A stretch of 45,013 bases of DNA from assembly GCA_938040995.1 (NCBI GenBank), contig CALHZT010000121.1:1-45013 (forward strand). The letters run 5' to 3'. The stretch is from an uncultured Pirellulaceae bacterium. Its GTDB lineage: Bacteria; Planctomycetota; Planctomycetia; Pirellulales; Pirellulaceae. Position 1 is the first letter of the stretch; the number at the start of each line of letters is the position of its first letter. This document shows, one piece after another, positions 1 to 45,013 of the stretch. The position numbers were made by a program, and so were the translations under genes. The notes below the pieces were generated by a model. That model did not search any database. It saw only the letters and a list, made by a program, of their open reading frames with translations, and was not told where the DNA came from.

Positions 1-897
1 CTGTTCATCCGCCGTCTCTTTGAGCTGCGCGATGACCGCGGACTCGGTGGCGGGCATCAGCAATCGTTGATAACAATCTTCCACACACGCGTTCAAGTCG
101 CTGAAAAATTCAAAGTCGCGATTCCGCACCAGTTTCCGCCTGAGCGATGGTAACTCGCGATCATCATCCAGCGCGACACCCACGTTCAGGATTCCTTCGG
201 CGGATCCTCGCAGCATCGCAAGCACGCGATGGCCGGGAACTCGGGAGACGCTTTCCTGCCGGTCGAAATACTGCTCGAACTTCTCGGCACCTTCCGCGGT
301 CTTTTTTCCGCGCTTAACCTTCGACGTGACTTTGCCATACTTGGTCGCCTGGCCAAAAAGCCAGTCACGCGTCTCGGCGACTTCCGCCCAGGACTCTGCA
401 ACGATATCGAGCGCGCCCTGAAGCGCCGCTTCTGTATCGGGAACTTCTTTGGCTGGATCAACAAACGGCTGCAACACGCCCTTTCGCGACTGTCCCAAAC
501 GCTCCTGCTTCAGCAGCAAATCCGCCAACGGTTGCAATCCGCGTTCGCGAGCCGTCGTGGCTCGAGTGCGTCGCTTTGGCTTGTAAGGTAGATAAATCGC
601 TTCAAGCAATCGCAGATCGGTACATGCATTGATCTTTGATTCCAACTCAGCCGTGAGCACGCCCTGCTCTTTCATGCTCTTCAGAATGGTCGTTCTTCTT
701 GACGCAAGATTGTTCGCCGATTCGAGCGCATCCTCGATGGCTCGGAGGGCGATCTCGTCGAGCGTCCCGGTGGCTTCTTTGCGGTAGCGGGCAATAAACG
801 GGATCGTGTTGCCCGCATTTAGCAGCTCAATCGCAGCCGCGACTTTTTTGGCAGGAAGATTCAGCTTCCCGGAAATAGAATCGGCAAAATTTGACAT
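1..897 (-). CDS. tex: Tex-family RNA-binding transcriptional accessory protein, N-terminal part
   Basis: The reading frame starts with ATG at 897 and runs off the left edge after 299 codons, so only the N-terminal region is present; the ORF track misses it for that reason. The translation (MSNFADSISGKLNLP...) carries Tex N-domain landmarks: IPFIARYRKEATGTLDE near residue 40, YLPYKPKRRTRATTARERGL near residue 100, and HRVLAMLRGSAEGIL near residue 215. The YqgF-like, HhH and S1 domains would lie outside the window. Tex is a conserved cytoplasmic nucleic-acid-binding factor linked to transcription and RNA turnover. The ribosome binding site is weak; a TATACT hexamer sits about 9 nt before the ATG and might be a -10 box of a nearly leaderless promoter. 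No neighbour shares its strand closely enough to suggest an operon. Family assignment is firm. Confidence 0.93.
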   Translation of the reverse strand, partial: MSNFADSISGKLNLPAKKVAAAIELLNAGNTIPFIARYRKEATGTLDEIALRAIEDALESANNLASRRTTILKSMKEQGVLTAELESKINACTDLRLLEAIYLPYKPKRRTRATTARERGLQPLADLLLKQERLGQSRKGVLQPFVDPAKEVPDTEAALQGALDIVAESWAEVAETRDWLFGQATKYGKVTSKVKRGKKTAEGAEKFEQYFDRQESVSRVPGHRVLAMLRGSAEGILNVGVALDDDRELPSLRRKLVRNRDFEFFSDLNACVEDCYQRLLMPATESAVIAQLKETADEQ

Positions 898-1097
898 CCC
901 GAAAGTATAGCGATTCGATGCAAGACAAGTGACGGGGTGATACCGCGGCTCAACCGGCAAGTTTTGACAGTAGCTGCCAACATTTCAATCGCACGCGCGG
1001 AAAATGAAATGAGTCTCCTCAAAGGCCTCAAAGGCTGCGATGAGATGTTACAGCGCGCAGTCGTCACCGGCCTCACGGTCGCGATCGACAGTGCTTG

Positions 1098-1468
1098 GGA
1101 TCGTTCGATCCATTAGTGTCGAATCTCCGTTCATGACGACTCAATTGACGGCCTATGGCCGTCTTCCCCGCGAACGCGGGGACCCACTCGAAGCGTATGA
1201 ACGCTCAATGTCTTTCCCAGCATCAAAAAGCCAATCCGATTCAATGGATTCCCGCCTGCGCGGGAAAGACGGAGGAATCTCCGTTCGTGACGACTCAATT
1301 GACGGCCTATGGCGCCTAGGGCCGTCTTCCCCGCGAACGCGGGGACCCACTCGAAGCGTGTTAACGCTCAACGTCTTTCCCTGCATCAAAAAGCCAATCC
1401 GATTCAATGGATTCCCGCCTGCGCGGGAAAGACGGAGGAAGATCACGCAGTAATTTCTCGAACGATCC
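1098..1468. mobile_element. Miniature inverted-repeat element, family 1, copy with internal duplication
   Basis: An 11-bp perfect terminal inverted repeat, GGATCGTTCGA at the left and TCGAACGATCC at the right, bounds 371 bp with no coding capacity. The interior holds strong palindromes: CCCCGCGAACGCGGGG and TTCCCGCCTGCGCGGGAA. The second resembles the widely scattered REP-like palindrome of many bacterial genomes. A single-unit 208-bp copy lies at 30783-30990 and confirms the ends. Flanks are TTG and TTA, compatible with a diverged 3-bp TNA-type target duplication; the second copy has a perfect TAA duplication. It lies 76 bp beyond the stop codon of the giant gene and may end or stabilise its transcript. 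Between tex and this element (898-1097) I see no gene. Confidence 0.85.
1124..1440. repeat. Tandem duplication inside the family 1 element
   Basis: Two near-identical units, 1124-1277 (154 bp) and 1278-1440 (163 bp), lie head to tail. Each runs from TCTCCGTTC to GACGGAGGAA, so each is itself bounded by an imperfect inverted repeat. The second unit has a 9-bp insertion after GGCCTATGG and small substitutions. The other element copy (30783-30990) has only one such unit, so the duplication is specific to this locus. Confidence 0.85.
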
Positions 1469-1544
1469 TTACCATGTCATCGCCTCAACCAACTGCGACG
1501 GATCGGAGCCTACAATGCGGGCGACATCGCGGAGGCCGAAGGCC

Positions 1545-4500
1545 TTACGCTGACCGCTTAAATATGTCCCGGAATCGAGCCCACCGACTGAGCTCCTGGG
1601 CATTGGCCGCTGGCAAGTTTGGTAAATCAGTAGCGCGATCCAGCCGATGGTTGTCGGTCGCCCGAATCGACGCGGGACTTTGCGGCACGCGTTCCTGTTG
1701 CTCCTGTTGCTCCTGCTGCGATGCGACATTGGCATCCACAAAATTCGGCTGGGAATATCGACTGGCCCTAAACACCGGCCTGGATTGCGACTGAGTCGTT
1801 TGGTCGCTCGATGCCGTCTGTTGCTGCAAAGCCGAAGCCGGCGGTGAATTCACAGTCGACATTCGGAGGGAACCTTGCGGCCGTTGCGCCTCAACCGAAT
1901 TCAGTTCTTGCGCGTCGTTCGTTCGTCTCAAGCTACTCGAAAATCGCGACTGTCGCTCGACGCGTGAAAGTTGCCGAGGTTCCTGAGTGCTGACGACGAT
2001 TCCCCCAGCTCCCACCGACTGGCTTGGTGCATCGCCCGAAACACTCGTCGCATTTGACGAAAGAGGCTCCTGAATCGTTTCCTGTGCGACTGATTCTGCA
2101 TTCTCCGCAATCAACCTCGACAGTCGACTGGCGCGAATTCCCGCAGCCGACTGGGCCGGATCGACCGAGAAATTTTGATAGACGCCGCTGTCCGTCGATG
2201 CAAGATAAAGCCGCTTTCCGATCGAATCGAAATCGAACGGGTTCACTCCCGATGTCACCGCAGCCGCATTATTTGCAGCATTGGGATCAGCCCCGTTGGT
2301 TCCGTCATCTGCGATGCTCGCCGAGTTACTGATCGAGCCGATTTCATCGAGAATCTGCACCGCAAACTCGATCGTTCGCGACTCGCCTACGGCAAGAGCA
2401 CCCGCGTTGAACCGGAAGAATCCGTCATCATCCTGCGTCCATCCTGCTGAACTATTGTTGGCATTGAACACGGTACCGGTCGGCAAAGACTCGGTGATGA
2501 CGACTCCGGTCGCATTCTGGTCGCCGACGTTTGTGTAGGTCAATGAGTAGACAACGATGCCGCCAACAAACGCTTGCCGGCCATTGTCCGATTTGGTGAT
2601 CGAAAGATCAGGAGCCGCAATGAGGTTCGTCCTGTCCAACGCACTGTTGTTGGAAGGATCGACATCCGCACCGAGCGCTCCGTCATCAGTGACTGACGCG
2701 GTGTTTACCAGTTCCGTCAATCCAGCTGGCACGCCATCGGCCAACTGAGCCGTCACCGTAAGGACGACGGAATCGCCTGCATTCACGCTGCCAAGATTCC
2801 ACTCGATGGTACCGTTGCCAAGGTTTACGACTCCACCATTGTCAGCGATCACCGTGGCAAAGACACCAGTCGGGAACGAATCGGTGACAACAACACCGCT
2901 TCCATCGCCTGTGCCAACGTTTTGAAGCGTAATGGTGTAAGTCACCGTTTCGCCTGGTGTGACGTCGGTTAGTCCGTCATCTTTGGTCAGCACATAATCA
3001 ACGGTCCCACTCGTTCCGCCGCCGGTACCGCCACCGCCCGTACCGCCACCAGTTCCGCCGCCCGTACCACCACCAGTTCCGCCACCCGTGCCACCTCCAC
3101 CTGTTCCGCCACCTGTTCCACCGCCGGTTCCGCCACCAGTTCCTCCGCCGCCGGTACCACCACCCGTTGTCCCGCCGCCAGCATTACCGGGTTGCCCGGG
3201 AATCGTGTTCGTGTCAGCATCGGTATTGTTGTCTGGCCGTGCGTCGGCTCCATTTCCGGCATCGTCCGCGATCGTCACATTGTTGAGAATCAACGTGACC
3301 GAATCATCAAGTGGATCGTCAACCGACACTGCAAAAGTGATGGTTCGCGTTTCGCCAGCCGTCACCGTCCCGGCAATAAACTCAAAGACGCCACTACCGA
3401 GCGATGTTTCGACCCAGCCGCTGGAACTCCCGGCGGCATCGAAAGAGGTTCCGGCGGAGAGCGTCTCGGTGATGACGACTCCCGTCGCGTCGAGCGTGCC
3501 GTTGTTCCCATAGTCGAGGGTATAAGTCACCGAATCGCCAGCCGCAACGGTCGTGATCCCATCCGACTTGTCAATGAACAAGTCGACAAACGGTACTGCC
3601 GGAGGAGTGAACCGCGTATTGGTATCGCTTGCCTCGTTGTTGGTGCCGTCGGTATCTGCTCCGCTGGCTCCGTTGTCGGAAATTTCTACGCTGTTTGTCA
3701 GCTGCGTTCCTGACGCGGACGGATCATCAACCGTAAGCGCAAAGACCGCCACATAGTTTTGAGTATTGGCTTCGATCGTGCCCACATCCAGCCGATACTC
3801 GCGGCTGCCCGGGAATGTCTCTACCCAACCAGTCGAACTCCGCGCCGCATCGAACGTAGTCCCCACCGGCAAGTGCTCGATCAATACGCCACCGGTCGCA
3901 TCGGCATCGCCGTTGTTGCCGTAAAGAATGGTGTACACCAGCGTCTCGCCGTCAACGAATGTGGTCTGATTGTCTTCCTTGATAACGTAAAGATCGACCG
4001 TGCCCGCGACGGTCACATCGTCACGCACAAAGTTGATATCACTCGCAGAATTGTTGTCCAGCCGCGTGTCGACACCATTCGCATTGTCGTGCGAAATGTT
4101 GACTCGATTCTCAATCGTTTCAATGGTATCGGACAGCGGATCATCCACGAGAATTGCAAATGTGATCGTGCGAGTCTCACCCGGCGCCAGTGTCCCCGCA
4201 TCAAAATCGTAGATATCCAACGAGCCGCGTTGCACCCAACCGCTGTCGCTTCCAACAATGCTGAACGAGGCGCCGAGCGGAACAAACTCTTCCAGTGTGA
4301 CGCCTGTCGCCGCCACATTGCCAAGATTGGTGTAGCTTATCGAGTAGATTATCTGCTCGCCGTCATCGACAAACAGTCTCTGGTCCGTTTTCTCAACAGC
4401 GAGGTCAATGTGCGACCCGGTTGGCGGCGTGAACAGAATATTGGTATCGCTATCCGCGTTGTCCGACAGGTCCGAGTCATTAACGTTCCCTGATCCATCC

Positions 4501-7500
4501 GAGATCTGAACGGAATTCACCAGCTCGGTTACACCACTGGTGACTGGATCGTCGACGCGAACAGCGAACAACAGCAAATTATTCGACACATCGTTCGCTG
4601 CGAGCGTACCGACCTGATATTCAAACACGCCGCTGCCCGCAAACGTCTCGGTCCATCCTGGCGAACTGTTCGACGAATCAAAAGTCGTTCCGACGGGCAG
4701 CGTTTCGGTGATCACGACATTACTGGCGGCACTGGAACCCCAGTTCCCGTACCGAATTTCGTAGACAATCGACTCACCACCGACAAACGTCGATTGCCCA
4801 TCGACCTTGGTGACAAACAAGTCGAACACGTCCACGCCGCTCGCAACTTCCACCACGTTGATATCGATGTCAGCATTGTTATCGCTACGCGCATCAACAC
4901 CGTTGGCTCCGTCGTCCGCGATCGTTACCTGGTTCGCCAGCTCCGTTCCCGCAGCCAACGGCGAATCGACAATCGCGGCGAACGTGATATCCCGCGTTTC
5001 ACCAGCCGCCATCGTGCCCACGTTGAATTCGTAGACGCCACTTCCTGGCGACGTCTCCGTCCATCCGGCTGTACTTCCGCTCGGGTCGAACGACAATCCG
5101 GCGGGCAGCGTTTCAGTGATGACGACTCCCGTGGCCGCGACCGTACCGTTGTTCGCGTAGGAGATTAGATAAACGATGTTTTCTCCTGCCGCCACCACCG
5201 TGCCACCATCCGACTTGGCGATGGACAAGTCGACATGCCCTACGGTCGGCGCGATGTACAGGGTATCAACATCATTGAACGCGTTATCACCCGTGTTCGC
5301 GTCGTCACCGTTGGCCCCATCGTCACGAATGACGACTGTATTCGCCAACTGCGTCGTACCGCTTGCCACGGGATCGTTAACGGTGACTGCGAAAAGAACC
5401 GGCGGGCCCGTTGCGCCCGCGGCGACGGTCCCGACGGAGTATTGCCAGATGCCGCTACCGCTTGCTGTCTCGGTCCAACCAGCCGAACTGTTCGAAGCGT
5501 CGAAGGTTGCACCAGTCGGCAGGACTTCTGTCAGAACGACGCCCGTCGCGTCTTCGTCACCGTTATTGCCATATCGAATTGCGTAAACAATCGCATCACC
5601 TGCCGCGAACGTGACCTGATTGTTGTCTTTGGTGACATACAAATCGACGACGCCAGTCGGAGTCACCGTTCCAAAATCAATCCCGTTGGTGTCAGTGTCT
5701 GTATTATCATCGGGACGCGCGTCCGCCCCGTTCGCACCATCGTCGGCAATCGAAACGCGGTTAATCAGGTTCGCAAACAAGAGTGACAGTGGGTCATCGA
5801 CAGTGACTGCGAAAGCGATGCTTCGAGTTTCACCAGCCGCCATCGTGCCGACGTTGAACTCGAAGACTCCGCTACCAGGCGACGTTTCAACCCATCCGGC
5901 GGTACTGTTCGCCGGGTCGAAGCTGGTACCGCCCGAAAGCGTTTCCGTAATGACGACTCCCGAGGCCGCGATCGTTCCGTTATTCGCATAGTCGATGGTA
6001 TAGATGACCGAATCGCCTTCGGACGAAACCGTCGCAAGGTCCGACTTGGTCACGGCGAGATCGACGTGGTCCGTCGTTGGCGCCGTGTAAAGGTTATCGG
6101 TATCGCTGGCCACGTTGTCAGAAGCGTCCGCATCGGCGCCATTACTGCCGTCATCGCTAATTGAAACACTGTTCGTGACCTGTGTCACGCTGGATGCAAC
6201 TGGATCGTCTACGATCGTCGCGAAGAGAACCACGTTCCCGGAAGAGCCAGCGGCCACGGTGCCAGCATTAAATTCGTAGACGCCACTACCCGGCGAAGTT
6301 TCCAACCATCCCGGCGAGCTGGACGCGGCGTCGAAACTGACTCCGGTGGGCAAGCTCTCTGTCAAAACGACTCCAGTCGCAGCCGTGTCGCCGTTGTTGC
6401 CGTACAAGATCGTGTAAACCAGCGACTCACCGTCCGTAAACGTCAGTCGACTGTCGTCCTTTTCTACAAACAGATTCACCGTACCGGTTCCGACGACTGG
6501 ACCACCAAAGTCGATCGAATTCACATCCGCATCGGAATTGTCATCCGGGCGCACGTCGGCTCCGTTGGCACCGTCATCGGAGATAGAAACGTTATTGATG
6601 ATGTTTGCAAAAAACAGCGGCAGCGGATCGTCGACTGTCACCGCGAACTCAATCGTTCGCGTCTCGCCGGCCGCCATCGTGCCAACTGCAAATTCAAACA
6701 CACCGCTTCCCGGCGACGTTTCTGTCCAGCCACTCGTGCTGTTGGCTGCATCAAAGGCCGTTCCGCCAGAAAGCGTTTCAGTGATCACCACACCGGTGGC
6801 AGCGATCGTTCCGTTGTTCGCATAGTCGATCGAGTAGATGATCGAATCGCCTTCGGCAGAAACAGTAGCTGAGTCGGATTTGTCGATCGCAAGATCCACG
6901 TGGTCCGTTGCGGGCGGCGTGAAGTAGCTGTCTACGTCCGTGGCGGAGTTGTCCGCAGCGTTTCCGTCGGCTCCGTTGCTGCCATCGTCGGAAATCGTGA
7001 CGGTGTTCGACAGCTCGAGCGTGCCGGCAGCGACGGGATCATCGATCGTGATCGCGAACAGCACAATATTGCCATTCGATCCTGCGGCAACGGTACCCGC
7101 ATTGAATTGATAGATGCCGCTGCCCGCAGAAGTCTCCGTCCAGCCCGACGAGCTGGCCAAGGCGTCAAAGCTCGCACCTGCCGGCAACGTTTCTGTCAGG
7201 ATGACTCCAGTAGCAGCCGTATCGCCGCTGTTGCCATACAGGATGGTATACACCAGCGACTCACCATCGGTGAACGTAATCTGGCTGTTGTCTTTTTCAA
7301 CGTAAAGATCAACCGTTCCGCTCACGGGACCACCAAAATCGATCCCGTTCGTATCCGTGTCCGAATTGTCATCGGGCCGAACGTCGGCTCCGTTGGCGCC
7401 GTCATCCGCGATGGAAACGTTATTGATCAGATTGGCGAAGAGCAGTGGGAGAGGATCATCTACAACGACGGCGAATTCAATCGTTCGCGTTTCGCCCGCA

Positions 7501-10500
7501 GCCATGGTGCCAACATTGAACTCGTAAATTCTGCTTCCCGGTGCTGTCTCGGTCCAGCCGCTTGTACTGTTGGCCGCGTCAAACGTCGTGCCGCCGGATA
7601 TTGTCTCGGTGATCACAACTCCGGTCGCCGCGATCGTGCCGTTGTTCGCATAGTCGATTGAGTAAATGATCGAATCGCCTTCGGCGGACACGGTGGCCGA
7701 GTCGGATTTGTCGATCGCAAGATCCACGTGATCGGTCGGCGGCGGAGTGAAGTAGTCGTTGGTATCCGTCGCCACGTTGTTTGTCGCGTCCGCGTCGACT
7801 CCATTGCTGCCGTCGTCCGAAATCTCGACACTGTTGATCAACTGCGTGATGCTCGCAGCCACGGGATCGTCAACTGTGACGGCAAACAAGACCACGTTAT
7901 TGGTGGATCCGGCGGCCAAATTCCCAATCGACAACTCGTAGACGCCACTTCCAGGCAACGTTTCAATCCAGCCGGGTGTGCTTGCCGCGGCATCGAACGT
8001 CGAACCAGCCGGCAAGATCTCCGTCAGCGTAACACCAGTCGCGTCGGCAGTTCCAACGTTTCCGTAGAGGATGGTGTAAACCAGCGACTCGCCATCCGTG
8101 AACGTGACCTGACTGTCATCCTTCGCAACTGTCAGATCGACAAAGTCACCGAGCGTGACGTCATCCCGCTCAACGGCATCGACATCGGCATCACTATTAT
8201 CGTCAGGCCGCGCGTCAGCGCCGTTGGCACCATCATCCGCGATAGAAACATTGTTTACCAATGACGTGATTCCCGCCGCCAGTGGATCGTCCACCGTCAC
8301 AGCAAAAGTCACCGTGCGAGTTTCGCCGGCCACAACCGTTCCCGCCGTAAGCTCGTAGACGCCACTGCCCGCTGCCGTCTCCGACCAGCCAACCGAACTG
8401 TTCGCTGAATCGAATGTCACACCGGCGGGCAGCGTCTCCGTCAAAACGACTCCGGTAGCATCCAGCGTCCCGTTGTTCGAATATTCGATCGTATAGATAA
8501 CGGAATCGCCTTCCGTGACAACCGTGACTCCATCCGACTTGTTAATCGAAAGATCGACATGATCATCGGTCGGTGGCGTATACAGAGCGTCAACATCATT
8601 GAAGGCGTTGTCACTCGTGTCGAAATCGTCACCGTTGGCTCCATCGTCCGAGATGACGATTCTGTTGACGATCTCGTCGATGCCGGCGGCCAAAGGATCT
8701 TCCACCGTGACCGCGAACACCACCGCATTGCCGACCGAACCGGCGGCTACCGTGCCGGCTGCATATTCATAAATGCCAGACCCCGGCGTCGTTTCCGTCC
8801 ATCCAGCAGAACTGTTCGCCGCATCAAACGTCGTTCCGGCAGGAAGTAGCTCCGTCAGCACCACGTTCGTTGAATCGGTGTCGCCGTTGTTTCCATAGAC
8901 GATCGCGTAAACCAGTGACTCACCAGCCACAAAGGTGACTTGACTGTCGTCCTTCGTTACATGGAGATCGACAAAGCCGACGGGAGTGACGTCGTCACGC
9001 TCAACGGAATCAATGTCACTGTCCGAGTTGTCATCTGGACGCGCGTCAGCACCATTCGCGCCGTCATCAGCAATCGAAACGTTGTTGAGCAGCGCACTGA
9101 TCCCAGTCGCCAGAGGATCATCGACCGTCACGGCAAAAGTCACCGTGCGCGTCTCACCAGCGACGACGGTCCCCGCATCCAGCTCGTAGATTCCGCTGCC
9201 CGGTGCTGTCTCTGCCCATCCGGCACTACTGTTCGCCGCGTCGAAGGTAACTCCAGTCGGCAAGGACTCCGTCAGCGTAACACCGGTTGCATCAAGCGTT
9301 CCGTTGTTCGAGTAGGTGATGGTGAACGTCAGCATGTCGCCTTCGCGAACGACATTCACTCCATCACTCTTGTCGATCGCCAGATCAACATGATCCGTCG
9401 CAGGAGCCACAAAAAGAGCATCGGTATCGCTCGAAGTATTGTCGCCCGCATTCGCATCAACACCGTTGGCACCATCGTCCGTGATATTCACAGCGTTCAG
9501 CAACTGCGTAACTCCGGCTGCCAACGGATCCTCAACGGTCACCGCGAACGTTACCACGTTATCGACACTGCCTGCAGCCACCGAACCGGCCGCGTACTGA
9601 TAAACGCCGCTACCGGGCGACGTTTCCAACCAGCCAGCCGAACTGTTTGCCGCATCAAACACGGCGCCCGATGGCAGCGACTCCGTCAGCACCACTCCCG
9701 TCGCATCCGCGTCACCATTGTTACCGTAGACAATCGAGTAAATAAGCGTTTCACCAGCCACAAACGTGACCTGAAAGTCATCCTTTGCCACATACAGATC
9801 GACGCTGCGTTCCTCATCCGGCGGCACATCGTGCTCCGCCGTATTCACATCCGAATCAGAATTATTGTCAGGTCGCGCATCAACGCCGTTCGTGCCATCG
9901 TCAGCAATCGACACACTATTGACCAACTGCGAAATACTCGCATCCAACGGCGCGTCGACCACGACAGCGAACGCAATCGTACGGGATTCGCCCGCCGCAA
10001 GCGTACCAGCGTTGAACTCGTAAACGCCGCTACCTGCAGCCGTTTCCGTCCATCCCGATGCGCTGTTGGCCGCATCAAAGCTCGCACCATCCGGAAGCGT
10101 CTCGGTAACGACGACTCCCGTTGCGTCAACCGTTCCGTCATTCGAATACTCGATGACGTAGACCAGCGAATCGCCATCAGAAACGATGGAGGCATTGTCG
10201 GTCTTGGTAATCGCGAGATCGACATGATCATCGACGGGAGCCACAAAGAGGCTGTTGCTGTCCGAATCCTGATTGTCGTCCGCATTTTCATCCAACCCGC
10301 TTGTTCCGTCGTCCTCGATGGTAACGGTATTGAACAGGTTCGCCACATTCGCGTCGAGCGGATCATCAACAGTCACGGCAAAGACGATCACATTTCCAGT
10401 CGAACCAGCCGGCACGATCCCGGCCTGAAATTCGTACACGCGGCTGCCCGAAGCCGTCTCTACCCACCCCGCATCGCTGTTGGCTGCATCAAACGTCGCA

Positions 10501-13500
10501 CCAGCAGGTAGCGACTCGGTGATGACAACTCCACTTGCATCCTGGTCACCACTGTTTCCGTAAGTGATCGTGTAGTCGATCGACTCGCCATCGGTAAACG
10601 TGGTTTGAAAGTCGTCTTTGACAACATGCAAATCGACTCCCGCGACAAACTGGTCCGTGTCGACATCCTGATTGTTGTCCGGACGCGCATCAGCACCGTT
10701 CGATCCGTCATCGGAGATGGTCGCCGTATTGACAAGCTGCTCAATGCCCGCCGCAGCCCCATCCGTAAACACGGCGAGTTCAATCACGCCGTTCTCACCA
10801 GGATCCAGCGTGCCGAGCGAGAACTCGTAAACGCCACTCCCTGCAGCCGTCTCGACCCAGCCAAACGTGCTGCTAAGATCGAATTGCGAACCGACAGGAA
10901 TCACATCCGTGATCACCACATTGGTCGCAGCCACATTTCCATTGTTTGCGTACGAAAGCTGGTAGATAACAACATCACCAACACTGACGGAGTTCAGAAA
11001 ATCCGTTTTCTCAATCGACAGCTCAACATAGTCACCAACGGGCGGCACCCACAGGTCGTCCGAATCGCTGGCGGTATTGTCGAATCCGTCTTCGTCACCG
11101 CCGTTGAGGCCATCGTCAGCAATCGAAACAATATTCTGTACTGTCGTTTGCCCGCTCGCGAGCGGATCATCCACGATGACGGCAAACGTCAAAACATTGC
11201 CGACCGAACCCGCCGCAAGGTCACCCACGTTGTATTCGAAAATTCCGCTTCCAGCCGCCGTTTCGACCCACCCGATGGCGCTTGCCGCCGAATCAAAGGA
11301 CGTTCCGGCCGGCAGCTCTTCCGTGATGATGACTCCGGTCGCATCCTGTGACCCATCGTTGCCATAGATGATCGTGTATTCGATCGATTCACCAGCCACA
11401 AAAGTCGTCTGACTGTCATCCTTCGTCACAAAGAGATCCGGAGCCGCCAAAAGACCATCAGTATCGGTCGCGATATTGTCTGACGAGTCCTCGTCCATTT
11501 CGTTCGAGGAGATCTCGGCACTATTCGTCAAATCGTCGATTCCAGCCGAAATCGCATCGTCCACCGTCACGGCAAAAGTCACCGATCCCGGTGCGCCGAC
11601 GGCGAGATCACCCACGTTGTACAGATAGGTGCCGCTACCGACAGGTGATTCGTACCACCCCGCGGAGCTTCCCGTAACGTTGAACGTGGCACCGGGCGGA
11701 AGCGTCTCTGTCAGTACGACTCCGGTAGCCGTCGCGGTCCCGTTGTTCACAAACTCGATGACATAAACGACTTCATCACCACCGCTCGCAGCAACCACAC
11801 TGTTGTCCTTGAGAATGGCGAGGTCCACGACCCCGAGAGCATTACCAATATCGTTCGTGTCGATTGCCTCGTTGTCACTCTCATTCTCGTCAACGCCGTT
11901 GGTTCCATCGTCGGAAATGACCACGCTGTTCACGATCTGCGCGACCGCGGCATCAATCGGGCTGTCCACGAGAACTGCGAAATCAACCGTACCATTGTCG
12001 CCGACGGCGAGATTGCCAATCGCGAACTCATAAACACCACTGCCCACAGACGTTTCCACCCAACCCGTGTCGCTGTTCGCCGCGTCAAACGACGTTCCCG
12101 CCGGCAATGTTTCCGTCAGAAAAACCCCGATCGCGTCCTGCGAACCCGCATTCCCATAAGCAATCGAATAAACAAGAGAATCTCCGGCATCCACCGTCAC
12201 ACGACTGTCGTCTTTTGTGACGAACAGATCCGGCGCCGCGTCAATCGGCGTCACATCTGTACCCGTATTGTTGAGATCGTTTGACTCATCACCATTCAGA
12301 TCGTCGTCTTCGATCACCGCCGTGTTCTGCAGGCTATTGAGACCAGCCACCACCGGGTCGCTCACCGTGACTGCGAAACTGACAGTTCCGGAATCGCCTG
12401 CGGGCACGTCACCAATCGTGTAGACCCAGACTCCCGGCGTCGTTTCAACCCAGCCCACGTCACTGTTCCCCGGATCGAAAACGGAGCCAGCCGGAACTGT
12501 TTCGGTAATGAACACGCCTGTCGCACCCCGCGTACCAGCGTTCTCATACGACAGTATGTAGACAACCGTCCCGCCTGGTAACGTCGTGATCCCGCCGTCA
12601 TCTTTCGTCAGCACAAGATCGACTGCCGAAACGACGGGCGTGTCATCCGTCGCCGTGTTGTTTGATGCATCCGGATCGACGCCGTTACTACCATCGTCCG
12701 CGATCATCGCCGTATTGGAAATGGTGTCGCCGTTGTCCAACGTCCCATCCCCGTCGACTGCGAAATCAACCGAACCGATCGTCGCACCAGGCACCGTTCC
12801 AATCGCCAACTCATACACGCCACTGCCCGGTGAAGTTTCGGTCCAGCCGACCGAACTGCTGGCAGCATTAAAAGTCGTATTTGCCGGAAGCGTTTCCGTA
12901 ATGACGACTCCGGATGCACCTTGCGTTCCTGTATTCGAATACGTCAACGTGTAAATGATCGTGCCGGCGGGTGCCGTGCTCACGCCACCATCCGATTTGA
13001 CCAACCCAAGGTTGGGCACGGCAAACACATCATTGACATCCGTCGCAGAGTTATCAGCCGGATCGAGATCCGCGCCGTTGGTACCGTCATCCGAGATCGC
13101 GACCGTGTTGGTAAGTTGGTCGATTCCCGCGGCAATTGGGTTATCAACCGTAACCGCAAACGTGACAGACTCGTCAATTGTTCCCGCGGCGACGGTGCCA
13201 AGCATCAACTCGTAGATGCCACTGCCCGGCGCTGTTTCTGTCCAGCCAACTGTGCTGCCAGACGCATTGAACGAGGTCCCGGTGGGCAACGTCTCCGTCA
13301 ACACAACATTGGTGGCGCCCTGATTTCCGACATTGGAGTAGGTGATCGTATAGATCGTGAACTCGCCGGCATTTAGTAGTGTTAGCCCGTCATCCTTGGT
13401 GACTCGCAAGTCCGGCGCGGCGACAATATCGTCAATCTCGACGAACGAGTTATCCAGCTCGTCCGCATCATCTCCACTTAATCCGTTATCGCTGATTAAC

Positions 13501-15209
13501 ACGTTGTTGATCAGCTGATCAATGCTCGCCGCAATCGGATCATTCACAGTGACCGCAAACACGACACTGCCAACGTCTCCCGAAGCCAACGTTCCCACCT
13601 GAAAGACGTAAACGCCCGGCGCGGTCTCCACCCAGCCCGCATCGCTGTTCACCGCATCAAAGGTCGTCCCGGCTGGCAACGTTTCAGTAATCTCGACTCC
13701 CGCAGAACCTTGATCACCTGTATTCCCGTAATTGATTGTGTAGCTGACGCTATCACCCGAATTGACGAGGGTAACCGTATTGTCTTTGTTGACGAACAGA
13801 TTTGGGCTGGCATCAACGGGCGTCTCCTCAATGAACGCATTGTTGCTTGCATTGTCATCAACCCCATTGGATCCGTCGTCCGAAATCGTGACGAGATTCG
13901 CAATGTTCTCAATTCCGGCGCCGAGTGGGTTATCAACAATCACTGCAAATACAGCGGTACCCATACTCCCCACGGGAAGATTGCCAACCGCGTATTCGTA
14001 GATCCCACTGCCAGGCGAAGTCTCAACCCACCCCGGATCGCTGTTGATCGCGTCGAAAGTCGTTCCGTCGGGTAGATTCTCCGTGACAACCACACCAGAC
14101 GCGTCGGCTTGCCCAAGGTTCGACCAGGTCACATCGTACGACACAAAGCCGCCAACCACTGTGGATAAATCACCATTCGACTTTTCGACAGCAATATCGA
14201 ATGAGAACACTGACGTGATCGGCGTTTCATCCACCGCGGTATTGTTGGTCGGTGGATCGAAACCGTTTCGACCATCGTCGGCGATCATCGCGACATTCAG
14301 AATCTCTGATGTCCCGGCCGGCAGCGGCGAATCAATGTCGATGGCGAATTCGGCAACGCCCACATCACCAGCCGCCATCGTTCCAATAAACAACTCGTAG
14401 ACGCCACTTCCGACCGACGTCTCGGTCCAACCGGCAGTACTCTGGGAAGCGTTGAATGTTGTATTTTCTGGTAGCGTTTCTGTCAGGAACGCACCGCTGG
14501 CCCCCTGGTTCCCAATGTTCAGGTAGTTCAGCGTGTAGACAACCGTATCTCCGGCGGACGCTGAGATTCCCCCGTCCGTCTTGGTGACCGACAGGTTTGG
14601 AGCAGCGAAGAGCGTATCAATCTCTGTCTCCGCATTGTTCGCCGGATTGTCGTCCGGACCGCTCAGACCGTCGTCTGCGATAGATACCGTGTTGACGATC
14701 GAGTCGAGACCGGCGTCAACACTGGGGCCATCAACAGTTACCGCAAAGAAGATCTCGAAGAACTCGGAAAACCCGGGTAACGTCCCGTGCTCAAACTCAA
14801 AGACTCCACTGCCGGGAGCCGTTTCCACCCAACCTGCACTGCTGTTCGTCGGATCGAACGTTGTACCAGCAGGGAGATTCTCGGTGATGACCACGCCCGT
14901 TGCGTCCGCCACTCCGTCATTGATGTACGTAATCGTGTATGTCAAATCATCGCCGGGGAAGATGGTTGACACACCATTCGTCTTCGTGACGAACAGGTCG
15001 GGCCCCGTCGCGAATACTTGCGCGAACGATTCCCCACCACAATCCTGGCAAGGCGCCATGGGGTCTGGATTTTGAAGCGGCTGCGAAGCCAAAAAATGCA
15101 TCGCAGGAGCCGCATCAAAGAGCGTGCGGTCTTCGAGAGATTCGAGCAGGATCTCTCGCGGCTTTTGAGCTTGCGCAGACTTCCGTTTAAGGAACTTGAA
15201 CAGTTGCAT
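1545..15209 (-). CDS. Giant surface protein with 31 DUF11 domains
   Basis: This is a single uninterrupted frame of about 4,554 residues. I chose the ATG at 15209 (MQLFKFLKRKS) because GGAG lies 6 nt upstream; the ORF-track ATG at 15221 has no such site. The N-terminus is basic and then has LLESLEDRTLFDAAP, the planctomycete LEPR-like export segment. From about residue 70 to 4325 I count 31 DUF11 (CARDB/Ig-like) domains of about 135 residues, each with VTKDD..., YTITY.N.G, ATGVVITETLP, GWVET.PGSG and DDG.NG.D...DN. Domains 10-29 alternate between two types. A Gly/Thr-rich linker near residues 4010-4070 separates domain 29 from the last two. A Gln/Ser/Arg-rich tail of about 230 residues follows (starting near NPFDFDSIGKRLYL) and has no recognised anchor. 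The role is probably structural or adhesive at the cell surface; that is inference from the repeat family. There is no catalytic domain. An N-terminal CQDCGG just before domain 1 is the only CxxC I noticed. Confidence 0.93.
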   Translation of the reverse strand: MQLFKFLKRKSAQAQKPREILLESLEDRTLFDAAPAMHFLASQPLQNPDPMAPCQDCGGESFAQVFATGPDLFVTKTNGVSTIFPGDDLTYTITYINDGVADATGVVITENLPAGTTFDPTNSSAGWVETAPGSGVFEFEHGTLPGFSEFFEIFFAVTVDGPSVDAGLDSIVNTVSIADDGLSGPDDNPANNAETEIDTLFAAPNLSVTKTDGGISASAGDTVVYTLNYLNIGNQGASGAFLTETLPENTTFNASQSTAGWTETSVGSGVYELFIGTMAAGDVGVAEFAIDIDSPLPAGTSEILNVAMIADDGRNGFDPPTNNTAVDETPITSVFSFDIAVEKSNGDLSTVVGGFVSYDVTWSNLGQADASGVVVTENLPDGTTFDAINSDPGWVETSPGSGIYEYAVGNLPVGSMGTAVFAVIVDNPLGAGIENIANLVTISDDGSNGVDDNASNNAFIEETPVDASPNLFVNKDNTVTLVNSGDSVSYTINYGNTGDQGSAGVEITETLPAGTTFDAVNSDAGWVETAPGVYVFQVGTLASGDVGSVVFAVTVNDPIAASIDQLINNVLISDNGLSGDDADELDNSFVEIDDIVAAPDLRVTKDDGLTLLNAGEFTIYTITYSNVGNQGATNVVLTETLPTGTSFNASGSTVGWTETAPGSGIYELMLGTVAAGTIDESVTFAVTVDNPIAAGIDQLTNTVAISDDGTNGADLDPADNSATDVNDVFAVPNLGLVKSDGGVSTAPAGTIIYTLTYSNTGTQGASGVVITETLPANTTFNAASSSVGWTETSPGSGVYELAIGTVPGATIGSVDFAVDGDGTLDNGDTISNTAMIADDGSNGVDPDASNNTATDDTPVVSAVDLVLTKDDGGITTLPGGTVVYILSYENAGTRGATGVFITETVPAGSVFDPGNSDVGWVETTPGVWVYTIGDVPAGDSGTVSFAVTVSDPVVAGLNSLQNTAVIEDDDLNGDESNDLNNTGTDVTPIDAAPDLFVTKDDSRVTVDAGDSLVYSIAYGNAGSQDAIGVFLTETLPAGTSFDAANSDTGWVETSVGSGVYEFAIGNLAVGDNGTVDFAVLVDSPIDAAVAQIVNSVVISDDGTNGVDENESDNEAIDTNDIGNALGVVDLAILKDNSVVAASGGDEVVYVIEFVNNGTATATGVVLTETLPPGATFNVTGSSAGWYESPVGSGTYLYNVGDLAVGAPGSVTFAVTVDDAISAGIDDLTNSAEISSNEMDEDSSDNIATDTDGLLAAPDLFVTKDDSQTTFVAGESIEYTIIYGNDGSQDATGVIITEELPAGTSFDSAASAIGWVETAAGSGIFEYNVGDLAAGSVGNVLTFAVIVDDPLASGQTTVQNIVSIADDGLNGGDEDGFDNTASDSDDLWVPPVGDYVELSIEKTDFLNSVSVGDVVIYQLSYANNGNVAATNVVITDVIPVGSQFDLSSTFGWVETAAGSGVYEFSLGTLDPGENGVIELAVFTDGAAAGIEQLVNTATISDDGSNGADARPDNNQDVDTDQFVAGVDLHVVKDDFQTTFTDGESIDYTITYGNSGDQDASGVVITESLPAGATFDAANSDAGWVETASGSRVYEFQAGIVPAGSTGNVIVFAVTVDDPLDANVANLFNTVTIEDDGTSGLDENADDNQDSDSNSLFVAPVDDHVDLAITKTDNASIVSDGDSLVYVIEYSNDGTVDATGVVVTETLPDGASFDAANSASGWTETAAGSGVYEFNAGTLAAGESRTIAFAVVVDAPLDASISQLVNSVSIADDGTNGVDARPDNNSDSDVNTAEHDVPPDEERSVDLYVAKDDFQVTFVAGETLIYSIVYGNNGDADATGVVLTESLPSGAVFDAANSSAGWLETSPGSGVYQYAAGSVAAGSVDNVVTFAVTVEDPLAAGVTQLLNAVNITDDGANGVDANAGDNTSSDTDALFVAPATDHVDLAIDKSDGVNVVREGDMLTFTITYSNNGTLDATGVTLTESLPTGVTFDAANSSAGWAETAPGSGIYELDAGTVVAGETRTVTFAVTVDDPLATGISALLNNVSIADDGANGADARPDDNSDSDIDSVERDDVTPVGFVDLHVTKDDSQVTFVAGESLVYAIVYGNNGDTDSTNVVLTELLPAGTTFDAANSSAGWTETTPGSGIYEYAAGTVAAGSVGNAVVFAVTVEDPLAAGIDEIVNRIVISDDGANGDDFDTSDNAFNDVDALYTPPTDDHVDLSINKSDGVTVVTEGDSVIYTIEYSNNGTLDATGVVLTETLPAGVTFDSANSSVGWSETAAGSGVYELTAGTVVAGETRTVTFAVTVDDPLAAGITSLVNNVSIADDGANGADARPDDNSDADVDAVERDDVTLGDFVDLTVAKDDSQVTFTDGESLVYTILYGNVGTADATGVTLTEILPAGSTFDAAASTPGWIETLPGSGVYELSIGNLAAGSTNNVVLFAVTVDDPVAASITQLINSVEISDDGSNGVDADATNNVATDTNDYFTPPPTDHVDLAIDKSDSATVSAEGDSIIYSIDYANNGTIAATGVVITETISGGTTFDAANSTSGWTETAPGSRIYEFNVGTMAAGETRTIEFAVVVDDPLPLLFANLINNVSIADDGANGADVRPDDNSDTDTNGIDFGGPVSGTVDLYVEKDNSQITFTDGESLVYTILYGNSGDTAATGVILTETLPAGASFDALASSSGWTETSAGSGIYQFNAGTVAAGSNGNIVLFAITIDDPVAAGTLELSNTVTISDDGSNGADGNAADNSATDVDSYFTPPATDHVDLAIDKSDSATVSAEGDSIIYSIDYANNGTIAATGVVITETLSGGTAFDAANSTSGWTETSPGSGVFEFAVGTMAAGETRTIEFAVTVDDPLPLFFANIINNVSISDDGANGADVRPDDNSDADVNSIDFGGPVVGTGTVNLFVEKDDSRLTFTDGESLVYTILYGNNGDTAATGVVLTESLPTGVSFDAASSSPGWLETSPGSGVYEFNAGTVAAGSSGNVVLFATIVDDPVASSVTQVTNSVSISDDGSNGADADASDNVASDTDNLYTAPTTDHVDLAVTKSDLATVSSEGDSVIYTIDYANNGTIAASGVVITETLSGGTSFDPANSTAGWVETSPGSGVFEFNVGTMAAGETRSIAFAVTVDDPLSLLFANLINRVSIADDGANGADARPDDNTDTDTNGIDFGTVTPTGVVDLYVTKDNNQVTFAAGDAIVYAIRYGNNGDEDATGVVLTEVLPTGATFDASNSSAGWTETASGSGIWQYSVGTVAAGATGPPVLFAVTVNDPVASGTTQLANTVVIRDDGANGDDANTGDNAFNDVDTLYIAPTVGHVDLSIAKSDGGTVVAAGENIVYLISYANNGTVAATGVVITETLPAGLSFDPSGSTAGWTETSPGSGVYEFNVGTMAAGETRDITFAAIVDSPLAAGTELANQVTIADDGANGVDARSDNNADIDINVVEVASGVDVFDLFVTKVDGQSTFVGGESIVYEIRYGNWGSSAASNVVITETLPVGTTFDSSNSSPGWTETFAGSGVFEYQVGTLAANDVSNNLLLFAVRVDDPVTSGVTELVNSVQISDGSGNVNDSDLSDNADSDTNILFTPPTGSHIDLAVEKTDQRLFVDDGEQIIYSISYTNLGNVAATGVTLEEFVPLGASFSIVGSDSGWVQRGSLDIYDFDAGTLAPGETRTITFAILVDDPLSDTIETIENRVNISHDNANGVDTRLDNNSASDINFVRDDVTVAGTVDLYVIKEDNQTTFVDGETLVYTILYGNNGDADATGGVLIEHLPVGTTFDAARSSTGWVETFPGSREYRLDVGTIEANTQNYVAVFALTVDDPSASGTQLTNSVEISDNGASGADTDGTNNEASDTNTRFTPPAVPFVDLFIDKSDGITTVAAGDSVTYTLDYGNNGTLDATGVVITETLSAGTSFDAAGSSSGWVETSLGSGVFEFIAGTVTAGETRTITFAVSVDDPLDDSVTLILNNVTIADDAGNGADARPDNNTDADTNTIPGQPGNAGGGTTGGGTGGGGTGGGTGGGTGGGTGGGGTGGGTGGGTGGGTGGGTGGGGTGGGTSGTVDYVLTKDDGLTDVTPGETVTYTITLQNVGTGDGSGVVVTDSFPTGVFATVIADNGGVVNLGNGTIEWNLGSVNAGDSVVLTVTAQLADGVPAGLTELVNTASVTDDGALGADVDPSNNSALDRTNLIAAPDLSITKSDNGRQAFVGGIVVYSLTYTNVGDQNATGVVITESLPTGTVFNANNSSAGWTQDDDGFFRFNAGALAVGESRTIEFAVQILDEIGSISNSASIADDGTNGADPNAANNAAAVTSGVNPFDFDSIGKRLYLASTDSGVYQNFSVDPAQSAAGIRASRLSRLIAENAESVAQETIQEPLSSNATSVSGDAPSQSVGAGGIVVSTQEPRQLSRVERQSRFSSSLRRTNDAQELNSVEAQRPQGSLRMSTVNSPPASALQQQTASSDQTTQSQSRPVFRASRYSQPNFVDANVASQQEQQEQQERVPQSPASIRATDNHRLDRATDLPNLPAANAQELSRWARFRDIFKRSA
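3003..3190 (-). repeat. Low-complexity GGGT/GGGGT linker repeat
   Basis: Within the giant gene this stretch encodes an alternating GGGTGGGGT-type glycine/threonine linker between DUF11 domains 29 and 30. On the plus strand it appears as ccgccaccagttccgccg-like units. Codons for the same residues vary (gtacc, gttcc, gtgcc), so the protein sequence seems to be kept rather than a recent DNA slippage tract. It probably acts as a flexible hinge between the long domain array and the C-terminal pair. Confidence 0.85.
3200..11450 (-). repeat. Higher-order two-domain (about 825 bp) repeat array in the giant gene
   Basis: Ten tandem dimers (domains 10-29) make up this segment. One domain of each pair has VDLYV.KDDSQVTF..GESLVY.I.YGNNGD and the ...AGS.GNVV.FAVTV core. 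The other has DHVDLAI.KSD, YANNGT or YSNNGT, AAGETRTI.FAV and DARPDDNSD. Equivalent positions (the 'gcaagatccacgtg' stretch of the DHVDL domain) recur near 6890, 7716, 8548, 9380 and 10211, a period of about 825-830 bp or 275 residues. Domains 19 and 21 are nearly identical over their first half, pointing to recent duplication or gene conversion. Domains 1-9 do not show the alternation. Confidence 0.85.
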
Positions 15210-15273
15210 CCCAGACTCCATTCTGAACTGTTAAAACGACTCAATCACAGGAATGATCCAGTCGTGTGGCAGA

Positions 15274-15327
15274 GTTGTCTGAGCGACTCCATCATCAATG
15301 CGCATATTGCGCGCACTGTCAGACAAC
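15274..15327. promoter_or_regulatory. 9-bp inverted repeat upstream of the giant gene
   Basis: GTTGTCTGA (15274-15282) and TCAGACAAC (15319-15327) are perfect reverse complements separated by 36 bp, 65-118 bp upstream of the chosen start of the giant gene. The spacer contains GCGCATATTGCGCGC, itself partly palindromic. This may be a binding dyad or a leader hairpin. In the rest of the gap to the SDR gene (15328-15549) I see no gene or clear promoter. Confidence 0.4.
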
Positions 15328-15549
15328 ATTTTCCAACAATGAACTTTGCCACATAAACTCCAGAGAGGGGTATTTGGCTTTCAAAATGCCGCCAAAAATA
15401 ATGACCAGTTGGATAGCAAAGCGGCTTATGCCGGGTTTAACCCATGGCGGTAAACTACAACCGACACCGCTGTGAGAAACGAGAGAATAGCCACTCCTTC
15501 ACCAGTCGACAAAGTTTGCCGCGCCGGGCGAATGGAGCGAAAGCCGGAC

Positions 15550-17184
15550 TCACCAGTTAGCGACTTGATAGTCCTTGAGAAACTTGCCCCAGACGTGCTC
15601 GCCGGTTAGCAAGCCATCAAGAAATGGATCACAGATACGCGCGGCAGCATCAATGATATCGAGCGGCGGATGAAAGTCGTAATCTCGCTGCTTGCGCTCC
15701 GCATGAACCACTGGATCTTCATCCGTGATCCAGCCCGTATCCACACTGTTCATGTGGATTCCGTCGCGGGCATAATCCTGAGCCGACGTTCTGGTCAACA
15801 TGTTCAACGAAGCCTTGGCCATGTTGGTATGCGGATGCTTGTCGGTTTTAAAAGCGCGGTAAAAAATTCCCTCCATCGCCGAGACGTTCACGATATGCTT
15901 GTCCCTCGTCGGCACGGCCAGCAGCAGCGGCTTCAGGCGTGCGTTGAGAATGAACGGAGCCACCGCGTTGACGAGATGCACTTCAAGAAGCTCGACCGTC
16001 CGCACCTCGGCCAACTTTAACCGCCAACTGTTGACTTCTCGCAAATCGACTTGCTGCAAGTCATGATCGTATTCACCCTCGGGGAACAATTCCTGACTGG
16101 CCGCGTGATCATCCTTCACCATCGGAATCTGCGACAACTCGGCAGCTCGTTGGATACCCAACAGAGAATCAGCGACTTCCGCGGGCAAGTCGCCGGAACC
16201 TGCGTTCGTTACTTCCAACGGGTTTTCGCCGCGTTGATTTTCCATTGCTCTCGTAGAGGCACTAGCCGAACGTAATTCTTCATAACCGCCAAGCATCTCG
16301 CGGGCTTCGTGCGACAACGAATCCGTCAGTTGCCGCTCTCCTGCCATCAAGTGGCCATAGAAACCTGGCGGGCGACGCACCGTCTGGCACGCGTTGTTCA
16401 AAATAAAATCCATGCGTGGCAGCCGCTTGTTCAGATGCACACACAATGCTTCTACGCTCGGCGTATGCCGCAGATCCAGCCCGTAGATCATCAGCCGATC
16501 TTGCCAGTCACCGCTATCCTTCTCCGTCAGAAAACGTTTGGCTGCGTCGCGCGGAAATCGAGTCGTCACCACAACGTGACTACCGGCCCGCAGAAGTTTC
16601 AATGCCGCCTGGTAACCGATTTTGACTCGTCCACCCGTAACCAGACAGTAGCGACCACTCGCATCGGCCGTCTGATGCCGCTTCTTCCAGTTCAGCTGTG
16701 CGCAGTCCGGGCAGAGCGAATCGTAGAAGTGATGCAGCCGACGAAAGTCGCGTTTGCAGATGTAGCAGTTTCTTGGATCGGTCAGTTCCGGTCCAAAATC
16801 TTCATCCGTAATCTCCGCGGCCGGCGGCAATTGGGTTTCGAACGGCGCTGAGGGGCACGCCTGATTGATTCCCTTCGCACGAAACTGTGCCCGAATGCCG
16901 GTGCTGGCCAGGAGTTCGTCGTCGCGATCTTTCTCTTTGTCGGTATTGATCTTGCGCTGAGCCCGCAAGGCCTTGGTCATTTTGCGACGAGCCGCCCTGC
17001 CAGGAAAAGCGATTTGTCCCGCCGCCTTGATCAGGCGATGCCGGGTATCGGCATCGACAACCGTCAGCAGACCGCGATCTGCCGCAAAGCGTTCGAGCAT
17101 TTCGGTGACCGCAACAAATTCTTCCGGCGTCAGATCGTCGCCCGAATTGCCCTCACTCGTGTTTTCCGCATCAGCCTGGTTCAT
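15550..17184 (-). CDS. SDR-fold oxidoreductase with N-terminal CxxC...CxxC zinc motif
   Basis: The protein has 544 residues, about twice a classical short-chain dehydrogenase. Residues 1-135 are polar and unassigned. C140-x2-C143 ... C158-x2-C161 (CYICKRDF...LCPDCA) should bind zinc. The Rossmann part starts at about 180 with LVTGGRVKIGYQAALKLL, followed by DLRHTPSVEAL, a FILNNACQT motif (the NNAG position), NAVAPFILNARL and VNVSAMEG with the usual Ser. The active-site Tyr of YxxxK is not found: the Lys falls in TNMAK, where Tyr is replaced by Thr and the Ser-Lys spacing is longer than usual. Dinucleotide binding is likely; classical SDR chemistry is doubtful. It lies upstream of the giant gene on the same strand, separated by 328 bp, so co-transcription is uncertain. 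The substrate cannot be inferred. Confidence 0.8.
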   Translation of the reverse strand: MNQADAENTSEGNSGDDLTPEEFVAVTEMLERFAADRGLLTVVDADTRHRLIKAAGQIAFPGRAARRKMTKALRAQRKINTDKEKDRDDELLASTGIRAQFRAKGINQACPSAPFETQLPPAAEITDEDFGPELTDPRNCYICKRDFRRLHHFYDSLCPDCAQLNWKKRHQTADASGRYCLVTGGRVKIGYQAALKLLRAGSHVVVTTRFPRDAAKRFLTEKDSGDWQDRLMIYGLDLRHTPSVEALCVHLNKRLPRMDFILNNACQTVRRPPGFYGHLMAGERQLTDSLSHEAREMLGGYEELRSASASTRAMENQRGENPLEVTNAGSGDLPAEVADSLLGIQRAAELSQIPMVKDDHAASQELFPEGEYDHDLQQVDLREVNSWRLKLAEVRTVELLEVHLVNAVAPFILNARLKPLLLAVPTRDKHIVNVSAMEGIFYRAFKTDKHPHTNMAKASLNMLTRTSAQDYARDGIHMNSVDTGWITDEDPVVHAERKQRDYDFHPPLDIIDAAARICDPFLDGLLTGEHVWGKFLKDYQVANW

Positions 17185-17394
17185 CGATCGCCAAGTGGTT
17201 CCAAAAGAAATGTAGTGGGGACAGCCAGATTCGCTATCAATCGCCCGAACCTAGCATACCCTGAGACGAGCGCGAGAATCACACCCGGTCGCGAAAACGA
17301 TGCCGCGAATCGGCGGCGGGGCGAGACTGCCGCGAAACGGTAAGGTTGGGATTTCGTGGCGAAACGGCAGGTCAGCGGCGAAGCGGGAGGGCGA

Positions 17395-17409
17395 GGCTCC
17401 GTCCGAGCC
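17395..17409. repeat. Small hairpin GGCTC-CGTCC-GAGCC in a GC-rich gap
   Basis: A 5-bp stem with a 5-nt loop lies inside GGGCGAGGCTCCGTCCGAGCCG between the SDR and antiporter genes. From general familiarity with planctomycete intergenic DNA, this reads like a dispersed element (its translation gives the recurrent shadow REGEAPSEP), but only one copy is in the window. A separate 15-bp string, AAGGTTGGGATTTCG, occurs at about 17342 and again at about 18937, flanking the antiporter gene in direct orientation. Confidence 0.35.
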
Positions 17410-17456
17410 GCAGCAGCTTCTCCAGATCCAACCACACTCGCCCGCCACAAAACACT

Positions 17457-18764
17457 TCATCGCTCCGAGACTCTCGGACCGGCGTCTTCCTGCCCCAGCA
17501 GCCGATTCGCCAGTTTCCCGACGGACAGCCCCTGCACAATAATTGAAAACACGACCACTCCATAAGTCACCGTGAGGAACAAATCACGATCCATCGACTC
17601 AGGAAGCCCCAATGCCAACGCAAGCGAGATACCGCCTCGCAAACCACCCCACGTCAAAATGGTGGTCGTATAGGGTGCGAAATTCAACCGTTTTCGCAAG
17701 ATCTGCACGGGAATCATCAACGAAGCAAATCGCGAAGCAAGCACGATCACGATCGCGATCAACGCCGCGATCACATACTGCCGCTGATACTGCAGCGTAA
17801 TCAGCTCAAGCCCAATGAGCACAAACAACACCGCGTTCAGGAGCATATCTACCAGCTCCCAAAACTTGTCCACGTATTGCTCGGTCAAATCGGACATCGC
17901 GGTGCCACGAATCGTATCGTTCCCGACCATCAACCCCGCGACTACCATCGCAAGCGGTGCAGAAACATGAATGCCGTGAGCAAACGAATAACCGCCCATC
18001 ACACAAGCCAGCGTGATCATGACTTCGATTTCATAATCATCAATCGACTTGAGCAGTCGAAAAGTCCCGTACCCAAGGCCCAGTCCCAGCACCACACCGC
18101 CGAGGACTTCCCATCCGAAGAGATTGATCACGCTCCCGATTGTCGTCTCGCCGCTGCTATGCGCAATATCGTGAACATGTTCGCCGCCCTGCCCCGCCAT
18201 CGCCACACTCATGATGGTCAGGAACACCACGACGCCGACACCGTCGTTAAATAGCGACTCACCGACAATCTGCGTTTCCAAACCTTTCGGTACGTTGGCC
18301 TTTCTGAGAATCCCCAACACCGCAATCGGATCAGTGGGCGAAATCAGGGCACCAAACAACAGGCAGTGAATATATTTTGGATGCAAGCCGATCATCTGAA
18401 AAATGAAATAGACAGCCGTTGCACAAATGACCGTAGAGCAAAGCACGCCCAACGTCGAAAACACGAGCACCGGCCAGCGCTGTATTCTCAGCTGATCGAA
18501 ATTCGTATGCATGGCTCCCGCGAAGAGCAGGAACCCGAGCAGCACGTCCAGCAGCACCTTCTCCAGATCAATATGCTGCTTGACGAACAACGCTACATTC
18601 AGAATCCCGTCCGTGAACAGCGTGCTGCCAAAAACAACCAGCGTAAAGAAGATGGAGATCGCCATCAGCCCAATGGTGTTGGGCAACTTGAGGAACTTGA
18701 CATTCACGTAGCCAAAGATGGCTGCGAGCACGATCACGACGGAAGAGATAGTAAATAGATCCAT
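17457..18764 (-). CDS. CPA1-family Na+/H+ antiporter (NhaP-like)
   Basis: The protein has 435 residues and about 12 hydrophobic segments across its length. Diagnostic motifs of the cation:proton antiporter-1 family are present: FGALISPTDPIAVLGIL (the Asp-containing ion-path motif near residue 145) and GESLFNDGVGVVVFLTI near residue 170, then TWGGLRGGISLALALG near residue 375. It should exchange Na+ (or K+) for H+ across the cytoplasmic membrane for pH and salt homeostasis. The length is short for members with cytosolic regulatory tails, and no RCK/TrkA-C domain follows. The start ATG has only a weak Shine-Dalgarno site. It stands alone: the SDR gene begins 272 bp downstream on the same strand and the hydrolase gene ends 240 bp upstream. 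Confidence 0.92.
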   Translation of the reverse strand: MDLFTISSVVIVLAAIFGYVNVKFLKLPNTIGLMAISIFFTLVVFGSTLFTDGILNVALFVKQHIDLEKVLLDVLLGFLLFAGAMHTNFDQLRIQRWPVLVFSTLGVLCSTVICATAVYFIFQMIGLHPKYIHCLLFGALISPTDPIAVLGILRKANVPKGLETQIVGESLFNDGVGVVVFLTIMSVAMAGQGGEHVHDIAHSSGETTIGSVINLFGWEVLGGVVLGLGLGYGTFRLLKSIDDYEIEVMITLACVMGGYSFAHGIHVSAPLAMVVAGLMVGNDTIRGTAMSDLTEQYVDKFWELVDMLLNAVLFVLIGLELITLQYQRQYVIAALIAIVIVLASRFASLMIPVQILRKRLNFAPYTTTILTWGGLRGGISLALALGLPESMDRDLFLTVTYGVVVFSIIVQGLSVGKLANRLLGQEDAGPRVSER

Positions 18765-19004
18765 AGTGACTGTGTTTTAACGGAATTCATTCCTCGCAGG
18801 TAGAACAACCATGCTCCGCAAAATGAACAAGCCGTCCGGGCGATGCCCAGTTTCGAAGCCAATGCGTCAGCATTTCCCAATGACTCGCATCTACAACGAG
18901 TGTTCGCCCGGGAATGGACAAGAAGGGGGGAGAGAAGGTTGGGATTTCGCCCTGGACGACCCCGTGGCGTTCTTTCCTGCCAGCACGCCCTGGCAGAACA
19001 TTCG

Positions 19005-22000
19005 CTATTTCGCAAGTTTCAACTGAAACGTTGAATTGTAGATTTCGTTGCAAGCGGACTCTATGGATCCGTCCATCGAAACGTTCGCGAAGAAAATCCT
19101 GCCGATTCCTGTGTTCGGGTTGAAGTACATGTAAGTTGAGGTCCCAAAATCATTACCCGCGTGGCCTATTAACTCTCCCTCACCCATTTCGATATCCCAG
19201 ACAAGAGCAACCGGCAGCTCAAGTTCAAGACCCGATTGGGGCATCATTTCGACTGCCGATTTTTGTTTGAGGAGTTTGCTTTCACCAACGCGGGCTTTCA
19301 TCATCTCCTGGGCAAACTTCCGCAAGTCACTAACGGAACTGAAAACGCCGCCGTCAGGGTAGGTCGAAAAAGTGTAACGCGGAACGGGGTTGAGTAGCTC
19401 GTTGTAATAGACCACGTGTTGCTTTGGATCAACCAGGTCCAGATGCCAGGTGGTGCTTTCCATTCCGATGGGCTCGAAGATTTCTTCTTGCGTAAGTTCT
19501 CTAAACTCCGTTCCAGTTGCACGCTGAATTGCCAAACCAAGAAGCCCAACGCCTGAATTGGAATACTTGTAAGCAGTCCCGGGTTTGTGCTGAAGGAAGC
19601 TCGAACCATCGTTCCAGACTCCTTCGACACTCAACGCTTTTCCCAGATACTCCTGGAGCCCCAAGGGTTTGTTCGTGTTGTACGTTTCCAGATGTTTGTG
19701 CCAGGCTTTGGGAAAGTCCGCTTCAACGAGCCGTTCGCGGAACAAGTAGGTCTTTTCAAATTTACTTCCGTCACCAATGGAAGATGTATGTGTCGCAAGA
19801 TGTCGAACCGTTATTGGAACCTTGGGGAACTTCGGATGCACCACTCTAAACGGAAGGTGTTTGTTAACCGGGTCATCAAGTGAGAGCTCGCCTCGTTCGA
19901 CGGCTTGCATCATTGCAGTTGCAACAACTGTCTTGGAGATCGAAGCCAGGTATTGAACCGAATCCGACGTGAACGGTCGTTTGTTTTCGATGTCGGCAAA
20001 GCCATAGCCTTTCTCATAGATGACCTTGTCTTTGTCAAAAACCGACACAGCAAAACCCGGCAAAACAGACTGCCGCTCGATCTCCACCAGTTTTGCGTCC
20101 AGTTCCGCCGGCGTCAGTCGCCGAGGCTTCGACTTTGCGGTATCTCCTGATTCACGATCGCCTACCTCACCTTCAAGGAGGTAGGCGCGAACCGCCACGA
20201 TAAAATCACCACCGCTATCGGAGTTTGTAAAAATCACCAGGCCATCGTTACTTTCGTCGTAGATTTCGAATAGACACTGAAAGTCTCCGTTGTTGCCGCT
20301 ATGCTTGATGACCTTTCCATGCTTCGAATCTTCAATTTGAAAACCCAAACCAAACCCGCTCGAAAATCCTTCATCTCCACCGTTACATGCTGGCATCGAG
20401 AGCCTGAACATCTCTTCATAGGTCTCGGGCGAAAGAACTGCCCGATCCATCAGCGCGATCATGAACTTCGAAAACGCTTTTGATTCGGTGAACATGGTGG
20501 AAGCCACGCCGATCATCGGCGAATTGTCGTGTGCCTGCGGCATTTTGTTGGCGTGCCCGAATGACGCGACGGATCGCAACGCTTCGCAATCGGAAAAGAA
20601 AACCGATTCCGTAAATCCCAAGGGGCGACAAGCTTCGTCAAGGACAACCTTTTCCAGCGGTTTGTCCTGAAGATGTTCAACAACGCGCCCCAAATACATC
20701 ATCGCTTCGCCGGAATAGCCGTGTTTCTCGCCCGGCTCAAAAAGCATCTCGACTTTTTCATCGCCATCGTCCCAGAACCAGTTGGGAAGACCGGACGAAT
20801 GATTCAAACAGTGTCTGGCGGTGATCTTTCCGGCACGCGGGTCATGTGACAACTCATCGAACTCAAGATACTCACCAAGCGGTTTATCGAGGTCGATTTC
20901 GCCCTTCTCCGCCAATCGGTTCACCGCAAAAGCAAAAACCGCTTTGGTGATTGAAGCCGCTTCAAACAGAGTGTTCTCGTCAACGAGCTTACCGGTGAAA
21001 CGGTTACTTTGTCCGGCCGCGTGGCTGAAGACAAGTTCTCCGTCACGAATCAGGGCCTTTGAGTAGCCTGGTACATCGTAATAGTCCCGATAGCTTTCAA
21101 CGACTTTGATCAGGTTTGAGTCGCACTGCGGCGAATAGTTAAAGAGCGGACTCGATTCCGTTTGAAAAAAGGGCATGGCCTCGAATTCCAACGTGACGAC
21201 CGTGGCCGTTTCTTCACTCTCTTCATCAGCCGAAACCACAGGTTTGTCGACAATGCGTATTCGCCGACTTTCTTCGTCAGTGACGTCTTCGGCGATCTCA
21301 TTCGCGAGTGAGACTCCATATTCGCCTTCGGGGAGCTTGGCATCAAAGCCGCCCGATTCTCCGACGGCGAGCGTTGCGACCAACGTTGAATCTGAAAACA
21401 GCTGCACTCGTTGGGGAATCGGTTGCTTTTTGCGTGAAAGCTCGCCCTCTCCTTCGTTGCCTGCCTTCAGAACTGCCGCTTGGTCCTTCCACTCAAATCT
21501 CCCGGCAACGTCAAACAACTTGGCATCAGCTGACACTAATACCAAGTCACCAAGGCTGCCGGCGCCGTGGCTTTTACCGTCTCCTGGTCCCCATAAATGA
21601 ATTGAGCCTTCGGAATCATCGTCTCGATCAGCGTCGCATATCAAAAAGTCCAATCCGATCGTTTTGCCAACTTCGACGTTTTGGCCGTTCTTAAACTTCC
21701 ACTCGTAGGTCGTAAGATTTTCTTTGCGTTGAACGCCAAGTTCAACATTGTTCCAGGTAGCACTTTTCGTTGCCGGATCCCAGGCATTCTCCTTACCGAT
21801 GGTCTTGCGCTGATTGCCAAAGTTGAGAAAAATCTGTGCCCCGCTGCCCTTGGGCGAGTGCTGGGTATCGAGATAGAGAATACAAGTATCGAAGAATCGC
21901 CAGGGCTCTTCCTGCTCGCGTTCCAACTGCCGGTCGCCGACATGCGATTCATCATGGACTTCAACGAGAAAGTAGACTTCCCTTTTCTGGCTATTAAATC

Positions 22001-22268
22001 CGGATTTGAACGTCGCAGAAAAATCCTCGGACGAGACGTCCAGGTCTTCTTTCCACTTTCGGTCTATCGGATATGGGTGAGCATCGTCCGGCCAATCGTC
22101 GGCGTTTCCGTCAATCACCAAGCCCTCGACTGGTCTTGAGTAGGCGACGTTTCCGTTATCCGCATGAACAGGTGCTGCCAACACAATAAACAGCACAATT
22201 GCCAGCAACGTCGCAACGAGTCCGCTAGCCAAGTGGTAATCGCATGTCATGGCCATTCGCTTTTCCAT
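19005..22268 (-). CDS. Secreted CBM9-like/tandem beta-lactamase-fold hydrolase
   Basis: The protein has 1,087 residues. A signal peptide (LVATLLAIVLFIVLAAPVHA, cleavage near residue 36) is followed by a CBM9-like domain (VEGLVIDGNADDWPDDAHPYPI, about 42-230). Two serine-hydrolase domains of the beta-lactamase/penicillin-binding class C fold follow. The first has SITK (Ser near 439) and a late HSG motif, but its second motif reads YSG rather than YxN. The second has SISK (Ser near 776), YSN near 900 and HAG near the end. Such proteins are usually peptidases or esterases acting on D-amino-acid peptides or envelope substrates, and antibiotic hydrolysis should not be assumed. It begins 37 bp after the kinase gene on the same strand and so is the likely third gene of the sigma/kinase operon. 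An in-frame ATG four codons downstream (MAMTCDY), preceded by GGAAAAG, is an alternative start. Confidence 0.88.
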   Translation of the reverse strand: MEKRMAMTCDYHLASGLVATLLAIVLFIVLAAPVHADNGNVAYSRPVEGLVIDGNADDWPDDAHPYPIDRKWKEDLDVSSEDFSATFKSGFNSQKREVYFLVEVHDESHVGDRQLEREQEEPWRFFDTCILYLDTQHSPKGSGAQIFLNFGNQRKTIGKENAWDPATKSATWNNVELGVQRKENLTTYEWKFKNGQNVEVGKTIGLDFLICDADRDDDSEGSIHLWGPGDGKSHGAGSLGDLVLVSADAKLFDVAGRFEWKDQAAVLKAGNEGEGELSRKKQPIPQRVQLFSDSTLVATLAVGESGGFDAKLPEGEYGVSLANEIAEDVTDEESRRIRIVDKPVVSADEESEETATVVTLEFEAMPFFQTESSPLFNYSPQCDSNLIKVVESYRDYYDVPGYSKALIRDGELVFSHAAGQSNRFTGKLVDENTLFEAASITKAVFAFAVNRLAEKGEIDLDKPLGEYLEFDELSHDPRAGKITARHCLNHSSGLPNWFWDDGDEKVEMLFEPGEKHGYSGEAMMYLGRVVEHLQDKPLEKVVLDEACRPLGFTESVFFSDCEALRSVASFGHANKMPQAHDNSPMIGVASTMFTESKAFSKFMIALMDRAVLSPETYEEMFRLSMPACNGGDEGFSSGFGLGFQIEDSKHGKVIKHSGNNGDFQCLFEIYDESNDGLVIFTNSDSGGDFIVAVRAYLLEGEVGDRESGDTAKSKPRRLTPAELDAKLVEIERQSVLPGFAVSVFDKDKVIYEKGYGFADIENKRPFTSDSVQYLASISKTVVATAMMQAVERGELSLDDPVNKHLPFRVVHPKFPKVPITVRHLATHTSSIGDGSKFEKTYLFRERLVEADFPKAWHKHLETYNTNKPLGLQEYLGKALSVEGVWNDGSSFLQHKPGTAYKYSNSGVGLLGLAIQRATGTEFRELTQEEIFEPIGMESTTWHLDLVDPKQHVVYYNELLNPVPRYTFSTYPDGGVFSSVSDLRKFAQEMMKARVGESKLLKQKSAVEMMPQSGLELELPVALVWDIEMGEGELIGHAGNDFGTSTYMYFNPNTGIGRIFFANVSMDGSIESACNEIYNSTFQLKLAK

Positions 22269-22305
22269 TCATGTAAAGGTCCCGAAACCACCAACGCCTC
22301 GAAAG

Positions 22306-24747
22306 TCAGAAGAATTCTGGATCATTCTTCAAGCCGTCGGTCTTCGTATCAACCTCGTTGAGATGGATAGAGCCATGCTTGCTTCGCAACAGAAACGATG
22401 GGCCGCCGCCATTTAGCTGAATGTCAGCCGCATTCATTTTGCCTTCAGGTACGAGCGAACCTCGAACTTTGCCTTTCTCGGACCTCGCATCGATATCAAC
22501 AGACGTGCCAGATTCGACACCGATTCGAATCGCGCCTTCGTTTGTCGCAATGCTGGAGTCGGAACTAATTTGTCCGATTCGTTCGACGGAGATCTTCCCT
22601 TCGCCGGTGGAAGCCTGAATATTTCCAAGGACTTCCGAAACATGTATGTCGCCGTCGTCTGCGATTGTTAGTCGAGCACCACCATTGGCTTTCCCGATTT
22701 GGATCTTTCCGTCATCGAGACTCACGACCGCGAGGCCATTTGACTTGTTGATTTCGATCTTGGCGTCCTCGGTGGTGATCTTTGCGGTTCCACCAATTTC
22801 TCCAAGTTTCAGATCGCCGTCTTCGCCGTTGATAACAACATTTCCAGTCACATCTCCAGCAAGAAGTGTGCCGTCTTCCAGGCTGACATTGAGATCTCCG
22901 TCGATATCCCCCAGAGTGATGTCGCCATCTTCAACGACTGTCTTGATATTGCCCTCAACAACTGGCAATGCAAGATTGCCGTCCCGGTTTAAGATCTCGA
23001 CGTTGAAGTGCCGGGGAATTTTGATCCGAAGACTAACGTTGGACTGATCGTTGCTTGCAAGAATACGACTGATCGAAATCTGATTATTCTTCGTTACAAA
23101 CTGGTTGATCGCTCGTGCAGAGAACTGGCTCAGATCGCACTCGACTGTTCCCCATTCCGAAACCAACAATGCATCGCGACGTTTGACGAGGTCGCTGCCT
23201 TCCAGATCGCAGCTAAGCTGATGTCTCGACATCAAGGCCGCTGCCTCCTTTCGGTTTCGAGCCGCGATTGAAACTACAGCCTTGATGTCAACTTGAGGTT
23301 TGTCGTGAGTCTCAACGGCGATGTTTGCAAGGTCGGACCGCACTACGAGCTTGCCACCGTCCCGGACAGGAATCGAATCTGTCTCGTCAAATTCAAAGCT
23401 CTCCAGGGGCGCCCCTTCGTCGAGTATCAAACTTGCGATCGCCTTCATCAATTCTTCTGGCTGTTTTTCCTGCGCTTTCTGATTGGCACCGGCAACGCCC
23501 TCGGGCCCCTGCATCCCCTCGAAATACGGCTTGGCGACCAACCACGCAGCAATAACAGCTGGCAAGAGCGCAACAGCACACCACACAACCAGCGTTGAGC
23601 GCTTCGTTTTTGTGGCAGGGTGATGCCATGACCTGGAGGGACAAGATACGGTGTTCGGTGCTTGCATATGAGCCAGTTCTGCCGAAAGATGCTGCTTCAC
23701 TTCAGTTGCAGTCTGAAACCGTTCTTCCTTTCTCTTGCTCATCAATACTTCGATAAAGGCGACGAGCCAAGCGGGAATCTTCGGATTGGATTCGAGTATG
23801 GAACGAGGTTGTTCATCGCACACTCGTTTGATGACTCCAAAGGCGTTTTCGGCTCGAAACGGAGGGTGACCGGTGCACGCTGCGTACAGAGTGCTACCAA
23901 GGCTAAATAGATCAGAACGACCATCCAGTGTCTCGCCTTTCGCCTGTTCGGGAGACATATACTGTGGCGTGCCCGTAATCAGACCGCTGCGAGTCATCGA
24001 GGCTTCATTGGCAACCTGCGCCAAGCCGAAGTCCGAAACCATCGCTCGATCCGACCCCGATTCAAGCATGACGTTGGCTGGTTTTACATCGCGATGCACG
24101 ATGCCCTGTGCGTGTGCCGCCTCCAGGCCTTCGGCAATGTGCAACCCAAATCGAACGACCGCTTCCGACGAAAGCGGCCCATCACGTGCAATCTTCTGTT
24201 GCAGTGACCCGCCTGGCATGTACTGCATGACAATGAAGGGTTGGCCAAGGTGTTCACTAATTGCATACACCGGTACGACATGAGGATTGACCACCGCCGC
24301 AATAGCTCGACCTTCACGGTCGAACCGTTTGCGAGCCGCGGCTGAGTCACAAAGATTGGGGTGCAAGACCTTGATTGCGACAAAACGATTCAGAGTTCGC
24401 TCGAATGCCCTGGCAACAATTCCAGTACTCCCTGAACCGATGACCGCGGAAACCTCGTATCGCGCCAGCCTGCCCAGCATCTCGGGATCGTCAGTAGGCC
24501 CGAGTAAGTCGAGAAATTTTCTTGTGGAGGATTCACCTGGAGTTTCTACTTCGCCAAAGTCAACAAGATGGTGATGAATCGTCGACCACTCATTGCCGTT
24601 TTGGACCAGTCTTTCCATTCGCTCTTGGCAATCCCTGCACTGATCGATATGCGCAATCAACTGCGACTCCTGCTCCGAATCCAGCTGTTCTTCGACGAGC
24701 AGTTCGAGCTGCTGCCTGGCAATGTGTTTTGTATCGTTAAAGTTCAC
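22306..24747 (-). CDS. Anti-sigma zinc motif/Ser-Thr kinase/transmembrane/DUF4097 protein
   Basis: I chose the GTG at 24747 (MNFNDTKHIARQQ, 813 residues). It has GAGGA upstream and overlaps the sigma gene stop by 11 nt. The ORF-track start at 24783 is a TTG inside the sigma gene. Domains in order: an HxxxCxxC anti-sigma zinc signature (AHIDQCRDC, His33, Cys37, Cys40); a complete Hanks-type kinase with GSGSTG loop, Lys126 in VAIK, HRDVKPAN with Asp220, DFG with Asp239 and TPQYMSPEQ; one transmembrane segment (VVWCAVALLPAVIAAWLVA, near 390); and an extracytoplasmic DUF4097-type repeat region of about 300 residues (GNIKTVVEDGDITLGDIDGDL). In planctomycetes ECF sigma factors are often paired with such kinases. 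I infer that this protein binds and controls the adjacent sigma factor and senses the envelope through the DUF4097 part. Confidence 0.9.
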   Translation of the reverse strand: MNFNDTKHIARQQLELLVEEQLDSEQESQLIAHIDQCRDCQERMERLVQNGNEWSTIHHHLVDFGEVETPGESSTRKFLDLLGPTDDPEMLGRLARYEVSAVIGSGSTGIVARAFERTLNRFVAIKVLHPNLCDSAAARKRFDREGRAIAAVVNPHVVPVYAISEHLGQPFIVMQYMPGGSLQQKIARDGPLSSEAVVRFGLHIAEGLEAAHAQGIVHRDVKPANVMLESGSDRAMVSDFGLAQVANEASMTRSGLITGTPQYMSPEQAKGETLDGRSDLFSLGSTLYAACTGHPPFRAENAFGVIKRVCDEQPRSILESNPKIPAWLVAFIEVLMSKRKEERFQTATEVKQHLSAELAHMQAPNTVSCPSRSWHHPATKTKRSTLVVWCAVALLPAVIAAWLVAKPYFEGMQGPEGVAGANQKAQEKQPEELMKAIASLILDEGAPLESFEFDETDSIPVRDGGKLVVRSDLANIAVETHDKPQVDIKAVVSIAARNRKEAAALMSRHQLSCDLEGSDLVKRRDALLVSEWGTVECDLSQFSARAINQFVTKNNQISISRILASNDQSNVSLRIKIPRHFNVEILNRDGNLALPVVEGNIKTVVEDGDITLGDIDGDLNVSLEDGTLLAGDVTGNVVINGEDGDLKLGEIGGTAKITTEDAKIEINKSNGLAVVSLDDGKIQIGKANGGARLTIADDGDIHVSEVLGNIQASTGEGKISVERIGQISSDSSIATNEGAIRIGVESGTSVDIDARSEKGKVRGSLVPEGKMNAADIQLNGGGPSFLLRSKHGSIHLNEVDTKTDGLKNDPEFF

Positions 24748-25387
24748 GATCGTGATCCTCGTTTTGAATGTGTTCCCGATCAATGGAGACGCCCGAAGGC
24801 AGATTTTCGTAAAGCGCGACGACCTTGCGGATTCTTGAAATCATCCGGCACTTGGCGGTGTAAACCGAACCAACAGACATTCCAAGCTCTTCAGCGACTT
24901 CGCCAGCCGCCCGGCCATTGATGGCTGTTTCCCAAAAGCAACGCCAGCTGTCTTCACCGACGGAAGGTTTGATTCTTGCCGCGGCCGACAAAATAAGGCT
25001 GCGGCGATACTCCAGTTCAATTGCCTGTGAGACATCGGTATTACCCGGCGTAGCTTCGACGAGTCGCTGGATTGAAGTCCCACCACTTGCGTTAATCTGT
25101 TTTGCACGCTCACAGAATTTGTCGACTGAGATGTTACGAGCGATTCGAAATAGCCAATTCCTGAACCCGCCTTTTTCAGGATCGTATTTCCCATTGACCA
25201 GGTTCTTGTCGAGTGCTGCCAACACTTCCTGACAGACATCAGCAGAATCTTCGTTCGAAAGCCCCCTGGAAATGCAAAACCTCAAAAGCGCTTGCTCGTA
25301 GACTTCAACGAAATCCAGCCACGCGTTCTCGCTACGGTCAGCGAGCCTGCTAAGCATCCGTTGGTCGGTTTTTGGCAAATCCTTCAT
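24737..25387 (-). CDS. ECF-type RNA polymerase sigma factor
   Basis: The protein has 216 residues. Region 2 lies at about 20-90 (LLRFCISRGLSNEDSADVCQEVL, then GGFRNWLFRIARNISVDKF, the core-binding and -10 contact helices). Region 4 lies at about 155-205 (GRAAGEVAEELGMSVGSVYTAKCRMISRIR, a helix-turn-helix for the -35 element). There is no region 1 or 3, as expected for group 4 sigma factors. The ATG has GGAG 5 nt upstream. It is the first gene of an operon with the kinase (11-nt overlap) and the hydrolase. Autoregulation is likely by analogy but no promoter could be assigned with confidence. The target genes are unknown. Confidence 0.93.
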   Translation of the reverse strand: MKDLPKTDQRMLSRLADRSENAWLDFVEVYEQALLRFCISRGLSNEDSADVCQEVLAALDKNLVNGKYDPEKGGFRNWLFRIARNISVDKFCERAKQINASGGTSIQRLVEATPGNTDVSQAIELEYRRSLILSAAARIKPSVGEDSWRCFWETAINGRAAGEVAEELGMSVGSVYTAKCRMISRIRKVVALYENLPSGVSIDREHIQNEDHDREL

Positions 25388-25717
25388 CTCGTCTCCATCA
25401 ATACTGGCTGCATATAATTCCTGAATTCACCCGACTTCTTACATGTAAAAACGAGAAATCTGCAAAGAAAACGCAAAGCCCTGAGTTGCCCGCCGATTCT
25501 ACCTCTTTGAGAACAGGTTCGACCCCGCACGATCAAACGAGGTTTGCGTTGAAACATTGCCCGAAGGAAGCAATCGAAGAGCGGTAACGAGCTTTGGCGC
25601 CGGGGTGACACTGGAGCAAGCTCCATCGGCGTGCCGTGTCAGATTGATTAACAGCCTGGAAAAGTTAAAATCGGCACCTCGCTGGGAAACGGCTCTTCAA
25701 CTCCTCAAGGATCGATT
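25388..25717. other. Divergent intergenic region, sigma operon / symporter
   Basis: These 330 bp separate two divergent start codons and must hold both promoters. I see no gene. GGAGCAAGCTCC (25613-25624) is a perfect 5-bp dyad with a 2-nt centre. On the minus strand a TTATATGC stretch lies about 30 bp before the sigma-factor ATG and could contain a -10 box. Neither is strong enough to assign. Confidence 0.4.
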
Positions 25718-27373
25718 ATGGCAACGACCATTGGCACGTTCGTCTTCTTCACGGCTCTTGTGGCGTTTCTCACCTGGCGAATCACTCGAGGAACGAACGT
25801 CAATACAGACGAGGGGTACTTTCTGGCTGGGCGAAGCCTGACAGGACTGTTCATCGCCGGTTCATTACTACTCACGAACCTGTCCACGGAACAACTTATC
25901 GGCTTGAATGCCGGTGCCTTTAACGATGGACTATCTGTGATGTGCTGGGAGGTCGTCGCTGGCATCTCACTCGTCATCCTTGCGCTCGTTTTCTTGCCGC
26001 GATACCTCAAGTCCGGCATCGCGACGATCCCCCAGTTCCTGGAAGAACGCTACGGCCCGGCCGTGCGCACACTCACCGCCGCAATCTTCATCATTGCATA
26101 CATGCTGATCCTGTTGCCATTCGTCCTGTTCCTTGGGGCTCGTGGCCTGAACGGCATGCTTGGACTGCAAGACATGACTGGATGGTCGGAACTCAACACG
26201 ATCCGCGCCATCATCATCTTCATTGCTGTTATGGGCGGCGCTTACGCGATCTGGGGTGGGCTCAAGGCGGTGGCCGTTTCGGACACGTTTAATGGTGCTG
26301 GCCTGCTGACAGGTGGCTTGCTTATTACCTTCTTCGCCCTCAAAACAGTCGCCGGAGCCGACGGAGGTTTCGCCGGGGCGTTCGAGAAAATCCATGCCGC
26401 CGATCCGGATGCCTTCGTATCACTTGGCTCGGCGACAGAAGATACACACTGGCCAACCCTGTTCACCGGCGTACTTCTGCTGAACTTTTTCTACTGGTGC
26501 ACCAACCAGCAGATTATTCAGCGAACGTTCGGAGCCAAAAATCTGGCAGAAGGGCAAAAAGGCGTGTTGCTTGCCGCCTTTTTCAAAATTCTCGCACCGC
26601 TCATCCTCGTGCTTCCGGGCATTGTCGCGGCGTATCTGATTCTCGCCGCGGAGGATCCAGAAATGATGGCATCGGTCGGAAAAACCGAAGATGGAAAGTG
26701 GATCGCCAACCAGGCCTACGGAGCACTTGTAAGTCGCGTGTTGCCTGAGTGGCTTTTGGGGTTCTTCTCTGCCGTGGTGGTCGGATCGATCCTCTCCACT
26801 TTCAACTCGGTCCTGAATTCAAGCGCGACACTGTTTTCGCTCGATGTCTACAAGAAATATATCCAACCCGACGCATCCACGGAGGCGATCGTGCGATCGG
26901 GACAGGCTTGCAGCGTGATTGTGGCTGTTCTTTCGGTGATCGCTGCCCCGCTCATTTTCTATGGCCGCGACGGGGTCTTCGACTTTTTCCAGACTCTCAA
27001 TGGCGTGTACTTTATTCCCCTGCTGGCCATCATCATGGTTGGCATGTTCAACAGGATGGTTGATGCGAATTCGGCACTCATCACGCTCCTGGCTGGACTG
27101 GGTCTGATGATCCTGGGAACTTTTTTCTCCGGTGGCGACGGTGGCTGGCTGCAATCCACTTTCGGTTCCGGGTTTCACTTCATGGGTGCTGTATTTCTCA
27201 CGTTGATTATTCTTCAATTGCTGCTCGCCAACGTCGCTGGCATGAAACGCACCGAGCCGTATGTCCAGCAGGATGCCAAAGCAGTCGACCTGACGCCGTG
27301 GAAGCCGGCTCCAGTCGTCGGGACCATGCTCATCATTTTTGCCCTGAGCATCTACGTTTACTTTGCCCGGTAA
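25718..27373 (+). CDS. Sodium:solute symporter (SSS family, SLC5-like)
   Basis: The protein has 551 residues with about 13-14 transmembrane helices, the usual architecture for the SSS family. Recognisable features are EGYFLAGRSLTGLFIAGSLLLTNLS near the first helices (sodium-site region), GGAYAIWGGLKAVAVSD mid-protein, TNQQIIQRTFGAKNLAEGQKG in helix 7-8, and SGGDGGWLQSTFG late. The order and spacing resemble the vSGLT/YidK-type sugar symporters, so Na+-coupled uptake of a sugar or related organic solute is likely. The exact substrate cannot be read from sequence. AAGGA lies just upstream of the ATG. It is monocistronic as far as visible: a miniature element begins 17 bp after its stop codon. 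Confidence 0.9.
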   Translation: MATTIGTFVFFTALVAFLTWRITRGTNVNTDEGYFLAGRSLTGLFIAGSLLLTNLSTEQLIGLNAGAFNDGLSVMCWEVVAGISLVILALVFLPRYLKSGIATIPQFLEERYGPAVRTLTAAIFIIAYMLILLPFVLFLGARGLNGMLGLQDMTGWSELNTIRAIIIFIAVMGGAYAIWGGLKAVAVSDTFNGAGLLTGGLLITFFALKTVAGADGGFAGAFEKIHAADPDAFVSLGSATEDTHWPTLFTGVLLLNFFYWCTNQQIIQRTFGAKNLAEGQKGVLLAAFFKILAPLILVLPGIVAAYLILAAEDPEMMASVGKTEDGKWIANQAYGALVSRVLPEWLLGFFSAVVVGSILSTFNSVLNSSATLFSLDVYKKYIQPDASTEAIVRSGQACSVIVAVLSVIAAPLIFYGRDGVFDFFQTLNGVYFIPLLAIIMVGMFNRMVDANSALITLLAGLGLMILGTFFSGGDGGWLQSTFGSGFHFMGAVFLTLIILQLLLANVAGMKRTEPYVQQDAKAVDLTPWKPAPVVGTMLIIFALSIYVYFAR

Positions 27374-27390
27374 GACTTATTGGAAATCTT

Positions 27391-27809
27391 GTAACCGTTC
27401 ACGCGGTCAAGGGGCTGGCTGGGGTGTTGTAAAGTTGGCCTTGCAGCGGACTTTACGTTGCCCAAAACGGACACGAGCTGTTGCAGATACATCGACGCGT
27501 CTGGCCGCTCCTCCCCGTCGCTTGGGCTCCGCCCCTCCTCACGCGACACGTGGTATGCCCTGCTCATTCTTCGCATGACACCACTGCGTCGGAGGAGGGT
27601 TGCTTGCGACGGGCGGCCGAGGTCAGGCAAACGGCTGCAATAAATCTGGCGTGAGCACAAACGCCACTCAAAATTGAATTTACAACACCCCGGGGTCTGG
27701 CTCAATTTTTCGGCGGCAATTTGACTTATTTCGCTTTGCGGACAAACGCCGAAAATTTGTGTCTGCCCCTCTCGAACCTGACGAAACGTCAATATCCGTG
27801 AACGGTTAC
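27391..27809. mobile_element. Miniature element family 2 (IS66-like ends), copy A, interrupted
   Basis: The ends are a perfect 13-bp inverted repeat, GTAACCGTTCACG ... CGTGAACGGTTAC, flanked by an 8-bp direct repeat GAAATCTT (27383-27390 and 27810-27817). GTAA termini and 8-bp target duplications are the hallmark of the IS66 family, so this is probably a non-autonomous derivative; there is no transposase gene. Removing the inner family 3 element leaves about 138 bp, matching copy B at 30699-31045. The core contains its own long stem (AAATTTTCGGCG and CGCCGAAAAATT). It lies 17 bp after the symporter stop codon. Confidence 0.88.
27421..27691. mobile_element. Miniature element family 3, nested in family 2 copy A
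   Basis: A perfect 13-bp inverted repeat, GGGGTGTTGTAAA ... TTTACAACACCCC, bounds 271 bp with no convincing gene. The flanks are GGGGCTGGCT on the left and GGGGTCTGGCT on the right, an approximate 10-bp target duplication with one indel. Copy B of family 2 has the same site uninterrupted (on the reverse strand, GAGCCAGACCCTTGCC), so the boundaries follow from comparison within the window. Confidence 0.8.
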
Positions 27810-27907
27810 GAAATCTTTGCAATTTTTCCGGCCAGATTCGATACCGCTGGACTCTTTCTCTTTGCGTCAGTCACCGAATCTGCGAAACCACTGCCGGGAG
27901 TGTATCT

Positions 27908-28777
27908 ATGAACTCTGCGAATCGTCATTTGGACTTACACGTTGAAGCTCTTGAAGACCGCCAATTATTGGCAGGAAACGTCACGGCGACTCTTGCTGCT
28001 GGTGGAGATTTGACGATTCGCGGCGACAACGCCAGCAATTCGGTCATCCTCGAGGTATTTGAGGATCGCACTTTCGAACTGCGTGGACTCAGCTCAACGA
28101 CCATTGACGCAGAAGACTTTGCTGGAAGAACCCTGAACGGGAACGTCAGAGTCCAGTTGCGAGGCGGAGATGATGTCTTCGAACTTTCCGGAAACAGTAC
28201 GATTGATGTCCTCGAAAATGTAAGGATCTCTGATAGCGATGGTGACGATACCTTCAAGTTTTTCAGAGTCGAGATGGGCGGCCAATTGACCATTCGTGCC
28301 GGAAAGGGCGACGACAGATTGACTTTCTTCGATGCTACGGCAGAAAAAATGAATTTCAATCTTGGCCAGGGTAATGACACCCAGACAATGGTACTCCTCA
28401 ATTCATCCAGACGCGTGGCTGATCAAGCCATCATCAAAACAGGATCAGGCAACGACGATATCACTTTGCGTGGGAACTATGAATCGGCGAGGGTTAGCCT
28501 CGGATCAGGAGACGACGTTTTTCGCGGAACCTTCTTTACGGCTGATACGGCCAACATAAACTTCAGCGGTGGCAATGATCTTCTGGTAGACGGCGGGTTT
28601 TCAGGAGCTTTTTCATTCGTGGCGAAGTTTGGTTCAGGAGACGATACTGCCGACTTGACCAGTTTCTTTCGGGATATTGAGTTAAACGGTGGAGGCGGAA
28701 CGGACACGGTCTTTGCTGCACCGCTGGATGCGCGACTGAGTTTTGAAATTACTTCATTCGAAGAAAACAATCTCTAG
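27908..28777 (+). CDS. Secreted RTX-like calcium-repeat protein with LEPR-like N-terminus
   Basis: The protein has 289 residues. The N-terminus reads MNSANRHLDLHVEALEDRQLLAGNV: the segment ALEDRQLLAG is the planctomycete LEPR-like motif also seen in the giant DUF11 protein. The body repeats GGDDVFEL, GKGDDRLTF, GQGNDTQT, GSGNDDITL, GSGDDVF and GSGDDTADL at 20-40 residue spacing, resembling hemolysin-type calcium-binding (RTX) nonapeptides, predicted to fold as a calcium-loaded beta-roll. There is no enzymatic domain and no C-terminal RTX secretion domain that I recognise. GGGAG lies 7 nt upstream of the ATG. An extracellular or cell-surface structural role is inferred. Confidence 0.83.
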   Translation: MNSANRHLDLHVEALEDRQLLAGNVTATLAAGGDLTIRGDNASNSVILEVFEDRTFELRGLSSTTIDAEDFAGRTLNGNVRVQLRGGDDVFELSGNSTIDVLENVRISDSDGDDTFKFFRVEMGGQLTIRAGKGDDRLTFFDATAEKMNFNLGQGNDTQTMVLLNSSRRVADQAIIKTGSGNDDITLRGNYESARVSLGSGDDVFRGTFFTADTANINFSGGNDLLVDGGFSGAFSFVAKFGSGDDTADLTSFFRDIELNGGGGTDTVFAAPLDARLSFEITSFEENNL

Positions 28778-28845
28778 AAGCACACTCCAGGTTAACTTGA
28801 AAGTCAGGCATTAGCCCTCAGCCAGACTCGAAAAAAGCTATTACT

Positions 28846-28890
28846 GCGAGGATCTTTAGCAAGATCCACTACGAGCTATCCGGCCGTCAT
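28846..28890 (+). repeat. 45-bp dispersed palindromic repeat, left copy
   Basis: The copy starts GCGAGGATCTTTAGCAAGATCC, with a perfect GGATCTT/AAGATCC stem and a 4-nt TAGC loop, followed by CACTACGAGCTATCCGGC and GTCAT. The reverse complement occurs at 30635-30680 with only a few differences. The pair flanks the PQQ-propeller gene in inverted orientation. Confidence 0.8.
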
Positions 28891-29231
28891 CCCGTGAGTT
28901 TTTAGCGTGGTCCAACTCTCAATTGAGACCAACGCGCTGCCGCCCGGAATGAGCCTCGACAAGTCAGATTTGGGCAAACGCGGCGAGCCAGTGTCTCGCG
29001 AGTCGCCCTGGGTTCCTTAGCCCCGGAGATTGAGCAGTGTGTTTGGAACTTTTGAGATGATCCGGGATCCAGGCGATTTGGTTGGCCACCTCATTTCGGT
29101 CTCCGTACGATGAAGTTGTTGGGCATTTTGGCTCGTCGAATATCACACATCACAGAATCCATTGCCAAAGAGCCAGAAAATATGAGAGACTTTCCGGACC
29201 GGAATACAACCGCCGTATCTAAAGGCAAGCC
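28891..29231. other. Intergenic leader of the PQQ-propeller gene
   Basis: These 341 bp contain no convincing ORF on either strand, no tRNA-like fold that I could see, and no assignable promoter. The last bases (AAAGGCAAGCC before the ATG) supply a moderate ribosome binding site. Confidence 0.4.
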
Positions 29232-30581
29232 ATGTCGCGATTCATTTTTATCCCCGTAGTCCTCGTCGCTTTAACGATTCAATGCTCAGGCCAATGCCAC
29301 GCCGAGAACTGGGGCCATTGGCGCGGTGAGTCGGGAAATGGCATTTCATCCGTCGCGACGCCACCAACGGAATGGAGCGACACCAAAAACGTAAAATGGA
29401 AAGTCGCCGTGCCTGGGCGCGGTTCCGGCTCACCAGTCATCTGGAATGACAACATTTTTGTTGTGACCGCTGTCAAAGAAGGCGAACAACCCGCAGCAGC
29501 ACCTGCCGCTCAAGAGGCACCGCAGCAACGAAGAAGGCGGGGAGGCCGTGGTGGCGGACGTGGCCGCGGCGGTCCGATTCCCAACCTTGCGTTCAAACTC
29601 CTTTGCTATAGCAAAGCAACCGGCGACCTGAAGTGGGAGAAAACGGCGACTGTTGGAACGCCGCACCAGGCTACGCACTCCACCAATGGATTCGCATCTG
29701 CGTCACCGTGCACGGACGGCAATCATGTCTATGCTCATTTCGGTTCACGAGGCCTGTACTGCTACTCGCTGGACGGTGAACTGGTCTGGCAGCGTGACGA
29801 TCTGGGCAAAATGCAAACACGGAACAGTTTTGGTGAGGGAAGTTCGCCAGTGATCCATGGCGAAAAGCTCCTGGTCCCCTGGGATCACGAAGGTGATTCC
29901 GCGCTGTTCGCACTCAACAAACTGACGGGCGAGACAATCTGGAAAGCTGAGCGAGACGAACCGACTTGCTGGGCGACTCCTTTGGTTGCCAAAAACGGTG
30001 ACAAGCACCAGGTCATCATGAACGGCCAGAACTACGCCAGATCTTACGATCTGGAAACCGGCGAAGAACTCTGGAAATGCACTGGCCAAACCGAACGACC
30101 GGTGGCTTGCCCGGTTCAGCTACACGATCTCGTGATTGTTGGTAGCGGACACCGCGGATCATTCATGGGCGCTTTTCGACTGGACGGCAAAGGCGACATC
30201 GAAGACACCGAAAGTGTCGCATGGACCATCAACCGGAACACACCGGACATTGGATCGCCGATTCTTTCCGATGGACGATTGTATTTCTACAAAGGAAAAG
30301 CCGCCGTTCTCACTTGCCTGGATGCTGCGACGGGCCAGCCGCACTATTCTTCCGAGCGGCTGAGTGGAATGGACACGATCTATGCCTCTCCTGTCGCCGC
30401 CGGCGGTCACGTGTATCTGACATCACGAAACGGTACAACCGTAGTCATCAAAGATGCCGAGCAACTCGAAGTCGTCGCCACAAATTCCGTTGGCGAGACG
30501 GTTGATGCAACGCCGGCTCCCGTCGGCAATGAACTGTTCATTCGCGGTGAGCAGCATTTGTTCTGTATCGCGGCTGAATAG
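29232..30581 (+). CDS. Secreted PQQ-like beta-propeller protein
   Basis: The protein has 449 residues. A signal peptide (FIFIPVVLVALTIQCSGQCHA) is followed by ENWGHWRGESGNGISS and NVKWKVAVPGRGSGSPVIW, the standard opening of planctomycete PQQ-repeat proteins. About seven propeller blades follow, with motifs such as ATGDLKWEK, LDGELVWQRDD, LTGETIWKAE and LETGEELWKC. This is the BamB/quinoprotein-dehydrogenase fold without the catalytic residues of alcohol dehydrogenases. An unusual basic insert, QQRRRRGGRGGGRGRGG (about residues 97-113), interrupts the first blades. A structural or binding role in the periplasm is likely; the ligand is unknown. It is flanked by an inverted pair of 45-bp repeats. 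Confidence 0.88.
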   Translation: MSRFIFIPVVLVALTIQCSGQCHAENWGHWRGESGNGISSVATPPTEWSDTKNVKWKVAVPGRGSGSPVIWNDNIFVVTAVKEGEQPAAAPAAQEAPQQRRRRGGRGGGRGRGGPIPNLAFKLLCYSKATGDLKWEKTATVGTPHQATHSTNGFASASPCTDGNHVYAHFGSRGLYCYSLDGELVWQRDDLGKMQTRNSFGEGSSPVIHGEKLLVPWDHEGDSALFALNKLTGETIWKAERDEPTCWATPLVAKNGDKHQVIMNGQNYARSYDLETGEELWKCTGQTERPVACPVQLHDLVIVGSGHRGSFMGAFRLDGKGDIEDTESVAWTINRNTPDIGSPILSDGRLYFYKGKAAVLTCLDAATGQPHYSSERLSGMDTIYASPVAAGGHVYLTSRNGTTVVIKDAEQLEVVATNSVGETVDATPAPVGNELFIRGEQHLFCIAAE

Positions 30582-30634
30582 AGATTCGAAGTCCCGATTC
30601 AAATGAGAGTCGGACCAGATTTGAAATTCACGGC

Positions 30635-30680
30635 ATGACGGCCGGATAGTTCGTAGTGGATCTTGTTAAAGATCCTTCGC
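30635..30680 (-). repeat. 45-bp dispersed palindromic repeat, right copy
   Basis: This is the reverse-complement partner of 28846-28890, 46 bp with one extra base (GCGAAGGATC instead of GCGAGGATC). The hairpin stem GGATCTT/AAGATCC is kept, while the loop differs (TAAC versus TAGC). It begins 53 bp after the PQQ-protein stop codon and may act as its transcript end. Confidence 0.8.
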
Positions 30681-30698
30681 GATACAGTTAATCACTTC

Positions 30699-31045
30699 GT
30701 AACCGTTCGCGGACAATGACGTTTCCTCAGGCTCGAGAGGATCAGGCACGAACTTTCGGCGTTTGCCCGCAAAGCGAAATAAGGATCGTTCGATCAATTA
30801 GTGTCGAATCTCCGTTCATGACGACTCAATTGACGGCCTATGGCCGTCTTCCCCGCGAACGCGGGGACCCACTCGAAGCGTGTTAACGCTCAATCTCTTT
30901 CCCTGCATCAAAAAACCAATCCGATTCAATGGATTCCCGCATGCGCGGGAAAGACGGAGGAAGATCAGGCAGTAATTTCTCGAACGATCCTAAGTCAGCT
31001 TGCCCCGAAAAATTGAGCCAGACCCTTGCCCGCGTGAACGGTTAT
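30699..31045. mobile_element. Miniature element family 2 (IS66-like ends), copy B, interrupted
   Basis: The left end is GTAACCGTTCGCGG and the right end CCGCGTGAACGGTTAT, with one substitution in the last base. The flanks are perfect 8-bp direct repeats ATCACTTC (30691-30698 and 31046-31053). A family 1 element plus its 3-bp duplication interrupts it; removing both leaves 136 bp that aligns along its full length with the reverse complement of copy A. The right target duplication contains the stop codon of pdxA. Confidence 0.88.
30783..30990. mobile_element. Miniature element family 1, single-unit copy, nested in family 2
   Basis: This 208-bp element has perfect 11-bp ends (GGATCGTTCGA/TCGAACGATCC) flanked by TAA on both sides. 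The uninterrupted site is visible in family 2 copy A (reverse strand, GCGAAATAAGTCAAATTGCC), so insertion duplicated TAA. The interior shows the same two GC-rich hairpins as the 1098-1468 copy, the second with loop ATGC instead of CTGC. Confidence 0.9.
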
Positions 31046-31046
31046 A

Positions 31047-32117
31047 TCACTTCTTACCAGCGGTCAGTTTTGCCGCCAACCGCATGGCGCTCTCCAAACT
31101 GGAAATCTCAGCGACGCCCTGCCACGCAATATCAAATGCTGTCCCGTGATCAACCGAAGTGCGAACGATCGGCAAACCAAGAGTTACGTTCACCGCAGTA
31201 TCAAACGCAAGCGCCTTTAACGGGATCAGCCCCTGGTCGTGGTACATGCAAACGTACACATCGGTTGCTTCGCGCTGGGATGGCAGAAACGCCGTATCGG
31301 GCGGCATCGGATCGCTAATATTGATGCCTTCACTTTTCGCCGCGTCAATTGCCGGCTGAATTACTAACTCTTCTTCCCTGTTTCCAAACAAACCGTGCTC
31401 ACCAGCGTGCGGATTCAAACCACAAACAACAACCCTGGGATCACGACCACGAATTCGGCGCAAAGCGGCTGCGCTTAACCGGATGGCTGACAGAATTCGC
31501 TCAGTCGTTAACTGCGACGTAACATCGCCAAGCCCAATATGTGTGGTCACTAGCGCGCAACTGATGACGTCGGAAGTCATCAGCATGCAATAGTCATCCG
31601 TCGCGGTCTGTTCTGCGAGAATTTCGGTATGACCGGGATGCGGAATCCCCGCCGCGCTCAACGCTTCTTTGTTAATCGGGGCTGTGCAAATCGCATCCAC
31701 GTCACTGGACTTTGCAGCGTCGATCGCCGCCAGCAGGTAATCGTATGACGACTGGCCAGCGACTGCCGAGACCACGCCAGGCGATATGGCGCCCGGATCC
31801 AGGTGGCTAATATTCACAATCGCTGGAGCCGCCGTCGAATGCCACCGATCATCGCCAAGTTCGTAGCTCGTGGCCGGCAAAGACAGATTCAAACGACTGC
31901 CCACCGCCTTGAGAATGGACAAGTCGCCGAAAATGAGCGGAACGCAGACATCCGCGACAACCTGTTCGGCCAGCAGTCGCAGGCAGATTTCCGGCCCGAC
32001 CCCACAAGGATCTCCCATCGTTAAGGCAATTCGCGGCAGTTCTGATGACGAGTTCTTCAAAGCTGGATTCAAGCCCGTGTTTTCCAATCTATATTTTGTG
32101 TAAACCGGTGACGACAT
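31047..32117 (-). CDS. pdxA: 4-hydroxythreonine-4-phosphate dehydrogenase
   Basis: The protein has 356 residues. It should oxidise 4-phosphohydroxy-L-threonine with NAD+ in the deoxyxylulose-dependent pyridoxal phosphate pathway. PRIALTMGDPCGVGPEI opens the conserved core at about residue 28. The divalent-metal histidines are in TTHIGLGD (His193), NPHAGEHG (His237) and YHDQGL (His293), with spacing like that of the E. coli enzyme. SVDHGTAFDIAWQG closes the active site. The first 27 residues are extra relative to usual family starts, so a downstream start is possible; the ATG at 32117 has no clear Shine-Dalgarno site and a palindrome lies directly upstream. The stop codon is inside the target duplication of a miniature element. 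No DUF1537 kinase neighbour suggests the PdxA2-type threonate pathway. Confidence 0.93.
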   Translation of the reverse strand: MSSPVYTKYRLENTGLNPALKNSSSELPRIALTMGDPCGVGPEICLRLLAEQVVADVCVPLIFGDLSILKAVGSRLNLSLPATSYELGDDRWHSTAAPAIVNISHLDPGAISPGVVSAVAGQSSYDYLLAAIDAAKSSDVDAICTAPINKEALSAAGIPHPGHTEILAEQTATDDYCMLMTSDVISCALVTTHIGLGDVTSQLTTERILSAIRLSAAALRRIRGRDPRVVVCGLNPHAGEHGLFGNREEELVIQPAIDAAKSEGINISDPMPPDTAFLPSQREATDVYVCMYHDQGLIPLKALAFDTAVNVTLGLPIVRTSVDHGTAFDIAWQGVAEISSLESAMRLAAKLTAGKK

Positions 32118-32120
32118 TCA

Positions 32121-32140
32121 CCACAGTCAATATACTGTGG
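32121..32140. promoter_or_regulatory. Perfect 7-6-7 inverted repeat between pdxA and the methyltransferase gene
   Basis: CCACAGT-CAATAT-ACTGTGG lies 3 bp upstream of the annotated pdxA ATG and about 41 bp upstream of the methyltransferase ATG in a divergent gap of 64 bp. It could be an operator for one or both genes, or a hairpin that masks the pdxA start region. Confidence 0.45.
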
Positions 32141-32181
32141 CCTCAACTTTGAGCATCCACCCCGATACTGACGACGACGAC

Positions 32182-33048
32182 ATGGGCCGAAAAAAAGACA
32201 AAACGAAATCAAAGTCCGATAAAAAACAGAAGAAGGCCAAGGGAACGATGGCGGAACGGGCGGACAAGTTCGCCTGTTACCTGGCTTCGGTTCAGTCGCC
32301 GGAACACGAAATCGAGTTCTTCGAAGACGTCTATAAGGAAGAATTCGGTCGAAAGCCACTGACGCTTCAGGAAGATTTCTGCGGCACGTTCTCCGTTTGC
32401 TGCGAGTGGGTCAAATCCAGCAAGAAACGCACGGCGGTTGGAGTCGACCTTTGTCCCGAAACGCTCCAATGGGGCCGTGATAATGTGTTGACCAAACTGA
32501 AAGACAGTCAGAAAGTTCGCGTCTCGCTGCAGGAACAGGACGTTCGCAAGAAGAACGATACGCGCTGCGATATTTTGGCGGCTCAAAATTTTTCGTTCTG
32601 GATTTTCAAAACGCGAGCCGAAGTCGTCGAGTACTTCAAGTGCGCCCTCGCGAACATGAATGACGAAAGCCTCATGATCATGGACATGATGGGAGGCGGT
32701 GAGTGTTACGATCTGGGGCACATCGACAAGCGACGTATCAAGAAAGGCAAGAACGGATTCAAGTACTGGTGGGAGCAGGCCCATTACAATCCGGTGAACC
32801 ACGATTGCAGTTTCTTCATTCATTTCGTCTTTGATGATGGCAGTCGTTTGAATCGCGCGTTCGAATACCACTGGCGATTCTGGACCATTCCCGAAGTCCG
32901 CGAGATGCTCGAAGAAGCCGGCTTTTCGAAAAGCTATGTCTACTGGGAAATCGAGGACAAGAAGGGCCGCGACACTGGAGAGTGGGAACGCAACGAAGAA
33001 GCGATGCCGCATCCAAGCTGGCTGGCGTATATTGTGGCGGTGAAGTAG
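32182..33048 (+). CDS. Class I SAM-dependent methyltransferase
   Basis: I chose the ATG at 32182 (MGRKKDKTKSK, 288 residues) rather than the GTG at 32137 used by the ORF track, because the upstream part (STLSIHPDTDDDD) looks like translated leader. A Lys-rich, probably disordered head is followed by TMAERADKFACYLASVQ, a FCGTFSVCCEWV glycine-containing loop in place of motif I, and AVGVDLCPETLQWG, the acidic end of strand 2. DILAAQNFSFW is the motif IV region. The core is a Rossmann-fold methyltransferase; the substrate is unknown. The basic head could contact RNA or acidic partners, which is speculative. It is divergent from pdxA. Confidence 0.8.
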   Translation: MGRKKDKTKSKSDKKQKKAKGTMAERADKFACYLASVQSPEHEIEFFEDVYKEEFGRKPLTLQEDFCGTFSVCCEWVKSSKKRTAVGVDLCPETLQWGRDNVLTKLKDSQKVRVSLQEQDVRKKNDTRCDILAAQNFSFWIFKTRAEVVEYFKCALANMNDESLMIMDMMGGGECYDLGHIDKRRIKKGKNGFKYWWEQAHYNPVNHDCSFFIHFVFDDGSRLNRAFEYHWRFWTIPEVREMLEEAGFSKSYVYWEIEDKKGRDTGEWERNEEAMPHPSWLAYIVAVK

Positions 33049-33135
33049 TTGGCCTTGTAACGTAATTTTGATAGGCGCACGATTGAACAATTGGCCTCGG
33101 CACAACGGCTCGCGCCACTGATCTATCCGCCAATA

Positions 33136-33157
33136 CCGGTCTCGACCGGCATTTTAT
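33136..33157 (+). terminator. Possible weak terminator after the methyltransferase gene
   Basis: The stem CCGGT-CTCG-ACCGG is followed by CATTTTAT, 88 bp after the stop codon. The stem is short and the T-tract interrupted, so this is only a candidate. Confidence 0.35.
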
Positions 33158-33179
33158 AGAGGACACACACTGAATGTCC

Positions 33180-33202
33180 AAACCCTGCCCGGCGCAGGGT
33201 TT
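33180..33202. repeat. Strong hairpin AAACCCTGC-CCGGC-GCAGGGTTT
   Basis: A perfect 9-bp stem with a 5-nt loop lies between the methyltransferase gene and the toxin-antitoxin pair. No T-run follows, so it is either a factor-dependent end or transcript-stabilising hairpin, or a dispersed palindromic repeat. Only this copy is seen. Confidence 0.6.
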
Positions 33203-33290
33203 AACGGGTATTAACGAACTCCTCCCCACGGCTGCCAAACCGCTTAGAATACAATTGGATCAATGCTCATGCCGGTAGCGTGAGTTTTCC

Positions 33291-33303
33291 GATCATATTG
33301 ATC
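33291..33303. promoter_or_regulatory. Candidate operator of the toxin-antitoxin operon
   Basis: GATCA-TAT-TGATC is a perfect 5-3-5 dyad about 40 bp before the start of the ImmA/IrrE gene. Antitoxins with a Xre-like N-terminal region usually repress their own promoter through such dyads, so the position suits autoregulation. That is inference from position and family. Confidence 0.4.
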
Positions 33304-33342
33304 ATGGCAATTCCCTAGTTGCTATGCGAATTGAGCAATCTG

Positions 33343-34521
33343 ATGTCGACACCAACAATCGAAGTTAAGCCGGAGTTGCTTCGCTGGGCGATACTTCGTT
33401 CCGGTTTGCCCGAAACGGAGCTGCGTAAAAAATTCGACAAGCTCGACCAATGGCTGGCTGGAGACCGCAGTCCGACCTATCGCCAACTCGAACACTTCGC
33501 AAAGAAGACCATGACCCCTTTTGGGTACATGCTCCTGGACTCGCCTCCGATTGAAAAACTCCCGGTTCCGGACTTCCGTACAATTGGTGACTCTCCAATC
33601 GATCGGATGAGCCCAAATCTTACTGACACTTTGTATTCGATGCAGCGGCGACAATCGTGGATGCGTGACTATGTCACGGAACAACGGCAGGACAAACTTA
33701 AATTCGTTGGTAGCGCATCGACGGCAACGGATTTCAAATCGCTCGCACAAAGGATTCGCAAAGAACTAAACCTTTCTGCCGATTGGGCTGAGCATTTATC
33801 AACATGGGAAGAGACGCTAAAGATCTTTCGGGCAGCGATTGAGAAGATAGGGATTCTGGTTTTTAGCAACAGCGTTGTCGGCGCCAACAATCACCGCCCT
33901 CTTGATCCCGAGGAGTTCAGAGGATTCGTTCTTTCCGATGAGCACGTGCCTCTGATTTTCGTCAATTCAGCTGATTCCAAATCAGCTCGCATGTTCACTC
34001 TGGCCCATGAACTGGCGCACGTTTGGCTCAATCAGGACGGCCTATTCAATCTTATTCGCATGATGCCTAGTGGTGACCAAACTGAAAAATATTGCAACCG
34101 CGTTGCCGCGGAATTTCTTGTTCCGGAATACAAACTTGTCGAGCGTTGGCCAAAAGCCAAGCGGAATCGCTATCCGTTCCGGCTAATCGGGAAGTGGTTC
34201 AAAGTAAGCCCGATTGTCGCCGCACGACGAGCGTTGGACCTCAAGCTCATCACTCGACCTGAGTTCTTCCACTTTTACCAAATCGACCAAGCAAATTGGC
34301 AAAACCTCAAAACGAAACAGCGAAAATCCCCCGGTGGCCCTCACCCTGATGTGGTGGCGGACTCCCGGTTAAGCAGAAGATTTGCGAATGCCTTAATTGC
34401 CTCCACCAACGAGGGCAAGACACTCTACCGCGAAGCCTACACCTTGATTGACATGCGTGGAGAATCTTTTCAACGTTACTCAAAGCATGTCGCAAAAAGG
34501 ATGAAAAATGAGCGGCAGTAG
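33343..34521 (+). CDS. ImmA/IrrE-family metallopeptidase with Xre-like N-terminus (antitoxin-type)
   Basis: I chose the ATG at 33343 (MSTPTIEVKPELLRWA, 392 residues) because the ORF-track start is a TTG without support. The first 65 residues form a short helical region resembling a Xre helix-turn-helix (LLRWAILRSGLPETELRKKF...SPTYRQLEHFAKK). The C-terminal half has the COG2856 zinc-peptidase signature FTLAHELAHVWL (His222, Glu223, His226) followed by CNRVAAEFLVP with the likely third ligand Glu. The next gene overlaps by 14 nt and encodes a PIN-like DUF4411 protein. This two-gene arrangement is a known type II toxin-antitoxin design in which the Xre/peptidase protein is the antitoxin. Whether proteolysis is used here cannot be told. 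Confidence 0.9.
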   Translation: MSTPTIEVKPELLRWAILRSGLPETELRKKFDKLDQWLAGDRSPTYRQLEHFAKKTMTPFGYMLLDSPPIEKLPVPDFRTIGDSPIDRMSPNLTDTLYSMQRRQSWMRDYVTEQRQDKLKFVGSASTATDFKSLAQRIRKELNLSADWAEHLSTWEETLKIFRAAIEKIGILVFSNSVVGANNHRPLDPEEFRGFVLSDEHVPLIFVNSADSKSARMFTLAHELAHVWLNQDGLFNLIRMMPSGDQTEKYCNRVAAEFLVPEYKLVERWPKAKRNRYPFRLIGKWFKVSPIVAARRALDLKLITRPEFFHFYQIDQANWQNLKTKQRKSPGGPHPDVVADSRLSRRFANALIASTNEGKTLYREAYTLIDMRGESFQRYSKHVAKRMKNERQ

Positions 34522-35026
34522 GTATGTGTTGGATGCCAACGTATTTATTCAAGCGAAGAACGATTACTACCGCTTCAGCGTTTGTCCAGGATTCTGGCAG
34601 GTACTTGCCAAAACACCAGACGTTTGCAGCATCGATAAGATCCACGAAGAATTACAGGCTGAAAAAGATCAGATCTGCGACTGGACTGATAATCTTCCGG
34701 GCCGATTCTTCAAGCAAACCAGGGATGAAAGAGTAATCAACCAGTTTCAGCGTATTATTGCCTGGGCTTCGTCCGAACCTCAGTTTTTCGATTCTGCTCG
34801 GGCTGATTTTGCGGGAAAAGCCGATGGGTGGATTGTTGCCTATGCGAAAGCCAATGGTCTCACAGTTGTCACTCACGAAAAGTACGAACCCGCAATCAAG
34901 CGAGAGATCAAGATTCCCAACGTCTGCGTCGAATTCGATGTTGAGTACATCAATACATTCGACATGCTAGAAAATCTGAAAGCAAAGTTTGTCGCGTCAC
35001 CGAAGGCATCTCGCAAGAAGCGATGA
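34508..35026 (+). CDS. PIN-like DUF4411-family putative RNase toxin
   Basis: The protein has 172 residues. The opening RYVLDANVFIQAKNDYYRF has the first PIN-domain acidic residue (Asp9) and the pattern typical of DUF4411. SIDKIHEELQ supplies the second acidic position, and KADGWIVAYAKANGLTVVTHEKY the third, with the standard late PIN strand. A divalent-metal-dependent RNase is predicted. A good Shine-Dalgarno site (AAAAAGG, 7 nt before ATG) lies within the end of the antitoxin gene, and the 14-nt overlap suggests translational coupling. The C-terminus is basic (SPKASRKKR). Confidence 0.87.
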   Translation: MSGSRYVLDANVFIQAKNDYYRFSVCPGFWQVLAKTPDVCSIDKIHEELQAEKDQICDWTDNLPGRFFKQTRDERVINQFQRIIAWASSEPQFFDSARADFAGKADGWIVAYAKANGLTVVTHEKYEPAIKREIKIPNVCVEFDVEYINTFDMLENLKAKFVASPKASRKKR

Positions 35027-35104
35027 TGGCTGCTTTGATCGATCGCAGCAAAACAAAGTGATGAGTTAAGACTACGTGCAACCTCAACGAGAGCGGCTGT
35101 TCAT

Positions 35105-35416
35105 ATGGCGAAGATCAGATCCACTATCACATCTACAGCCTTGATTGCAATCACGCTGACTACGGGGTGCTCTCAAGGAAACACGAGCTTGGCTACCGGG
35201 ATGAAAATGAGTGACGCCATTTCGGAAATGAAACGACGCGGAATGGAACCTCAGCAGATGGCTTACGCAACGCCCCACAACGCATTCGATTTGCCCGACG
35301 GCCAGACGGTGGTCTTGCACGGCAACAATACCGTTGACGAAATAGAGGTCATTGCGAATCCAGCTGAACCAAAATCGAATCGCAAAAGCTATTCCGTTAC
35401 TACGATCAAATTTTGA
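35105..35416 (+). CDS. Small lipoprotein, unknown function
   Basis: The protein has 103 residues. The N-terminus (MAKIRSTITSTALIAITLTTGCSQ) is a lipoprotein signal with LTTGC as lipobox, so lipidation at Cys22 is likely. The mature part is about 80 residues: an amphipathic helix (MSDAISEMKRRGME) and several short strands (TVVLHG, EIEVIAN, YSVTTIKF). This recalls small SmpA/OmlA-like or BLIP-like folds, but I do not recognise a specific family. The ATG lies 79 bp after the toxin gene on the same strand, so it could be read through from that operon, although function gives no reason to link them. Confidence 0.7.
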   Translation: MAKIRSTITSTALIAITLTTGCSQGNTSLATGMKMSDAISEMKRRGMEPQQMAYATPHNAFDLPDGQTVVLHGNNTVDEIEVIANPAEPKSNRKSYSVTTIKF

Positions 35417-35576
35417 CGACCATTTTGGCAGCGAACCCAAAAAACATACCGCATTCCCACACTCCGCAGCCTTGGAGGGTGAGCAAAAGGAAAAAGTGCC
35501 TTGGAATAAATGCGCCCTTGAGCATAACGCGACTACGGATTCCACAAGCAAGCAATAAACCGGCGTCGCATTCACC

Positions 35577-36347
35577 ATGAACCTTGTACACATTGCGTCT
35601 GATCGCGAACTTGCCATCATCACGCTCAACGACCCGGATCGCAGGAATGCGATGAGCCAACAGATGGCTGCGGAGTTTTCCGCAGTCGTCGGTCAGTTGC
35701 GTTCCGATACCGCGATACGAGCCGTCATTCTGACGGGAGCCGGATCGGCGTTCGCTGCGGGTGGCGATCTTGAAATGCTGCGAAAGAAAGCCGCATTATC
35801 CCCGGAAGAAAACCGGAAGCTGATGCTTGAGTTCTATGACTGCTTCCTCGGCATTCAGTCACTGCCCTGCCCTACGATTGCCGCGGTCAACGGTCATGCG
35901 ATCGGAGCCGGATTGTGCGTGGCGTTGGCTTGCGATTTTCGTCTGGTTGCCCATGGCGCCAAGCTTGGATTTCCATTCACACGACTTGGCTTGCATCCAG
36001 GCATGGGCGCGACCCACTTTCTGCCTCGCATCATCGGACACGATGCTGCCAGCGATCTCCTGATAACGGGTCGAACGATCACGGCTGATGAAGCTGCGAA
36101 ACTCGGAATGTTCCGTGAGGTTTGTAGCAATGAAGAGTTGATGGAGTCCGCCCGGCGACTGGCTGAGTTGCAGAGTCCGACTGGTCCCTCCGCCGTTGCG
36201 GGATTGTTGGAAACACTCCGACCTTCCAAATCGGACCTTCAAGCAGCACTGGAGCGTGAAGCAACAGAACAAAGCCGCAACTATGCGCATCCGGAATTCC
36301 TTGAAGGAATTACAGCAGCGATTGAGAAACGATCACCGAACTTTTGA
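35577..36347 (+). CDS. Enoyl-CoA hydratase/isomerase (crotonase) family protein lacking both canonical glutamates
   Basis: The protein has 256 residues, standard crotonase length. The oxyanion-hole segments are present: GSAFAAGGDLEML (about 58-70) and VNGHAIGAGLCVALACDFRL (about 103-122). LGFPFTRLGLHPGMGATHFLPRIIG follows at about 130-155. The two catalytic glutamates of hydratases are expected in the GGGCEL and QPE contexts; here these read GAGLCV and FPF. Hydration of crotonyl-CoA is therefore unlikely, and another crotonase-fold reaction (isomerase, thioesterase or lyase type) is more plausible. It probably uses an acyl-CoA thioester because the oxyanion hole is kept. It stands alone, convergent with the PEP-CTERM gene 28 bp away. 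No clear ribosome binding site precedes the ATG. Confidence 0.87.
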   Translation: MNLVHIASDRELAIITLNDPDRRNAMSQQMAAEFSAVVGQLRSDTAIRAVILTGAGSAFAAGGDLEMLRKKAALSPEENRKLMLEFYDCFLGIQSLPCPTIAAVNGHAIGAGLCVALACDFRLVAHGAKLGFPFTRLGLHPGMGATHFLPRIIGHDAASDLLITGRTITADEAAKLGMFREVCSNEELMESARRLAELQSPTGPSAVAGLLETLRPSKSDLQAALEREATEQSRNYAHPEFLEGITAAIEKRSPNF

Positions 36348-36375
36348 TCGTTGCATCATCCACTATTTTTCACTC

Positions 36376-39174
36376 TCAGCATCCGCGCTGACCTCGCCGT
36401 CGCCGCAAGGCGACGACCAACAGGCCGACAGGAAACAGCAGGAAACTACCTGGTTCCGGAACAACAGCGACATCTGAGGCGGTGAACTTGTTCGCATTCC
36501 AGACATTAAAGTCGCTGGCATCGACGAAGCCATCTGCGTCGAAATCGCCACTGCACCACGCGGGAGTGACTGAAAACTTGTTCTCGTTCCAGATATTGAA
36601 ATCGCTTCCGTCGACAAAACCATCGAGATTCGCGTCGCCTGGCAGAATCGGGTTCCCGCTGGCCGTCAACAGGGTTCCAGCGTGAGCCAGCCACGCATCC
36701 AGATCGGACGGATCGACATTTCCATCACCGTTTAAATCGAATGATGTTGGGTTGTCACCACTAACGATGGAGGCGACCAGCGAGTCTACATCTGAGCAAT
36801 CGACTTGTCCGTCCCGATCGAGATCTGCGAGGATGCTGGCGGTGACATTTTCGAAAAGCCAACCGCCGCGGCCCAGCGTCCCGGCCGCCAGAACATCGTC
36901 CTCGGCGTTATAGACGAGGTCGAACACCAGTGTGTTTGGCAGCACATCGCCGCCCAGTTCGGTCCAGTCGCCGAGGCTATCGGTCGTGCTGAAGAATACG
37001 CCTCCGTCACCTCCGACGAAAACGGCGTCAAACGAGGACGGCAAATCGACAAACTCAATGGTATACAAATTATCCGATGCCAGGTTACCCGTCACATCAG
37101 CAAACGAGTCGCCACTCGTTGTATCGCTGGAGTGAAAAACCGAGTCGCGGTCGACAGCAAAAAGTTCAGCCCAATCGGTCGAGTTCGGAATCAAATCGCG
37201 GACTCTTCCTCCGGAATAGCCAGCCACCAACGTCACGGGGGCACCGGCCGCCGTCCGTGAGACAATGGCATCTTCGGTACCACCGTATACGAGGGCGGGA
37301 TTCGCGATTCCATTCCGAAAACCTCCGTAAGTCAGTGCATTGCCCCGAGTCGTGGAGGTCACTCTGGCCGTACTGATTCGCGAAAGTGTTTCGCCCTGAT
37401 CCAGCGACTCGTAAATGCCGTTGTCGCCTCCAAATACGATGCGTTCCGGGTTTGCCCGATTCAGTTCAACCGGAGTCGTAAATTGCGCCTCAAAGTCGGG
37501 GCCACTGACTGTCGCCAATGCAGGAAATTCCTGACTGACAAAGTTGCCGTTCGAGTCGAAGGTCGTTTTGCGGAAAACTTGCAGGACCTGAAAGCTGGAG
37601 TACACGATGGCGAACCCCGGCTGCGTCGTTACATCGACGGCAACGTCCCCGCCATCGGCTGTGGAAATACTTTCCCAAGCCGTATTTCCCGGGCCCGGTT
37701 GAATTGGCGTTCCCGTATCCTGCGCACCGCCCACCAGTCGATTGTTCAGACTGTCATACGCAATATCGTGAAGCTCTGCTGTCTGAATATCGCCAATGAG
37801 ACTGAACCAGTCGCCAGTATTGTCCTGTGGACTTGAGCGATAGTAGATTCCGCCGTCGTCGACTTCGATCAGCCGACCCGCCGCATCGAAAACGATTTCC
37901 CGCGAGTCGGCATGGGGAGAACTACTGCTCGCCGTTCCGCCACCCGGCGCGCCGAGGGAATCGGAGTGTGTGAGATGCACGAACTGGCTGCCCGCCGGCT
38001 GCGAAGCATCGCCGCGGAACAGGCGACCAGAGAAATCAAAGGCGCCGATCGAGTTCGGAAATGGCGAAGGTTGCCGATCGCCACCCACGTAGACAACGTT
38101 GGGATTCGTGGGATCGGCTCGAATCGAAAAGTGAATCGTCCCCTGGCCGCCAGCAATTTCTTCGGCTGGAGAACCAGGCCCCGGACCTTTCCCGCCACCT
38201 GGATTCAGTCCAACGAAGGTGCCACTTTCGTTGGTGACAGGCAAATCCATCTCCACCCAGGATCCCGGGTTACCGTTGCCGGAACGGAAGATCCCGTCGG
38301 CTTGACCGTTGTTGACGACTGCCGCGTAAACTTCGCCGGACCCGCCAACGGACAATTCGAGATTGCTGGTGTCGCCGCTGATCAGGGCATCAACAGCAGG
38401 ATCGCTGATTTTTGACCAGCTTGCACCCGTATCCGTCGAGCGGTAGATACCATTCTGACCGCCAACCATATCAGCGAACACGACGCTGGTATAAAGCGTA
38501 TTCGGGTCGGACGGGTCACTGGCGAGATCATAGCTGGCTCCAGCGGGTAGACCTGTTGCACTGCCGTTACCGGTAGAGACCTGGGTGAAACTTGCACCAG
38601 CATCGGTACTGCGAAAGATACCAATGTTGCCGAACGTAAAATCGTCAGCAACGTTTACCGAGGCAACGATCGTATTCCCTCTCGAAGCGACTCCCGAAAT
38701 GTTCTTTCCTTCCAGAATCGCGTTGCCGGCTGGTCGATTCCACGAATTGCCACCATCGGAAGAGAAGAGCAACCCGTCGCGGCCCGTGCCGACTCGTCCA
38801 TAGGAACTAAACCGCCCGTTGCCGGCAATCAGTGTGTTGCCTGTCGTATCGAGCGGGTCAAATTCAAGCGCTCCAATGGACAGGGAGCTTTGCGAGTCGA
38901 TAAGTGGAGTCCAGTTGGGGCTCACGTCGAGAGCGTTTTCGGTTCGCCACAGTCCACCGTTGGTACCACCGGCAAACAGAATGTTCGCATCAAATGGATG
39001 AGCCGCCACCGTGTGCATCGCGCCGACAACGGGATCGTTGCCCGGAATATTTTCGACCTGACCAAAGAGCGTCGGCCCAGGCCCCTGGGCCGACCATTGC
39101 CCAAAAGCCGCTGTGCAGAAAAGCAGGTTGAGTGTCAGGAGAACCGGATATCGAAAACGCTTATCCAATGCCAT
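36376..39174 (-). CDS. Secreted beta-propeller protein with dockerin-like calcium loops and PEP-CTERM signal
   Basis: The protein has 932 residues, with AAGGA 6 nt before the ATG. A signal peptide (YPVLLTLNLLFCTAAFGQ) precedes a long VPS10/sialidase-like propeller region (about 30-770) with repeated 'S.D.G.SW' type strands: FSSDGGNSWNR, RSTDAGASFTQV, RSTDTGASWSKI, ESLDQGETLSRI. Four dockerin-type calcium loops follow at about 775-895: DLDRDGQVDCSD, DLNGDGNVDPSD, DANLDGFVDGSD, DFDADGFVDASD. The C-terminus is a PEP-CTERM sorting signal: VPEPGSFLLFPVGLLVVALRRRRG, with PEP, hydrophobic helix and Arg cluster. In known systems an exosortase processes such proteins; none is encoded here. It is a surface or exported glycan- or polymer-associated protein by inference. 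Confidence 0.9.
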   Translation of the reverse strand: MALDKRFRYPVLLTLNLLFCTAAFGQWSAQGPGPTLFGQVENIPGNDPVVGAMHTVAAHPFDANILFAGGTNGGLWRTENALDVSPNWTPLIDSQSSLSIGALEFDPLDTTGNTLIAGNGRFSSYGRVGTGRDGLLFSSDGGNSWNRPAGNAILEGKNISGVASRGNTIVASVNVADDFTFGNIGIFRSTDAGASFTQVSTGNGSATGLPAGASYDLASDPSDPNTLYTSVVFADMVGGQNGIYRSTDTGASWSKISDPAVDALISGDTSNLELSVGGSGEVYAAVVNNGQADGIFRSGNGNPGSWVEMDLPVTNESGTFVGLNPGGGKGPGPGSPAEEIAGGQGTIHFSIRADPTNPNVVYVGGDRQPSPFPNSIGAFDFSGRLFRGDASQPAGSQFVHLTHSDSLGAPGGGTASSSSPHADSREIVFDAAGRLIEVDDGGIYYRSSPQDNTGDWFSLIGDIQTAELHDIAYDSLNNRLVGGAQDTGTPIQPGPGNTAWESISTADGGDVAVDVTTQPGFAIVYSSFQVLQVFRKTTFDSNGNFVSQEFPALATVSGPDFEAQFTTPVELNRANPERIVFGGDNGIYESLDQGETLSRISTARVTSTTRGNALTYGGFRNGIANPALVYGGTEDAIVSRTAAGAPVTLVAGYSGGRVRDLIPNSTDWAELFAVDRDSVFHSSDTTSGDSFADVTGNLASDNLYTIEFVDLPSSFDAVFVGGDGGVFFSTTDSLGDWTELGGDVLPNTLVFDLVYNAEDDVLAAGTLGRGGWLFENVTASILADLDRDGQVDCSDVDSLVASIVSGDNPTSFDLNGDGNVDPSDLDAWLAHAGTLLTASGNPILPGDANLDGFVDGSDFNIWNENKFSVTPAWCSGDFDADGFVDASDFNVWNANKFTASDVAVVPEPGSFLLFPVGLLVVALRRRRGQRGC

Positions 39175-39311
39175 TGGGATTCCTTGAACCGATTGATACT
39201 TTGATGGCCGACCATTTCCGAATCAGTATATCAGCGGCTCATTCACCAGTCGATTTTTTTCGAATTCGAAAGGCATCCAGCCACAGTCGTCGTTTTCTCT
39301 GCAAGATCAAG

Positions 39312-40631
39312 CTACAGCAAGCGGCCAAATCGGCTGACAGAAAAATGACTCGGATCGACATGCGGCGCTTCGTTGAGCATGAGTTCTTTCAGTAATTGCC
39401 CGGTGGCTGGAGCCATACTCAACCCCAGCATGCTATGCCCGGCAGCGATCCAGACGTTATTCATCGCGGGGCTGCGGTCGATAATCGGCTTGCCGTCCCA
39501 GACCATTGGGCGCCAACCAAACCACTCGTCTTCAACCGGTTCGCACCACGGATCCACGAGATACTTCACGGCCGCATCGCGCAGCAGCTGCAAACGTTGC
39601 GGCTTAATCGACGTGTCATAGCCAACAAACTCCATCGTCGAACCGACTCGATAGCCCGATTGCATCGGCGTCACGGCCACATGGCTCGTTTCGAAGATAA
39701 TCGGAATCTTCGGCATCCGCTCCGGAGCCGGCATGGTGAGTGAATAACCTTTGCCCGGCTGAATCGGTATGCGACATCCCAGATGATCGTTGAGAAACGG
39801 CGTCATGGCTCCCGTGGCGACGACAAACTTGTCCGCTTCGATCGACTTGAGTCCGCCGGCCCCGTTCGTAACGGCTCGCGCGATCCCCCGACCGCCATGC
39901 CGGCCGTTGCCGCCAGTCATCGTGTCGCATCGAAATTCTTTCACGTCCATATACTCGACAAATTCAACGCCCCGCGATTCCAGTCGCTTGCGCAAGTCGG
40001 TCATCAACCTGTCGGGGCGCAAATGACAGTCGCGCTCATAGTGCCATGCACCGCCAACCCCGGGTTTCAACGCTGGCTCGAGCCCAAGGGCGTCGTCCCC
40101 TGAATACGGCGTTGCCGCGACTCCAAACGACTCGCGCAGAAGTTCGTCAGTGCTGCGATACCCTTCGAACTCTTCCTCGGAATCAAACACGAACAACAGA
40201 CCGCGTTCCTGCCACTCGCAATCAAAGCGGCTTTCCTTGACCAGCGAGTGATACTGTTCCATGGAAGATTGAAGAAGCGCGTGCCGACCAACCGCCGCCT
40301 GCATCATTTTTCCGCGATTGCAGCTGCGGGCAAAATTCAGAAACCACTTTGCAGCATCCAAGTCCGGACGAAGCTTCACGGCGAACGGTGAATTCTTCGA
40401 CATCATCGCCTTCATCGTCGACGACACCGCACCCGGCTGAGCCAACGGAAGCACGTGGCTTGGACAGACATAGCCGCAATTCCCCTGCGAACAGGCAGCA
40501 CCATACCGGTCCCGATCCACAATGGTGACTCGCCGCCCGGCATTGGAAAGGTGCCATGCGCAGAACGCACCAATGACGCCTCCGCCAATCACACAAACAT
40601 GATCCGTTTTTTCCCGGGCAATATTCGTCAA
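39312..40631 (-). CDS. FAD-dependent D-amino-acid dehydrogenase (likely cis-4-hydroxy-D-proline dehydrogenase)
   Basis: The DAO/DadA-type flavoprotein opens with VCVIGGGVIGAFCAWHLSNAGRRVTIVDRD (GxGxxG dinucleotide fold) and ends with the FAD-contacting NNVWIAAGHSMLGLSMAPATG. The ORF track starts at a TTG at 40649. I prefer the in-frame TTG at 40631, which overlaps the epimerase stop as TTGA and has GGGGAT 8 nt upstream, giving about 439 residues. Translational coupling to the hydroxyproline epimerase and the divergent alpha-ketoglutaric semialdehyde dehydrogenase point to oxidation of cis-4-hydroxy-D-proline to pyrroline-4-hydroxy-2-carboxylate. The substrate is inferred from context; a general D-amino-acid dehydrogenase is the alternative. 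Confidence 0.86.
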   Translation of the reverse strand: MTNIAREKTDHVCVIGGGVIGAFCAWHLSNAGRRVTIVDRDRYGAACSQGNCGYVCPSHVLPLAQPGAVSSTMKAMMSKNSPFAVKLRPDLDAAKWFLNFARSCNRGKMMQAAVGRHALLQSSMEQYHSLVKESRFDCEWQERGLLFVFDSEEEFEGYRSTDELLRESFGVAATPYSGDDALGLEPALKPGVGGAWHYERDCHLRPDRLMTDLRKRLESRGVEFVEYMDVKEFRCDTMTGGNGRHGGRGIARAVTNGAGGLKSIEADKFVVATGAMTPFLNDHLGCRIPIQPGKGYSLTMPAPERMPKIPIIFETSHVAVTPMQSGYRVGSTMEFVGYDTSIKPQRLQLLRDAAVKYLVDPWCEPVEDEWFGWRPMVWDGKPIIDRSPAMNNVWIAAGHSMLGLSMAPATGQLLKELMLNEAPHVDPSHFSVSRFGRLL

Positions 40632-41581
40632 GACGGAATCCCCATGCAAAACGGATCGTCAGGATTCAGGATCAATGTCGATTGACCGGAAACAAATGCT
40701 CGCGCGCGAATCGTGGGAAGAACCTGATTTGGGTTCGACTCAGCAACCTGATACGAACATTCAAAGACTGTGCCGAGGATGCTTTCCTGCCGCCATAATT
40801 CACCAGCCGCCAATTTCCCGTCAGCAGCAAGACACGCAAGTTTGGCACTCGTGCCCGTCCCGCACGGCGAACGATCGTAGGCACCTCCGGGGCAAAGCAC
40901 AAAATTGCGACTGTGATTTTTTGAATCGAGCGGCGGACCAAACAGTTCGACATGATCAATCTCGGCACCGCCCACGCCAGTGATGCCCTCCTGCTGGAGC
41001 GCATGGCGAATCTTGAGAGCAACCTCCGTCAAATGACGCCGGTCCGCATCCAGATTTTCGACGGGTTCTTTCACGAGGAAAAACCAGTTGCCGCCCCACG
41101 CAACATCACCGGTTACAAGCCCAAGTTCAGGAACCTCGACACTCACCGATTGAGTCAAACGATAACTTGGAACATTCTCTATCGCGACTTGACCATCAGC
41201 GAACAATTCAGCAGCGACGATTCCAACAGGAGTTTCGATTTTGTGAACACCGGACTCAATTCGGCCAAGAAACTTCAACGTTTCCATCAGCCCGATCGTG
41301 CCGTGGCCACACATCCCGAGGTACCCGGTGTTGTTAAAGAAAATAATCCCGGCCGCACAGGAAGGATCAACAGGTTCGCAAAGCAAGCCACCAACCAGCA
41401 CATCGGATCCCCTGGGTTCGTTCACGACGGCAGAACGTATCGAGTCGAATTTGTCACGAAACTTCGCGAGTCGATCTGCGAGTGAACCGCCACCAAGGTC
41501 ACCAGAACTGGGGCCACCATCGATGATAATTCTCGTCGGCTCGCCAGCCGTATGTGAATCGACAACCTTGATCTCTTGCAT
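40628..41581 (-). CDS. 4-hydroxyproline 2-epimerase (proline racemase family)
   Basis: I start at the ATG at 41581 (MQEIKVVDSHTAGEP, 317 residues), the standard family N-terminus. The ORF-track start at 41788 would add 69 atypical residues and overlap the divergent dehydrogenase gene. Both catalytic cysteines are present: Cys91 in LGMCGHGTIG and Cys240 in DRSPCGTGTSAK. Retaining both argues for an epimerase rather than the trans-3-hydroxyproline dehydratases, which replace one of them. It converts trans-4-hydroxy-L-proline to cis-4-hydroxy-D-proline in the cytoplasm, the first step of the catabolic route. It is the first gene of a two-gene operon with the FAD dehydrogenase. ATGs upstream (for example MVAPDHF at 41626) cannot be ruled out. 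Confidence 0.9.
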   Translation of the reverse strand: MQEIKVVDSHTAGEPTRIIIDGGPSSGDLGGGSLADRLAKFRDKFDSIRSAVVNEPRGSDVLVGGLLCEPVDPSCAAGIIFFNNTGYLGMCGHGTIGLMETLKFLGRIESGVHKIETPVGIVAAELFADGQVAIENVPSYRLTQSVSVEVPELGLVTGDVAWGGNWFFLVKEPVENLDADRRHLTEVALKIRHALQQEGITGVGGAEIDHVELFGPPLDSKNHSRNFVLCPGGAYDRSPCGTGTSAKLACLAADGKLAAGELWRQESILGTVFECSYQVAESNPNQVLPTIRARAFVSGQSTLILNPDDPFCMGIPS

Positions 41582-41680
41582 TCTTGCCCACACATTGGCG
41601 ACAGTGAAATGATCCGGCGCCACCATTGCAGAGCCGCAGGTTAACCATGAAACTGTTTCTATTGTGATTGAATTCCGTGC

Positions 41681-41697
41681 CGTTCGGCAACCGAACG
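41681..41697. promoter_or_regulatory. Perfect 7-3-7 dyad in the divergent hydroxyproline promoter region
   Basis: CGTTCGG-CAA-CCGAACG lies 36 bp before the dehydrogenase ATG and about 100 bp before the epimerase ATG. It is a candidate operator controlling both directions, for example for a GntR- or LacI-type regulator. No regulator gene is in the window. A short transcript hairpin is the alternative. Confidence 0.5.
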
Positions 41698-41732
41698 ATT
41701 TCACCGATTGAAGATACAGGGATAAAAGGAAG

Positions 41733-43307
41733 ATGGCAGCGCAAAAAGTTCTCATTGCTGGCGTTTGGAAGCACTCGGATTCGACCAAAACATTTCAGTC
41801 AGAAGATCCGAAAGCACAGACCGTTCTTCCCGACCACTATCCGGTGAGCGATTGGGATGAATGTTCGGCGGCGTTGGATGCGGCTGTGTCTGCGTTTGAA
41901 GTCATGCGAACGTTGCCGCGCGAGTCGATTGCGAAGTTTTTGGAGACTTTCGCGAATCGAATCGAGGCCCGTTCCGCAGAAATTTGCGAGATGGCTTCAA
42001 GCGAAACCGCATTGCCAGTCGAACCGCGGCTCGCATCTGGCGAATTGCCACGCACATGCGGTCAGCTTCGCGCGGCCGCAGCAGCGGCACGATCCGGCGA
42101 CTGGGCAAACGCGACGATCGATACGGCCAACAACATTCGCTCCTGCCTGGCTGGCATCGGACCGGTTGCGGTTTTCGGTCCCAACAACTTTCCGCTGGCG
42201 TTTGGAAGCATCTCTGGTGGCGACTTCGCTGCTGCGATTGCGGCTGGCAATCCCGTGATCGGCAAAGCCAACAGTATGCATCCGGGTACGACGCGAATTC
42301 TTGCCGAAGAAGCACAGGCCGCAGCCGAATCGACAGGCATGCCGGCTGGCACCGTTCAGTTGATCTACCGGCTGGACCACGCCGACGGTGAAAAACTCGC
42401 TCGCGACCCGCGACTGGCCGCGATCGGATACACGGGCAGTCGCCAGGCTGGACTCAAGCTTAAGACGGCAGCCGACAGTGTTGGTACGCCAATTTATCTC
42501 GAGCTTTCGTCCGTCAATCCAGTCGTCATTTTGCCCGGCGCGCTCGCCGAACGTTCCGCGGAAATTGCCGACGAGTTTTCCTCGAGTTGCCTGATGGGCA
42601 CGGGGCAGTTTTGCACCAACCCGGGTATCGTCATTTTGAAATCTGGCGACGCTACCGACCAGTTTGTCGCCGCCGTCAGTGAAAAGTTCAAAAACGCTTC
42701 GGTCGGCACGCTGCTTTCGAAGTCCGGACAGGATGGACTGGCGAGTGCGCTTAAAACATTACAAGGCGGCGGTGCGGAGCTGATTTGCGGGGATGGAGTC
42801 GGTGGCGGCGCGGGCTACTGTCACAGCAATACGCTGCTGAAAGTGTCCGGAGCCGAATTCACCAAGAACAGCGAAGCCCTTCAGACCGAAGCGTTTGGAA
42901 ACGCGTCGATGTTCATTCTTTGCGACTCGACCGAAGAGATAGTCAATGTCGTCAAGTCGTTGGAAGGCAACCTTACCGGCTGTGTCTATTCGCACACCGA
43001 TGGGAGCGACGATGGTGACTATGATCAGATCGTTCCGGCATTACGGCAACGCGTTGGTAGATTGCTCAACGACAAAATGCCAACTGGAGTCGCCGTTTCG
43101 CCGGCGATGAACCATGGCGGCCCCTACCCGGCGACTGGGCATGCGGGTTTCACCGCCGTCGGCATTCCGGGAGCGATTCCCCGGTTTGCGATGTTGCAGT
43201 GCTTTGACAACATTCGACCGCATCGCCTGCCCGAAATCCTCACAGACAAGAACCCGCTTGGAGCGTGGCGGAGCATCGACGGAAAATGGACAAACGCTGC
43301 AATCTGA
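41733..43307 (+). CDS. Alpha-ketoglutaric semialdehyde dehydrogenase (NADP+-type aldehyde dehydrogenase)
   Basis: The protein has 524 residues and the ATG is preceded by AAAAGGAAG. The aldehyde-dehydrogenase core is complete: VFGPNNFPLAFG with the oxyanion Asn152, IGYTGSRQAGLKL in the cofactor region, YLELSSVNPV with the general base Glu257, and MGTGQFCTNPG with the nucleophile Cys294. The LELSSVNPV and GTGQFCTNPG variants are those of the KGSADH subfamily of bacterial ALDHs. The reaction oxidises 2,5-dioxopentanoate to 2-oxoglutarate, the last step of hydroxyproline (and some sugar-acid) degradation. Its position opposite the epimerase/dehydrogenase operon supports the hydroxyproline role. 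The expected dihydrodipicolinate-synthase-like deaminase is not adjacent. Confidence 0.92.
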   Translation: MAAQKVLIAGVWKHSDSTKTFQSEDPKAQTVLPDHYPVSDWDECSAALDAAVSAFEVMRTLPRESIAKFLETFANRIEARSAEICEMASSETALPVEPRLASGELPRTCGQLRAAAAAARSGDWANATIDTANNIRSCLAGIGPVAVFGPNNFPLAFGSISGGDFAAAIAAGNPVIGKANSMHPGTTRILAEEAQAAAESTGMPAGTVQLIYRLDHADGEKLARDPRLAAIGYTGSRQAGLKLKTAADSVGTPIYLELSSVNPVVILPGALAERSAEIADEFSSSCLMGTGQFCTNPGIVILKSGDATDQFVAAVSEKFKNASVGTLLSKSGQDGLASALKTLQGGGAELICGDGVGGGAGYCHSNTLLKVSGAEFTKNSEALQTEAFGNASMFILCDSTEEIVNVVKSLEGNLTGCVYSHTDGSDDGDYDQIVPALRQRVGRLLNDKMPTGVAVSPAMNHGGPYPATGHAGFTAVGIPGAIPRFAMLQCFDNIRPHRLPEILTDKNPLGAWRSIDGKWTNAAI

Positions 43308-43420
43308 GCGTTGGTCGCTTCAAAACGCTCTGGCAGTTATCATCGTAGGTACGACAAAAATGATCTTCGGTGAGCCAGGCACTTTGCCCGGCCCCAGGTT
43401 CAATATCAGTAGAGTCCCGG

Positions 43421-44611
43421 ATGCGCGACTGCACGGAATCCCCCAAAACCGAAACCTCGACGGCGTGGCAGCGTTTCCGTGTTGAGTACGAATACCCGGT
43501 CGTGTTCACCACCGACTTGTTCGATGTTGAGAACGACGTTTTTCGAACGGCAATCAGCCGCAGCGAACCAGAAAAACGTCACCGAATGGTGGTGTTCATT
43601 GACGACGGCGTCCACGCGATCATGCCCGAGTTGCATGAGAAGATTGTCAGCTACGCCGCCAGCCATTCCGATCAGATCGAATTGGTGGCTCAACCGCTCA
43701 CGATCGCCGCTGGGGAGTCTCTCAAGTCCGACTTGAAAGCGCTTCAGGAAATCCAGCAGGTGATTTTCGATAACCGCATCGATCGCCACTCGTTTGTCGT
43801 CGGTGTCGGCGGAGGCGCTTTACTCGATGCAGTCGGACTTGTCGCCGCGACGGCTCATCGTGGTATTCGGCACATTCGGGTACCGACCACTGTGCTTGCC
43901 CAGAACGATTCGGGAGTCGGCGTAAAGAACGGTGTGAATCTGTTTGGCCAGAAGAATTACATTGGTACGTTCTCGCCACCGTATGCGGTTCTTAATGACT
44001 ATGCGTTTATTGAAACGCTTCCGGAACGCGACAAGATTGCCGGAACGGCAGAGGCCGTAAAGGTCGCTCTTATTCGCGATGGCGATTTTTTCTCGTGGCT
44101 GGAATCCAACGCGGATAGCTTGCGCATCTACGAACGAGCCGCGATGACGCATATGATCCGGCACTGCGCGGAGTTGCATATGCACCAGATCGCACATGGC
44201 GGCGATCCCTTCGAGTCGGGCAGCGCTCGCCCGCTTGATTATGGTCACTGGTCGGCGCACAAGCTGGAATCGCTAACGGACTATCAAGTGAGGCATGGAG
44301 AAGCCGTCGCGATCGGCATTGCACTCGATGCCCGCTACTCCGTTCTTTGCGGTCTACTTTCCAAAGGCGAAGAAGAGCGAGTTTGCGAATTGCTGGAACG
44401 ACTTGGATTTCGACTGTGGCATCCGGAGTTGAAAGGCACGGATCCGTCTGGAGAACTTCGTATCGCGAGAGGCATTGCTGATTTTCGCGAGCATCTTGGC
44501 GGTGAGCTTACGATCACGCTGCTCGAGTCTGTCGGTTCAGGAGTCGAAGTGCATGAGATGAATGATGATCTCATTCGTCAAAGTATTGACTGGCTGGAAA
44601 AGCGCGCTTGA
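43421..44611 (+). CDS. 3-dehydroquinate synthase-fold protein, EboD-like
   Basis: I start at the ATG at 43421 (MRDCTESPKTE, 396 residues); the ORF-track GTG at 43370 adds 17 residues. The NAD-binding core reads VVGVGGGALLDAVGLVAATAHRGI and IRVPTTVLAQNDSGVGVKNGVNLFGQKN. The metal-site region has ETLPERDKIAGTAEAVKVALI and LDYGHWSAHKLESLTDYQVRHGEAVAIGI, in place of the GHAIE/GHT motif of true AroB. GHWSAHKLE is what I associate with EboD, a sugar-phosphate-cyclase relative encoded in ebo clusters with EboA, EboB, EboC, EboE and EboF. None of those partners is within the window, though the right side is open. It lies 113 bp downstream of the dehydrogenase gene and may be co-transcribed. I do not assign it to the shikimate pathway. 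Confidence 0.82.
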   Translation: MRDCTESPKTETSTAWQRFRVEYEYPVVFTTDLFDVENDVFRTAISRSEPEKRHRMVVFIDDGVHAIMPELHEKIVSYAASHSDQIELVAQPLTIAAGESLKSDLKALQEIQQVIFDNRIDRHSFVVGVGGGALLDAVGLVAATAHRGIRHIRVPTTVLAQNDSGVGVKNGVNLFGQKNYIGTFSPPYAVLNDYAFIETLPERDKIAGTAEAVKVALIRDGDFFSWLESNADSLRIYERAAMTHMIRHCAELHMHQIAHGGDPFESGSARPLDYGHWSAHKLESLTDYQVRHGEAVAIGIALDARYSVLCGLLSKGEEERVCELLERLGFRLWHPELKGTDPSGELRIARGIADFREHLGGELTITLLESVGSGVEVHEMNDDLIRQSIDWLEKRA

Positions 44612-44634
44612 ACCGACCGTGATTTAGTTTGGGC

Positions 44635-44685
44635 TGCCCTTTGCTCTGGGTTGCCCTTTGTTCTGGGTTGCCCTTTGTTCTGGGT
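44635..44685 (+). repeat. Three tandem 17-bp repeats
   Basis: TGCCCTTTGTTCTGGGT occurs three times in direct succession (the first with one substitution), starting 23 bp after the stop codon of the EboD-like gene. Each unit has a partial CCCTTTG...TGGG complementarity. The rest of 44612-45013 has no gene. Confidence 0.9.
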
Positions 44686-44813
44686 TGCCGCGCGAGCCGG
44701 AAGTGCTTGCCACGCTTGCGGCGTTGAAACGCTACAGATTCTAACCGGACAGCGGCAGGCCTGTTCGCCATACCGAACTTACAGCGTTTTGCAGATTGTT
44801 GTAGCGGCCAAAT

Positions 44814-44875
44814 CGTAGCATGAGCCTCTGAGCCCGTGGACTTTTCACGACATGGGATCGGAATCCCATGCTACG
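44814..44875. repeat. Palindromic intergenic element with nested stems
   Basis: The outer arms CGTAGCATG (44814-44822) and CATGCTACG (44867-44875) are perfect reverse complements. Inside, CATGGGAT-CGGA-ATCCCATG (44851-44870) is an 8-bp stem with a 4-nt loop that shares its right arm with the outer repeat. Two alternative folds are therefore possible. From general familiarity this resembles a dispersed planctomycete repeat; only one copy is in the window. Confidence 0.75.
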
Positions 44876-44934
44876 GTTTTGAGATCACTTCTAGCCCTAA
44901 ACCAAGCGATGTTTAGTTGCAGAGAAATTGCAAA

Positions 44935-45013
44935 ACCCCGAAACCACCGTGAATCATTGGTCGTATTAGAGTTTGTAATGAATTCTAAAGACCTAACACG
45001 GAGGGTTTCGGGT
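44935..45013. repeat. Imperfect inverted repeat at the window edge
   Basis: ACCCCGAAACCACCGTG at the left and CACGGAGGGTTTCGGGT at the right are imperfect reverse complements, enclosing about 45 bp. The right arm ends at the last base of the window. It may be a short palindromic element or the end of a larger insertion beyond the edge. Confidence 0.6.

Follow-up and report, generated by a model that had tools for sequence, protein, structure and literature searches.

The pairing of ECF sigma factors with kinases is already known in planctomycetes (PMC8103513, PMC8999054), where members of ECF59, ECF61, ECF62 and ECF217 are encoded beside Ser/Thr kinases (Jogler et al., 2012, as cited in PMC8103513). 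Many planctomycete ECF-kinase pairs are without a known signal, target or mechanism. The DUF4097, DUF2154 and DUF2807 families have been unified as Toastrack domains, which are partners of PSP, Lia and VraTSR systems (PMC11237479). The window analyzed here is a contig of 45,013 nucleotides from an uncultured Pirellulaceae bacterium (CALHZT010000121.1), in which an ECF sigma factor, a membrane Ser/Thr kinase and a secreted hydrolase are encoded on the minus strand (Table 1), where the initial annotation had placed them.

Judged from their sequences, the three genes probably form a self-contained transmembrane switch, in which a sigma factor held by the kinase is freed by a cue acting on the Toastrack and induces the hydrolase. 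The kinase would bind the ECF sigma factor via its N-terminal zinc anti-sigma domain and so tether it to the membrane in an inactive state. When the Toastrack reads a cue from outside the cytoplasmic membrane, the state of the kinase would alter. The sigma factor would be released by phosphorylation, for which the likeliest target is the anti-sigma domain or the sigma linker near Thr104. The free sigma factor would then transcribe its own operon, and the CBM9-beta-lactamase-fold hydrolase made in this way would act on a substrate in the envelope or at the surface and probably remove the cue.

Table 1. Features of the sigma-kinase-hydrolase locus (positions in the window).
Feature	Position	Strand	Basis
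ECF sigma factor, 216 aa	24737..25387	-	Sigma70_r2 33.9 bits, TIGR02937 57.7 bits
DSAD motif of sigma region 2.2 (residues 47-50), replacing DAED with both Asp retained	25238..25249	-	Alignment of 34 sigma factors
Thr104, sigma2-sigma4 linker	25076..25078	-	Thr/Ser in 30/34 homologues
Sigma/kinase gene overlap, 11 nt	24737..24747	-	Sequence
Membrane Ser/Thr kinase, 813 aa from a GTG start; anti-sigma N-terminus, Toastrack ectodomain	22306..24747	-	
Predicted zinc anti-sigma domain (zf-HC2/class I), residues 1-60	24568..24747	-	zf-HC2, profile, AF2 + Foldseek
HxxxCxxC, residues 33-40 (H33, C37, C40)	24628..24651	-	Invariant in 34 aligned kinases
Protein kinase domain, complete catalytic motifs	23689..24459	-	Pkinase 156 bits
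Single transmembrane helix, residues 386-404	23536..23592	-	Hydropathy
Predicted extracytoplasmic Toastrack (DUF4097-like) beta-helix	22309..23535	-	Homology to L039; AF2 + Foldseek 3lyc/3jx8/4opw
Kinase-hydrolase intergenic gap, 37 bp	22269..22305	.	Sequence
Secreted CBM9 + double beta-lactamase-fold hydrolase, 1087 aa	19005..22268	-	
Signal peptide, about residues 1-36 (VHA/DN)	22161..22268	-	Hydropathy 2.76 at residues 13-31; cleavage by eye
CBM9_1, residues 52-245	21534..22115	-	33.9 bits
Beta-lactamase-fold domain 1: SITK / YSG / HSG	20124..21158	-	
Beta-lactamase-fold domain 2: SISK / YSN / HAG	19080..20081	-	

The sigma factor is classified as sigma70-ECF by TIGR02937, with Sigma70_r2 above the cut-off and a weak r4_2 match (15.2 bits), and its predicted composition of sigma2 and sigma4 domains only is that of an ECF. 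A peptide-pattern scan of genome contigs yielded no close homologue. With the GTG start of the kinase at 24747, the sigma and kinase genes do overlap by 11 nt. All of the fully compared homologous sigma genes in Pirellulales (33/33) have directly after them a kinase whose kinase domain is preceded by HxxxCxxC, which is more than chance. For the sigma-kinase part, conservation of the gene order, set in advance as a test of the reading, is thus universal in the sample. Sigma and kinase distances are correlated (r = 0.74; 0 of 2000 permutations), as calculated without a species-tree control.

The anti-sigma signature before an intact kinase domain, as claimed in the initial annotation, was likewise borne out. 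The VAIK, HRDVKPAN and DFG motifs are intact by eye, and this full catalytic set places the protein among the Hanks-type Ser/Thr kinases. Among the sigma-adjacent kinases compared, HxxxCxxC is invariant at 29% mean identity. Scanned alone, the N-terminal 60 residues scored 22.5 bits with zf-HC2 (cut-off 22.2), and a profile of the N-termini of sigma-adjacent kinases matched anti-sigma factors in the PDB, namely DdvA (6e-6), RslA (1e-4), RsiW (8e-4) and ChrR (2e-3). The AF2 model has helices at residues 11-18, 24-36 and 38-50, with a pLDDT of about 90 in the three-helix core, and together with the alignment it shows Hx3Cx2C spanning the second and third helices of the bundle, which is the class I layout. 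In a Foldseek search with this model, the best two of 350,542 chains were ChrR bound to SigE, at E-values above 1. By profile and predicted fold, the N-terminus of the kinase is a zinc anti-sigma domain.

Another possibility, of the EcfP/PknT and EcfK/PknS type, is a sigma factor that has no activity of its own until the kinase adds charge to its linker or region 2.2, with the zinc domain used for docking only. The intact kinase is consistent with this, and the planctomycete groups ECF59, ECF61, ECF62 and ECF217 have been reviewed as regulated by phosphorylation in the absence of an anti-sigma factor (PMC8999054). The linker residue Thr104 is a candidate phospho-acceptor at a place comparable with Thr106 of EcfK (PMC13147305), and region 2.2 keeps only the two acidic Asp residues of DAED, where binding of RNA polymerase may need phosphorylation. 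However, the N-terminus has the profile and predicted fold of a true zinc anti-sigma domain that is invariant in the family, and the window sigma factor has DSAD and not STTA. In the alignment of 34 sigma factors, most relatives have DAxD/E at this position and Ser48 varies among them. Activation alone is accordingly held to be unlikely.

The ectodomain had been assigned to DUF4097. In the window kinase itself, as in the rest of its own genome, a Pfam search gave no DUF4097 match, and the assignment persists through the relative L039, whose genes stand in the same order and which matches DUF4097 at E = 8e-9, and through the predicted fold. With the AF2 model of the ectodomain, Foldseek retrieved the solved Toastrack/adhesin structures 3lyc, 3jx8 and 4opw at E-values from 1.4e-5 to 1e-4, with TM-scores of only 0.2-0.37. 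These matches point to a remote homology with Toastrack, and the domain, being C-terminal to the transmembrane helix, should lie outside the membrane. The combination of sigma factor, kinase and Toastrack is also present in a genome of another family (G179) and in one of another class (G672). The recurring Toastrack kinases and a CBM9-kinase of G179 fall into a single clade of the kinase tree (100/96), and the partners of the Toastrack and CBM9 kinases are grouped in the same way in the sigma tree. G179 was also missed when the order was searched with Pfam alone; the Pfam counts are therefore lower bounds.

The third gene, reported to follow the kinase after 37 bp and to encode a secreted hydrolase with two beta-lactamase-fold domains, was confirmed by the signal peptide and by two Pfam Beta-lactamase matches (360 bits). 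The CBM9-like module at its N-terminus was absent from the initial annotation. After CBM9_1, a small beta "tail" domain extends to about residue 345, and it is common to the kinase L040 and the hydrolases. Set against the SxxK, YxN and HxG/KTG triads of class C beta-lactamases/DD-peptidases, domain 1 has YSG and no Asn and domain 2 has SISK/YSN/HAG, and all NCBIfam class C scores are far below the cut-off. Because the CBM9-linked domain has no Asn of YxN in 22 of 22 proteins, the former label "penicillin-recognising" describes the fold and not the activity.

The linkage of the hydrolase to the pair differs between clades. No beta-lactamase match was found beside the other Pirellulales ECF-kinase pairs compared, most pairs of this order are without such a hydrolase next door, and even behind the G179 Toastrack kinase a different secreted protein is encoded. 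The hydrolase was therefore rejected as a third gene conserved throughout Pirellulales. Kinase and hydrolase are linked again in the Isosphaeraceae, which belong to another order; here, of 6 genes for CBM9-beta-lactamase proteins, 5 lie beside an ECF gene and an anti-sigma kinase with a DUF2807 Toastrack ectodomain (E = 3e-46 in the Singulisphaera kinase), in two gene orientations. Fusions also occur. The G672 Toastrack kinase, from the distant class, carries an esterase-like domain, and a G179 kinase has two copies of the CBM9-tail module of the hydrolase outside the membrane.

In the Isosphaeraceae, a bipartite promoter-like motif, TTCAAR-N15-TGTG, precedes every sigma/hydrolase unit, with two copies at divergent loci and one at the head of collinear loci. 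A search of five whole genomes, about 45 Mb in all, gave 8 sites of the longer form TTCAAR-N15-TGTGDA, 7 of them at sigma-kinase-hydrolase loci. The motif was found in the Isosphaeraceae clade only; before the window sigma gene it gave no signal, since the window has 53 matches when 2 mismatches or fewer are allowed, compared with an expectation of 74. Plain ECF promoters with a -35 "GGAAC" were not found upstream, and a GTAAG-like motif seen by eye in the clade of the window was dropped for its inconsistent spacing. The hydrolase is probably controlled by the sigma factor and kinase of its operon. Distant planctomycetes have the same components, with matching promoters before sigma and hydrolase genes, so the envelope signalling circuit looks real and little described.

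The hydrolase might also act upstream, as sensor or signal generator, with its product or acylated form read by the Toastrack, like PbpP for sigma-P; PbpP adjoins sigP-rsiP and is required for activation (PMC8092216). CBM9-tail modules are found in the hydrolase and also form the ectodomain of a sister kinase, which suggests such a role, and so does the esterase-like domain fused to the G672 kinase. On the other hand, hydrolase and sigma genes have a common promoter motif, as expected of a target, and many related kinases have no hydrolase nearby. We consider this role improbable; it is compatible with the switch model. A mechanism of the RseA/RsiP type, in which regulated proteolysis of the membrane protein sets the sigma factor free and the kinase domain only tunes this step, appears less probable still. 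The hydropathy profile indicates a membrane anti-sigma layout with a single transmembrane helix, a classic substrate of site-1/site-2 proteolysis, but no protease gene was recognised adjoining the operon and the kinase motifs are kept across the family. That the hydrolase is a chance neighbour unrelated to the pair, as its absence beside other Pirellulales pairs might suggest, is very improbable and largely refuted by the 37-bp spacing, the independent Isosphaeraceae linkage with its common promoter motif and the two domain fusions.

The ECF-kinase pairing is known, the coupling of such a pair to the hydrolase appears new, and no paper on DUF4097 or DUF2807 as a Ser/Thr-kinase ectodomain was found among papers outside subscription. 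It is an even call whether these loci form a distinct class of Planctomycetota signalling, in which anti-sigma factor and receptor kinase are one chain, an extracytoplasmic Toastrack (DUF4097/DUF2807) is the sensor and the regulon is almost restricted to a single secreted serine hydrolase. Such a class would have been assembled repeatedly, as operon, divergent pair or fusion. If so, the "phosphorylation-only" ECFs of planctomycetes would have built-in anti-sigma factors, and the Toastrack, so far predicted to be intracellular, could sense outside the membrane. The locus and its relatives, also present in the sequenced Singulisphaera acidiphila DSM 18658, offer a testable case with a defined sensor domain, an anti-sigma contact, a near locus-private promoter motif and a single candidate output enzyme.

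Among known systems, the locus resembles ECF59, ECF61, ECF62 and ECF217 in having an ECF gene followed by a membrane Ser/Thr kinase gene, a likeness of gene layout. It differs from these groups, reviewed as lacking an anti-sigma factor, by the predicted zinc anti-sigma domain on the kinase itself, and adds a Toastrack ectodomain and a dedicated hydrolase. With EcfP/PknT and EcfK/PknS (ECF43) it shares an adjacent receptor-like Ser/Thr kinase, which controls the sigma factor there and would do so here. Membership in ECF43 was rejected, since the uncharged STTA-like motif is absent and region 2.2 has DSAD; HxxxCxxC on the kinase and another ectodomain are further differences. The class I zinc anti-sigma factors ChrR, RslA, RsiW and DdvA are similar in profile, fold and the position of HxxxCxxC over helices 2-3, while in the window this domain precedes a full kinase domain and not a plain transmembrane anchor or sensor. 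The Toastracks of PSP/Lia/VraTSR systems belong to the same beta-helix superfamily and to envelope-stress signalling, but they are predicted to be intracellular and to work with histidine kinase systems (PMC11237479), whereas the window Toastrack follows the transmembrane helix of a Ser/Thr kinase; no PspA, PspC or LiaI/F partner is encoded among the genes directly flanking the operon, which sets it apart from PSP/Lia. The secreted CBM9_1 + Beta-lactamase proteins of Bacteroidota and others have the same CBM9-tail-hydrolase layout with SxxK/YSG/H(G/S)G motifs, to which the window hydrolase adds the second domain with SISK/YSN/HAG. In the Sigma-P/RsiP/PbpP system of Bacillus thuringiensis, an ECF, an anti-sigma factor and a penicillin-binding-fold protein are likewise encoded together, and beta-lactamases are induced; there PbpP is the sensor and no kinase takes part (PMC8092216), whereas the window system has a kinase.

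The gene coordinates of the window bear out the compact operon proposed in the initial annotation, with 11 nt shared by the sigma and kinase genes and the hydrolase gene following after 37 bp. The operon is flanked by a divergent SSF symporter and, downstream, by a Na+/H+ exchanger. The genome itself is a draft (5.66 Mb, 425 contigs), and it contains two further pairs of ECF sigma factor and anti-sigma kinase (L055 on C139 and L056 on C83), in neither of which a recognisable Toastrack domain was found. Elsewhere in the window, a secreted-type repeat protein has at its start the VEALEDRQLLAG motif, which we take to be typical of planctomycete surface proteins, and in another protein, as read by eye, an extended N-terminal part containing a CxxC..CxxC cluster precedes an SDR-like domain.

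Genes of the operon and other loci mentioned in the text
Feature	Source	Coordinates	Strand	Length
ECF sigma factor	window	25387-24737	minus	
Anti-sigma/kinase/Toastrack protein (GTG start)	window	24747-22306	minus	813 aa
Secreted hydrolase	window	22268-19005	minus	1087 aa
Secreted-type repeat protein	window	27908-28777	plus	
CxxC..CxxC/SDR-like protein	window	15550-17184	minus	544 aa
Different ECF-kinase pair	L145 (G354:C334)	3082-5609		
Kinase with apparent domain duplication in its ectodomain	L053 (G247)	6375-8873		

We assign the N-terminus of the kinase to the class I zinc anti-sigma domains. The HxxxCxxC signature of the initial annotation occupies residues 33-40, and zf-HC2 scores a sub-threshold 16.3 bits in the whole protein and 22.5 bits (cut-off 22.2) when residues 1-60 are scanned by themselves. 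The best-matching sigma homologues were collected across some 300 genomes belonging to the order, and their neighbourhoods were read. In all 33 fully compared pairs the sigma gene is followed by a kinase gene with HxxxCxxC near residue 30; the signature also occurs in L072, whose kinase reads as two pieces, and in the truncated L062 and L065. Among 34 aligned N-termini (mean identity 29%) H33, C37 and C40 are invariant, and a profile of the 60-residue domain matches the anti-sigma factors DdvA, RslA, RsiW and ChrR in the PDB. The one other protein at E<0.01 has a CHAT domain (PDB 8rot, 1e-4), a sequence match which suggests that CHAT proteins may also bear anti-sigma-like domains. The AF2 model of the N-terminus is a three-helix bundle with a fourth helix, and its best two Foldseek matches are ChrR in complex with SigE, with E-values not significant for so short a domain.

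A single TM helix past the kinase domain is followed by about 400 residues. The DUF4097 sensor fold claimed for this region has no Pfam match in the window kinase, in which Pfam recognised no domain beyond the TM helix, but it is supported by a relative and by modelling. In L039, from another family of the order (G179), the gene order is the same, the kinase is 38% identical overall, and DUF4097 matches at the corresponding place (8e-9). The stretch modelled with AF2, in which the prediction is confident over the repeat (its residues 160-360, approximately), matches the solved Toastrack-type structures 3lyc, 3jx8, 4opw and 3ljy. DUF4097, DUF2154 and DUF2807 have been unified as Toastrack and predicted to be intracellular (PMC11237479). 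For the window kinase an outside position is the better reading, because sister kinases bear CBM9 modules there that are also found in signal-peptide proteins, and because in G672, of another class, the sigma factor is accompanied by a kinase with Toastrack to which an esterase-like domain is fused (nearest esterase in the PDB: 3doh, 1e-14). In the different pair L145, the kinase (DUF4097, 1.9e-9) lacks HxxxCxxC and its TM helices come after the Toastrack, which should therefore be cytoplasmic there. In the L053 ectodomain a domain without a Pfam match seems to be duplicated internally, and L064 (G250:C8) has two tandem pairs of ECF sigma factor and anti-sigma kinase, in the second of which the kinase has a large ectodomain of no recognised type.

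The third gene product was correctly described as a secreted hydrolase with two beta-lactamase-fold domains: a signal peptide, CBM9_1 and a small beta tail precede both. This CBM9-tail-hydrolase layout belongs to a wider family in Bacteroidota, Pyrinomonadaceae, Myxococcales and planctomycetes. SxxK, YSG and H(G/S)G are present in 22/22 CBM9-linked domains compared, and the Asn of YxN is therefore missing; the second, extra domain of the window protein has SISK/YSN/HAG and is similar to PBP-related enzymes.

The expected gene order is conserved in part. Throughout the Pirellulales sample the sigma gene is paired with a kinase gene, but no hydrolase was found beside the other pairs sampled there, whose kinases have WD40 or short tails and whose next genes are often secreted-looking. 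In many pairs whose kinase has a short tail (L041-L050, L052, L056, L059-L061, L064, L068 and L071), the gene that comes next on that strand encodes a protein with a signal-peptide-like start, and those scanned gave no convincing Pfam match; such a gene is possibly a general third component of ECF-kinase pairs. In G179, a kinase of the window clade (L040, on C160) has a pair of CBM9-tail modules on the outer side of the membrane; a CBM9-tail-beta-lactamase gene lies unlinked elsewhere in that genome. Of the six CBM9-beta-lactamase genes in Isosphaeraceae, five lie next to genes for an ECF factor and for an anti-sigma kinase whose ectodomain is a DUF2807 Toastrack, either divergently (Singulisphaera acidiphila, G773, and G696) or collinearly as hydrolase-sigma-kinase (G686, G737 and G728). 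In G730 the hydrolase occurs but the pair is not beside it, and in G752 the pair occurs but the hydrolase does not. The window, G672, L039 and L040 group together in the kinase tree (100/96) and in the sigma tree (93/81; 96/80 with the locus L042 added), the exact place of the window sigma being unsure because of long branches, and the DUF2807 kinases fall into a clade of their own in each tree (100/99). Linkage to CBM9-beta-lactamase hydrolases is thus seen in two branches of the ECF-kinase family, which argues for function over mere inheritance.

The Isosphaeraceae units that carry the pair share an upstream motif, TTCAAR-N15-TGTG. It stands before both sigma and hydrolase in the divergent loci, once before the leading hydrolase gene in the collinear operons and once before sigma in G752, and is not found before the G730 hydrolase; 0.04 occurrences of a stricter form are expected in these loci from shuffles. 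TTCAAR-N15-TGTGDA occurs genome-wide twice in G773, three times in G696 and once each in G686, G737 and G728, and 7/8 of these sites head sigma or hydrolase units; as the motif was first derived from these same loci, the scan tests specificity, not discovery. The G752 sigma site (TGTGTC) falls outside this form, and the three matches of that genome lie elsewhere. The motif was not found before the window sigma gene, which belongs to another clade. The shared motif, the Isosphaeraceae linkage, the G179 CBM9 kinase and the G672 esterase fusion together tie the hydrolase to the switch.

In the most probable circuit, the anti-sigma domain of the kinase would tether the sigma factor, and an extracytoplasmic cue acting on the Toastrack would change the state of the kinase. 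The sigma factor would then be freed by phosphorylation, either on the anti-sigma domain or on its own linker at Thr104 (Thr/Ser in 30/34), and would transcribe its own operon and the hydrolase gene. ECF43-type activation of the sigma factor is less likely, because its DSAD retains both flanking Asp. Sequence comparison supports the tether, the topology and the output, and we infer the cue, the direction of the kinase effect and the phosphosites.

The coupling had been called little described. In the literature accessible to the search, no description was found of a built-in anti-sigma domain combined with a Toastrack ectodomain and a dedicated hydrolase, but the ECF-kinase pairing itself is known. 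As in the window, planctomycete ECF factors already reported adjoin a Ser/Thr kinase; they are listed as phosphorylation-controlled without an anti-sigma factor (PMC8999054, PMC8103513), whereas here the anti-sigma domain is built into the kinase.

Follow-up and report, generated by a model that had tools for sequence, protein, structure and literature searches.

A miniature inverted-repeat element nested within another beside pdxA in an uncultured Pirellulaceae bacterium

Bacterial miniature inverted-repeat elements (MITEs) are short, non-coding, multicopy, intergenic sequences with terminal inverted repeats and target duplications (reviewed in PMC10969869), and the three elements described here, F1, F2 and F3, are like them in all of these features; the text of that review contains neither the term "IS66" nor the term "nested". 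Two insertion sequence families are among the closest known counterparts of these elements. IS66 family members of the single-ORF, DUF6444 + DDE_Tnp_IS66 type, with their non-autonomous derivatives, share with F2 their GTAA-type ends and an 8-bp duplication, and in the genomes G479 and G431 the 13-bp ends of F2 surround IS66 transposase remnants, whereas F2 is only 137 bp long, codes for nothing and has an interior unrelated to the transposase gene. The IS1031-like group of the IS5 family shares with F1 target duplications of the TNA type as well as short inverted ends that start with G, and IS5-group elements with TNA duplications are present in the same bacterial family, but the ends of F1 were not found on any IS5-type element and its interior is a pair of palindromes. 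These palindromes resemble the CGTC-tagged REP sequences, which are defined by a CGTC tag, an 8–9 bp stem, a 4–5 nt loop and a CCA tail (PMC3733652). The dRS3 repeat of Neisseria is of the CGTC-1 type, no associated transposase was found for CGTC repeats in that study, and its Results list them in five phyla, Planctomycetes not among them (PMC3733652). F1 is like dRS3 in its CGTC, 8-bp stem, 4-nt loop, CCA tail and inverted pairing, and unlike it in that 11-bp inverted ends enclose the pair and the target is duplicated.

The window analysed is a stretch of 45,013 nucleotides from a metagenome-assembled genome (MAG) of an uncultured Pirellulaceae bacterium (5.66 Mb in 425 contigs, 86.5% complete). 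We interpret its repeats as a stack of non-autonomous inverted-repeat elements in which IS66-derived F2 came first and F1 and F3 entered F2 copies later, and we give this reading a probability of about 0.86.

The nested copy at pdxA and its sister copy

A sequence-only reading of the window had placed the 208-bp F1 inside F2 copy B, with exact ends and a 3-bp TAA duplication, and the boundaries, the 11-bp ends and the junction were all borne out (Table 1). The copy B junction reads GCGAAATAA-F1-TAAGTC, where both copy A and an F2 consensus built from seven empty F2 copies read GCGAAATAAGTC; the TAA duplication is exact. The nested F1-in-F2 insertion is real and well resolved, and it is a new example of an already known kind. 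Copy A had been described as uninterrupted, which is correct only for the F1 target site: F3 sits elsewhere in copy A and accounts for its length of 419 bp (empty F2 units are 137 bp), but the F1 site there is empty, so the empty/filled argument stands. The window therefore holds two F2 copies ~3 kb apart with a different element interrupting each, F1 in copy B and F3 in copy A.

Table 1. Positions of the nested elements and their target duplications in the window.
Feature	Positions	Strand	Remarks
F2 copy B, putative IS66-type MITE, GTAACCGTTCGCG...CGTGAACGGTTAT	30699–31045	+	347 bp with F1 included; BLAST to 137-bp F2 consensus, positions 1–85 and 82–136
Left 8-bp target duplication of F2 copy B, ATCACTTC	30691–30698	+	identical to 31046–31053
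Right 8-bp target duplication of F2 copy B	31046–31053	+	includes pdxA stop codon (31047–31049, minus strand)
F1 element, 208 bp	30783–30990	+	perfect 11-bp terminal inverted repeats GGATCGTTCGA/TCGAACGATCC
Left TAA, F1 target duplication	30780–30782	+	
Right TAA, F1 target duplication	30991–30993	+	
CGTC-type (dRS3-like) palindrome 1, CGTC-TTCCCCGC-GAAC-GCGGGGAC-CCA	30845–30871	+	definition from PMC3733652
CGTC-type palindrome 2, CGTC-TTTCCCGC-GCAT-GCGGGAAT-CCA	30930–30956	-	opposite orientation to palindrome 1
F2 copy A, 419 bp, carries F3	27391–27809	-	F1 target site (GCGAAATAAGTC) empty
Left 8-bp target duplication of F2 copy A, GAAATCTT	27383–27390	+	identical to 27810–27817
Right 8-bp target duplication of F2 copy A	27810–27817	+	
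F3 element, 271 bp, ends GGGGTGTTGTAAA/TTTACAACACCCC	27421–27691	+	nested in F2 copy A
Left copy of 11-bp duplication at F3, AGGGGCTGGCT	27410–27420	+	9/11 match with 27692–27702 (GGGGTCTGGCT)
Right copy of 11-bp duplication at F3, GGGGTCTGGCT	27692–27702	+	
Second F1 copy, 371 bp	1098–1468	+	internal tandem duplication, F1 positions 1–180 then 24–208; flanks TTG/TTA

The vitamin B6 gene pdxA (open reading frame 31047–32117, minus strand; PF04166 match, E 9e-102) has its stop codon inside the right 8-bp repeat of copy B, so the F2 insertion left pdxA its stop, and the genes on both sides of copy B are intact. The region is also flanked by an inverted pair of 78-bp repeats (28849–28926 and 30599–30676, 86% identical, with a GGATCTTnnnnAAGATCC hairpin at the start) that constitute a fourth repeat family; parts of it recur at locus L009, and the sequence adjacent to it recurs at L336. 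Farther off, a 4558-aa open frame (1545–15221, minus strand) consists of roughly 400-bp repeats and apparently encodes a very large repetitive protein; a 130-nt unit is present in 22 copies within that stretch.

Copy number, ends and parent families

The F1 end GGATCGTTCGA and the F2 end GTAACCGTTCACG have 156 and 170 exact occurrences in the MAG, respectively, against 0 for the reversed control in each case, so their occurrence is not due to chance. There are at least 41 F1 matches in the MAG, and F3 matches more than 30 further places there, alone or within F2. Among 149 genomes of the same family F1 was found solely in this MAG, and weak matches in three others (G014, G077 and G019) cover one internal palindrome alone; a match to F2 in G041 lies inside a coding sequence and was rejected as chance. 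In plasmid and phage collections neither F1 nor F2+F3 nor copy B had a match, and Rfam had none in the window. In an order-wide scan two genomes of the same order, G742 and G858, had GGATCGTTCGA 118 and 182 times, far over controls; as F1 homologues these sites were dropped, the sampled contigs holding unpaired sites and no F1-like element. At L311 two GGATCGTTCGA sites, one of them with one mismatch, lie in similar leaders.

F2 is a short non-coding multicopy sequence whose inverted ends, GTAACCGTTCACG, begin with GTAA, and its 8-bp target duplications are strong: 10 of 28 are exact and 17 of 28 agree within one mismatch, where shuffled means are 0.07 and 0.47. The ends of F2 are IS66 ends. 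Identical 13-bp ends enclose 852–866 bp at three loci of G479 (L287 and its parallel copies L288 and L291) and 1500 bp in G431 (L292), and the frames of L287 and L292 match DUF6444 (E 7e-11 and 1e-9) and, C-terminally, DDE_Tnp_IS66 (E 3e-5, over the cut-off). These IS66 copies are decayed and belong to distant planctomycetes, and L287 and L292 are without an intact flanking duplication; L088, an IS66 element from the family to which this MAG belongs, has GTAACCGTTCG ends (GTAACCGTTCGG) and an exact 8-bp repeat, CTCTGTCA. With GTAA ends, an 8-bp duplication and a transposase element with the same ends, albeit a degenerate and distant one, F2 is, to judge from these sequence comparisons, best explained as an IS66-derived MITE. 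An IS66 gene (PF03050) was not found in the MAG, at 86.5% completeness; MAGs tend to lose IS elements. Two further genomes, G485 and G363, contain GTAACCGTTCACG 107 and 39 times, and several of their contigs stop just past such ends, which suggests abundant IS66-type elements or shells in them.

F1 is likewise short (208 bp), non-coding and multicopy with inverted ends, and its 3-bp duplication is statistically moderate among the MAG copies and clear in empty/filled comparisons. Its boundaries were constant across the genome-wide copies sampled, where differing ones would have counted against the sequence-only reading. TNA-type flanks, the other point on which that reading had staked itself, do predominate but are often imperfect: an exact TTA or TAA repeat flanks 12 of the 31 oriented copies (TAA/TAA 8, TTA/TTA 4, TAA/TTA 2, TTA/TAA 0). 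Exact 3-bp repeats of any kind (13 of 31) are barely above the composition-preserving shuffle mean of 8.9 because TTA and TAA dominate the flanks, and the informative part is the agreement between TTA and TAA, which match left to right in 12 of the 14 copies having both flanks of these types (Fisher about 0.015, calculated by hand). The F2 empty/filled comparisons are stronger evidence for the duplication than these flank statistics.

Six F1 copies (L009, L019, L025, L327, L021 and the window copy at 1098) have the flank mismatch TAA/CAA or its complement TTG/TTA; it is always a transition at the element-proximal base, which random decay does not explain. An F1 subfamily with a head-to-tail internal duplication comprises the second window copy (1098–1468) and L327, L331, L334, L335, L345 and L346; its junction runs from near F1 positions 180–187 to 24–30, and L346 has two such junctions.

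Searching for full elements with the same ends, as had been proposed in order to name the parents, gave IS66 for F2, while the parent of F1 cannot be named. It was not found in the 149 family genomes; none of 30 IS5-group (DUF4096) loci of the family that were inspected has F1's ends; the MAG yielded neither DUF4096 nor end-matching DDE_Tnp_1 transposases; and the stretches around ~20 unpaired F1 ends proved, with the exception of chance matches at L339 and L342, to be F1 copies with a mutated or missing partner end. Since no IS5-type element carries its ends, we do not file F1 as an IS5/IS1031 member; it is a TNA-duplicating MITE that is possibly IS5/IS1031-like, a reading suggested by the TNA duplication and by the presence of such elements in relatives. 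F1 and F2 code for no protein, and searches of the MAG gave no candidate transposase, in agreement with the earlier view that both are non-coding and non-autonomous.

F3 (271–284 bp) is also short, non-coding and multicopy with inverted ends, and it has good 11-bp target duplications, often of the AGN7CT type, of which 7 of 15 agree within two mismatches against 0.80 in shuffles. It enters F2 at position 108–118 in both relative orientations, with a second site near position 40–49.

Recurrence, relative age and proposed history

Four loci have F1 at F2 position 82–85, namely the window, L016, L020 and, with the relative orientation reversed, L337, and the empty/filled comparison has both flanks intact in the window, L020 and L337 and one F2 arm in L016. 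In a tree of F1 copies, which rests on a short alignment and has weak support, L016 and L020 form a pair that includes neither the window copy nor L337. At least three independent F1 insertions have probably struck one and the same F2 base, apparently from three F1 lineages.

Could copy B have come ready-made, as a 347-bp F2+F1 unit that formed at another site when F1 entered F2 and that then transposed to a place beside pdxA? The shared F1 position in L016, L020 and L337 would fit such a course, as would an F2+F3 composite that occurs with one common junction and orientation in at least six loci, so that either composites may move or this site was repeatedly hit. However, copy B has an F1 that falls with L002, an F1 outside F2 to which it is 98.6% identical, and apart from those of L016 and L020, and its F2 arm is just 87.1% and 82.3% identical to the L016 and L020 arms, so we consider this course unlikely. 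That F2 arm is moreover among the most diverged: it agrees with the consensus at 90.6%, where the median is 95.4%. With a diverged F2 and an F1 so close to the non-nested L002, F2 looks old and F1 recent, and copy B is most simply read as an old F2 into which F1 inserted recently and separately, the order that had been proposed from the nesting itself.

On the reading that we prefer, the stack of successive insertions, the MITEs would have been moved by transposases acting in trans, as follows: an IS66 transposase would have put F2 at the pdxA stop codon, the 8-bp duplication preserving the stop; later a TNA-duplicating transposase, possibly of the IS5/IS1031 kind, would have placed F1 at a preferred TAA in F2; and in the sister copy 3 kb off F3 would have entered F2 at a different preferred site, leaving the 11-bp duplication.

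Palindromes inside F1 and self-complementary interiors of other shells

The interior of F1 conforms to the CGTC-REP definition (above). All 103 of the CGTC motifs in 310 kb of sampled MAG sequence lay in F1, a sample that is biased, since it was chosen largely through F1, F2 and F3; in the relatives G014 and G077 the same palindromes form free pairs that are without F1 ends. Such free pairs, the two CGTC-type palindromes that make up the F1 core and the F1 copies that are without a clean 3-bp repeat would suit movement by a RAYT (HUH) transposase, with F1 as a REP/REPIN-like repeat rather than a DDE-type MITE. Against this, F1 is bounded outside the palindromes by perfect 11-bp inverted ends, and the empty/filled comparisons show that it gives a 3-bp duplication; RAYT/IS200-type movement is not known to leave a target duplication. 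CGTC repeats have, in addition, been reported as unlinked to transposase genes (PMC3733652), and we regard movement by a RAYT as quite improbable. In the MITE interpretation the CGTC palindromes would be passengers copied by the transposase of F1. A chimeric join of repeats during metagenome assembly is very improbable: many of the 425 contigs end near these repeats and the flanks of some F1 copies are unmatched, but against it stand the exact outer 8-bp duplication, two intact flanking genes and the inner TAA duplication, which is likewise exact and is seen again in other contigs.

In other planctomycetes the ends of F2, flanked by 8-bp repeats that are exact or nearly so, surround unrelated interiors of strong self-complementarity. 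Among the GTDB matches listed these shells include L158 (186 bp, ACAGAATC twice), L205 (132 bp, GCCCCAGG twice) and L156 (246 bp, 8-bp repeat with one mismatch); further ones are L302 and L303 (273 and 275 bp, G279) and L298 (142 bp, G363), and in L164 (125 bp) the ends are paired and the flanking repeat is offset. The interiors examined fold better than shuffled sequences, with z values of -9.5 (L164), -6.2 (L205), -6.1 (L302), -3.5 (L298) and -2.7 (L158, cut at 145 nt), and the values for F2 and the F1 core are -3.6 and -4.8. Most non-planctomycete matches to the pattern, among those listed, are without a paired end and probably due to chance. The GTDB pattern scan was unsystematic, covering the matches listed, so the shell pattern is a lead and not a result. 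It is tentatively conceivable, though in our estimation the less probable case, that IS-type ends serve in Planctomycetota as generic shells ferrying REP-like palindromes, the IS66-type shell with many unrelated ones and the F1 shell with CGTC.

If the shell pattern holds, it suggests that transposase-less CGTC palindromes can spread as cargo between ordinary IS ends. Every nested insertion provides an exact empty site, so that the ends of the elements and the relative order of their activity are fixed without experiment, and young elements here repeatedly take the same base of older elements as their landing site.
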